Assembly: GCF_014201825.1 (NCBI RefSeq)
Contig: NZ_JACHFJ010000016.1
Location: 1 to 41,795 of the forward strand
DNA length: 41,795 nt
DNA from: Acidocella aromatica
GTDB taxonomy: Bacteria > Pseudomonadota > Alphaproteobacteria > Acetobacterales > Acetobacteraceae
Reading direction: 5' to 3'
A program made the position numbers and the translations under genes. Shown one piece after another: positions 1 through 41,795 of this stretch (within the stretch, counting starts at the first letter, position 1; each line of letters starts with the position of its first letter). The notes beneath the pieces were generated by a model. It did not search any database. It saw nothing but the letters and a program-made list of their open reading frames with translations, and was not told the origin of the DNA.

Positions 1-110
1 ATCTGCTCTTCAGAAAATCGGCTGCCCTTCATCGGTCTATCCCCCAGGAACAGACTCTACACAAAAACGGTCACATTCCAGGGGAGCACGTCACGCGCTG
101 AGCAGACCCA

Positions 111-118
111 AAAACTTT
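111..118. repeat. Left copy of 8-bp target-site duplication
   Basis: AAAACTTT occurs directly outside the left inverted repeat and again at 604-611 outside the right one. Joining the flanks through one copy gives a continuous unoccupied site. Because the duplication begins AAA and ends TTT, the apparent inverted repeat extends to 25 bp, but the true element tip is probably the GG at 119. Confidence 0.75.
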
Positions 119-140
119 GGCAACTATATACTTGACTAAG
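119..140 (+). repeat. Left terminal inverted repeat of cassette
   Basis: These 22 bases are the exact reverse complement of 582-603. The repeat starts GGCAAC and contains TATACT (127-132), a -10-like hexamer that reads into the element. It might help express the passenger gene, though no good -35 lies at the right distance. Confidence 0.85.
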
Positions 141-195
141 CAGCGCTTATTCCGGGTTGTTGCCTGAGTTTGACCCTGCCGACATACTACTGTGC

Positions 196-531
196 ATGAA
201 GAACGTTCAGATCATCGATGGCGCGACAAACGCCACCTATAGTGTTTTCCAGGCTACGGAAGAGGAATACGCGGCGATTTTTCCGAATGACCAAGACCTT
301 GAACTCATTGAGGATTTTTTCTCTCGTTTGGGCGAAGAAGAAGCAATTCTTATATTATCACCTATTTGGACACGACCGATCCTGAAGCGAGACGCTATGG
401 GTATCCACGGCACTCTGTTCTACAACAACGAACTTCGTCGAAGACACATACCCGCGACAAAGCGAGAAGTTGATTGGAGTGACTCAGGGATCAATCAATT
501 CCAGCGCGACCTGTTCTCACGCCACCGCTAA
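196..531 (+). CDS. Uncharacterised passenger protein of insertion cassette
   Basis: This encodes 111 residues from ATG 196 (MKNVQIIDGA...). An in-frame TTG at 157 would add 13 residues, but it lies close to the repeat and the ATG gives a more natural N-terminus. The protein is acidic in its first half (ATEEEYAAIFPNDQDLELIEDFF) and basic near the end (NNELRRRHIPATKRE). It has no signal peptide or membrane segment and no transposase DDE pattern. It is the only gene inside the 485-bp element, and its codons are AT-richer than neighbouring genes, which suggests transfer. From memory it resembles short conserved hypothetical proteins of alphaproteobacteria (VQIIDGA..., ..GIHGTLFY.. pattern); this is unverified. 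Function unknown: it could be neutral cargo, a regulator or an antitoxin-like protein, and nothing in the sequence decides. Confidence 0.7.
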   Translation: MKNVQIIDGATNATYSVFQATEEEYAAIFPNDQDLELIEDFFSRLGEEEAILILSPIWTRPILKRDAMGIHGTLFYNNELRRRHIPATKREVDWSDSGINQFQRDLFSRHR

Positions 532-581
532 TTCCGCTTGTCCGATCCGTATTCGTCAGAACAGAGCAAAACCGCTCGGCA

Positions 582-603
582 CTTAGTCAAGTATATAGTT
601 GCC
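582..603 (-). repeat. Right terminal inverted repeat of cassette
   Basis: This is a perfect inverted copy of 119-140, ending GTTGCC on the plus strand and followed at once by the second AAAACTTT (604-611). Only 19 bases separate that duplication from the start codon at 631, so the element sits in the leader or promoter of the following operon. Confidence 0.85.
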
Positions 604-611
604 AAAACTTT
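604..611. repeat. Right copy of 8-bp target-site duplication
   Basis: AAAACTTT is identical to 111-118 and abuts the right inverted repeat. Confidence 0.75.
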
Positions 612-630
612 CATTAGATGGTTTTAAAGC

Positions 631-1032
631 ATGGTCAAAATCTCCACCTCGCGTCTCGGCTTCATGCTCTGCGCCTTTCTGCTGCCAGGGCTGATCGGCA
701 CCTTCGCCAGCTTCTCCATCCCCGCTCCGGTGATCGACGAGCTGCACCAGCAGGAGGCGCTGGACGCCGTGCTCACAGCACCCAATGCCGCCTCGCAGGC
801 GGCGGCCATCGCCGCGCTGGCGGACAAGGTGGACCCGGACACGGCAGCACTCGTAACCAACGGCACCGGCCCGCTGCCCGCGCGCGTGGCGGCGGCGGAA
901 CAAAACATGCGCCGCGAGGTGGTGGCGCAGGCAAAAGCCGCAGCTTATAAGATAAGATTAATGGTTATCACCATGACCGTGCTGGGAGCGGTGTTTGGTG
1001 TTTTATTAATGGGGCCCAACAAAAATGACTGA
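631..1032 (+). CDS. Small two-helix membrane protein upstream of puuB
   Basis: This encodes 133 residues with a hydrophobic N-terminal helix (about residues 8-30), an Ala-rich hydrophilic middle (about 40-100) and a second hydrophobic helix (about 108-128, LMVITMTVLGAVFGVLLMG). That suggests an inner-membrane protein with a roughly 75-residue periplasmic loop. The stop overlaps the puuB start (ATG 1025), so the two are probably translationally coupled and may act together. No known family is recognised. No convincing Shine-Dalgarno precedes ATG 631, and the insertion cassette ends only 27 bases upstream, which may have removed the original promoter or leader. Confidence 0.75.
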   Translation: MVKISTSRLGFMLCAFLLPGLIGTFASFSIPAPVIDELHQQEALDAVLTAPNAASQAAAIAALADKVDPDTAALVTNGTGPLPARVAAAEQNMRREVVAQAKAAAYKIRLMVITMTVLGAVFGVLLMGPNKND

Positions 1033-2296
1033 GCATGTGAAATCCTACTACGCGGCGACCGCCAACAAGCAGGATGCGCGCCCGCCTCTGCAGGGCAGCC
1101 ACACGGCGGATGTCTGTGTCATCGGCGGCGGGTTCACCGGCATCTCCGCCGCACTGGAACTGGCCGAGCGCGGCTTCTCCGTGATCGTGCTGGAGGCCGT
1201 GCGCGTGGGCTATGGCGCCTCGGGCCGCAATGGCGGGCAGATCGTGAACGGTTACTCGCGCGATCTGGACGTGATCTCCGCCCGCTATGGCGAGAAGGTG
1301 GGCAAGGTGATCGGCGCGCTGGCCAATGAGGGCGGCAATATCATCCGCGAGCGCGTGGCCAAGTACAACATCCAGTGCGACCTCACCCCCGGCATGCTCA
1401 CCACCGCGCTGACGCACAAGCAGATGCGCGAGCTGGAACACCATGTGAAGGTGTGGAACAGCTTCGGGCACGACCAGTTCGAGATGGTGGACCAGGCGGG
1501 CTTGGCCAAGCATGTGGTGACAGACCGCTACGTTGGCGGGTTGATTGACAAGAAGGGCGGGCATCTGCACCCGCTCAACTTGGTGCAGGGCGAGGCCGCG
1601 GCCTTCGAGTCCCTGGGAGGGGTGATCTACGAGAACTCGCCGGTGGTGTATGTGGACCTTGAGCACACGCTGGTGAAAACCGCTCAGGGCGAGGTGAAGG
1701 CGCGCTACGTGTTCGTGTGCGGCAATGCCTATCTGCACGGCGTGCTGCCACAGCTTGAGAACCGGATCATGCCCGTCTCCACCCAGGTGCTGGCCACCGA
1801 GCCGCTGGGCGCGGAAGCCGCGCGCCTACTGCCCTCCAATGTCTGCGTGGAAGACTGCAACTATGTGCTAGATTACTTCCGCCGCAGCGCCGATAACCGC
1901 ATCCTGTATGGCGGCGGCATCGTCTATGGCGGGACCGACCCGGCCAGCATCGTCGACAAGATCCGCCCGCTGATGCTGAAAACCTTCCCCAGCCTGAAGA
2001 ACGTGCGCATCGACTATACCTGGAGCGGCAATTTCGCCCTCACCCTCACGCGCTTCCCGCAGATCGGCCGTCTGGCGCCGAAGGTGTTCTTCTCGCATGG
2101 CGATAGCGGCCATGGCGTGACCACCACACATTTGCTCGGGCGCATCCTGGCCGAGGAAGTGTCGGGCGATAATTCGCGCTTCGACGTGTTCGCCGCCCTG
2201 CCCTATTTCCCCTTCCCCGGCGGCAAAACCTTCCGCGTGCCGCTCACCGTCATCGGCGCGTGGTACTATCAGTTGCGCGACAAGCTGGGTCTCTAA
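1025..2296 (+). CDS. puuB: Gamma-glutamylputrescine oxidase (FAD-dependent)
   Basis: This 423-residue DAO-family flavoprotein oxidises gamma-glutamylputrescine to the aminoaldehyde in the Puu putrescine-degradation pathway, making H2O2 and ammonia. The N-terminus (MTEHVKSYYAATANKQ), the FAD-binding GGGFTG (about residues 34-39), GASGRNGGQIVN, VEDCNYVLDYFR, GGGIVYGG, SGHGVT and ALPYFPFPGGKTFRVP all follow E. coli PuuB from memory, over its full length. The start overlaps the preceding membrane-protein gene by 8 bases. No puuA, puuC or puuE is adjacent. A PuuD-like hydrolase lies about 6 kb away on the other strand, so the pathway may be dispersed. A broader OrdL-like amine oxidase role is the alternative. 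Confidence 0.88.
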   Translation: MTEHVKSYYAATANKQDARPPLQGSHTADVCVIGGGFTGISAALELAERGFSVIVLEAVRVGYGASGRNGGQIVNGYSRDLDVISARYGEKVGKVIGALANEGGNIIRERVAKYNIQCDLTPGMLTTALTHKQMRELEHHVKVWNSFGHDQFEMVDQAGLAKHVVTDRYVGGLIDKKGGHLHPLNLVQGEAAAFESLGGVIYENSPVVYVDLEHTLVKTAQGEVKARYVFVCGNAYLHGVLPQLENRIMPVSTQVLATEPLGAEAARLLPSNVCVEDCNYVLDYFRRSADNRILYGGGIVYGGTDPASIVDKIRPLMLKTFPSLKNVRIDYTWSGNFALTLTRFPQIGRLAPKVFFSHGDSGHGVTTTHLLGRILAEEVSGDNSRFDVFAALPYFPFPGGKTFRVPLTVIGAWYYQLRDKLGL

Positions 2297-2338
2297 AGGG
2301 GGCGAAAGCCAAATTTTTTACAATATCGAGGAATTATT

Positions 2339-2366
2339 TGTAGAGACTTGTCAAACAGTCTCTACA
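2339..2366. terminator. Perfect 10-bp inverted repeat between convergent puuB and terC
   Basis: TGTAGAGACT (2339-2348) pairs with AGTCTCTACA (2357-2366) around an 8-base loop. The TAG stop of the minus-strand gene (2362-2364) lies inside it. No T-run follows on either strand, so it may be an mRNA-end stabiliser or a weak bidirectional terminator. A smaller GGCGAAAGCC hairpin followed by a T-run (about 2301-2318) may be the actual puuB terminator. Confidence 0.45.
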
Positions 2367-2952
2367 CCAGAGCGTGGGCGACTTCCGCCCAGCCTTCCCA
2401 GATCATCTTCAGCGCCACATAGAACACAATGCCAATGCCCACCCAGGCCAGCCAATGGTAGCGGGTGAGCAGTCTGGCCACGAAATCCGCAGCCAACGCC
2501 ATTAGCCCGACGGAGATGGCAAGACCAATCCCCAAAACCACCGGATGCTCCCGCGCCACCCCGGCCACGCCCAGCACGTTGTCCAGGCTCATCGAGACGT
2601 CCGCGACGATGATCTTCCAAATAGCACCTTTAAGGCTCGCGGGCGGGGCGCCCTCGCCGCCTTCCTCATGCCCGCCCTGGCGTAGCTCGCGCGCGGTCTT
2701 CCACGCCACCCAGAGCAACAGCACGCCGCCAGCCAGTGTCAGCCCGATAACCGCCAGCAGCTTCACCGCCACCAGCGCGAACAGGATGCGTATCACCGTG
2801 GCGCCAATGGTCCCGGCCAGGATCGCCTTGCGCCGCTGCTCGGGTGCCAGCCGCGCTACAGCCAGCCCAATGACGATGGCATTATCTCCGGCCAGCACCA
2901 GATCGATGAGCAGAATCTGCGCCAGAATGACGAGCAGGGGTAAAATGTCCAT
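2362..2952 (-). CDS. TerC/YjbE-type integral membrane protein
   Basis: This encodes 196 residues from ATG 2952 (MDILPLLVILAQILLIDLVLAGDNAIVIGLA). The LVLAGDNAIVIGLAVARL segment and the later VADVSMSLDNVLGVAGVA are the paired Asp/Asn-containing helices typical of the TerC family, in the short YjbE-like form with about 6-7 membrane helices. TerC proteins are linked to metal-ion export, notably manganese, and to tellurite resistance; the substrate here is unknown. A longer reading from a TTG at 2988 adds 12 polar residues and is less likely. The gene is divergent from purB, with 93 bases between the starts. I looked there for a manganese (yybP-ykoY) riboswitch and saw none. Confidence 0.85.
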   Translation of the reverse strand: MDILPLLVILAQILLIDLVLAGDNAIVIGLAVARLAPEQRRKAILAGTIGATVIRILFALVAVKLLAVIGLTLAGGVLLLWVAWKTARELRQGGHEEGGEGAPPASLKGAIWKIIVADVSMSLDNVLGVAGVAREHPVVLGIGLAISVGLMALAADFVARLLTRYHWLAWVGIGIVFYVALKMIWEGWAEVAHALV

Positions 2953-3045
2953 GCCGTGGCATAGGCTTGCGCCGGCATGCCTTGTCAATGCCGGAGCGTG
3001 GGTCTAGGGCGTGCCTCAAATTTGTCCGCCGCAGGAGCCCCGCCG

Positions 3046-4377
3046 ATGATCCCCCGCTATACCCGCCCGCAAGCCGCCGCCATCTGGACCCAGGAGAACA
3101 AGTACAAGATCTGGTTCGAGATCGAGGCCCTGGCCTGCGAGGCGATGGCCCAGCTCGGCGCCATCCCCGAAAGCGCCGCCAAGGTGATCCGCGAGAAGGG
3201 CGATGCCGCGATGGCCGTGTTCACCGAGGCCGACACGCAGGAGATCGACGATATCGAAGCCGTGACGCGCCACGACGTTATCGCCTTCCTCACCTGGCTG
3301 GCCAAGCGCGTGGGTGAGGATAGCCGCTTCGTCCACCAGGGCCTCACCTCGTCGGACGTGCTGGATACCTGCTTCGCCGTGCAGCTCACCCAGGCGGCTG
3401 ACCTGCTTCTGGCGGATGTGGACCTCGTGCTGGCGGCGCTGAAGAAGCGCGCCATCGAGCATAAGCGCACCCTCACCATCGGGCGCAGCCATGGCATCCA
3501 TGCCGAGCCGACCAGCTTTGGCCTCAAGCTCGCGGGCCATTACGCCGAGTTCGCCCGCAACAAGCAGCGCCTGCTCGCCGCCCGCGCCGAAATCGCCACC
3601 TGCGCCATCTCCGGCGCGGTCGGCACCTTCGCGCATGTGGACCCGCGCGTTGAAGAATACGTGGCCGAACGGCTCGGCCTCGCCGCCGAGCCGGTATCCA
3701 CCCAGGTCATCCCGCGCGACCGCCACGCCGCCTTCTTCGCCACGCTGGGCGTCATCGCCTCGGGCGTCGAGCGTCTGGCCACCGAAGTGCGCCACCTGCA
3801 GCGCTCCGAAGTGCGCGAGGCGGAAGAGTTCTTCCATGCCGGGCAGAAGGGCAGCTCCGCCATGCCGCATAAGCGCAATCCGGTGCTCTCGGAAAACCTC
3901 TGCGGCCTCGCCCGCCTCGTGCGTGCCGCCGTCATCCCGGCCATGGAAAACGTGACGCTGTGGCATGAGCGCGACATCTCGCACTCCTCCGTCGAGCGCG
4001 GCATCGGCCCGGACGCGACCGTGACCCTGGACTTCGCCCTGGTGCGTCTGGCGGGCATGATGGACAAGCTGACCATCTACCCCGAGCAGATGGCCGCAAA
4101 CCTGGAGAGCCTGGGCGGTGTGGTGCATTCCGGTGAAGTGCTGCTGGCCCTGACCAAGGCGGGCATCCTGCGCGAGGACGCCTATAAGATCGTCCAGCGC
4201 AACGCCATGGCCACCTGGACCAAGCTCGGCACCGCCGACGCCAAGACCTTCCGCGAGAATCTGCTGGCCGACCCGGAAGTTGCCGGCCGCGTGCCGGAAG
4301 CCACCATCGACGCCGCGATGGCCGCCGAGATGCACCACGCGCATGTGGACACCATCTTCAAGCGCGTGTTCGGGTAA
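3046..4377 (+). CDS. purB: Adenylosuccinate lyase
   Basis: This encodes 443 residues. PurB cleaves SAICAR to AICAR plus fumarate and adenylosuccinate to AMP plus fumarate in cytosolic purine synthesis. The fumarase/aspartase signature GSSAMPHKRNP is at residues 269-279, the TSSDVLDT motif is at about 101-108, and GRSHGIHAEPTSFG carries the catalytic His. The length matches the shorter PurB class of alphaproteobacteria and Gram-positives. ATG 3046 is chosen because AGGAG (3033-3037) lies 8 bases upstream. A longer reading from 2977 would run through this ribosome binding site and has no family match. Confidence 0.96.
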   Translation: MIPRYTRPQAAAIWTQENKYKIWFEIEALACEAMAQLGAIPESAAKVIREKGDAAMAVFTEADTQEIDDIEAVTRHDVIAFLTWLAKRVGEDSRFVHQGLTSSDVLDTCFAVQLTQAADLLLADVDLVLAALKKRAIEHKRTLTIGRSHGIHAEPTSFGLKLAGHYAEFARNKQRLLAARAEIATCAISGAVGTFAHVDPRVEEYVAERLGLAAEPVSTQVIPRDRHAAFFATLGVIASGVERLATEVRHLQRSEVREAEEFFHAGQKGSSAMPHKRNPVLSENLCGLARLVRAAVIPAMENVTLWHERDISHSSVERGIGPDATVTLDFALVRLAGMMDKLTIYPEQMAANLESLGGVVHSGEVLLALTKAGILREDAYKIVQRNAMATWTKLGTADAKTFRENLLADPEVAGRVPEATIDAAMAAEMHHAHVDTIFKRVFG

Positions 4378-4384
4378 CGGGTGG

Positions 4385-4573
4385 ATGTACGCCACCCCCC
4401 TGCCGGGTGGGCTGTTGCCCGCCCTGGTCATCGGCGGACCGTTCGCGCTGATCATGCTGGCGCTGATCGTGGGCGGCGTCGCCGGCATGGCGCGCAACGC
4501 CCCGCCGCGTAAGCCCAAGGCCAAGCGGGGCAAAGCCGTCTCCCTCCCCGAGGCCCAGCCCCAGCCGGTTTGA
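4385..4573 (+). CDS. Tiny single-helix membrane protein
   Basis: This encodes 62 residues: a short N-terminus, one long hydrophobic helix (about residues 8-35, GGLLPALVIGGPFALIMLALIVGG) and a basic Lys/Arg/Pro-rich tail (PPRKPKAKRGK) that should face the cytoplasm. It starts 7 bases after the purB stop and ends 31 bases before the Nudix gene, so it may be co-transcribed. The ribosome binding site is weak. The clear helix followed by a basic tail makes a real gene more likely than chance, but no family is recognised. Confidence 0.5.
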   Translation: MYATPLPGGLLPALVIGGPFALIMLALIVGGVAGMARNAPPRKPKAKRGKAVSLPEAQPQPV

Positions 4574-4604
4574 CCCAGACCAAAACCGGCCTAACTTCCA
4601 GGGC

Positions 4605-5243
4605 ATGGACATCATCAAGGACCACATGCTCACCGACCCCGCCTTGAAGGCGGAGATCGTGGCGCGTTGCGTCGCCGGGAAGTTCGGCGACGAACCCAGC
4701 CATGCCGTGCATTCGCTGGGCAGCGTCACCCTGCCAGACGGCACCCAGCGGCGCGTGCATCTGCGCCACGCGGCGGATGCCGTGCTGCTCGACGATCACG
4801 GCCAAGTCGCGCTCATCACCCGCATCCACAACCCCGGACGCGGCAAGCTCGCCGTGCCGGGTGGGTTTATCGACGAGGTGGACGGCAAACCCGAAAGCTC
4901 CCGCACCGCCGCACTGCGCGAAGCGAACGAGGAAACCGGCATCAGCCCCGATCTTCTGGTCCAGGCCGAGGTGAGCCAGATCGGCCATCGCATCTATGAC
5001 CGTCCCTTCGACATCCGCAGCGCCTGGAACAATCTTCCGGGCACCGATATCCGCGTCGGCGAGTTCTTTACCGTCTCCACGCTCGGTTTCCGGGTGAAGC
5101 TGACGGGGGATTTGCGCGAAATCCCGCTGCAAGCCGCCGACGACGCTGGTGACGTGCAGGTTTATGAGATCGCCAGTCTGCGGCGCGAGCAATTCGCGGT
5201 GCCGGATCATCTGGACATGATCCTCGCCGCCGCGAAGGGCTGA
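4605..5243 (+). CDS. Nudix hydrolase
   Basis: This encodes 212 residues. Nudix enzymes hydrolyse nucleoside diphosphates linked to another group, using divalent metal on the Nudix-box glutamates. The box reads PGGFIDEVDGKPESSRTAAL followed by REANEETGI, with the metal-binding REANEE intact. The distance between the first Gly and the next conserved Glu is nine residues instead of the usual five, a four-residue insertion in the loop. The substrate cannot be read from sequence; the approximately 50-residue N-terminal extension and the C-terminal PDHLDMILAA suggest a sugar-nucleotide or NAD-type branch, but this is a guess. The next gene starts 4 bases later. Confidence 0.85.
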   Translation: MDIIKDHMLTDPALKAEIVARCVAGKFGDEPSHAVHSLGSVTLPDGTQRRVHLRHAADAVLLDDHGQVALITRIHNPGRGKLAVPGGFIDEVDGKPESSRTAALREANEETGISPDLLVQAEVSQIGHRIYDRPFDIRSAWNNLPGTDIRVGEFFTVSTLGFRVKLTGDLREIPLQAADDAGDVQVYEIASLRREQFAVPDHLDMILAAAKG

Positions 5244-5247
5244 ACCA

Positions 5248-5937
5248 ATGTGCTCGATCATCCTGCGCCTCACGCCGGATGGCACCTTCATCGCCGCCAA
5301 CCGCGACGAAATGGCCACCCGCGCCTGGGAGCCGCCCGGCGAATACTGGCCGGGCATCTGCGGCGGGCGCGACACGCTGGCTGGCGGCACATGGCTGGGG
5401 CTAAACCGCGCGGGGGTGATGGCGACAGTGCTCAACCGCACTGGCACGCTCGGCCCGGCGCCGGACAAGCGTAGCCGGGGCGAGTTGCCGCTGCTGGCCC
5501 TGTGTGCGGAGAGCGCCGAAGACGCCGCCAAAGCCATCTCGCACCTCGACGCCTCGCTCTACCGCCCCTTCAACATGGTGCTGGCCGATGGCCGCGCCGC
5601 TTGGTTCGTGCGCGGCCTCGGTTCCGGGCAGCCCGAGGCTTTGCCTCTGCCGGAAGGGGTGAGCATGGTCACCTCCGGCGAGGTCAATGACCCCACCCTG
5701 CCCCGCATTACCCGGCATCTGCCACGCTTTACCGCCGCCCCCTTCAGCGAATGGGGCAATCTGCTCGCCGACTCCTCCGGCGAGCGCGCGGAAAAGATCA
5801 ACATCCCCGCCACCGAGAACCACGGCTTTGGCACCGTCTGCGCCACACTACTTACCCTGCCGCGCGAAGGCGCATTGGCGCATCTCTTCGCCGCCGGGCC
5901 GCCCGATACCACCCCCTTCGCCACGGTCCGCTGCTAA
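5248..5937 (+). CDS. NRDE (TANGO2-like) family protein
   Basis: This encodes 229 residues. It begins MCSIILRLTPDG with the diagnostic AANRDE at residues 17-22, which names the NRDE family. GGRDTLAGGTWLGLNRAGVMATVLNR follows, as in bacterial and eukaryotic TANGO2 homologues. The conserved Cys directly after Met could become an N-terminal nucleophile as in Ntn hydrolases; this is an inference. Biochemical function in bacteria is unsettled, with heme trafficking and lipid homeostasis proposed for TANGO2. It follows the Nudix gene by 4 bases and is probably co-transcribed. Confidence 0.86.
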   Translation: MCSIILRLTPDGTFIAANRDEMATRAWEPPGEYWPGICGGRDTLAGGTWLGLNRAGVMATVLNRTGTLGPAPDKRSRGELPLLALCAESAEDAAKAISHLDASLYRPFNMVLADGRAAWFVRGLGSGQPEALPLPEGVSMVTSGEVNDPTLPRITRHLPRFTAAPFSEWGNLLADSSGERAEKINIPATENHGFGTVCATLLTLPREGALAHLFAAGPPDTTPFATVRC

Positions 5938-5986
5938 CTTGCCAACCCCTCCGGGGTGCTTCATGTCTCGCCCAGGGAGTGAGACA

Positions 5987-6169
5987 ATGATAAGAATTCT
6001 GCTGTTTCTGATCTTTGTGCTGGCGCTGGCCGTGCCGTTCTTCAACCGCGCCGCGCCCGCTTTGTTCGGCTTTCCGTTCTTCTACTGGTACCAGATCCTC
6101 GTCGTGCCTGTGGGCTCGCTGCTGATCTACGTCGTGTACCGCGTGGAAGACCATGGGGAGGCCGAGTGA
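5987..6169 (+). CDS. DUF3311 small membrane subunit of symporter
   Basis: This encodes 60 residues with two hydrophobic helices (about 3-20 and 28-50, GFPFFYWYQILVVPVGSLLIYVVYR) joined by a short loop. This is the DUF3311 pattern, normally encoded directly before a sodium:solute symporter. GGGAG lies 9 bases before ATG 5987. The stop TGA overlaps the symporter ATG by one base (TGATG), indicating translational coupling. It is presumed to be an accessory subunit for assembly or function of the transporter, by analogy with other two-part SSS carriers. Confidence 0.85.
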   Translation: MIRILLFLIFVLALAVPFFNRAAPALFGFPFFYWYQILVVPVGSLLIYVVYRVEDHGEAE

Positions 6170-7695
6170 TGCCGCACGCAACCGCCTCCATTGTCTTCTT
6201 TCTTCTCGTCTCCGCCGTGCTGGTGCTGGGCTTTACCGCCAGCCGCTGGCAGTCGGGCGGCGGTGATCTGGGGCATATCGAGGAATGGGGCCTGGGCGGG
6301 CGACGCTTCGGCACCTGGGTCTCCTGGTTCCTCATCGGCGGCGATGCCTATACCGCCTACACCTTCATCGCCATTCCGGCGCTGATGTTCGGAGCGGGCG
6401 CGCTCGGCTTTTTCGCCATGCCCTATACGGTGCTCATCTACCCCATTCTCTATGTGGTGTTCCCCAGGCTCTGGCGCGTGGCCAAGGCCAAGGGCTACAT
6501 CACCGGGCCAGAATTCGTGCGCGGGCGCTATGGCAATCGCTGGCTGGCCCTGGCCATCGGGGGCACGGGCATCCTCGCCACCATGCCCTATATCGCCTTG
6601 CAGCTCATCGGCATGCAGACAATCATCGGCGCGCTCGGCCTGCCCGGCCATGTGCCGCTCATCGCCGCCTTCGCCGTGCTCGCCGCCTTTACCTGGACAG
6701 CCGGTTTGCGCGCCCCGGCGATGATCTCCATCGTCAAGGACCTGCTGATCTACATCACCGTCATCGCCGCCATCGTCGTCATTCCCTCGGAGCTGGGCGG
6801 GTTCAGCACCATCTTCGCCAAGGTTCCGGCGCAGAAGCTGCTGCTCGCCACCCCGCCGCCCAGTTCCGCCGGGGCCTATAGCGGCTACGCTACGCTGGCC
6901 TTGGGCAGCGCCATGGCGTTGTTCCTGTACCCGCACACCATGACGGGCATCCTCTCAGCCGCCGGGCCGCGCGTGATCAAGCGCAACGCCGTGCTGCTGC
7001 CAGCCTATTCGCTACTGCTCGGGCTGCTGGCGCTCATGGGCTTCATGGCCCTAGCCGCCGGGGTGAGGAGCATGCCGCAATTCGCCGATGGCTTCGCCAA
7101 ATACGGCGCCAACTACGCCGTGCCCGCCTTGCTGCTCAACGCCTTTCCCGGCTGGTTCGTGGGCGTGGCGTTTGGCGCCATCGCCATTGGCGCGCTGGTG
7201 CCGGCGGCCATCATGGCCATCGCCTCGGCCAATATCTTCACCCGCGACATCTGGACGCAGTTCATCCATTCCCCCAGCCATAAAGGCGAGACGCTGGTGG
7301 CCAAAATCTTCGCCATCTTCATGGTGGTGGGGGCGGTGGCGTTTATCCTGGCCATCCCCTCGGCCTATGCGGTGCAGTTGCAGCTGCTGGGCGGCATGTG
7401 GATCATCCAGACCTTCCCCGCCGTGATCCTCTCGGTCTTCACCCGCGCCTTCAATGGCTGGGCGCTGCTGGCGGGCTGGGTTGTGGGCATCGCCAGCGCC
7501 ACATGGCTGGCGGCGGAGAACCATTTCACCGGGGCAATCTGGGCGTTCCACATTCTGGGCTACACCCTGCCCAGCTATATCGCGCTGGCCACCGTGCTGC
7601 TGAACACGGCGGTGGCGGCGGTGCTGAGCCCGGTGTTCCACGCCATCGCCGATGACCGTGGGCAGGATGAAACCACCGAGGCTGATTATGCATGA
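6169..7695 (+). CDS. Sodium:solute symporter (SSS family, MctP-like)
   Basis: This encodes 508 residues with about 13 membrane helices, an inner-membrane secondary carrier. GTWVSWFLIGGDAYTAYTFIAIPALMFGAG and YITGPEFVRGRYGN are typical of SSS members that import small monocarboxylates (MctP/YodF-type). The paired DUF3311 gene supports that branch. ATG 6169 is preferred over GTG 6166 because it overlaps the upstream stop. A strong hairpin terminator follows at 7703-7722. The substrate is inferred only as a monocarboxylate or related acid. Confidence 0.88.
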   Translation: MPHATASIVFFLLVSAVLVLGFTASRWQSGGGDLGHIEEWGLGGRRFGTWVSWFLIGGDAYTAYTFIAIPALMFGAGALGFFAMPYTVLIYPILYVVFPRLWRVAKAKGYITGPEFVRGRYGNRWLALAIGGTGILATMPYIALQLIGMQTIIGALGLPGHVPLIAAFAVLAAFTWTAGLRAPAMISIVKDLLIYITVIAAIVVIPSELGGFSTIFAKVPAQKLLLATPPPSSAGAYSGYATLALGSAMALFLYPHTMTGILSAAGPRVIKRNAVLLPAYSLLLGLLALMGFMALAAGVRSMPQFADGFAKYGANYAVPALLLNAFPGWFVGVAFGAIAIGALVPAAIMAIASANIFTRDIWTQFIHSPSHKGETLVAKIFAIFMVVGAVAFILAIPSAYAVQLQLLGGMWIIQTFPAVILSVFTRAFNGWALLAGWVVGIASATWLAAENHFTGAIWAFHILGYTLPSYIALATVLLNTAVAAVLSPVFHAIADDRGQDETTEADYA

Positions 7696-7702
7696 AACAG
7701 TT

Positions 7703-7722
7703 CGGGGGGCTTTCGCCCCCCG
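7703..7722. terminator. Bidirectional rho-independent terminator
   Basis: CGGGGGGC, TTTC loop, GCCCCCCG forms an 8-bp GC stem followed by TTTGTCT on the plus strand. It ends the symporter transcript. It lies just past the stop of the convergent minus-strand gene (7729), so it can serve both. Confidence 0.85.
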
Positions 7723-7728
7723 TTTGTC

Positions 7729-8175
7729 TCAGAAGATCTTGTCGATGATCTCTTCGCCGATCCCGAACCCGGCGCCCATCTCCAGCGCCCGGCCAAAGCC
7801 GGAGTTGAGGAACGAGCCGAAAATTCCGCCCTGCTGGGGCTGCTGCGGGTAGCCGTAGCCCGGCTGCGGATACCCCTGCGGCGGCATGGGCTGCTGCGGA
7901 TACCCCTGCTGCGGCCCGCCCCACGGACTCTGCTGCCCCTGAGACTGGTTGGCCAGCATGTTCTGGACAGATTGCAGCAGATTGGCGACCTGATTCTGCT
8001 CGGCCCGGATGGCGAGCGCGATGCTCTTCAAATCCAACAGCCATTCGCGCGCATCCATGTTCCCGGCCTGCGCGGCGGCCTGCATCTTCTGCGCCAGGGA
8101 TTGCAACTCACCCACCGTCTGCTGCGTCTGGGTTTGCAACTGGCCGTACTGATTATTCACCGTCTGGATGTCCAT
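7729..8175 (-). CDS. Coiled-coil, Gln/Pro/Gly-rich protein of unknown function
   Basis: This encodes 148 residues. Residues 1-75 are heptad-like and Gln/Ala-rich (QTQQTVGELQSLAQKMQAAA, then LKSIALAIRAEQNQVANLLQ), predicting a coiled coil. Residues 76-115 are low-complexity with repeated PQQGYPQQP/PPQGYPQPG units. The end (GGIFGSFLNSGFGRALEMGAGFGIGEEI) is glycine-rich and mildly hydrophobic, possibly membrane- or surface-associating. No signal peptide is present. A strong Shine-Dalgarno (AAGGAGG) is buried in a perfect hairpin (8173-8204) that also covers the start codon, suggesting controlled translation. The family is not recognised; PQQGYP repeats are seen in scaffold-like proteins, but that is only analogy. 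Confidence 0.78.
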   Translation of the reverse strand: MDIQTVNNQYGQLQTQTQQTVGELQSLAQKMQAAAQAGNMDAREWLLDLKSIALAIRAEQNQVANLLQSVQNMLANQSQGQQSPWGGPQQGYPQQPMPPQGYPQPGYGYPQQPQQGGIFGSFLNSGFGRALEMGAGFGIGEEIIDKIF

Positions 8176-8204
8176 GATGACCCTCCTTGTTCAAGGGTCA
8201 TCAT
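8173..8204 (-). promoter_or_regulatory. Hairpin masking ribosome binding site and start codon
   Basis: On the minus strand ATGATGACCCT (8204-8194) pairs perfectly with AGGGTCATCAT (8184-8174) around the loop TGAACAAGG. The Shine-Dalgarno AAGGAGG straddles loop and stem, and the first two bases of the start codon (8175-8173) close the stem. Any transcript beginning upstream of 8204 could fold this and block ribosomes. A promoter inside the arm would escape it. The sequence is seen; the regulatory effect is inferred. Confidence 0.6.
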
Positions 8205-8228
8205 ATACCGCATTGCGGCAGCTTTTGG

Positions 8229-8240
8229 ACAAACGTTTGT
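8229..8240. promoter_or_regulatory. 12-bp perfect palindrome, possible operator
   Basis: ACAAACGTTTGT is fully self-complementary and lies in the 75-base gap between the amidotransferase stop and the 148-residue gene. It overlaps TTGTCC on the minus strand (8232-8227), a possible -35 with GTATAT-like sequence about 18 bases on. A dimeric repressor site is plausible but unproven. Confidence 0.35.
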
Positions 8241-8250
8241 TTTCCGTATG

Positions 8251-8985
8251 TTACTTCCGCTTCGCCGCGAATTCGGCGCAAGCCTCGCCAAAGGCCCGGA
8301 ACAGGCGCTCACGGTCGGGGAAATGCGTGACCTCCCATTCGGGGTGCCACTGCACGGCGATGGCGAAGCTCTTCGCTCCCTCCACGCGCACGGCCTCGAT
8401 GGTCCCATCCGGGGCCATCCCCTCCACCACCAGCCCCGGAGCGAGTTGGTCGATGGCCTGACCATGCAGCGAGTTCACCTGGATCTCGGCAGCGCCAATC
8501 AGATGCGCGAGTTCGCCGGTCAGCGAGACGGGGTGCTTGATGTCGAAGCGGTGCTCCCCCTCGGGCGAGCGGTGGTCCATGCGGCCGGGGATGTTATGCA
8601 CTTCCTGATACAACGTGCCGCCGAGCGCCACGTTCAGCTCCTGCAAGCCACGGCAGATGCACAGGATCGGCATGCCCATATCCAGCGCCGCGCGGATCAT
8701 CGGCAGGGTGGTGGCGTCCCGCTCGGGGTCGTGCGCGTCGGGCGTGGCGTCGAAATCCACACCATAGCGCATCGGCGACACGTTGGAGGGTGAGCCGTTG
8801 AACATGATGCCGTCGATGCGCTCGAGCAGCGGCAGCATGGTCTCGCCCTCGGGCGGAATAAGCACGGGCATGGCGTTGGACGCCGCAACCAGCGCAGCAC
8901 CGTAACGCGCCGGGGTCGCATGCTGGATATAGCCCGACACGAACTTGGTGCAGGCCGGAATACCGATGAGATTGGATCTGGACAT
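8251..8985 (-). CDS. Class I glutamine amidotransferase-like hydrolase (PuuD-like, peptidase C26)
   Basis: This encodes 244 residues. The family hydrolyses gamma-glutamyl amides, such as gamma-glutamyl-GABA in putrescine breakdown. The nucleophile elbow PILCICRGLQELN (Cys at about residue 114), NSLHGQAID and the catalytic VQWHPEWE (His/Glu) are all present. The early NGSPSNVSP oxyanion-strand region is typical of PuuD homologues. It begins 12 bases after the MFS exporter stop on the same strand, so the two are likely one operon. PuuB in this window makes a putrescine role attractive, but other gamma-glutamyl substrates are possible. Confidence 0.85.
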   Translation of the reverse strand: MSRSNLIGIPACTKFVSGYIQHATPARYGAALVAASNAMPVLIPPEGETMLPLLERIDGIMFNGSPSNVSPMRYGVDFDATPDAHDPERDATTLPMIRAALDMGMPILCICRGLQELNVALGGTLYQEVHNIPGRMDHRSPEGEHRFDIKHPVSLTGELAHLIGAAEIQVNSLHGQAIDQLAPGLVVEGMAPDGTIEAVRVEGAKSFAIAVQWHPEWEVTHFPDRERLFRAFGEACAEFAAKRK

Positions 8986-8997
8986 GGTCTCTTTATT

Positions 8998-10188
8998 TCA
9001 CTCCGCCGGGGCAAAATTTAGGCGAGGACGGTACAGCGCCGCAAGCAGAGCCAGCAGAGCGCAACCCAGCATCGCGAAAGCCATGGGGCGGGCGGTGCCA
9101 TCTGCCAGCACGCCCACGGCGAGACCCGCGACGGCGCCGCCGCCATATTGCATGGTTCCCAGCAGGGCCGAGGCGCTGCCCGCATGCGCCTGATGCCGCG
9201 AGAGCGCGCCGACCATGGCGCAGGGCGTGAGCAGGCCGAAGCCAATCTCGGCCGCGAGCAACCCGCCCGCCAAGGGCAGCGCCCCCAGAGGATGCAGCGC
9301 CAACGCCGCCAGATACAGCGTGGTTCCCAATAGCGCCGCGATGCCAAAGCTGATGACGGCAGGAACGCCGAAGCGGTTCACCAGCGCCGGGTTGAGCTGG
9401 TTGTAGCCGATATAGGCCATGGAATTGACGCCGAAGAGCGCGGCATACCCCGCGCTGCTCCACCCGTATTCGCCAATGAATATCTGCGGCGTGGCGGAGA
9501 GATACGCGAACAAGCAGGCCGAGTTGGCGGCGCTGACACAGGCATGGGTAAGAAAAGCCCGCTCGCGAAAAATCCGGCCGTAGCGGATCAGCACCTCAAT
9601 TGTGCCAATGATGGTGCGGCGCTCGCGCGGCAGGGTATCGGGCATGAACCTCCAGGCCAGCACCACCGCCGCCACGCCATAGGCGGCGCAAACCGCGAAG
9701 ATCACGCGCCAGGAGAACCACCCCACCAGCGCCGCTCCCAGCATCGGCGCGGTGATCGGCGCCACGCCCATCACCAGCATCAGCTTGGAGAACAGCTTCG
9801 CCGCCGCGGGACCGTCCGCGAGATCGCGCACCATGGCGCGGGGGATCACCGTGGCGGCCGAAGCGCCGAGTGCGGTGAGGAAGCGGAACACCACCAGCGA
9901 GCCCACGCTCCAGCTCAGCCAGCAGCCGATGGAGGCCAGCGTGTACAGCACCAACCCGGCCAGCAGCGGGGTGCGCCGGCCTAAGCGGTCGGAGAGCGCG
10001 CCCTGGGTCATCTGCCCGATGGCGAGGCCAATGAAATACGCCGCCAGCGAGTATTGCGGCGCCGCCGCGCTGTGGAACTCCCGCGCGATCTGGGGAAAGG
10101 CGGGAAGGTACATGTCCGTGGAGACAGGCCCGACGGCGATGAGAAACCCGAGCAGATACGGCAGTTTGGCGGTAACGCGGCGGACCAT
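8998..10188 (-). CDS. MFS multidrug exporter, Bcr/CflA type
   Basis: This encodes 396 residues from ATG 10188 (MVRRVTAKLPYLLGF). A longer reading from 10308 adds a polar 40-residue stretch that does not resemble the family and runs past the hisB start region. About 12 membrane helices are present. The N-terminal GPVSTDMYLPAFPQIA, GALSDRLGRRTPLL (motif A, between helices 2 and 3) and RFLTALGASAATVIPRAMVRD are typical of Bcr/CflA drug:proton antiporters (bicyclomycin, chloramphenicol, sulfonamides). The gene is divergent from hisB and runs directly into the amidotransferase gene. The actual substrate is unknown. Confidence 0.88.
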   Translation of the reverse strand: MVRRVTAKLPYLLGFLIAVGPVSTDMYLPAFPQIAREFHSAAAPQYSLAAYFIGLAIGQMTQGALSDRLGRRTPLLAGLVLYTLASIGCWLSWSVGSLVVFRFLTALGASAATVIPRAMVRDLADGPAAAKLFSKLMLVMGVAPITAPMLGAALVGWFSWRVIFAVCAAYGVAAVVLAWRFMPDTLPRERRTIIGTIEVLIRYGRIFRERAFLTHACVSAANSACLFAYLSATPQIFIGEYGWSSAGYAALFGVNSMAYIGYNQLNPALVNRFGVPAVISFGIAALLGTTLYLAALALHPLGALPLAGGLLAAEIGFGLLTPCAMVGALSRHQAHAGSASALLGTMQYGGGAVAGLAVGVLADGTARPMAFAMLGCALLALLAALYRPRLNFAPAE

Positions 10189-10301
10189 GCCGCAGGTCTT
10201 ACCCGTGCGGGGCGCGCTGGTCCAACCGGTAAAACCGCAACAGAGCGTTGCCGCCACCATGCGCGGTTTAATTTCCCGCGCCATTGTTGTACGCGTTCGG
10301 C

Positions 10302-10892
10302 ATGACACGCATCTCCGAACTCAGCCGCAAGACCTCCGAAACCGATATCACCCTCCGGCTCGACCTGGACGGCACCGGCAAGACCGATATCGACACTGGC
10401 GTCGGCTATTTCGACCATATGCTGAGCGCCTTCGCGCGCCACGGGCTGTTCGACCTGACGGTGCGCTGCAAGGGCGATCTGCATATCGATGCGCACCACA
10501 CGGTCGAAGATGTCGGCATCGTGCTGGGCCAGGCTTTGACCAATGCGCTGGGGGCCAAGCGGGGCATCCAGCGTTTCGGCCATGCCGTGGCGCCCATGGA
10601 TGAGGCGCTGGTGGAAGCCGCCATCGACCTTTCCGGCCGCGCCTTCGTGGTCTGGAATGTGAGCTTCGAGCGCCCGATGCTGGGGCAGATGGACACGCAG
10701 CTCGTGGAGGAGTTTTTCCGCGCCCTGGCAGGCAACGGGCTGTTCAACCTGCACGTCATCCAGCGCGCCGGGCATAACGCGCATCATGTGGCCGAGGGCG
10801 CGTTCAAGGCCGTGGGCCGGGCGTTGCGCGCCGCCGTGGCCATCGAGCCGCGCGTGGCGGGGGACATCCCCTCCACCAAGGGCGTGATCTAA
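10302..10892 (+). CDS. hisB: Imidazoleglycerol-phosphate dehydratase
   Basis: This encodes 196 residues and catalyses step 6 of histidine synthesis. It is the monofunctional form, without the phosphatase domain of enterobacterial HisB. GYFDHMLSAFARHG (residues 35-48), HIDAHHTVEDVGI (61-73) and AGHNAHHVAEGAFKA near the end supply the His/Glu residues that bind two Mn ions. ATG 10302 is preferred to an upstream in-frame start (10284) since MTRISELSRKT matches the usual N-terminus. It heads the his operon, and hisH begins 3 bases after its stop. Confidence 0.96.
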   Translation: MTRISELSRKTSETDITLRLDLDGTGKTDIDTGVGYFDHMLSAFARHGLFDLTVRCKGDLHIDAHHTVEDVGIVLGQALTNALGAKRGIQRFGHAVAPMDEALVEAAIDLSGRAFVVWNVSFERPMLGQMDTQLVEEFFRALAGNGLFNLHVIQRAGHNAHHVAEGAFKAVGRALRAAVAIEPRVAGDIPSTKGVI

Positions 10893-10895
10893 GCC

Positions 10896-11531
10896 ATGCT
10901 GGTCGCGGTCATCGATTACCAGAGCGGCAACCTCGCCTCCGCTGCACGCGGCTTGGCGGTCGCCGCCGCCCAGCGCGGCATCAAGGCCAACGTGCAGATT
11001 ACCTCCGACCCGGACCTCGTGGCCCGTGCCGACCGCATTGTGCTGCCCGGCCAGGGCGCCTTCGCCGATTGCGCCAAGGGGCTGGCCAGCGTGAGCGGGC
11101 TGGAAGAGGCCATGTTCAAGCGCGTGGCGCAGGGCGCGCCGTTCTTCGGCATTTGTGTGGGCATGCAGCTCATGGCCGAGCGCGGGCTGGAACACGGCGT
11201 CACCCCGGGCTTCGGCTGGATCAAGGGCGAGATCGCGCCGATGGAGGTTGGCAACGCCCGTCTGCCGCATATGGGCTGGAACGAGTTGCGCTTCATCCCC
11301 GGCTCGCACCCCCTGCTGGCCGGGCTGGTGCCGGGCGACCATGCCTATTTCGTGCATTCCTATGCGCTCAAGGGCGGTTCGGTGGACCAGATCATCGCCA
11401 CCACCGATTACGAGGGGGAGGTCGTCGCCATGGTCGCCACCGGCAACATGGCTGGCACGCAATTCCATTCCGAGAAGAGCCAGCAGGTGGGGCTGCAAAT
11501 CCTGGGGAATTTCCTTACCTGGGAACCCTGA
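10896..11531 (+). CDS. hisH: Imidazole glycerol phosphate synthase, glutaminase subunit
   Basis: This encodes 211 residues. HisH releases ammonia from glutamine and passes it through HisF to make imidazole glycerol phosphate and AICAR. The nucleophile is Cys87 in FFGICVGMQLMAE, with His191 and Glu193 in GTQFHSEKSQ completing the triad. PGQGAFADC supplies the oxyanion strand region. The partner hisF lies about 2.2 kb downstream, separated by two unrelated enzymes and hisA. Confidence 0.96.
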   Translation: MLVAVIDYQSGNLASAARGLAVAAAQRGIKANVQITSDPDLVARADRIVLPGQGAFADCAKGLASVSGLEEAMFKRVAQGAPFFGICVGMQLMAERGLEHGVTPGFGWIKGEIAPMEVGNARLPHMGWNELRFIPGSHPLLAGLVPGDHAYFVHSYALKGGSVDQIIATTDYEGEVVAMVATGNMAGTQFHSEKSQQVGLQILGNFLTWEP

Positions 11532-11558
11532 AGCCCACAAAGGAGGGGAGGCAGAATA

Positions 11559-12419
11559 ATGATCAAGCGCACGTTCCTGGGCCTGACCCTGCTGGCAGCC
11601 CTCGCCTATGCCGGGGCCTGTAGCTACCTGCTGCATAACCAAAACCGGCTGCTCTATGTCGGCACCACCCTGGCGGCGCATGACGCCCCCATAAACCTGC
11701 CGCCGCTGCTGGGGCCGGATGGCAAGACCATCGGCTGGGTAATGCAGCCTCAGGGCGCACCCATCGGCACGGTGCTGTTCTTCCATGGCAACAACCAGCA
11801 GGCCTGGGAGGCCGCGCGGGATTACGGCCCGTTCTTCACCGCGCATGGCTACCGCGTCCTCTTCCCCGAATATCCGGGCTACGACATGCGGGCGGGCGAA
11901 ACCCCGACCCATGACACCGTGCTGGCCGAGGCCCGCGCCCTGGCCGCGCAAACCCGCCTGGCCTATCCCGGCGCGCCGCTGATCATTGCCGGGAACTCGC
12001 TGGGCGCAGGCATTGCCGCTCAGGCCGCCGCCGCCGGCAGCCCGGCGCGCGTGCTGCTCTTCGTGCCCTGGGACCGGATGAGCGCCGTCGCCGCCGAGCG
12101 CTACCCCTATATCCCGGTGAAGCTGCTGCTCGATGCCGACGGCACGGATTACGACTCCTGCGCCGCCCTCACCCCGCTGCGGGACAAGGTGTTCATCACC
12201 TACGAAATGCAGGACCGGACCATCCCCGCGCATCACGCCCAGGCTCTGGCCGCATGCCTGGGCCTGCCGCCCGCGCATGTTTTCGCCCTGGCGCAAGGTG
12301 GGCACGGCGATTGGGACAAGCAGCTCTCCCCCGCACAATGGGATGCGCTGCTGGCACCCCCGCAAAGCGTGCGGGATGACTTGATTACGCGCCAAGATAG
12401 CGCCAAGACGCAGCCGTGA
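11559..12419 (+). CDS. Alpha/beta hydrolase with N-terminal membrane anchor
   Basis: This encodes 286 residues. An N-terminal hydrophobic segment (about 5-22, TFLGLTLLAALAYAGACSYLL) looks like a signal anchor, so the domain probably faces the periplasm. The fold markers are VLFFHGNNQQ (oxyanion), IIAGNSLGAGIAAQ (nucleophile Ser in GNSLG), MQDRTIP (acid) and GGHGDWD (His), as in the BEM46/S33-like group. It is preceded by a strong AAAGGAGG and overlaps the next gene (GTGA). It lies between hisH and hisA but has no known histidine role. Substrate unknown; esterase or lipase-like activity is most likely. Confidence 0.85.
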   Translation: MIKRTFLGLTLLAALAYAGACSYLLHNQNRLLYVGTTLAAHDAPINLPPLLGPDGKTIGWVMQPQGAPIGTVLFFHGNNQQAWEAARDYGPFFTAHGYRVLFPEYPGYDMRAGETPTHDTVLAEARALAAQTRLAYPGAPLIIAGNSLGAGIAAQAAAAGSPARVLLFVPWDRMSAVAAERYPYIPVKLLLDADGTDYDSCAALTPLRDKVFITYEMQDRTIPAHHAQALAACLGLPPAHVFALAQGGHGDWDKQLSPAQWDALLAPPQSVRDDLITRQDSAKTQP

Positions 12420-12961
12420 ACTACGCTGCCCTGCCTCCTCCCGCATCGCTGGTCGCCGAACGTCTCGAAAGCTTCGAGGATGATGTGGACCTGCACGCCC
12501 TGGCGGAAGCGGCCACGGCAGCCATCCTCGATGGCGGCGGCTTCGGCTGGCTCAAGCCGCCCAAGGCTGGGGTGGTCGAGCAATATTACCGCGGCGTGCT
12601 GCTGGTGCCCGAGCGCGAGCTGATCGTGGGCCGCATGGACGGCATCGTGTACGGCGCGGCGCAGCTGCAAAAACCCTCGCGCAATAACGAGGCCCAGGCC
12701 TTCGCCGTGCATCTGATGCACCATTTCGTAGCCCCTTATGCGCGCGGCCACGGCTTGGCGCGGATGATTCTGCGCAAGGCCGAAGAGCGTGCGCGCGCGC
12801 TCGGCTTTTCCGTGCTGAATCTGGACGTGCGTGATACGCAGAAAGGCGCGATTTCGCTGTACGAATCGGAAGGCTTCACCCGCTGGGGCACTCATCCGGC
12901 GTATGCGCGCGTCAAAGGGGCGATCGTGCCCGGCCATTTTTATTATAAGTTATTAAAATGA
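12416..12961 (+). CDS. GNAT-family N-acetyltransferase
   Basis: This encodes 181 residues from GTG 12416, overlapping the hydrolase stop. The acetyl-CoA-binding segment is [24 protein letters not shown] (motif A, about residues 110-133, R-G-H-G-L-A pattern), followed by [21 protein letters not shown], the classic motif B ending in YESxGF. The acceptor is unknown. The stop overlaps the hisA start (ATGA), so it is locked into the his operon. Co-location could reflect conserved operon architecture rather than a step in the pathway. Confidence 0.88.
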
Positions 12962-13689
12962 AACTCACACTCTACCCCGCCATCGACCTCAAGGACGGCA
13001 ACTGCGTGCGCCTGCTGCGCGGCGAGATGGACCAGGCCACGGTGTTCGGCACCGATCCGGGCGCGCAGGCCGCCGCCTGGCAGAAAGCCGGGTTCTCCTG
13101 GGTGCATGTGGTGGACCTCAACGGCGCCTTCGCGGGCAAGACGGTGAATGAGGATGCGGTAAAATCCATCCTCGCCAATGTCTCCATCCCCGTGCAGCTC
13201 GGCGGCGGCATCCGGGACATCGCGGGCGTGGAGCGCTGGCTGGCGGCGGGCATCTCCCGCGTCATCCTGGGGAGTGCCGCGGCCAAGAACCCGGCGCTGG
13301 TCCACGAGGCCGCCAAGAAGTTTCCTGGCCGCGTGGTGGTCGGGATCGACGCCAAGGGCGGCATGGTGGCCACCGAGGGCTGGGCCGAGACCTCGGATAT
13401 CCCCGCGCCTGAGCTTGCCAAGCGCTTCGAGGATGCGGGCATCGCCGCTATCATCTACACCGACATCGCGCGCGACGGTATGAAGACCGGCCTAAACCTC
13501 GCCGAGACCAGGGCGCTGGCCAAGGCCGTGAACATCCCCATCATCGCCTCGGGCGGTGTGGCCAGCGTGGCGGACATCGTCGCGCTGAAACAGGCCGCCG
13601 TGACCCAGCCCAACCTCAACGGCTCCATCCTCGGCCGCGCGCTGTACGATGGCTCGCTCTCCCCGGCGGAGGCGCTCGCCGCATGCTGA
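12958..13689 (+). CDS. hisA: ProFAR isomerase
   Basis: This encodes 243 residues in a (beta/alpha)8 barrel. HisA converts ProFAR to PRFAR. The catalytic Asp in [10 protein letters not shown] (Asp10) and the second acid in [11 protein letters not shown] (Asp169) are present, with the phosphate loops LGGGIRD and [11 protein letters not shown]. The start overlaps the GNAT stop by 4 bases (ATGA) and the end overlaps hisF by 7 bases, showing tight coupling. Confidence 0.96.
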
Positions 13690-14459
13690 AGCTGCGCGTC
13701 ATCCCCTGCCTGGACGTGAAGGATGGCCGCGTCGTCAAGGGCGTGAACTTCGTCTCCCTGCGCGACGCGGGCGACCCGGTGGAACAGGCAGTGGTGTACG
13801 ACGCCGCCGGGGCCGACGAGCTGACCTTCCTCGACATCACCGCCAGTTCCGACAACCGCGACACCATCCTGGATGTCGTCCACCGCACGGCGGAAAAGGT
13901 GTTCCTGCCCCTCACCGTTGGCGGAGGCATCCGCTCGGTGGCCGATATACGCCGCCTGCTGTTGGCCGGGGCCGATAAATGCTCGATGAACTCCGCCGCC
14001 ATCTCCCGCCCCGAGCTGGTGCGCGAGGCGGCCGAGAAATTCGGCAGCCAATGCGTGGTCGTGGCCATCGACGCGCGCCAATCCGCCCCCGGCAAATGGG
14101 AGGTCTTCACCCATGGCGGGCGCAAGGGCACGGGAATCGACGTGCTGGACTGGGCCAAACAGGTGGAAGCCTACGGCGCGGGCGAGATCCTGCTCACCTC
14201 CATGGACCGCGACGGCACCGGCAAGGGCTTCGACCTTGAGCTGCTCCGCGCCGTGTGCAACGCCGTGCGCCTGCCGGTCATCGCCTCGGGCGGGGTGGGC
14301 GAGTTGCACCATTTCATCGAGGGCGCACAGTCCGGAGCCACCGGGCTGCTCGCCGCCAGCGTGTTCCATTTCGGCCAGTTCACCATCGCCCAGGTGAAGG
14401 ACGCCCTGGCGGCCGCACACTTGCCGGTCCGCCAGCCCCGGGCAATACTGCCAGCGTAA
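13683..14459 (+). CDS. hisF: Imidazole glycerol phosphate synthase, cyclase subunit
   Basis: This encodes 258 residues in a (beta/alpha)8 barrel. The catalytic acids Asp11 ([16 protein letters not shown]) and Asp130 (VVVAIDAR) match the pair known from HisF enzymes. [16 protein letters not shown] and [11 protein letters not shown] bind phosphate. It forms the heterodimer with HisH encoded upstream. It starts inside the hisA 3' end. Confidence 0.96.
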
Positions 14460-14476
14460 GGAGTCCACCGCCCGCC

Positions 14477-14971
14477 ATGGCCAAGAAAGCCGAAAAGACG
14501 CCGGAAACCGCGCCTAAGAAAAAGGCCGCGGCAGCCAAGCCAAAAACCACGAAGACCAAGGCCGCCAAGCCCGCCCCGGCCCGCCGGCAGGTCACGGTGC
14601 CGCCGCCTTTCGCGGCACCCGATGCACGCGTGCTGGACCGGCTCTGGGCCACCGTGCTCTCGCGCAAGGATGCCGATCCGAACCAGAGCCATTCCGCCCG
14701 GCTGCTCTCGCGCGGCACCGAGAAGGTGGCGCAGAAATTCGGCGAGGAGGCTGTGGAGTGCGTCATCGAGGCCGTGGCCGGCAAGACCACCGCGCTGATC
14801 GGCGAGAGTGCGGACGTGCTCTACCACCTGCTGGTGCTCTGGGTTGATGCCGGGTTGCGCCCCGAGCAGGTCTGGGCCGAACTGACCCGGCGCGAGGGCA
14901 TGAGCGGCATCGCCGAAAAGGCGGCGCGCAAGCCGTTGCAACTCGGCTTTCCCACCAAGAAGATCCCGTAA
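14477..14971 (+). CDS. hisE: Phosphoribosyl-ATP pyrophosphohydrolase with basic N-terminal tail
   Basis: This encodes 164 residues. The HisE domain occupies about residues 50-164: [41 protein letters not shown] and [13 protein letters not shown] carry the metal-binding Glu/Asp residues of the all-alpha NTP pyrophosphatase fold. The first roughly 45 residues are a Lys/Ala/Pro-rich tail ([19 protein letters not shown]), unlike typical HisE proteins of about 100-110 residues. AAGGAG precedes ATG 14477 by 13 bases, a long spacing. No later ATG could start an intact domain, so the tail is probably translated. The enzyme catalyses step 2 of histidine synthesis. Confidence 0.93.
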
Positions 14972-14982
14972 GGAGTCCAGCC

Positions 14983-15345
14983 ATGGCCTATGATGACGGT
15001 AACATCTTCGCCAAGATCCTGCGCGGCGAGATCCCCTGCCAGAAGCTCTACGAGGACGAGTTCGTCCTCGCCTTCCCCGACATCCGCCCTCAGGCCCCGA
15101 TCCATGTGCTGGTGGTGCCGAAAGGCAAGTACGTCTCCATCGCCGATTTCGGCGCCAAGGCCAGCCCGGAGGAGATCACCGGCTTCTGGCGCGCCGTGAG
15201 CCATGTGGCCAGGCAGCTCGGCGTTGAGGAAAGCGGCTACCGGCTCATCTGCAATGCTGGGCCGGACAGCCACCAGGAAGTGCCGCATTTCCACGCCCAT
15301 ATTCTGGGCGGGCGCGCGCTGGGGCATCTACTGGCTCCGGGCTGA
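14983..15345 (+). CDS. hinT: HIT-family nucleotide hydrolase
   Basis: This encodes 120 residues of the Hint branch. The N-terminal DGNIFAKILRGEIPCQKLYED and the histidine triad HFHAHILGG near the C-terminus, with QEVPHFH before it, define it. Hint proteins hydrolyse purine nucleoside phosphoramidates and acyl-adenylates. AAGGAG sits 10 bases before ATG 14983, in an 11-base stretch (TAAGGAGTCCA) also found before hisE. Its stop overlaps the chrA start (TGATG). HIT genes commonly trail hisE in alphaproteobacteria. Confidence 0.92.
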   Translation: MAYDDGNIFAKILRGEIPCQKLYEDEFVLAFPDIRPQAPIHVLVVPKGKYVSIADFGAKASPEEITGFWRAVSHVARQLGVEESGYRLICNAGPDSHQEVPHFHAHILGGRALGHLLAPG

Positions 15346-16533
15346 TGGCGAAGGGTTCCATATTCGAGGTCTTTCGGACGTTCTTCGTCCTGGGTATCAC
15401 CTCGTTTGGGGGGCCCATCGCGCATCTGGGCTATTTCCGTAAGGAGTTCGTGGAAAAGCGCCGCTGGATGAGCACCGAGGATTACGGCGCCCTGCTAGCT
15501 CTGTGCCAGTTCCTTCCCGGCCCCGCTTCCTCGCAAACCGGCTTCTGCATCGGGTTGAACCGTGCGGGTTTTCTCGGCGGGGTGGCGGCCTGGGTTGGCT
15601 TCACCCTGCCCTCCGCCCTGGCGATGACCGCCATCGCGCATTACGCCGGGCTGTTCCAGAGCAATCCCCTGGCGCGTGGCGTGCTGCACGGGCTGCAACT
15701 GGCGGCTGTAGCCGTGGTGGCGCAGGCCGTGTGGCTGATGGCGCAGAGCCTCTGCCCGGACACGCCGCGCCCTGGCGCTTCTGGCCACCGCCGTACTAAC
15801 CATGCTGCCCGACACGGGCGGACAGGTGCTGATCCTCGTCATTGGCGGCGTGATCGGCTGGCTGGCGCTGGATGATTCCGGCCTGGTACGGCACCGGGAG
15901 CAGCGCCGCCTCGCCCGCGAACTGGAGGACGCCAAGCGCGAACTGAGGCTGCATTTCCCCGCCCTATTCTGCCTGGCGCTGTTCGGCCTGCTGCTGCTGG
16001 CTTCCTTCCTCGCCCCCGGCTCCGGGCCGTGGGGGCTGGCCGGGGCATTCTACCGTGCCGGGGCGCTGGTGTTCGGCGGCGGGCATGTGGTGCTGCCCTT
16101 GCTGCGCGATGCCGTGGTGGTGCCCGGCTGGGTCTCGCCGCAATTATTTCTGGCTGGGTACGGCGCCGCCCAGGCGATGCCTGGCCCGCTCTTCACCGTG
16201 GCGGCGTTCCTTGGCACCATCACCGCGGGGTATCAGGGGGCGGCCATTGCCACGGCGGCGATCTTCCTGCCCGGCCTGCTCATCGCCGCTGGCGCCCTGC
16301 CCTATTGGCAGCAGTTACGCACCCGCCCGCATATCGCGGCGGTGATGAAGGGACTCAACGCCTCCGTGGTCGGGCTGCTCGGCGCGGCCTTTGTTAACCT
16401 TCTTACATTGAGCGCCATCCGCAGCCCGTGGGACCTGCCGGTGGCGGCCGGGGCGCTGATGCTGCTCACCGCCGGGCGGGCCAAGCCAATCCTGGTCGTG
16501 GCCTTCTGCGCCGCGGCGGGCGCGGTGGTCTAA
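15345..16533 (+). pseudogene. chrA: Chromate transporter, frameshifted
   Basis: Two overlapping frames (15345-15875 and 15802-16533) together spell one long-chain ChrA of about 396 residues, a chromate/proton exporter of the inner membrane. The N-half has FFVLGITSFGGPIAHLGYFRKEFV and LCQFLPGPASSQTG. The C-half has YRAGALVFGGGHVVLPLLRDAVV and AQAMPGPLFTVAAFLG, the repeated CHR domain. Homology leaves the first frame after ...SLCPDTPR (about 15770) and resumes one base later as RRALALLATAV. This indicates a net one-base insertion (or two-base loss) at about 15762-15772, in a GC-rich stretch. Residues 146-176 of the first frame are nonsense. Either a true mutation or a sequencing error is possible. 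The start overlaps hinT. Confidence 0.8.
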
Positions 16534-16537
16534 ACCG

Positions 16538-17755
16538 CTAAACCGCGAACTGGATTACCTCGCGCACCAACGGGTAGATCTCGTTCTGCCAGCGCTTTCC
16601 AGAGAACACGCCGTAATGGCCCACGCCGGTCTGCACATGGTGGCGCTTGAGCAGCGGGCGCAGGCCGGAACACAGATCCAGCGCCGCCGAGGTCTGGCCC
16701 AGGCCGCAGATGTCGTCGCGCTCCCCCTCAACCGTAAAGACGAACGTCTTCTTGATCAGCTCCGGCTTCACCCGACGGCCGCGATATTTCAGCTCCCCCG
16801 TGGCCAGCTCATGCTTCATGAAGATGCGCTCCACAGTCTCCAGGTAGAACTCCGCCGGCAGGTCCATCACCGCCAGATATTCGTCGTAGAAATCGCGGTG
16901 CGTGTTGGCGGCCTCGTAATCCTCTGTCGCCAGTGAGCGAAACTGGCGGATATGCGCGCCGATATGCTTGTCGAGGTTCATCGAGACAAAGGCGGTGAGC
17001 TGCATGAAGCCGGGATAGACGTGCCGCCCCGCCCCCTTGTAGCGCCACGGCACGATGCCGATCATCTTCTCCTCGAACCAGTGGATATCCTTGCTCTTGG
17101 CCAGCAGGTTCACACGGGTGGGGTTGCGGCGGGTGTCGATCGGCCCGGCCATCAGCGTCATGCTGCGCGGGGTGGCTGGGTTGTGATCCTCGGCCATGAC
17201 GGACACGGCGGCCAGCACCGCCACGGTCGGCTGACAAACCCCGACCACATGGCTGCGCGGCCCGAGCTTTTCCAGGAACTTGATAATGTGCTCGACATAT
17301 TCGTCGAACCCAAAGCGTCCGGCGGCGAGGGGGATGTCACGCGCGTTGTGCCAGTCGGTGACATACACGTCGTGGTCGCGCAGCAGGGTTTCCACGGTGT
17401 TGCGCAGCAACGTCGCGAAATGCCCCGAAAGCGGGGCCACCACCAGCACCTTGGGCTGCTGGCGGCCGGATTCCTTATGGAACCGCAGCAAGGTACCGAA
17501 AGGCGTGGAGAACACCGCCTCCTCACGTACCGCCACCTCCTCATTGCCGACAAGCACGGTCTTGATCCCGAAATGCGGCCGGTCATGGGTGGTGCCCGCA
17601 TAGCCGAACACCTCCAAAGCTGCCCCAAAATGGCGCAGAAAGATGCCGTAAGGGGAGCGAGGGGTTACGGCGCGGATCAAACGGCTGGTATTCCGCGCCA
17701 TTTTACGCCACGGATCCACAAAATCGACTTGCGCCTGATAAAGCTGATAAATCAT
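16538..17755 (-). CDS. phaZ: Intracellular polyhydroxybutyrate depolymerase
   Basis: This encodes 405 residues of the PhaZ type that degrades native PHB granules in the cytoplasm. The nucleophile is Cys174 in HVVGVCQPTVAVLAA, a Cys in place of Ser as in Ralstonia PhaZ1. EGERDDICG supplies the acid and GVGHYGVFSGKRW the His. The N-terminal MIYQLYQAQVDFVDPWR and YVTDWHNARDIPL are family hallmarks. There is no signal peptide, consistent with an internal storage polymer. The gene converges with chrA, with 4 bases between the stops. It indicates that the organism makes PHB, although the synthase genes are not in this window. Confidence 0.93.
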   Translation of the reverse strand: MIYQLYQAQVDFVDPWRKMARNTSRLIRAVTPRSPYGIFLRHFGAALEVFGYAGTTHDRPHFGIKTVLVGNEEVAVREEAVFSTPFGTLLRFHKESGRQQPKVLVVAPLSGHFATLLRNTVETLLRDHDVYVTDWHNARDIPLAAGRFGFDEYVEHIIKFLEKLGPRSHVVGVCQPTVAVLAAVSVMAEDHNPATPRSMTLMAGPIDTRRNPTRVNLLAKSKDIHWFEEKMIGIVPWRYKGAGRHVYPGFMQLTAFVSMNLDKHIGAHIRQFRSLATEDYEAANTHRDFYDEYLAVMDLPAEFYLETVERIFMKHELATGELKYRGRRVKPELIKKTFVFTVEGERDDICGLGQTSAALDLCSGLRPLLKRHHVQTGVGHYGVFSGKRWQNEIYPLVREVIQFAV

Positions 17756-17792
17756 AGTAGTTCACTAACCCCAGAGCTGTGCCTTCGCGATT

Positions 17793-17811
17793 AATGGGCT
17801 TGAAACCCATT
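17793..17811. promoter_or_regulatory. Inverted repeat in phaZ-gst divergent region
   Basis: AATGGG (17793-17798) and CCCATT (17806-17811) flank CTTGAAA in the 116-base gap between divergent phaZ and the GST gene. A further ATGGG occurs about 35 bases on. This could be an operator for either gene; there is no direct evidence. Confidence 0.3.
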
Positions 17812-17871
17812 GTTTGTCGCAGTCCACATTGTTAATCATGGGTTCATTTGGTCTAAAAAGAAAGGGTGAAC

Positions 17872-18528
17872 ATGGCTGAGGCGACCCTACTGATTAGCAG
17901 CAAGAACTATTCCTCATGGTCGCTGCGCGGTTTCCTACTGGCCAAGCTCTCCGGCATCTCCTTTGCCGAGGAACGGGTCTCCCCGGATGACCCGCGCGCG
18001 CGCGAGGAATTGCTGATGCGCACCTCATCCATCCTGGTGCCCTGCCTGATCCATGGCGAGGTGAGCGTGTGGGACACGATCGCCATCGCCGAATACCTCA
18101 ACGAGGCGTTCCCCGAGGCGCGGATGCTTCCTGAGGAGAAGGTGGCGCGGGCGCGTTGCCGCTCCATCTCGGGCGAGATGCATTCCGGCTTCGCGGCGCT
18201 TCGGTCCTCGCTGCCGATGAACCTGCGCTTCCGCAAGCCGGGCTTCACCGTATGGTCCTCCGCCCAGGCAGATATCGACCGCATCACCTCGATCTGGCGC
18301 GAATGCCTGAACACCTGGAAGGGACCCTTCCTGTTCGGCCGCCTGCCTACCATCGCTGACTGCATGTACGCTCCTGTGGTCACACGCTTCCTGTCCTACG
18401 ACGTGAATGTCGGCCCGCTCTGCCAGGAATATTGCGACACCATCCTCTCCTGGTCGCCGATGAAGGAATGGATTGCCGACGCCAAGGAAGAGCCGCAGGA
18501 AATCATCGAACTCGACCTGGATTTCTGA
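17872..18528 (+). CDS. Glutathione S-transferase family protein
   Basis: This encodes 218 residues from ATG 17872, with AAAGG spaced 6 bases upstream; a GTG two codons earlier (17866) is less likely. The N-terminal thioredoxin-like domain begins LLISSKNYSSWSLRGFLLAKLSGI, the NYSSWS form common in bacterial GSTs, with VPCLIHGEVSVWDTIAIAEYL (cis-Pro and the glutathione-binding acid/Ser region). An all-helical C-terminal domain follows. It probably conjugates or reduces with glutathione in detoxification; substrates are unknown. A strong bidirectional terminator follows. Confidence 0.88.
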   Translation: MAEATLLISSKNYSSWSLRGFLLAKLSGISFAEERVSPDDPRAREELLMRTSSILVPCLIHGEVSVWDTIAIAEYLNEAFPEARMLPEEKVARARCRSISGEMHSGFAALRSSLPMNLRFRKPGFTVWSSAQADIDRITSIWRECLNTWKGPFLFGRLPTIADCMYAPVVTRFLSYDVNVGPLCQEYCDTILSWSPMKEWIADAKEEPQEIIELDLDF

Positions 18529-18560
18529 TCACGCGCGCAAGCGTTTTATATGTCGGCGTA

Positions 18561-18585
18561 AAAAGGGCCCTTTGATGGCCCTTTT
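18561..18585. terminator. Bidirectional rho-independent terminator between gst and cupin
   Basis: AAAAGGGCC and GGCCCTTTT form a perfect 9-bp stem around the loop CTTTGAT, with A-run and T-run at the two sides. It can therefore end the GST transcript (plus) and the cupin transcript (minus). Confidence 0.85.
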
Positions 18586-18624
18586 CTACGTGGATGACAT
18601 AAATCCGCCGCGATACCGCGCCGC

Positions 18625-19059
18625 TCAACTCCACGGCGTGGCCGGCGGGATCGCGCACGGGCCTACCGCTTCCACCGTGCCGAACGCGGCCGGAGACGTG
18701 ATCTCGAGATATTCCATGTCGGGCGAGTAATCGAACAAATAATGAGTGATGCCGGGCTGCTGATGCACGCAGTCCCCGGCTTCCACCAAGTGCTCCTTGT
18801 CCCCGTACATGAACCGGGCCCAGCCCTTGGTCATGAAGACGATGTGGAAATCTGCGATGTGCCGGTGCCAGCCCGTGCCGCCGCCCGTGGGAGGAAATTC
18901 CGGATTGGCCTTCACCAGTTGGGCGATCACCCGCCCGCCCGTGGAATCGGCCACGCCGAGGTCCTTGTACAGAAAGAAGCTGCGCAGCCCGTCCGTGCGC
19001 CAGGGGGTGTCGCCTGGCTTAACGTGGGAGAACTCATTGATCATGGTCTTGTCCAGCAT
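18625..19059 (-). CDS. Cupin-domain protein
   Basis: This encodes 144 residues from ATG 19059, which has GGAG 8 bases upstream; the longer reading from 19104 lacks such a site. The single cupin barrel is shown by GTGWHRHIADFHIVFMTKGWARFMYG (motif 1, metal-binding His pair, with His where Glu is usual) and EAGDCVHQQPGITHYLFDYSPDMEYLEI (motif 2). It is cytosolic. Cupins of this size bind a metal and may act as small dioxygenases, isomerases or sensors; none can be chosen here. It is followed by a shared terminator. Confidence 0.8.
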   Translation of the reverse strand: MLDKTMINEFSHVKPGDTPWRTDGLRSFFLYKDLGVADSTGGRVIAQLVKANPEFPPTGGGTGWHRHIADFHIVFMTKGWARFMYGDKEHLVEAGDCVHQQPGITHYLFDYSPDMEYLEITSPAAFGTVEAVGPCAIPPATPWS

Positions 19060-19165
19060 CAGCCACACTCCATGCAGTAGTGGGGAAGAAGCCAATGCTG
19101 GCATAGTTCAAAGCAAAAGCGCCAGAAAATTTTCGCGGCGCAACATAGGCTGACGCCAAAACCTC

Positions 19166-21601
19166 CTACTCGTCGCCTCGCTCAGGGCGGACCAGCACCT
19201 CGCGCTTGCCTACATGGTTGGCAGGGCTCACGATGCCGTCCTTCTCCATCTGCTCGATGAGCTTGGCCGCGCGGTTATAGCCGATGGTCAGGCAGCGCTG
19301 GAGGTAGGAGGTGCTGGCCTTGCGGTCCCGCGCCACGATGGCCACGGCCTGGTCGTAGAGCGCGTTCTCGGAGGTGGTGTTCCCGCCCACGGCACCCGCA
19401 GGCATGGCGGGGCCTTCCTCGTCCTCGGCGGGCTCGGTCACTTCGTCCAGATACGCCGGTTCGCCCTGCTCGCGCAGGAATTCCACCACGGCCTCCACCT
19501 CCTGATCGGAGACGAACGGACCGTGCACGCGGGTGATGCGCCCGCCGCCCTGCATGTAGAGCAGGTCGCCCTGGCCCAGCAGCTGCTCTGCCCCCTGCTC
19601 GCCCAGAATGGTGCGGCTGTCGAACTTCGAGATCACCTGGAAGGAGATGCGGGTGGGGAAATTGGCCTTGATGGTGCCAGTGATCACATCCACCGAGGGG
19701 CGCTGTGTGGCCATGATGACATGGATACCCGCCGCGCGCGCCTTCTGCGCCAGACGCTGCACGCACATCTCGATCTCCTTGCCCGCGGTGAGCATCAGGT
19801 CGGCCATTTCATCGATGAACACGACGATAAAGGGCAGCGGCTCCAGCGCCAGGGGAAGTTCCTCGAACACCGGCTTGCCGGTTTCGGAGTCGAAGCCTGT
19901 CTGCACCCGGCGCGTGACGACCTCGCCACGGGCACGGGCCTCGTTCACGCGGTCGTTGTACCCGGCGATGTTGCGCACCGCGAGCTGGCTCATGGCGCGG
20001 TAGCGGCGGTCCATCTCTCGAACCACCCATTTCAGCGCCGCCACGGCTTTGGGCGGCTCCGTCACCACGGGGGTGAGCAGATGCGGGATACCGTCATAAA
20101 CGGAGAGTTCGAGGATCTTCGGGTCGATCAGGATCAAGCGGCATTGCTCGGGCGAGAGCCGGTAGAGCAGGCTGATGATCATGGCGTTCACGCCCACCGA
20201 TTTACCGGAGCCGGTGGTACCCGCGATCAGCAGATGCGGCATGCGGGCGAGATCGGCCACCACCGGCGCGCCCGAGATGTCCTTACCCAAGGCGAGCGAG
20301 AGCGCGCCGTTCATATTCTCCCACAACCCGCTGCCCAGCAACTCGGAGAGATACACGGTCTCGCGCTTGGCGTTCGGCACCTCGATACCGATGACATTGC
20401 GCCCCGCCACGGTGGCGATGCGTACGGCGATGACGGAGAGCGAGCGCGCGATATCCTCGGCCAGCCCGACCACGCGGGCGGAGCGGATGCCCGGCGCCGG
20501 TTCCAGCTCGTAGAGCGTGACCACAGGGCCGGGGCGGATTTCCACGATCTTGCCTTGCACGCCGTAATCCTGAAGCACGGTCTCCAGCAGACGGGCATTA
20601 TTCTGCAGCGCCTCCTCGGAGGGGCCGGTGCCCGCGCGCTGCGGAGCCGGGCGCAGCAGGTCCAGCGAGGGCAGCGTCCAGCCCATCTCAGGCAGAGGCA
20701 GGCGTTCCTGCCGAGGCGCGGGGCGGGAGATGACGCTCGCCTTTACCGCGGGCTTGGCCTGCGCCGCGGGGGCCGGAGTGGCGCTGATGGGCCGCATCGG
20801 CGCGGTGAATTCGGTATCATCCTCGTCATCCTCCTGCGGCGAAGGCCCCCAGGAGCTGCGCGGCTGCAGCGAAGGCTCCCGGTGGACGGGCGCCTCCTGC
20901 TCGGCGGTGGTTTGCAGCACGCTGAGCCAGGAGGAGACAGCCTCCGCTCCGCGCCGCCCCTGCTGCACCGAGACAGCCGCCGCCCGCGCGGCGCGCTGCC
21001 CACCCGCGCGCCACTCGCCAGGGCTGATGCCGAGCGCATAGCCGAAGCAGATCAGCCCGAGGACCAGTGTAACGCCCATGACGACGGCGGGAACCGCATG
21101 GCCGCCGCTGCCAGCCTGGCCGATCAGCCCCGTGACGATGTCGCCCACGGCGCCGCCGAGCCCCGCCGCACCGGGCCAGGAGATTTTCGGGCCGGGGATG
21201 ACGACCATCGCCAAGGCCAGCGCGATGGCGCAAAGCGGCATGGCGAAGGTGGCAATCACGAGGCGTGTCTTCACCCGGCCGATACTGCCGCGTGCCGCCA
21301 GCCGGTACGCCCAGGCGAGTAGGATGAGCGGCGGGATGCAGCCCGCCGCTCCAAAGCCTTGCAGCAACAAGTCCGACACCAGGGCCCCCGGAGGGCCGAC
21401 GAGATTGGTGACAGACGCGCCACTGGCGGTGTCGAAAGACGGGTCGGCAGGATTGTAAGTGGCCAGCGCCAGCAAGAACACGAGCGCCACCAGGGCCAGC
21501 ACAAGCCCCGTAAGTTCGGCCATGCGCCGGCGCAGCTGCGCCCGCATCGCCGGTGAGATTAGACGCTGCGCCCCAAGATCAATCGCCATGCGCGGAATCA
21601 T
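19166..21601 (-). CDS. ftsK: DNA translocase FtsK
   Basis: This encodes 811 residues. FtsK pumps chromosome termini across the division septum and activates XerCD recombination at dif. The N-terminal domain has 4-5 membrane helices (about residues 28-190). A short Pro/Ala-rich linker follows, then the motor: Walker A AGTTGSGKSVGVNAM (about residue 463) and Walker B FIVVFIDEMADLML, with the ATQRPSVDVITG sensor. The C-terminal winged-helix gamma domain (ASTSYLQRCLTIGYNRAAKLIEQME) reads orienting KOPS sites. ATG 21601 and ATG 21589 are both possible starts, and neither has a good ribosome binding site. Confidence 0.95.
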   Translation of the reverse strand: MIPRMAIDLGAQRLISPAMRAQLRRRMAELTGLVLALVALVFLLALATYNPADPSFDTASGASVTNLVGPPGALVSDLLLQGFGAAGCIPPLILLAWAYRLAARGSIGRVKTRLVIATFAMPLCAIALALAMVVIPGPKISWPGAAGLGGAVGDIVTGLIGQAGSGGHAVPAVVMGVTLVLGLICFGYALGISPGEWRAGGQRAARAAAVSVQQGRRGAEAVSSWLSVLQTTAEQEAPVHREPSLQPRSSWGPSPQEDDEDDTEFTAPMRPISATPAPAAQAKPAVKASVISRPAPRQERLPLPEMGWTLPSLDLLRPAPQRAGTGPSEEALQNNARLLETVLQDYGVQGKIVEIRPGPVVTLYELEPAPGIRSARVVGLAEDIARSLSVIAVRIATVAGRNVIGIEVPNAKRETVYLSELLGSGLWENMNGALSLALGKDISGAPVVADLARMPHLLIAGTTGSGKSVGVNAMIISLLYRLSPEQCRLILIDPKILELSVYDGIPHLLTPVVTEPPKAVAALKWVVREMDRRYRAMSQLAVRNIAGYNDRVNEARARGEVVTRRVQTGFDSETGKPVFEELPLALEPLPFIVVFIDEMADLMLTAGKEIEMCVQRLAQKARAAGIHVIMATQRPSVDVITGTIKANFPTRISFQVISKFDSRTILGEQGAEQLLGQGDLLYMQGGGRITRVHGPFVSDQEVEAVVEFLREQGEPAYLDEVTEPAEDEEGPAMPAGAVGGNTTSENALYDQAVAIVARDRKASTSYLQRCLTIGYNRAAKLIEQMEKDGIVSPANHVGKREVLVRPERGDE

Positions 21602-21643
21602 AGCCGGTGAGGGCTGATTCTGAAAGTTTTTTGCCTGTAAGGT

Positions 21644-22195
21644 TTACGGCGCGGTGTTGGCCACCAGCACGAATTTCACCCCCACGGGCAGGCCCACCCA
21701 GTCGCCACTGGCCCAGTTGCCCTGCCCCACGCCGTAATCGCCACGGTTAAGGTTGATCTCCCCCTCGGCGGTGGCCTGGGTTCCGGCGACATCCAGGGTG
21801 AAGGGCAGCGTGACCTTGTGGCTGATGCCGCGGATGGTCAGCGTGCCGGTGGTGGTGAAGTGGTTGGCGGGACCAGGGGTGAAGCCGGTGGCATCAAACA
21901 CCGCCTGGGGGAAGGCGGCGGCGCTGAACCAGTCGGTGCCGGGCATGGCTTCGTCGCGCTGCTTGTCGCCGGTATGGGCGCTGCCGGTGTTCACCACGAT
22001 ATGCACATGCGCGGCCTCGGGGTGCGCCGGATCGTAGGAGATCGTGGCGCTCCACTGCTTGAACTCGCCAGAGAAGGGCGCGCCGGTCTGCGTGCCGGAG
22101 AAGCCGAGCGTGCTGGCGTCGGGCTGCACTGTCCAGGTGGCGGCGAGGGCCGGGCTGGCGGCCAGCAAAAAGGCGGGGATCAGAAAGGCTTTCAT
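21644..22195 (-). CDS. YceI-family periplasmic protein (second copy)
   Basis: This encodes 183 residues from ATG 22195 with a Sec signal peptide (MKAFLIPAFLLAASPALA, cut after ALA). The mature domain, WTVQPDASTLGFSGTQTGAPFSGEFKQW through GISHKVTLPFTLDV to ANTAP, is the YceI lipocalin-like barrel that holds a polyisoprenoid such as ubiquinone-8. It begins 2 bases after the cytochrome b561 stop, the last gene of the azoR-yceI-b561-yceI operon. Its sequence differs strongly from the first YceI, so they are not a recent duplication. Confidence 0.9.
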   Translation of the reverse strand: MKAFLIPAFLLAASPALAATWTVQPDASTLGFSGTQTGAPFSGEFKQWSATISYDPAHPEAAHVHIVVNTGSAHTGDKQRDEAMPGTDWFSAAAFPQAVFDATGFTPGPANHFTTTGTLTIRGISHKVTLPFTLDVAGTQATAEGEINLNRGDYGVGQGNWASGDWVGLPVGVKFVLVANTAP

Positions 22196-22197
22196 CG

Positions 22198-22764
22198 TCA
22201 GGCTTTCAAAAAGGGCAGCATGCGGCGCAGAATACCGTCGCGCAGCACGAAATGGTGGCGCAGCGCCGCCAGCACATGCAACCCCACCACGGCGGCAAGC
22301 ACCCATGCGAGACGGCTATGGATGAACCCGGCCACGGCATCGGCCGTGTTCTTGTCCGGCAGGGTGGAGAGAATGGGCAGGTCCGGCCAGGGGATGAGAC
22401 CAAACAGCACGGTGGGAATATTATAGGGCGAGACCGAGACCAGCGCCCAGCCGGTGAGCGGCAGGGCCAGCATGAAGCCATACAACGCCAGATGCGCGCC
22501 ATCGGCGGCGCGGCGTTCCAGGGTGTGCATCGCGGCGGGCAACGCGGGGGGCTTGTGCGTCAGCCGCCAGAGCACGCGCAAAAAAACCGCGAACAGCACC
22601 GTGATGCCGATGGATTTATGCAGCTGGTAGAGTTGGAACTTAAGGCCGACGGGGATGGCGAGATGCGCCATCCCCAGACCCATCACGATCTGCACCAGAA
22701 TGCCGAGGGCGATCAGCCAATGCAGGGCAATCGCCACGGAATCGTAGCGCGAACGTGCGGACAT
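22198..22764 (-). CDS. Cytochrome b561
   Basis: This encodes 188 residues with four membrane helices of the bacterial cytochrome b561 (CybB) family. Candidate heme ligands are His15 (ALHW), His49 (YQLHKSIG), His149 (GFIHSRLAW) and His163 (GLHVLAAL), two per heme across the bilayer. CybB-type proteins exchange electrons with ubiquinone and handle superoxide at the membrane. It is sandwiched between two YceI genes with gaps of 1 and 2 bases, so the three are surely co-translated. Confidence 0.93.
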   Translation of the reverse strand: MSARSRYDSVAIALHWLIALGILVQIVMGLGMAHLAIPVGLKFQLYQLHKSIGITVLFAVFLRVLWRLTHKPPALPAAMHTLERRAADGAHLALYGFMLALPLTGWALVSVSPYNIPTVLFGLIPWPDLPILSTLPDKNTADAVAGFIHSRLAWVLAAVVGLHVLAALRHHFVLRDGILRRMLPFLKA

Positions 22765-22765
22765 G

Positions 22766-23365
22766 TTACTGAACGAACGCAGCGCTGATGGTCAGCGTCA
22801 CGTCATCGCCGATCAGCGGCACGTAGGTCTTCTGGTTGAAGTCCGAGCGCTTGAGCGTGCCGGTGGCGTTGAAGCCCACGGTATACTGCTTGGAAAGCGG
22901 GTTAACACCAGCGGCGTTGAAGGTGACCTTCAGCGTCTCCGGCTTGGTCACGCCGTGGAAGGTCAGCTCGCCGGTCACCAGGGCGGTGTCCTTGCCGGTG
23001 CGCACAACCTTCTCCGACTTGAACTCGATGGTCGGGTACTTCGCCGTGTCGAACCATTCCGGGGAGTTCAGCTCACCATCCAGCTTGGTGTTGGTGGTGC
23101 TCACGGTGTTGGCGGGGATGGTGATGTCGAAGCTGGTGGAGCTCAGCTTGGCCGGGTCCAGGTTCAGGCTGCCGGAGACATTGGTGAAATCGCCATACCA
23201 GGTGGTGAAGCCCATATGGGAGACGGCGAATAGCACGCGGGTGTGGCTCGGCTCCACCGTATAGGCGCCGGCCTTCACATCGGCGGGGTTGGCGTCGGCG
23301 ACGCTCTGGGCCAGGGCGAGGGAAGGAAGGGCCAGGGCGGCCAGGGCGAGAAGCTTGGTCTTCAT
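22766..23365 (-). CDS. YceI-family periplasmic protein (first copy)
   Basis: This encodes 199 residues with a Sec signal peptide (MKTKLLALAALALPSLALA). The YceI core is AYTVEPSHTRVLFAVSHMGFTTWYGDFTNVSG, LNSPEWFDTAKYPTIEFKSEKV, GELTFHGVTKP and VGFNATGTLKRSDF. It is a predicted polyisoprenoid (quinone) carrier in the periplasm. It lies 19 bases downstream of azoR and 1 base before the cytochrome b561 start. Confidence 0.93.
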   Translation of the reverse strand: MKTKLLALAALALPSLALAQSVADANPADVKAGAYTVEPSHTRVLFAVSHMGFTTWYGDFTNVSGSLNLDPAKLSSTSFDITIPANTVSTTNTKLDGELNSPEWFDTAKYPTIEFKSEKVVRTGKDTALVTGELTFHGVTKPETLKVTFNAAGVNPLSKQYTVGFNATGTLKRSDFNQKTYVPLIGDDVTLTISAAFVQ

Positions 23366-23384
23366 GGTTCTGGATGTCCTTGTT

Positions 23385-23990
23385 TTAGAGAGCGGCGATG
23401 GCGGCTTCGGCGTTGGCGATGGCGCGGGGCTTGATGTCCGGCACGGCCACGCCCTCGGCGCGGATAATGGTGACGTTGGTGAGGCCGATGAAGCCCAGAG
23501 CCGCCTTCAGGTACGATTCCTGGTGCTCATAGGGTGCTGCCGGGTTACCCTCGGAGTACAGCCCGCCGCGCGAGGAGGCGACGATCACCTTCTTGCCCGC
23601 CGGAACCAGCCCGACCGGGGCGCCGTTCTCGCCGTACTTGAAGGTCTTGCCCGCGATGAGGATGCGGTCGATCCAGGCCTTGAGCTGGGTGGGGATGCCG
23701 AAATTATACATCGGCGCGCCAATCACGATGATGTCGGACGCGAACAGCGCGTCGAGGAACGAGGCACCGAGGGCGATGTCCGCCTGAGTAGCGGCATCGG
23801 CGGGCGGGTGGCCGAACATGGCGCCGATATGCGCCGGCGAGAGATGCTGCACCGGCGTGGCGGCGAGGTCGAGATACGAAACCTCCAGCCCCGGATTCTG
23901 CGCGACCTCGCGGGCGACGATGCCAGCGGTGAGCTGGCGGGAGACGGAATTCTCGCCCAGAACGGACGAATCGATATGCCAAAGCTTCAT
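23385..23990 (-). CDS. azoR: FMN-dependent NADH:quinone oxidoreductase/azoreductase
   Basis: This encodes 201 residues with a flavodoxin-like fold. AzoR reduces quinones and azo compounds by two-electron transfer from NADH in the cytosol, protecting against semiquinone stress. [21 protein letters not shown] (phosphate site), [19 protein letters not shown] (isoalloxazine site) and [10 protein letters not shown] are diagnostic. It is the first gene of the operon with two YceI genes and cytochrome b561, and it is divergent from the LysR gene that probably controls it. Confidence 0.92.
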
Positions 23991-24003
23991 CAGGGATACT
24001 CCG

Positions 24004-24018
24004 GTTAAACGCCTTAAC
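24004..24018. promoter_or_regulatory. Possible LysR-type operator
   Basis: GTTAA-ACGCC-TTAAC is a perfect inverted repeat containing the T-N11-A spacing typical of LysR regulators. It lies in the 120-base gap between divergent azoR and the LysR gene, 14-28 bases before azoR. A second short repeat, ATGG-ATA-CCAT, lies nearer the LysR start at about 24075-24085. Confidence 0.4.
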
Positions 24019-24110
24019 GGCGCGATGCCGCCTGACTAAAGCTGTCAAACCACCTACAGAAGCCTATATAAAAATATGGATACCATCTGTTTTACCGATA
24101 GGACGGCAAG

Positions 24111-25061
24111 ATGCTCGAAGGCGTGACCCTGGACCAGCTGCGCATGTTCATCGCCGCGGCGGAAACACAGAGCTTCTCCGCCGCCGGGCGACGGCTGCAC
24201 CGGGCGCAATCGGTCATCAGCCAGGCCATCGCCAACCTGGAATGCCAGCTCGGGGTGACGTTGTTCCGGCGCGAAGGGCGCTACCCCGAACTCACCGAGC
24301 AGGGCAAGCTGCTGCTGGCCGACGCCCAGACCGTCACCGCGAGCCTCGCGGCGCTGAAGGCGCGAGCCAAGGGCATGGCGGAAGGGCTGGAGCCGGAGCT
24401 GTCGGTGGCCATCGACGTGATGTTCCCCATGAGCGTGCTCACCCGCGCCGCCGCCGATTTCGGCGAGCATTTCCCCGTCACGCCGCTACGGCTCTACGTG
24501 GAGGCGCTGGGCGGCGTGGCCAAGGCGGTGCTGGAACAGCAATGCGGCATCGGCATCATGGGCTCGCTGCCGCTCAGCTCCACGGCGCTGGTCACCGAGC
24601 GGCTGCTGCCGGTGCGTATCGTGTTCGTGGCCGCGCCCCGCCATTCCTTGGCGCAAATCCAGGGTGGCGTGACCTGCGAGGATCTGGCCCAGCATGTGCA
24701 GCTCGTGCTCACCGACCGCACGGATCTCTCCAAGGGCCGCGAATTCAGCGTGATGTCCCCGCGCAGTTGGCGGCTGGCGGATATGGGAGCCAAGCACGCG
24801 TTTTTGCTGGCTGGGCTGGGGTGGGGCGGCATGCCGCTGGAGATGGTGGCCCGGGATCTGCGCGAGGGCGCTCTGGTGGAGCTGAAACTGCTGGACGCGC
24901 CGGAGCGGGTGCAGATGGCGATGTCCGCCGCCTACCGCGCCGACGCCCCGCCCGGCCCCGCCGGGCGCTGGTTCGTGGAGCAGCTCAAGCACCATGCCGG
25001 GGCGCTGGAAGCCCCGGAGCCAGGTTACATCACTGCCAAGCTGGCACTGTCGGACACATAG
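24111..25061 (+). CDS. LysR-type transcriptional regulator
   Basis: This encodes 316 residues. The N-terminal winged helix is typical: LDQLRMFIAAAETQSFSAAGRRLHRAQSVISQAIANLECQLGVTLFRREGR (about residues 7-58), followed by TEQGKLLLADA and a coiled linker. The effector-binding domain is C-terminal. LysR regulators usually act on a divergent neighbour, so the azoR-yceI-b561-yceI operon is the probable target and a quinone or electrophile the probable inducer. The 3' end overlaps the convergent monooxygenase by 37 bases. Confidence 0.93.
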   Translation: MLEGVTLDQLRMFIAAAETQSFSAAGRRLHRAQSVISQAIANLECQLGVTLFRREGRYPELTEQGKLLLADAQTVTASLAALKARAKGMAEGLEPELSVAIDVMFPMSVLTRAAADFGEHFPVTPLRLYVEALGGVAKAVLEQQCGIGIMGSLPLSSTALVTERLLPVRIVFVAAPRHSLAQIQGGVTCEDLAQHVQLVLTDRTDLSKGREFSVMSPRSWRLADMGAKHAFLLAGLGWGGMPLEMVARDLREGALVELKLLDAPERVQMAMSAAYRADAPPGPAGRWFVEQLKHHAGALEAPEPGYITAKLALSDT

Positions 25062-26527
25062 GCGCGCAGATAATCCTCAATCTGCCGGATGTTCTCCTCC
25101 AACGCGACGGTTGCGACATAGCCATCCGGCCGGCCGAGCCAGACCGTGCCGGGACTGATCTGCGGGCGCAGATGAGGCTCCAGCAGCCCGGCGAATTGCA
25201 GCTGCAACTCACGCACCGCCGGGCTGGAAGCCGCGAACAAGGCGAAGCGGGGTGAGTCCCCTGCCCCCATCGGCGGTTCGTCGGGGCGCGGCGGCAGGCG
25301 CTCGCCCGGGGCCGGGCCGGGTATGCCGACCCATTCCGTGCCGTTGAGCGGGCTGTGGGGGTAGCTGTGCGAAACCTCGGCCACACTCTCGGCCATGGCC
25401 TTGCGCGCCGGTTTCAGGCCAAAGAACACATTCCCCAGCAGGTTGCGGGCAATCTGGACCGTTGGATTCTTCAGCATCGCCACCGTGGCGGCACGGTCCA
25501 GATTGGTGACCAGCGCTTCCGCCACCGCATGGCGCTCGGCGGTGTAGCTTTCCAGCAGCGTCTCGGCATTGGCCACGCCGCGATGCACCATCGCCAACTT
25601 CCATGCGAGGTTGACGGCATCGTGGATGCCCATATTCAGCCCCTGCGCCCCCACCGGATTGTGCAGATGCGCGGCATCGCCCGCCAGGAACATGCGCCCG
25701 GCGCGGTAGCTGGAGGTGTTGCGCTCGTGGATGCGGAAGGCGGAGAGCCAGATCGGGTCGGAAACGGTGATCCCGCCTGGACCGCGCTGCTCCACCAGCG
25801 CCTGCACCTGGGCAAGCTCCGGCGTTTCCGGGCGCTCGCCCAGTATGCCGTGCAGATCCGCGATAACACGGTAATACCCTGAGGGCAGCGGGAAGATCCC
25901 GAGGAATCCGTCCTCGTGCCAGAAGGAGTTCAGTTCGCTGGGCAGGGAGGCAAAGCCATCGAGCCGCACATCGGCCAGCAGCCAGTCGCTCTGCTGCGCG
26001 GGGCCGGAGGAGGACAGGCCAAGCTGCTTGCGCACGAAGCTGGCGCCGCCATCGCAGCCCACCAGATAATCGGCCTCGAATGTTTCCTCATTGCCGTCGG
26101 CATGGCGCAGCGTGGCGGTTACGCAATCCGGCGCGTTGATGAAATTGGTCAGCTCGGTGCCGAACTCAACCCGCCCGCCCAGGCGGCCTAGCTGCTCGGT
26201 GAGGATGCGCTCGGTCTCGGCCTGGGGAAGCATGAGGGCGTAGGGGTGGGTGCTGTCGATCTCCGAAAACTCGACGCGCCCGATGCGCTTGGAGCCAGCC
26301 AGCACGTTCACGGCCTCGATCCTGCGCCCGGCGGCCAGCAGTGCCGCGCCGAGATTATCGGCATCCAGCAATTCAAGCGTGCGGGTCCACAGAAACAGCG
26401 CGCGGGACTGGCCGGAGGGCGCCAGCGCCTTCTCGACAACGCGCACAGGCACACCGTAACGCCGCAGCCCCATCGCCAGGCTCACCCCCACCGGCCCCGC
26501 GCCAACAACAAGAATTCCCCGGCTCAT
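25025..26527 (-). CDS. FAD-dependent aromatic-type monooxygenase
   Basis: This encodes 500 residues from ATG 26527; a GTG two codons earlier (26533) is possible. It is a class A flavoprotein hydroxylase of the PheA/TfdB/MhpA group. The dinucleotide fold ILVVGAGPVGVSLAMGLRRYG is at the start, YLVGCDGGASFVRKQLG (DG motif) is in the middle, and GRMFLAGDAAHLHNPVGAQGLNMGIHDAVNL (GD motif) binds FAD ribose. A thioredoxin-like C-terminal domain without obvious catalytic Cys follows. Such enzymes hydroxylate phenolic rings or polyketide-like substrates using NAD(P)H. An FNR-type site lies about 70-80 bases upstream. Substrate not determinable. Confidence 0.9.
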   Translation of the reverse strand: MSRGILVVGAGPVGVSLAMGLRRYGVPVRVVEKALAPSGQSRALFLWTRTLELLDADNLGAALLAAGRRIEAVNVLAGSKRIGRVEFSEIDSTHPYALMLPQAETERILTEQLGRLGGRVEFGTELTNFINAPDCVTATLRHADGNEETFEADYLVGCDGGASFVRKQLGLSSSGPAQQSDWLLADVRLDGFASLPSELNSFWHEDGFLGIFPLPSGYYRVIADLHGILGERPETPELAQVQALVEQRGPGGITVSDPIWLSAFRIHERNTSSYRAGRMFLAGDAAHLHNPVGAQGLNMGIHDAVNLAWKLAMVHRGVANAETLLESYTAERHAVAEALVTNLDRAATVAMLKNPTVQIARNLLGNVFFGLKPARKAMAESVAEVSHSYPHSPLNGTEWVGIPGPAPGERLPPRPDEPPMGAGDSPRFALFAASSPAVRELQLQFAGLLEPHLRPQISPGTVWLGRPDGYVATVALEENIRQIEDYLRAYVSDSASLAVM

Positions 26528-26595
26528 CGGCACTTTTGGCCCCTTATTACACGAAATATGCCGTTACCTTGTGCGCGGCGAGGCCGGGCCTGTCC

Positions 26596-26609
26596 TTGAC
26601 GCAAATCAA
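26596..26609. promoter_or_regulatory. FNR/FixK-type binding site
   Basis: TTGAC-GCAA-ATCAA is a perfect match to the FNR/FixK consensus (TTGAY-N4-RTCAA). It is centred 75 bases before the monooxygenase start codon in the 255-base gap before that gene. The rest of this gap (to 26782) shows no gene. Confidence 0.6.
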
Positions 26610-26782
26610 GATGGGGGCTTGGAAGCAGTTCTGAGTTGGGGGGAAAGCGGAATGGCGGGTTTGGAGTTTCCTTCTGGTTGAACCGGACGGAATAGGGCAA
26701 CGCCCAAGCCGTCGTTTATGTCCGTCGTGTGCCCCTTATATTCGTTGCAATACCGAAGTATTGTACCCTGCTTGCCGTTGCC

Positions 26783-28024
26783 TCATCCCAGCGCCAGCGC
26801 CGCCACCCAGGCCGCGGCCACAGGCGCCACGACCCCCGGCGCGATGCGCAGCAGGAAGCCTTGGCTTCCCACACCGCGCGCCATCGCCAGTTTCGAGACT
26901 GTGTTACTCGTCACCGCCGCGAGAATCGGCAGCACTGCCTCGCTCGGCGCCATTTTCCCACCTGCGACCAGCGAAGCGATCGAAATTGCGGGCGAATGCG
27001 CATCGACAAATCCCGCGAAGAGTGCCCCCGCCATCACTCCGGTCTCGCCCGCCCAAGCGCGCAGCGCTGCCGCGCCTAGCAGCATCGCCGCGATCAGCGC
27101 TGCGAGCCCGAGCGCAACGCTGAGGTTGAAGGCCCGGCCGGGCTCCGCCGCCGCCGCCGCGCGCCCTCCACGCAGCACGAAGGCCAAAGCATATAGTGTC
27201 GCAACAACCGCCCCCGACGCCAGAGCCGGCGCCAGCAACAGCAGCGTGGCGCGGGAGAGAGCCGCCAGCAGCACCGAGAGCTGGATGAAGGTTGCCACTG
27301 TGGAGAACACCGCCCCCGCCACGGCGGCATTCATGCTGGCCGGCGCCTGTTTCGCCAGCGCCGCCATCGCGCCGATCGTCGCGGTGCTAGACACGAAGCC
27401 CGACGCCAGCCCCGTCACCGGCAGGCCGAAGCGCGTGCCCATCGCGCGCGTCGCCGCATGGCCGCACGCGCCGATCGCCATCACCAGGATAACGAGAAAC
27501 CACAGGCTGTGCGGGTTCAGCGCCGCGAACGGGCCCATGTATCGGTCTGGCAATTGCGGCCAGACAATCAGCGTCGACACCGCGAAGATCAGTCCATCCG
27601 TTACCTCCGTCGCGGTGAGGATATGCGTGACAAATCCGTGCAGCGGCGCCTTGATGGCGAACAGCACCGCCACCGCCGTGCCGAGCGCAGCGGCCAAGCT
27701 GGTATCGGACATGGCGAGTGCGCCGAGGAGCGGTGTCGCCAGTAGCCCGACCTCGGTGGTCAACCCCGGATCGTCGCTGCGGTCTCTCCAGTAGGACAGG
27801 CCCGCCAGCACCATCACACCGAGCATGACGAGCGCCAGAAGCCCCCCGCCGAGATGGCCAGCCACGGCGCCGAGCAGCGCCAGCAGCGCGAACGTCCGTA
27901 TCCCCGCCGCCCGCCGCCCAGCGCCTGAGCCCTTGCTACGCTCACGCTCCAGCCCGATCAGCAGCCCGATGCCAAGCGCCACGGCAAATCCGAACCAAGC
28001 AGAAGAAGCCATCAAACTGTCCAT
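26783..28024 (-). CDS. MgtC/SapB-DUF4010 membrane protein
   Basis: This encodes about 413 residues from ATG 28024 (ATG 28012 is the alternative and has better upstream spacing). The N-terminal part (FGFAVALGIGLLIGLERERSKG, GIRTFALLALLGAVAGHL) is the MgtC/SapB domain. The rest, with ATEVTDGLIFAVSTLIVWPQLPDR, GLASGFVSSTATIGAMAALA and SNTVSKLAMARG, is DUF4010, giving about 12 helices. The family is conserved but of unknown transport role; magnesium or phosphate homeostasis is suggested by MgtC alone. Both flanks are AT-richer gene-free stretches of about 250 bases. Confidence 0.87.
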   Translation of the reverse strand: MDSLMASSAWFGFAVALGIGLLIGLERERSKGSGAGRRAAGIRTFALLALLGAVAGHLGGGLLALVMLGVMVLAGLSYWRDRSDDPGLTTEVGLLATPLLGALAMSDTSLAAALGTAVAVLFAIKAPLHGFVTHILTATEVTDGLIFAVSTLIVWPQLPDRYMGPFAALNPHSLWFLVILVMAIGACGHAATRAMGTRFGLPVTGLASGFVSSTATIGAMAALAKQAPASMNAAVAGAVFSTVATFIQLSVLLAALSRATLLLLAPALASGAVVATLYALAFVLRGGRAAAAAEPGRAFNLSVALGLAALIAAMLLGAAALRAWAGETGVMAGALFAGFVDAHSPAISIASLVAGGKMAPSEAVLPILAAVTSNTVSKLAMARGVGSQGFLLRIAPGVVAPVAAAWVAALALG

Positions 28025-28276
28025 CCTGCTGCGCGTGTCCCTGCCTTTCACTTCCGGCGAATGCAGGACGTTGCGCAGCGAAGTCTTGTGTATTCTACCA
28101 CATCCAAGTCAACGCGAGCAGTTGAGTGCAATACAGGGCAAGGTGCCCTTCCTATTAAGGCTTTATAGCTAATCCACCGGTTAAAATAACTGGCTTGGAC
28201 ACATTTCCCCAAAGAATGGAGAACTAGGCGATGGCCGCTATCAAATTAAGCTGCCATGGGCCGGAAATGACCATAA

Positions 28277-28290
28277 CGGGTCGGAACCCG
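28277..28290 (-). terminator. Weak terminator of ABC exporter operon
   Basis: On the minus strand CGGGT-TCCG-ACCCG forms a 5-bp stem followed by TTATGG, 6 bases after the last gene (28296). The T-run is poor, so efficiency is uncertain. The gap 28052-28276 holds no convincing gene. Confidence 0.45.
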
Positions 28291-28295
28291 CCCCC

Positions 28296-29396
28296 TCACG
28301 AAATAGACCGCCGCACCATGAACGTCGCCCCAATCAGCGTCACCGCGGCGATCAGCGCCATCGGCCAGGACTGCGCCAGCACCACGCTGGCGGGCAGCGT
28401 CTCCAGGAACATCCCACGCGCGATCACCAGCATGTAGCGGACCGGGTCAAGCAGGCTGAGCAGCTGCATGGCGGGTGGCATGTTCTCCACCGGCGTGGCG
28501 TAGCCCGAGATCATGATCGCCGGGGCGACGAACACGAACACGCCGAGGATCGCCTGCTGCTGTGTGCGGGTAAAGGCGGAGATGGCCAGCCCCACGCCCA
28601 CGCCCGCGAGGCTGAAGATGGCAAGGCACAACTCCAGCACCAGCAGATTGCCCTTGAACGGCAGCTGAAACAAAATGAGCGCCGCCAGCAGCACGATATT
28701 CCCCTCCACAAGCCCGACGATGAGCGACGGTACCGCCTTGCCCAGCATGATCTCGGCCGGGCGCAAGGGGGTCACCAGCATCTGCTCATAAGTGCCCAGC
28801 TCCTTCTCGCGCGCCAGTGAGAGCGAGCTGACCAGTGTGGCCATGATGAGCGCGAGAATGGCGACCAACCCTGGCAGGATGAACCATTGGCTCTCCAGCT
28901 CCGGGTTAAGCAAATTGGTCAGCTCGATATCCACCGGCGGCGGAATGCCTGGGTGCAGGCTTTGGTTATAAGTGGCGGTGATCTCGGCGGCGTAGTTGCC
29001 GATGAGAAGTGCCGTGTTGGAGCGCCGCGCATCGATGAGCAGCTGCACATGCGAGGGGCGGCCCGCCAGCATGTCGGCCGAGAAAGTTTGTGGAATATGC
29101 AGAACTGCGGCGGAAGTTTTCGATTCCAGCACGTTCTGCGCCTGAGCGGGGCTGAAGACATCGGGCGCCGTGGCAAAAGCGGGCGAATAGGAGAAGCCGC
29201 GAATATATTCCGCCGATTGTGCACCCAGATCCTCGTTCCACACCGAAAGAGGCACATGCCACACGTCGTAATTCGCCGCATTGGCGAAGACGATGACCTG
29301 GATCAGCGGCGGGATCAGCATCACGAACCGGGTCTTCTTGTCGGCCCAGAGGGAGATCAGCTCCTTGATGATGAGGGCGATGGTGCGGGCGAGCAT
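28296..29396 (-). CDS. ybhR: ABC-2 type exporter permease (YbhR-like)
   Basis: This encodes 366 residues. One N-terminal helix (about 22-40), a large periplasmic domain, and five C-terminal helices (from about 175) are typical of ABC-2 permeases. LARTIALIIKELISLWADKKTRFVMLIPPLIQ and LAREKELGTYEQMLVTPLRPAEIMLGKAVPSLIVG are hallmark segments. The length matches E. coli YbhR (about 368). It is the last gene of ybhG-F-S-R and presumably pairs with YbhS as the transmembrane heterodimer. Confidence 0.88.
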   Translation of the reverse strand: MLARTIALIIKELISLWADKKTRFVMLIPPLIQVIVFANAANYDVWHVPLSVWNEDLGAQSAEYIRGFSYSPAFATAPDVFSPAQAQNVLESKTSAAVLHIPQTFSADMLAGRPSHVQLLIDARRSNTALLIGNYAAEITATYNQSLHPGIPPPVDIELTNLLNPELESQWFILPGLVAILALIMATLVSSLSLAREKELGTYEQMLVTPLRPAEIMLGKAVPSLIVGLVEGNIVLLAALILFQLPFKGNLLVLELCLAIFSLAGVGVGLAISAFTRTQQQAILGVFVFVAPAIMISGYATPVENMPPAMQLLSLLDPVRYMLVIARGMFLETLPASVVLAQSWPMALIAAVTLIGATFMVRRSIS

Positions 29397-29402
29397 GGCG
29401 GG

Positions 29403-30530
29403 TCAGTCCAATCGGCGATGCGTGATGGCCAGCGTGGCGGCGACGGTGAGCGAAGCGGCGATGGCGAGACCACAAAGATTGGGGAGAAGCACGGACCAGA
29501 TATCGCCCGCGAGAAAGATCGTCTGCACCGCAGAGACGAAATAGCGCGCGGGGAAGAGATAGGTGACGAGCTGCAGCCAGCGCGGCATGGAGGCGATGTC
29601 GAACAACATGCCGGAGAGCATGATCGCGGGCATCATGGTGGTGATGAAGGCGAGTTGCGCGGCCACAAACTGGTTGCGCGTGAGGGTGGAGATGAACAGC
29701 CCCTGCGCCAGGGTGAAGATGAGGAACAAGGCGGCGGTGAAGGTGAGCGCCAACAGCCCGCCATGCAGCGGCACACCGAACACGAACACGGTGATGAGCA
29801 CCGAGAGCGCCATGGAGCCCATGCCCAGCACGAAATACGTGCCAAGCTTCGCCCCCACCAGCTCGGCCATCCCGGCGGGCGAGGCGAGCATGGATTCCAT
29901 CGTGCCCCTCTCCCACTCGCGCGCCACGATGAGCGCGGTGAGCAGCGTGCCGGTCATCGACATGACCAGCGCGATGACGCCCGGCACGATGAAATCGGTA
30001 GAGCTGAGCTGCGGGTTGTACCAATAGCGCGTCTCCAGCACCGGCCCGCCGCCCAAGGAGAGCGCTCGCTCCGCCGCCTCGCCTTGTAGCCAGGAGGTGA
30101 AGGCGCCGGTCACGTAGCCCTGCAACAGCCGCGCGGTGTTGGGGTCGGTGGCGTTTACCGCGAGCTGCGCATCAGCGGGCCAGCGCTGCGGGCGGGCAAG
30201 TTTCTGCGCGAAATCCTGGCGCAGGGTGAGGATGCCGCGCACCTCGCCCGTATCCAGCGCTTGGCGCGCGGCCTGACTGCTCGGCGCCCAGTACACCGAG
30301 AGATAAGGCGAGGCATCCAGCGCCTGTTCCACGCCGTTCGTCTGCGTTCCCCCGGCCTGCACCACCGCTGCAATCTTCATGTGATGCGCGTCCAGCGACA
30401 GGCCGAAGCCGTTGATGATGAGCAGAATGAAGGGCAGCAGGAAGGCGATCATCAGCGCGGAGGGGTCGCGCAGGATTTGCAGCACCTCCTTACGCACCAG
30501 CCCGCGCAGGCGTTGCAGCCTGAGATTCAT
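29403..30530 (-). CDS. ybhS: ABC-2 type exporter permease (YbhS-like)
   Basis: This encodes 375 residues from ATG 30530, overlapping the ATPase stop (ATGA). RLRGLVRKEVLQILRDPSALMIAFLLPFILLIINGFGLSLDAHH and VAREWERGTMESMLASPAGMAELVGAKLGTYFVLGM are typical of the family, which has one N-terminal and five C-terminal helices around a periplasmic domain. A longer frame reading to 31124 is an out-of-frame extension into the ATPase gene and is not used. It lies 6 bases before ybhR. Confidence 0.9.
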   Translation of the reverse strand: MNLRLQRLRGLVRKEVLQILRDPSALMIAFLLPFILLIINGFGLSLDAHHMKIAAVVQAGGTQTNGVEQALDASPYLSVYWAPSSQAARQALDTGEVRGILTLRQDFAQKLARPQRWPADAQLAVNATDPNTARLLQGYVTGAFTSWLQGEAAERALSLGGGPVLETRYWYNPQLSSTDFIVPGVIALVMSMTGTLLTALIVAREWERGTMESMLASPAGMAELVGAKLGTYFVLGMGSMALSVLITVFVFGVPLHGGLLALTFTAALFLIFTLAQGLFISTLTRNQFVAAQLAFITTMMPAIMLSGMLFDIASMPRWLQLVTYLFPARYFVSAVQTIFLAGDIWSVLLPNLCGLAIAASLTVAATLAITHRRLD

Positions 30531-32254
30531 GCGGCGGCTCCTTCCACCAGGGCGATGAACGCGTCCTCCAGCGTCGGGTCCGGCAGCGCGGGCGTGCGCA
30601 CGCGGGCGCGGAGCGCGGCGGGGGTGTCGGTCACCAGCACGCGCCCGGCATTGATGATGGCGAGACGGTCGCAATACTCCGCCTCGTCCATGAAATGGCT
30701 GGTGACGAGCACGGTGACGCCCTGCGCCGCCAGTTCCCCGATGCGCGCCCAAAAGGCCCGGCGGTTGAGCGGGTCCACGCCCGAGGTCGGCTCGTCGAGG
30801 AACAATATCTCCGGCTTGTGCATCAGGGCGGCGGCCAAAGAGAGGCGCTGCTTCAGCCCCAGCGGCAGGGCGGAGGCGAGGCTGTCGGCCGCCTCCGCAA
30901 GCTCGAAGCGCGCCAGCGCGTCGGCAATGGCCAGGCGGCGGGCGGCGCGGTCCAGCCCATAGGCGCGGGCAAAGAAATCCAGGTTCTGGCGCACGGTGAG
31001 TTCGCCGTAGAGCGAGAATTTCTGCGCCATATAGCCAAGCTTGGCGCGGGCCTGGGCGGCGGCGGCGAGCAGATTTTCCCCCGCCACCAGGGCGCTGCCG
31101 GAGCTGGGGCGCAGCAGCCCGCATAGCATGCGGAAGGTGGTGGATTTGCCCGCCCCGTTGGGGCCGAGAAGGCCGAAGATCTCGCCGCGCGCGATGGTGA
31201 AGCTGACATCGTTCACCGCCACGAATTCCCCGAAACGACGGATCAGGTGATTCACCTCGATCACCGCGCCATCGGCAAAGCTCGCCACGGGCGGCGGGGG
31301 CGCGGTTTTTTGTGGCGGGGCGGCGGCGATCAGCCGATCCATGAACCCATCCTCGAAGCGCGGCGGCACCAGCTTCGTCTCACTGCCCCCGAGCAAGGCG
31401 GCGTCAGGCGGGGCGGCGCCTGGGGCCAGCACAAGGCGCAGGCTGTCGCCCTGCACCAGCGCGTCCAGCACGCCGGGCAGGGACTTGGCTATAGCCACGG
31501 CGCGGCGGCGCTGGGCGGCGGGAAGTGTTACCCGGCACACCCGCCCGGCCATGGGGGCGAGGAAATCGGCCGGTGGTGCGGCGGAGAGCAGCTTGCCCTC
31601 GTGCAACAGCAGTACCGAGGCGCAGCGCTCGGCTTCGTCCAGATACGAGGTGGCCCAGACCACGCCCATCTCGGTGCCTGCGGTTTTCGCCTCCCCCATC
31701 ATGCGCTCGACGATGCGCCACAGCTCCCGGCGCGAGGCCGGGTCCACGCCAACGGAAGGCTCGTCCAGCAGCAGCAGCTTGGGCCGGGCCAGCAGCGCGC
31801 AGGCGAGGCCCAGCTTCTGCTTCATGCCGCCCGAGAGCGCCCCGGCTTGGCGCGCGGTGAAGGGGGCGAGACCGGTGAATTCCAGCAGCAGCTTGGCGCG
31901 TTCTTCCCGCGCTGCGTCCCGCAACCCGTGCAGATCGGCGAACAAAGCGAGGTTCTCGGCCACGCTGAGATCCTCATACAGCCCGAAGCGCTGCGGCATG
32001 TAGCCTATGAACGGATGCGCCGCGGCGGCGTCATTCGCCATATCGTGCCCCAGCACCTCCACCCGCCCCGCCGAGGGCCGCAGCAGCCCGGCCAGATGCC
32101 GCAGGAAGGTGGTTTTGCCCGCTCCATCCGGCCCGACCACGCCGGTAATCACCCCGGGCGCGATTTCGGCGGTAATGGCGTCGAGCGCCTTAGTTGAACC
32201 GGTCTTGCTGGCAAAAACATGGCTCAGCCCCTCGGCGCGGGCGAGCGGGGTCAT
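30527..32254 (-). CDS. ybhF: ABC exporter ATPase with two nucleotide-binding domains (YbhF-like)
   Basis: This encodes 575 residues (E. coli YbhF is about 578). Domain 1 has Walker A GPDGAGKTTF (residues 41-50) and signature LSGGMKQKLGLACAL with LLLDEPSVGVDP. Domain 2 has Walker A GPNGAGKSTTF (about 360) and LFLDEPTSGVDPLNRRAFW. Its signature reads LPLGLKQRLSLAAAL instead of LSGG, so one of the two ATP sites may be slow or non-hydrolytic. It drives drug export with YbhS/YbhR. It overlaps ybhG and ybhS by 4 bases each. Confidence 0.92.
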   Translation of the reverse strand: MTPLARAEGLSHVFASKTGSTKALDAITAEIAPGVITGVVGPDGAGKTTFLRHLAGLLRPSAGRVEVLGHDMANDAAAAHPFIGYMPQRFGLYEDLSVAENLALFADLHGLRDAAREERAKLLLEFTGLAPFTARQAGALSGGMKQKLGLACALLARPKLLLLDEPSVGVDPASRRELWRIVERMMGEAKTAGTEMGVVWATSYLDEAERCASVLLLHEGKLLSAAPPADFLAPMAGRVCRVTLPAAQRRRAVAIAKSLPGVLDALVQGDSLRLVLAPGAAPPDAALLGGSETKLVPPRFEDGFMDRLIAAAPPQKTAPPPPVASFADGAVIEVNHLIRRFGEFVAVNDVSFTIARGEIFGLLGPNGAGKSTTFRMLCGLLRPSSGSALVAGENLLAAAAQARAKLGYMAQKFSLYGELTVRQNLDFFARAYGLDRAARRLAIADALARFELAEAADSLASALPLGLKQRLSLAAALMHKPEILFLDEPTSGVDPLNRRAFWARIGELAAQGVTVLVTSHFMDEAEYCDRLAIINAGRVLVTDTPAALRARVRTPALPDPTLEDAFIALVEGAAA

Positions 32255-33231
32255 GGCAGCGTCACGGTCACCGGCATGCCCTGGCGCAACCCGTCATCGG
32301 CGTCCGTCACCCGCACGCGGAAGCGGTAGACGAGCTGGGTGCGCAGATCGGGCGTTTCCACCGTCTTGGGTGTAAACTCGGCCATCGGCGACACATAACC
32401 GATCACGCCGTGATAGGTTTTACCGCCGGGCGTGTCCTCGGTAATGGTGACCTTGGTGCCTGGGGCCACGCGACCCAGCATGGTCTCGGGCGCGAAGGCG
32501 CGCACCCAGGTCTCCGAGGTATTGGCGATGGAGTACACGGTGTTGGAAGGCAGCACGACCGTGCCGGGCTCGATCACGCGGGTCATGATCACGCCATCCA
32601 CCGGGGAATAAAGCTTCGTGCGATCCTCCTCGGTCTGCGCCAGAGCCACCTGGGCCTGGGCCTCCTGGTACTGGGCGCGGGCGGCGTCGATTTCCTGCTT
32701 GCGCGGGCCGTTGATCAGCTCGGTGAGCTGGGCCTGCGCACCGTTCACCTGAGCCTGAGCGGAATCGAGGGCCATGCGGGCGTCGTCCAGCGTCTGCTGC
32801 GGTGTGGCGCCGCGCCCCACCAGAGATTGCTGGCGCGTGAAGGAGACCTTGGCATGCGCCAAATTGGCCTGGGCAGCGGCCAGAGCGGCGCGGGCGTGGT
32901 CGATATCCTCGTAGCGCGAGCCGGCGAGCAGCAGGTCGAGCTGGGCCTTGGCGGCATCGCGCTTGGCTTTGGAGAGGTCGAGCGCGTTGGCATAGGTGGC
33001 GTCGTCCAGCGTGGCAAGGAGCTGCCCGGCCTTCACCTTGTCGCCCTCCTGGTTCAGCATCTGGTCCACTCGCCCCTCGGCGTTGAAGGCGAGGTCCACC
33101 TGGCGGATCTCGACATCGCCATACAGCGTCCGCCCATTGCCGCCGGGGGCCAGCAGCCACCATCCAAACACGGCGATAGCGGCGGCACCGGCGGCCAGCC
33201 CGATTTGTTTGCGCGTCAGCTTCAGCAGCAT
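32251..33231 (-). CDS. ybhG: Membrane fusion protein, HlyD family (YbhG-like)
   Basis: This encodes 326 residues. An N-terminal membrane anchor (about 10-27, IGLAAGAAAIAVFGWWLL) is followed by a split biotinyl-lipoyl domain (GDVEIRQVDLAFNAEGRVDQML...EGDKVKAGQLLATLDD and LYSPVDGVIMTRVIEPG), a long alpha-helical hairpin (about 80-190) and a beta-barrel. It links the inner-membrane exporter to an outer-membrane channel; no TolC-type gene is in the window. AGGAGA lies 9 bases before the ATG. The gene is divergent from pqiA. Confidence 0.92.
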   Translation of the reverse strand: MLLKLTRKQIGLAAGAAAIAVFGWWLLAPGGNGRTLYGDVEIRQVDLAFNAEGRVDQMLNQEGDKVKAGQLLATLDDATYANALDLSKAKRDAAKAQLDLLLAGSRYEDIDHARAALAAAQANLAHAKVSFTRQQSLVGRGATPQQTLDDARMALDSAQAQVNGAQAQLTELINGPRKQEIDAARAQYQEAQAQVALAQTEEDRTKLYSPVDGVIMTRVIEPGTVVLPSNTVYSIANTSETWVRAFAPETMLGRVAPGTKVTITEDTPGGKTYHGVIGYVSPMAEFTPKTVETPDLRTQLVYRFRVRVTDADDGLRQGMPVTVTLP

Positions 33232-33281
33232 AGGGTCATGTCTCCTGGCCTTGCGGATAACCGCCCAGTTCCGCGCTCACA

Positions 33282-33295
33282 TTGACCCTGATCAA
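33282..33295. promoter_or_regulatory. FNR/FixK-type binding site between ybhG and pqiA
   Basis: TTGAC-CCTG-ATCAA matches the FNR/FixK consensus perfectly and sits in the divergent promoter region. On the minus strand TTATCC (33260-33255) is centred about 31 bases downstream, where a -10 should be if the site is at -41.5, which favours control of ybhGFSR. The pqiA start is 87 bases to the right. Confidence 0.6.
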
Positions 33296-33381
33296 ACCCC
33301 CTGACCAGGGGGGAACGGCTTGACGCCGCATGCCCCGGCGTGCGTCCCTGCCCGCATGCTCACCACGCCCGCAGCGCCCTG

Positions 33382-34635
33382 ATGCCCAGCGCCCTGCCCA
33401 TTCCGGCCGACGCGCTGGACTGGCGGGAATGCCCGCATTGCGGCCAATTCTGCCGCCTGGGGCCACGCCGCCCCGGCATGGTGGCGGAATGTCCCCGTTG
33501 CGCGGAGCCGCTCTGGCGGATGCGGCAGGTGAATATCAGCTTCCCCCTCGCCTGCGCCACGGCGGCCCTGCCCTTCTATCTGTTCGCGCTGGTGGCGCCG
33601 TTTCTGGAAATCGAGGCCTATGGCCGCTTCTCGCTGGCGCGGCTGGATACCGGCCCGGCGCAGCTCCTGGCCCAGGGCTGGGGGCTGGTGGCGGCGCTGG
33701 TCTTTGCCGTCACGTTGCTTGCTCCCGCCGCCAAGCTCGCCATTCTGCTGCTGGTGCTGGGCGGGCGGCATGTGCTTCCGCCGCGCCTGCTCAAGCTGCT
33801 GTTCCGCTGGTATCTGCCGCTCTCGCCCTGGGCGATGATCGACGTGTATCTGCTCGGCTTTCTCGTCGCCTACACGCGCCTCACCGGCATGGCCACCGTG
33901 CATCTGGACACCGCGCTCTACGCATTGATCGGCTACATGCTGGCCATGGCCGCCGCCGATGGCAGCCTGGACATCGAGGCCCTGTGGCGCAAGCTGGATG
34001 AGCGCGGGAACCATCCGCACCAGCATACCGAGGCCGGCCCCATCGGCTGCGATTTCTGCGGCCTGCTTAACCACGCCGAGGAAGGCGAACCCTGCCGGCG
34101 TTGCCACACCCCGCTACGCCATCGCAAGGAGAACAGCATCGCCCGCGCCTGGGCCCTGGTGCTGGCGGCGGCGCTGCTTTACATCCCGGCCAACCTCTAT
34201 CCCTTCATGGTCGTCACCCAACTAGCAAGAACGCAGGGCTACACCATCATGCACGGCATCGTCGAACTCGCGCAGAACGGGCTGTGGCCGCTCGCATTTC
34301 TGGTGTTCTTCGCCAGCATCACCATCCCGCTGATCAAGCTGGTGCTCATGGTGTACCTCCTGGTGCTGACGCAACTCGGCCGGACGGATTTCCTGATCGC
34401 CCGAGCCCGCGCCTACAGGTTTATCGACTTCATCGGCCGCTGGTCGATGATCGACATCTTCATGGTCTCCATCCTGGTGGCGCTGCTGCGCTTCGGGCGC
34501 TTCGCCAATGTGCAGGCCAATCTCGGCGCCATGTGCTTCGCCGCCGTGGTGGTGCTGACCATCTTCGCCGTCAGCGCCTTCGACCCCCGGCTGATGTGGG
34601 ACGCGCTCGAACAACCGGAGCAGGCCGAGGCATGA
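33382..34635 (+). CDS. pqiA: Paraquat-inducible protein A (PqiA/LetA)
   Basis: This encodes 417 residues from ATG 33382; a GTG at 33340 would add 14 residues. Two similar halves each start with a cytosolic zinc-ribbon-like Cys cluster (CPHCGQFC...CPRC, and CDFCGLLN...CRRC) and have four helices, about eight in all. PqiA is the inner-membrane partner of the MCE protein PqiB in phospholipid transport and envelope-stress defence. Its stop overlaps the pqiB start (ATGA). Confidence 0.92.
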   Translation: MPSALPIPADALDWRECPHCGQFCRLGPRRPGMVAECPRCAEPLWRMRQVNISFPLACATAALPFYLFALVAPFLEIEAYGRFSLARLDTGPAQLLAQGWGLVAALVFAVTLLAPAAKLAILLLVLGGRHVLPPRLLKLLFRWYLPLSPWAMIDVYLLGFLVAYTRLTGMATVHLDTALYALIGYMLAMAAADGSLDIEALWRKLDERGNHPHQHTEAGPIGCDFCGLLNHAEEGEPCRRCHTPLRHRKENSIARAWALVLAAALLYIPANLYPFMVVTQLARTQGYTIMHGIVELAQNGLWPLAFLVFFASITIPLIKLVLMVYLLVLTQLGRTDFLIARARAYRFIDFIGRWSMIDIFMVSILVALLRFGRFANVQANLGAMCFAAVVVLTIFAVSAFDPRLMWDALEQPEQAEA

Positions 34636-36221
34636 GCACCACAACCCCGCCCCCCCAGGGCCAGCCGCGCGCGCATCTGCGCCGGCCGCGCTTCCAGTTC
34701 GTCTGGCTGATCCCCGTCGTCGCCGCGATGATCGCGGGTTATCTCGGCTACCGCACGCTCCTCGAGCAAGGACCGCTGCTCACCCTCAGCTTCACCACGG
34801 CCCAGGGGCTGGAAGCCGGGCAGACCCAGCTGAAATACAAGGACGTGGCGCTGGGCACGGTGGAGAGCATCGACCTTGCGCGCGATAACAGCCATGTCAT
34901 CGTCAAGGTGCGGATGAACAATGTGGGGGCGCGCTTCCTGAACAGCCATGCGCGGTACTGGGTGGAGCGGCCGCGCCTGAACTTCACCGACATCTCCGGC
35001 TTCGAGACTCTGGTCTCCGGCGCGTATATCTCGGTCGACCCCGGCACGCCGGGCGGCGATTACGAGGACAGCTTCACCGGGCTGGAGCAGCCGCCCGGCG
35101 TGCGCTCGGACGAACCCGGCAGCACCTACACCCTCACCGCCAACAGCGTCGGCTCGCTGCAATCCGGCTCGCCGGTGTTTTACCGCGATGTCGTGGTCGG
35201 CGAGGTGCTGGGCTACGATCTGGGCGACGGGCTGGGGCCGGTGAAGGTCAGCGTCTTCATCCGCGCGCCGTACAACAACCTCGTGCGGCCCGACAGCCAG
35301 TTCTGGAACTCCTCCGGCGTGGCGTTGGGCGTGCAGGGCGGCGTGCTTCAATTGCAGCTGCAATCGGCGCAGGCGCTGCTGGCGGGCGGTGTCACCTTCA
35401 ATGTGCCTCCCGCCGCCATGACCGAAGCCCCAAGCCCCAGCGGCGCCAGCTTCCGGCTCTATGCCTCGCACCAGGAGGCGGATTCGGCCTCCTACCACAC
35501 GCAGATCCCGCTTGTGGCCTACATGGCCAGCGACGTGAACGGCCTGACCCCCGGCGCGCCGGTGAACATGCTGGGCATCCAGGTGGGCAATGTGACCAAT
35601 GTGAAACTGGAGATCGACCAAGCCACCGGCAATGCGCGGGTGCGCGTGGCCATGCAGGTGCAACCCGAGCGCGTGCTCACCTCCAGCCAGTTGCAGGCGA
35701 GCTACGATCCGCTGAGCGACTTCCAACGCCTGGTGGCCAAGGGTATGCGCGTGGAAATGGGCACCGCCAGCTATGTGACCGGGCAGAAGATGATCTCGCT
35801 CGACTACGTGCCCAACGCCGCCCCGGCCAAGGTGACGCAGGAAGGCGGCGCGCTGGTGCTGCCCGTGCAGCCCGGCGGGCTGGATGAGATGCTGACCAAT
35901 CTGGCTGATCTCTCCGCCAAAATGGACAAGATGCCCTTCGATCAGATCGGCGATAACCTGAACAAGCTGCTGGTCACCACCAACAACACGCTGGGCGGCA
36001 AGGCGATGCAGGAGAGCCTCGCCCAACTGGCCGCGACGCTGAAGAGCGCCAATGCCACGTTGCAGGCGCTCGACCAGGGTTACGGCACGGATTCCAACTT
36101 CCAGCGCAACACGCAGCAGGTTCTGCAGGAGACGAACGCGGCCATGCAATCGCTGAAGGCACTCTCGGATTATCTCAGCCGCAACCCGCAGGCGCTGCTG
36201 CTGGGGAGGAAGGGGCCATGA
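34632..36221 (+). CDS. pqiB: MCE-domain lipid transport protein PqiB
   Basis: This encodes 529 residues. One N-terminal helix (about 20-40, FQFVWLIPVVAAMIAGYLGY) is followed by three MCE/MlaD domains (starting near residues 45, 160 and 290; for example GPLLTLSFTTAQGLEAGQTQLKYKDVALGTVESI). A C-terminal helical region (about 420-529) forms the needle in E. coli PqiB hexamers that span the periplasm. It carries lipid between inner and outer membrane. The longer frame from 34101 is an artefact of the overlapping pqiA. Confidence 0.93.
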   Translation: MSTTTPPPQGQPRAHLRRPRFQFVWLIPVVAAMIAGYLGYRTLLEQGPLLTLSFTTAQGLEAGQTQLKYKDVALGTVESIDLARDNSHVIVKVRMNNVGARFLNSHARYWVERPRLNFTDISGFETLVSGAYISVDPGTPGGDYEDSFTGLEQPPGVRSDEPGSTYTLTANSVGSLQSGSPVFYRDVVVGEVLGYDLGDGLGPVKVSVFIRAPYNNLVRPDSQFWNSSGVALGVQGGVLQLQLQSAQALLAGGVTFNVPPAAMTEAPSPSGASFRLYASHQEADSASYHTQIPLVAYMASDVNGLTPGAPVNMLGIQVGNVTNVKLEIDQATGNARVRVAMQVQPERVLTSSQLQASYDPLSDFQRLVAKGMRVEMGTASYVTGQKMISLDYVPNAAPAKVTQEGGALVLPVQPGGLDEMLTNLADLSAKMDKMPFDQIGDNLNKLLVTTNNTLGGKAMQESLAQLAATLKSANATLQALDQGYGTDSNFQRNTQQVLQETNAAMQSLKALSDYLSRNPQALLLGRKGP

Positions 36222-36769
36222 GGCGGCGTGGTTTCTCCCTCCTGCTGGCGGGCACGCTGGCGGGGTGCGCGTCGTCTCCGCCGCGTTATTACCGCTTGGC
36301 GGCGGTGCCGGGGGCGGTGCGCGGGGGCGATGGCAAGCGCATCGGGGTGCGCAATGTCGGCGTCCCTGGCGATCTCGACCAGAACAACCTCGTGCGCCCC
36401 GGCGACGCTTACCAGCTCAACGCCTATGCCAATGATCTTTGGGCTGCCCCCCTGTCCTCGATGCTGCAAACCGTGATGGTGCAGAACCTCACCCAGCGCC
36501 TGCCCGGCGATACGGTGTTGCAGGATGGCGGGGCGATAGGCGCCGCGCCGGATGTGTATGTGGAGATCCAGGTGCTGCGCTTCACGCCCGACGCCAGCGG
36601 CATCGTGACGCTGCAGGCGCAGATCGGCACACGCCCGGCCAGCGCGCAGGATTTCCGGCTGCAAGGCTTTGCCGCCACGGCACCGGGCGGCAACACGCCC
36701 GAGGGGCTGGCGCAGGCGATGAGCACGCTCTGGGGCCAGTTTGCGGACACAGCGGCGGGGCTGGTTTAG
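36218..36769 (+). CDS. pqiC: Outer-membrane lipoprotein PqiC
   Basis: This encodes 183 residues. The lipobox LAGTLAGC places the acylated Cys at residue 17. The mature part begins ASSPPRYYRLAAVPG, as in the DUF330/ABC-transport auxiliary lipoprotein family that caps the PqiB needle at the outer membrane. Its start overlaps the pqiB stop (ATGA). Its TAG stop overlaps the TAA of the convergent methyltransferase, sharing two bases. Confidence 0.9.
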   Translation: MRRRGFSLLLAGTLAGCASSPPRYYRLAAVPGAVRGGDGKRIGVRNVGVPGDLDQNNLVRPGDAYQLNAYANDLWAAPLSSMLQTVMVQNLTQRLPGDTVLQDGGAIGAAPDVYVEIQVLRFTPDASGIVTLQAQIGTRPASAQDFRLQGFAATAPGGNTPEGLAQAMSTLWGQFADTAAGLV

Positions 36770-37521
36770 CCCGTCACCTCGAAGGCGGCGGCCTCGATGT
36801 CGAAACTGCCATCCGCGCCGATGTTGAAATGGCTCCGCACCTCTGGCGAGGCGGTGTCCTGCAAATGCCGAATAGCGGCGGCAAGGTCAGGCGCCGTGCG
36901 GGTGCGCGCCGTCCAACTGGCGAACTCCATGTGCAGGCGGCGCAGAGTTGTGCCCTGCACCGTGAACCCGGCCCGTGCCAGCTCCGCCACCCATTCCGCG
37001 ATGGAATAGTTGCGCACATGCGAGAGATCGCGCAGCAGCTCCACCGCCTGCATATGTGTATCCAGCACACGCGAGGCGGGGCAGACCGTGTCGATGAACA
37101 ACCCTCGCCCGCCCGGCTTGAGCACACGCCGCGCCTCGGCCAGCCCCTTGGCGAGATTCTGCCAATGATGCGCGGTGAAGCGGCACAGCACGATGTCGAA
37201 GCTGGCATCCGGGAAAGGGAGCGCCTCCGCCGGGGCTAGGCGTGTCTCGATATTTGTCATCCCACGCGCCGCCGCGTTGGCAGCCACCTGCTCCAGCATG
37301 GAAGCCGTGACATCCACCGCCACCACGCGGGCCACATGCGGGGCGGCGCGATAACTCACATGCCCGCCGCCACAACCAAGATCGAGCGCCACGGCCTCGG
37401 CATGGCCTGTCACCAGCGCCTCGATCTGGTCGAGATCCTCCCCCTGCGCATGCACGGCGCTGGTCACGTAATCGGCCGCGCGTGGGGCGTATTGTTCGGC
37501 GGCGAAGTTTTGCTCGGACAT
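36766..37521 (-). CDS. SAM-dependent methyltransferase (class I, UbiE-like)
   Basis: This encodes 251 residues from ATG 37521 (MSEQNFAAEQYAPRAADYVTS); an in-frame upstream start adds an unlikely 16 residues. Motif I is AVALDLGCGGGHVSYRAAPHVARVVAVDVTASML, the post-I acid is in VAVDVT, and RLAPAEALPFPDASFDIVLCRFTAHHW and EARRVLKPGGRGLFIDT follow, as in Methyltransf_11 enzymes. The substrate is probably a small molecule but is not identifiable. It lies 40 bases after the Hsp70-like gene on the same strand. Confidence 0.88.
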   Translation of the reverse strand: MSEQNFAAEQYAPRAADYVTSAVHAQGEDLDQIEALVTGHAEAVALDLGCGGGHVSYRAAPHVARVVAVDVTASMLEQVAANAAARGMTNIETRLAPAEALPFPDASFDIVLCRFTAHHWQNLAKGLAEARRVLKPGGRGLFIDTVCPASRVLDTHMQAVELLRDLSHVRNYSIAEWVAELARAGFTVQGTTLRRLHMEFASWTARTRTAPDLAAAIRHLQDTASPEVRSHFNIGADGSFDIEAAAFEVTG

Positions 37522-37561
37522 GGGTGGCAGGGTAGTGCGGGTTTTGGCCATGCGGCAAGTT

Positions 37562-38848
37562 TCAAGCATTGATCTTGCGCGACACTCCTGTCTTGGCGCG
37601 ATCAGCCCCGATCAGGGCCAGCCCCTCCGATACGGAGACGAACTCCCCGCCCGCGGACAGCCGCTCAGGCCCGAAGCGCTCGGCGAAAATCCGCCGCACC
37701 GCGGGCACGAAAGACGTGCCGCCAGTCAGGAAGACACGGTCAACCGCCTCCGGCGGCAGGTTCGCCTGTTGCAGTACCTGATCGACACTTGCCGCCATGC
37801 GGGCCAAATCGGGGGCGATCCAGGCCTCGAACTCTTCCCGGTGGATCGTCCGGTCAACGATAAAGCCCTCATGCTCGAAGTGCAGCCGGGCGGTCTGCGT
37901 GCGCGAGAGTTCAGCCTTCACGCTGCTGACGGCTTGGTAAAGCTGGTAGCCGACTTCGTCCTTGATGAGCGAGATCAGGTGGCGCAGGCGCGCGGGATGC
38001 ATGGCGGTGCGTGCGACCTCCTCCATATCCCTCAGGATGCGCGGCGTGCGCATGAGCGAGAGGCGGTGCCAGCGGGCGAAGCCGGAGTAATAATCGGCGG
38101 GCACGGGCATTACGGAGTCCATGACCCGGTACATGTCGCCCTTGCCCAGCAGGGGTGAGACGGCATGGTCGATGATCCGGTAGTCCAGCGCATCGCCCGC
38201 GATGCCAAGGCCGCTATGGCCGAGCGAGGTGATGGGCTGCGTCTCCCCCGGTGTGAAGCGGATGAGCGAGAAATCGCTGGTGCCGCCGCCGAAATCGCCG
38301 ACCAGCACGGTGGCGGGGGCGGTCAGGGCGCGGATGAAGCGGTAGCCCGCCGCCTCCGGTTCCAGCGCGGTCTCGACCGAGGTGAACCCCGCGGCGGCAT
38401 AGGCGGCGCGCAGCCGGGCCTCGCCGAATTCGTCATCGGCGAACTCCCCGGCGAACCGCACCGGCCGCCCGGCGACGATGTGCACGCCGTCATGCCCTTC
38501 GCCCAGCAGGGCGCGCAGGAACACGGCGATCATCTCCTCCAGCGAGAAGACGCGGCCGAAGACGTTGGTCTGAGTAAAGCTGCGCTGCGCCAGATAGCTC
38601 TTCATGGACATGATCAGGCGGCTATCCACCGGGTCGTCCAGATACGCCTCGATGGCGGCGGGGCCGGCGGCGTGATGCAGGGTGCTCCGGCCTTTGCTGG
38701 TCTCATTCCAGAAGCACAGCACGGTGCGGAACACGTCGAAATCGGCAAGGCCCAGGCTGACGCGCCGGCTGCGCACGGTTCCGTCCGGCGCGAGTTCGGA
38801 AACGACGCTGTTCGTCGTGCCGAAATCAACCCCCAGCAATGGTCTCAT
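37562..38848 (-). CDS. Hsp70-family ATPase without substrate domain (YegD-like)
   Basis: This encodes 428 residues. It has the actin/Hsp70 ATPase fold only: phosphate 1 LLGVDFGTTNSVVSEL (residues 4-19), phosphate 2 VLVGDFGGGTSDFSLIRF and adenosine motif VFLTGGTSFVPAVRRIF. The peptide-binding and lid domains of DnaK are absent and the length fits YegD. Such proteins are thought to act as atypical chaperone ATPases, with unknown clients. It follows recQ by 68 bases, a gap that contains a long inverted repeat. Confidence 0.9.
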   Translation of the reverse strand: MRPLLGVDFGTTNSVVSELAPDGTVRSRRVSLGLADFDVFRTVLCFWNETSKGRSTLHHAAGPAAIEAYLDDPVDSRLIMSMKSYLAQRSFTQTNVFGRVFSLEEMIAVFLRALLGEGHDGVHIVAGRPVRFAGEFADDEFGEARLRAAYAAAGFTSVETALEPEAAGYRFIRALTAPATVLVGDFGGGTSDFSLIRFTPGETQPITSLGHSGLGIAGDALDYRIIDHAVSPLLGKGDMYRVMDSVMPVPADYYSGFARWHRLSLMRTPRILRDMEEVARTAMHPARLRHLISLIKDEVGYQLYQAVSSVKAELSRTQTARLHFEHEGFIVDRTIHREEFEAWIAPDLARMAASVDQVLQQANLPPEAVDRVFLTGGTSFVPAVRRIFAERFGPERLSAGGEFVSVSEGLALIGADRAKTGVSRKINA

Positions 38849-38863
38849 AGTCTATCCCCGTCA

Positions 38864-38894
38864 GCGAAAACGCCGCTTCAAGCTGAGTTTTCGC
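38864..38894. repeat. Inverted repeat in leader of Hsp70-like gene
   Basis: GCGAAAAC (38864-38871) and GTTTTCGC (38887-38894) are perfect inverted arms 15 bases apart, between the recQ stop and the Hsp70-like start. It could be a recQ terminator, a leader hairpin or a repressor site. CIRCE is longer and different in sequence, so this is not that element. Confidence 0.4.
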
Positions 38895-38916
38895 CGGGGG
38901 ACAAGGGGGCGGAGGC

Positions 38917-40767
38917 TTATCGCCCCTCTTCGGCGGCGACGACGCCTAAAATCATCGCGCCGTAACGCTCGATCTTGGAGGCGCCCATGCCGGGGATCTG
39001 GGCCAGATCCGCCTCGCCCCCCGGCCTTGCGGCGGCGATGGCCGCCAGGGTGGCGTCGTGGAAGATGACATAGGCAGGCAAGTTCTGCTCCTTGGCCAGC
39101 CGGGTGCGCTCGGCGCGCAGCGCCTCGAACAGCGCTTGGTCCTGCGCCGCCACCTCCAGCCGCCCGGCCTTCTTCTTCAGCAGCGTGCGCGCGCTGCCGC
39201 TGGCGGTCTCCTGGCGCAGCCGCACGCTCTCCCTGCCGCGCAGGATCACCTCGCCCGCTTCCGTCAGGCACAGCGCGCCGTAATTGTCGTGGTCCACCTC
39301 CAGCGCCCCGCGCACGATGAGCTGGCGGAACACCGAGCCCCAGCCCTTGCGGTCCAGCTCCGTGCCGACGCCGAAGGTTGGCAGCTTGTCATGCTCGAAG
39401 CGCTCGATCTTCTCGGTTTTCACGCCCAGCAGCAGGTCGGTCAGATGCCCGACGCCGAAGCGCTGGCGGGTACGCACCACCGCCGAGAGCGCCTTTTGCG
39501 CCGCCACCGTGCCGTCCCAGGTTTCGGCCGGGGTCAGGCAGTTGTCGCAATTGCCGCAGGGCTGGGCCAGGGTTTCGCCGAAATGCGCCAGGATGGCCTG
39601 ACGCCGGCAGGTGACGGTCTCGCACACGCCCAGCAGCGCATCGAGCTTGGTGCGCTCGATCTGCTTGACCTGCGCCGGCGCGCCGCTCTGCTCGATCATG
39701 CCCCGGCGCATCACCAGATCCTGCATGCCGTAGAGCAGCAGCGTCTCGGCGGGCAGGCCATCGCGCCCGGCGCGGCCGGTTTCCTGGTAGAAGGCTTCCA
39801 GGCTGGCGGGCAGGTCCAGATGCGCGACGAAGCGGACATCGGGCTTGTCGACGCCCATGCCGAACGCCACGGTGGCGACCAGCACCAGCCCTTCCTCGGT
39901 GGTCAGGAAGGCGTCCTGGTTGGCGGAGCGCACCTCGGGCGGCAGCCGGGCATGGTAGGGCAGCGCCTTGATGCCATGCTCGTTCAGGGCCGCCGCCGTC
40001 TGCTCCACCGTGTTGCGGCTGAGGCAATAGACGATGCCGCTCTCGCCCTCATGCGCGCGCAGGAAGGTGAGCAGCTGGCGCATGGGGGCCTCCTTGCGCA
40101 GCACGGCGTAGCGGATGTTCGGGCGGTCGAAGCTGGAGAGGAACAGCCGCGCCTCGTCCAGCGCCAGGCGGTGGGCGATGTCCTCGCGTGTCTGCGGGTC
40201 CGCCGTGGCGGTGAGGGCTATGCGCGGCACGCCGGGGAAGCGCGCCGCCAGCTGGGCCAGCTCCAGATATTCCGGGCGGAAATCATGCCCCCATTGGCTG
40301 ACGCAATGCGCTTCGTCGATGGCGAAGAGCGCGATTTTCACGCCGTCCAGCATTTCCAGGAAATCCGGCATCAGCAGCCGTTCGGGCGCGGCGTAGAGCA
40401 GCTTCAGCCGCCCGGCGCGGAGATCGGCCCGCACCTGTGCGCGCTCGGGGCCAGTGAGGCTGGAGTTCATCGCCGCCGCCGCCACGCCGAGCTGGCGCAG
40501 CGCGGCCACTTGGTCGCGCATCAGGGCGATCAGCGGCGAGACGACGATGCCCACCCCGCCCCGGCACAAGGCGGGCAGCTGGTAACAGAGGGATTTGCCG
40601 CCGCCCGTTGGCATCAGCACAATCGCATCGCCCCCGGCGATGACATGCGAGACCACCGCCTCCTGCTGCCCGCGAAAGGCGGAAAGCCCGAATAGGCGGT
40701 GCAGCACCTCGTGCGGGTCGGTCACAGCGTTGGGGGGCAAGGTGATGTCTGGCGAGGGGCTGTCCAT
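38917..40767 (-). CDS. recQ: ATP-dependent DNA helicase RecQ
   Basis: This encodes 616 residues. RecQ unwinds DNA 3' to 5' in RecF-pathway repair and restart. Walker [13 protein letters not shown] (Lys58), [19 protein letters not shown] (DEAH at 151-154) and [13 protein letters not shown] (motif VI) mark the helicase core. [12 protein letters not shown] and PCGNCDNC form the zinc-binding part of the RQC domain, with a winged helix after it. The HRDC domain is at about 530-605 ([29 protein letters not shown]). Full length, typical of bacterial RecQ. Confidence 0.96.
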
Positions 40768-40923
40768 GCCCTAGGGTACAATTTGCCGACGCGGCGGCGC
40801 AATCCGGGCGGATTACTTGGTGGCGCAGTTTTGGTTGGGGACGGGAGGACGCGTAGATGTGGATTGGGGGAGAGGCAGGTTCCGGCCCAGCTTACCCCTC
40901 AAACAATCCCAGCCCGATGTTGA

Positions 40924-41793
40924 TTATATATCAGGATAAAAGCCATGAAGACGACAGAAATCCTCCTGACACTTCATTGCTACCGGGCCAACATCTTCGG
41001 CAAACAACCAAAGAACTGCGACTACAATCTTGCGCATTATGTCGGGCTTAGAGGAAAAAAGTGCTTCGCTCACGTCTGCAACACTGTGCGCAATCATTTG
41101 AATTGGATCGACAAACCCTCCATTACTAGGGCCAACTAGCATTTTAACATGCTTGTCGGCTTCCGACATACCCAACATGCCCCTGCTCCCCTCATGGCCG
41201 CCGTGAATATGCTTAGACGCCCAACGGTATCGTGGCCGCCAAAAATCTCGTTCAGTTGCCTTCTCAAGATCAAGAAAGGTTACGCGTTTTCGCTGTAAAG
41301 CTGCCCGTGCCCATGCGTAATCGTCACTCAGGTCATCACCCAATTTAAGCTTCAATTCTTCGCATCGTCCTTCAAGCGCCTCAATCACATCATCATTAAC
41401 CGCAATCGATTGATCTCGGTCGGCATAATCCCTGGCTTGTTTGGCGTGCTTTAAGGCTTGAAAGTAGGCGCTGGCCAAATAACAGCGGGCAGTATCCTCG
41501 TCTTGGATAAGAAGAAAATGTGCAACAATATTAAATTCGTGGAGCGTCCGCCAACGGCTCATGGCCCCATCGGGAAAGCCACCTTGAAGCAGACATATTG
41601 CTTCCCTCGCCACCAGAAGGGCACGAGCATGTAAGCTAGTCAGAGCTTCGAACAAAACATCATCATTTTTGAGCGCGTCTCTTCTTTCATCACGAAAGAA
41701 TTTGACGTGCTCCCCTTTTTGTTCGCGCTCAGGCGCAGTGTCTTTCCCCTTCATGCTTGATGGTTGAGGTGGTTTCAATGTGCCCTGGGGCAT
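40924..41793 (-). CDS. Uncharacterised DUF5677-like protein, at window edge
   Basis: At least 289 residues are encoded. The first visible Met is 3 bases from the window end, so the gene may extend upstream; MKGKDTAPERE at 41754 is another possible start. The protein is largely alpha-helical, without signal or membrane helices. FEALTSLHARALLVAREAICLLQGGFPDGAMSRWRTLHEF and the later RWASKHIHGGHEG resemble the DUF5677 family of uncharacterised proteins, from memory and unverified. It is clearly AT-richer than recQ and its neighbours, with different codon choice, which suggests horizontal acquisition. A defence or phage-related role is possible but not supported directly. Confidence 0.7.
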   Translation of the reverse strand: MPQGTLKPPQPSSMKGKDTAPEREQKGEHVKFFRDERRDALKNDDVLFEALTSLHARALLVAREAICLLQGGFPDGAMSRWRTLHEFNIVAHFLLIQDEDTARCYLASAYFQALKHAKQARDYADRDQSIAVNDDVIEALEGRCEELKLKLGDDLSDDYAWARAALQRKRVTFLDLEKATERDFWRPRYRWASKHIHGGHEGSRGMLGMSEADKHVKMLVGPSNGGFVDPIQMIAHSVADVSEALFSSKPDIMRKIVVAVLWLFAEDVGPVAMKCQEDFCRLHGFYPDI

Positions 41794-41795
41794 GC

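Follow-up and report, generated by a model that had tools for sequence, protein, structure and literature searches.

A transposase-less insertion cassette with IS1595-type ends and a preferred 8-bp target in Acidocella aromatica and its relatives

The window, that is, the whole 41,795-nucleotide stretch of Acidocella aromatica DNA analysed here, contains near its start a 485-bp element that carries one small gene and no transposase gene, which raises the questions of what kind of element this is, which enzyme would move it and where it lands. The features concerned are the following.

1–95, no strand: end of another insertion sequence (95 bases common to the end of contig C12)
111–118, no strand: 8-bp target duplication AAAACTTT, left copy (this 8-mer, on either strand, at 11 of 17 cassettes)
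119–603, plus strand: transposase-less mobile insertion cassette (MIC), 485 bp (ends, duplication, sister cassettes)
119–140, plus strand: left terminal inverted repeat, IS1595-type, GGCAACTATATACTTGACTAAG
196–531, plus strand: cargo gene, 111 aa (relatives, predicted structure, pN/pS)
582–603, minus strand: right terminal inverted repeat, exact reverse complement of GGCAACTATATACTTGACTAAG
604–611, no strand: 8-bp target duplication AAAACTTT, right copy (sequence)
631–1032, plus strand: neighbour gene beside the insertion (matches in 33 of the 37 other genus genomes)

Reading of the sequence confirms the element that a preliminary description had reported at 119–603, with perfect 22-bp inverted ends, an 8-bp duplication and a single intact gene. 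The IS-like inverted ends enclose DNA in which, according to a listing of the frames in 119–603, none besides the cargo exceeds 58 aa and none is a transposase gene; the cargo gene is intact and conserved, and its product matches no transposase family in a profile search and is, by that test, unrelated to transposition. These are the features of a MIC, not of an autonomous IS1595 element, which has a transposase gene of its own. The GG tips and the 8-bp target duplication are those of the IS1595 family. The GC content is 0.48, against 0.65 for the whole window, and no promoter was found in the cassette. A chance inverted repeat is ruled out by the reversed-22-mer control (see below) and by a scan for ends equal at 13 or more of 18 positions combined with a duplication matching at 7/8 or better, which gave no match at 21 other cargo-gene loci and one at 110 random positions, and in which the element scores 18/18 with 8/8. 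The insertion sequence at 1–95, presumably of IS3 type, has replaced the original left neighbourhood of the cassette: the contigs of the window and C12 both break in it, and the left side of the target site has been lost to it.

An unoccupied site at the orthologous position is found in a relative. The gene at 631–1032 has a match in 34 of the 38 genus genomes (A. aromatica included), and the end motif is absent from all 29 other loci of this gene examined (30 with the present one). In genome G322, the closest by this gene (87% identity), the same start codon is preceded by a hairpin and CCAAAAAACTTTTATTCAAATGGTTT, and the site is thus unoccupied. As the joined flanks of the cassette align with G322 at a score of 46, which is weak beside the values of up to 45 in 560 random pieces, the claim of an unoccupied site rests on the orthologous position, by which it is convincing. 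The earlier statement that collapsing the element leaves a continuous site agrees with this orthologue.

The 22-bp end occurs four times in the A. aromatica genome at up to three mismatches (reversed control, 0): two copies lie here, one on C9 and one on C12, beside different small frames. C9 and C12 stop a few hundred bases past their cassette ends, C12 in the insertion sequence also found at the window start and C9 after a stretch with just 14 bases common to the end of that insertion sequence. All three contigs of this genome with cassette ends (the window, C9 and C12; L006, L007) stop near them. The assemblies compared are drafts. In the genus, the end is present in 9/38 genomes at up to three mismatches and a degenerate end pattern in 12/38 at up to two, with none in either reversed control. 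Outside the genus the ends are rare: they were found in 3 of 299 genomes drawn from the family (A. aromatica, G178 and G235) and in 8 of 395 drawn from the order, three of which lie outside the genus (G031, G235 and G465).

The identity of these ends is given by complete elements. The left end shares 18 to 21 of its 22 bases with the ends of IS1595 elements in G305, G031, G329 and G235. The G305 element (1926 bp, duplication AAAGATTT) has the ends GGCAATTATATACTTAACTAAG and GGCAATTATATACTTAGCTAAG, with two and three mismatches to those in the window, and encodes a 323-aa transposase (PF12762, E 5.9e-37; NF033547, E 9.4e-52) together with a 110-aa cargo protein that is 47% identical to the cargo of a cassette on G317 C3 (E 6e-30). 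The G031 element (2480 bp, duplication AAAACAAA) has a 59% identical transposase. In G235, the ends (one mismatch) are split over two contigs with CAAATCAG outside each, and one of these contigs also contains the beginning of a transposase, 72% identical; in G329, related ends surround a 62% identical transposase, with a 9-bp duplication, AAGTCAGTG, read from the flanks. A DDE_Tnp_IS1595 transposase therefore lies between such ends in G305 and, by similarity, in G031 and (its start) in G235, from which it follows that the cassette ends are of IS1595 type; the suggestion of a new element family was too strong for them. The A. aromatica genome has no IS1595 transposase domain (PF12762) at E 0.001. 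Of the six genomes of the genus in which cassettes have intact duplications, G314, G318 and G326 likewise lack such domains, G309 has three and G317 has one, on an element with other ends. The duplications of the complete elements bearing ends of this type (G305, G031, G235 and G329) all differ from AAAACTTT.

Transposase-less cassettes form a population of 17 two-ended members whose duplications match at 7/8 or better, namely the present one and 16 in six other genomes (A. aromatica, 1; G317, 7; G318, 4; G326, 2; G309, G314 and G178, 1 each). Sixteen, including the present one, were recognized by script criteria; the seventeenth, with a degenerate right tip, was read from the sequence between two members of an array. 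The G178 cassette comes from the family search and belongs to another genus. The cassettes measure 307 to 922 bp and have a GC content of 0.42 to 0.52, compared with 0.57 to 0.64 for the loci read. Between their similar ends lie mutually dissimilar genes, as all-against-all blastp (E 0.01) sorts the 17 into 15 groups with just two pairs joined, and 16 of the 17 main genes fall below every Pfam cut-off, the exception being a YecR-like lipoprotein gene in G317 C26. The same cassette was never found twice within one genome, and thus there is no sign of recent copying. One cassette stands at the same site in two species (G326 C310 and G306 C112) and is therefore inherited; its two copies (L115:1587-2084, L117:21-518) are equal at 459 of 498 bases, both frames are intact, pN/pS is 0.55 and the target duplication has decayed in G306.

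The other copies with different duplications, the full insertion sequence with such ends and the empty site in a close relative, all of which the preliminary description had proposed to seek, have thus come to light, and its view of a mobile insertion cassette with a protein gene in place of a transposase is upheld by the sister cassettes, the complete elements and the empty site. The state of affairs that it had set against this view, with no second copy, a conserved position and no empty sites, is contradicted at each point.

The element is accordingly regarded as a non-autonomous IS1595-family element, a MIC, that is mobile in trans and prefers AAAACTTT (probability about 0.85). Its ends, its duplications, the complete elements and the unoccupied site are directly visible, whereas transposition in trans is a conclusion drawn from them. 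The 22-bp ends would serve as binding and cleavage sites for an IS1595-type DDE transposase, which may come from a complete element at another place in the same cell or enter by transfer, and which would insert the whole unit, ends and small cargo gene together, at an 8-bp target that is duplicated in the process. The preferred target would be AAAACTTT, mostly in a CCAAAAACTTTTG context beside terminator-like hairpins between genes, where an insertion would do little harm. As each insertion leaves two target copies, later cassettes could land beside earlier ones, and head-to-tail arrays would grow. The cassette most likely originated from a cargo-bearing IS1595 element that lost its transposase gene, or from two ends that came to flank a host gene, and the cargo gene would be kept through usefulness to the host or to the element.

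The preference is apparent from the duplications, which consist of AAAACTTT or its complement in 11 of the 17 cassettes; array members are not independent, and these 11 represent nine separate sites. Outside elements, AAAACTTT has eight sites in the 128,816 bases read in stretches of A. aromatica, G317 and G318, and about 0.001 of 17 random insertions would be expected in it by chance. The longer CCAAAAACTTTTG, counted in eight genomes (reversed control, 0 or 1), has 5 copies in A. aromatica, 14 in G317, 15 in G318, 14 in G140, one in G326 and none in G305, G309 and G314. In A. aromatica, G317 and G318, 10 of the 12 cassettes lie in AAAACTTT; the G309 and G314 cassettes, like the complete G305 element, occupy AT-rich 8-mers other than AAAACTTT. 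Two genomes count against this reading of the target: G140 has its 14 copies of CCAAAAACTTTTG yet no cassette end was found there, and G326 has a single copy and both of its cassettes elsewhere.

Of the 49 CCAAAAACTTTTG sites found, 30 were read, and in 29 of these a hairpin core (like TTTTTG..AAAA) lies at most 32 bases before CCAAAAACTTTTG, whereas such a core is present in 7 of 1200 random 32-base pieces drawn from these loci; some sites have a second, long hairpin after CCAAAAACTTTTG. Folding z-scores of the rebuilt targets are −9.2 (G318 C35), −7.8 (G317 C23), −5.6 (G317 C63), −5.0 (G317 C26), −4.6 (G318 C38), −4.1 (G317 C33), −2.9 (G317 C52), −2.2 (G326 C447), −1.5 (G317 C59), −1.3 (G309), −0.7 (G317 C3), −0.2 (A. 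aromatica), −0.2 (G314), 0.0 (G178) and +1.2 (G326 C310), and the targets that fold no better than shuffled sequence include those of A. aromatica, G178, G317 C3 and G317 C59. A module composed of a GC arm, a TTTTTGAAAAAA-like core, a second GC arm and CCAAAAACTTTTG recurs at L128-L157, and looks like a repeated terminator family of the genus. At G318 C35, three cassettes of 307, 645 and 808 bp stand head to tail, their main frames all pointing the same way. One copy of AAAACTTT separates each cassette from the next and one lies at either outer side, and a long perfect hairpin follows. This array probably arose by repeated insertion into the duplicated target.

The start of the cargo gene was placed at ATG 196, though the mechanical reading frame starts at TTG 157, because 19 aligned relatives begin there. 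These relatives, found in genome_contigs, are 42 to 73% identical to the cargo protein; further matches occur in 10 plasmid records (five plasmid loci were examined), and relatives are spread across alphaproteobacteria and beyond. The gene had been called an AT-rich orphan: AT-rich it is, but not an orphan. With pN of 0.18-0.20 and pS of 0.77-0.95 (near saturation) against four relatives, it is under purifying selection. The protein structure is predicted with high confidence (pLDDT 93.7) and has no fold match in PDB; no named family among Pfam-type profiles, PADLOC and PHROGs scores above cut-off. That the cargo is useful to its host is a guess.

Three plasmid relatives, in Ochrobactrum and Rhizobium, lie between tnpC and the right end of end-to-end IS66 elements (L033:2515-5370, L034:1505-5669 and L036:1506-4371) with the order tnpA-tnpB-tnpC-cargo and 8/8 duplications (TTTCTAAA, CTCTGTGG, GTTGGACC). 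In L036, the third of these, tnpC is read in two overlapping frames; the cargo match there, as in the second element, comes as two pieces, the first element alone being plainly intact. The L034 element holds one more annotated small gene. A fourth plasmid locus has a tnpC remnant upstream of the cargo relative, and no such remnant was found near the relative at the cyanobacterial plasmid locus. Around the 19 genome_contigs relatives, the IS1595-type end is absent at up to seven mismatches (with only scattered matches in L009), as are ends of 13/18 with a 7/8 duplication. Two of the cargo relatives, from two genera, lie within an imperfect inverted pair resembling GGCCGCGTGGACAAATT (L010:2898-3369, 19/22; L013:2876-3431, 18/22; best of 15 random positions, 18/22), and L008 has the motif on one side only (L008:3351-3367); plasmid searches did not name the carrier of these repeats, which is possibly a third type of transposon with this cargo family. 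Because cargo families also occur in a complete IS1595 element and, for the family of 196–531, in IS66 elements, such genes pass between unrelated transposons.

These associations allow other accounts of the cassette. It might be the remnant of an IS66 element with the cargo as tail gene, given the three plasmid relatives behind tnpA-tnpB-tnpC in end-to-end IS66 elements with 8/8 duplications, and 8-bp duplications are made by IS66 too. However, those IS66 elements begin GTAAC or GTAAG, whereas the cassette begins GGCAAC and has no tnp genes, and ends of the GGCAAC type flank IS1595 transposases and unrelated genes. An IS66 origin of the ends is thereby refuted and derivation of the cassette from IS66 is extremely improbable; the cargo itself may have resided in an IS66 element at some earlier time. 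The small protein could also be a helper or regulator of transposition, as its association with two or more unrelated families of transposons might suggest. However, the sister cassettes contain 14 gene groups other than this one, including that of the YecR-like lipoprotein, and no IS66 or G305-type IS1595 gene is present in the flanks read around the 19 genome_contigs relatives, which makes such a role very unlikely.

A further alternative agrees with the reading as a MIC on what the element is, and departs from it on continuing mobility: the cassette would be a dead relic, a decaying, internally deleted remnant of a cargo-bearing IS1595 element. The missing IS1595 transposase domain in the A. 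aromatica genome fits this account, as do the other two ends there, which are unpaired and on contigs that stop at or near insertion-sequence DNA, and the record of cassettes, which includes none in multiple copies and one shared by descent. It accords poorly with the perfect ends of the present copy, the 8/8 duplications found at various positions in several genomes, the unoccupied orthologous site in G322, the purifying selection on the cargo frame and the far greater diversity of cargo than of ends, and a loss of mobility is therefore considered rather unlikely.

The MIC that is mobile in trans has counterparts among known systems. Elements of IS231, which belongs to the IS4 family, include MICs that carry another gene. 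MIC231 of Bacillus cereus has IS-like ends and no transposase gene and is activated in trans, according to passages of PMC3129680 and PMC3281130. The cassette resembles it in its ends and lack of transposase and, by inference, in activation in trans; it differs in that the ends are of IS1595 type, nearly every copy has a different cargo, one 8-mer is preferred and an array occurs. Siguier et al. (2009) reportedly described the IS1595 family, including members with passenger genes. Such members are also mentioned, as cited work, in parts of PMC3129680 and PMC12888890, and further excerpts record the 8-bp duplication of the family (PMC8101967), GG tips in the related Merlin and in ISApl4, and AT-rich 8-bp repeats made by one IS1595-family element (PMC12561309). 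Common to that family and the elements studied here are AT-rich 8-bp duplications, cargo and, where the element is complete, a transposase with zinc-ribbon and DDE parts, but 119–603 has no transposase gene, and many copies share one terminator-linked target. Passenger genes in IS66 are exemplified by fosZ in ISPa75 in a passage of PMC12888890; the three Ochrobactrum/Rhizobium plasmid elements have the same cargo family downstream of tnpC, whereas the ends and transposase of the cassette are different. Insertion at repeated intergenic palindromes is shared with IS elements that target REP palindromes (PMC1525189), unlike which the cassettes have IS1595-type ends and enter AAAACTTT beside the hairpin. 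MICs and passenger-gene ISs are recognized (PMC3129680; PMC3281130), and Tn3-derived miniature elements can move genes with the enzyme in trans (PMC13367494). IS1595 elements, MICs and passenger-carrying ISs are hence already known, and the new part is the diversity, the preferred target and the array; searches of open-licence papers showed neither a varied set of MICs sharing one preferred target linked to terminators nor any arrays.

Integron cassettes are small, mostly uncharacterised single genes that stand head to tail, in some hosts without the enzyme. The present cassettes resemble them in the small single genes, the head-to-tail ability and hosts without an enzyme, and have DDE-type inverted ends and a target duplication in place of attC and a tyrosine recombinase. 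A tentative extension, held with less than even confidence, is that IS1595-type transposases acting in trans spread a shared, open-ended pool of small and mostly uncharacterised genes between genomes in an integron-like manner, with landing at AAAACTTT beside terminator hairpins, arrays that persist without the enzyme, trade with IS66 and perhaps a third carrier. If so, bacteria could assemble exchangeable single-gene cassettes into arrays by means other than integrons, and an ordinary DDE IS family would suffice, provided that it has its ends, a preferred target and a transposase acting in trans. Cargo genes could be located purely through their flanking ends (no match at Pfam cut-off exists for 16 of the 17 main genes), and the choice of targets at terminators, where insertion would spare host genes, would provide a testable model.

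Other IS1595 elements of the genus (L064, L067, L075, L076 and L079) have related but distinct ends, and each contains at least one further frame of at least 158 aa besides the transposase.
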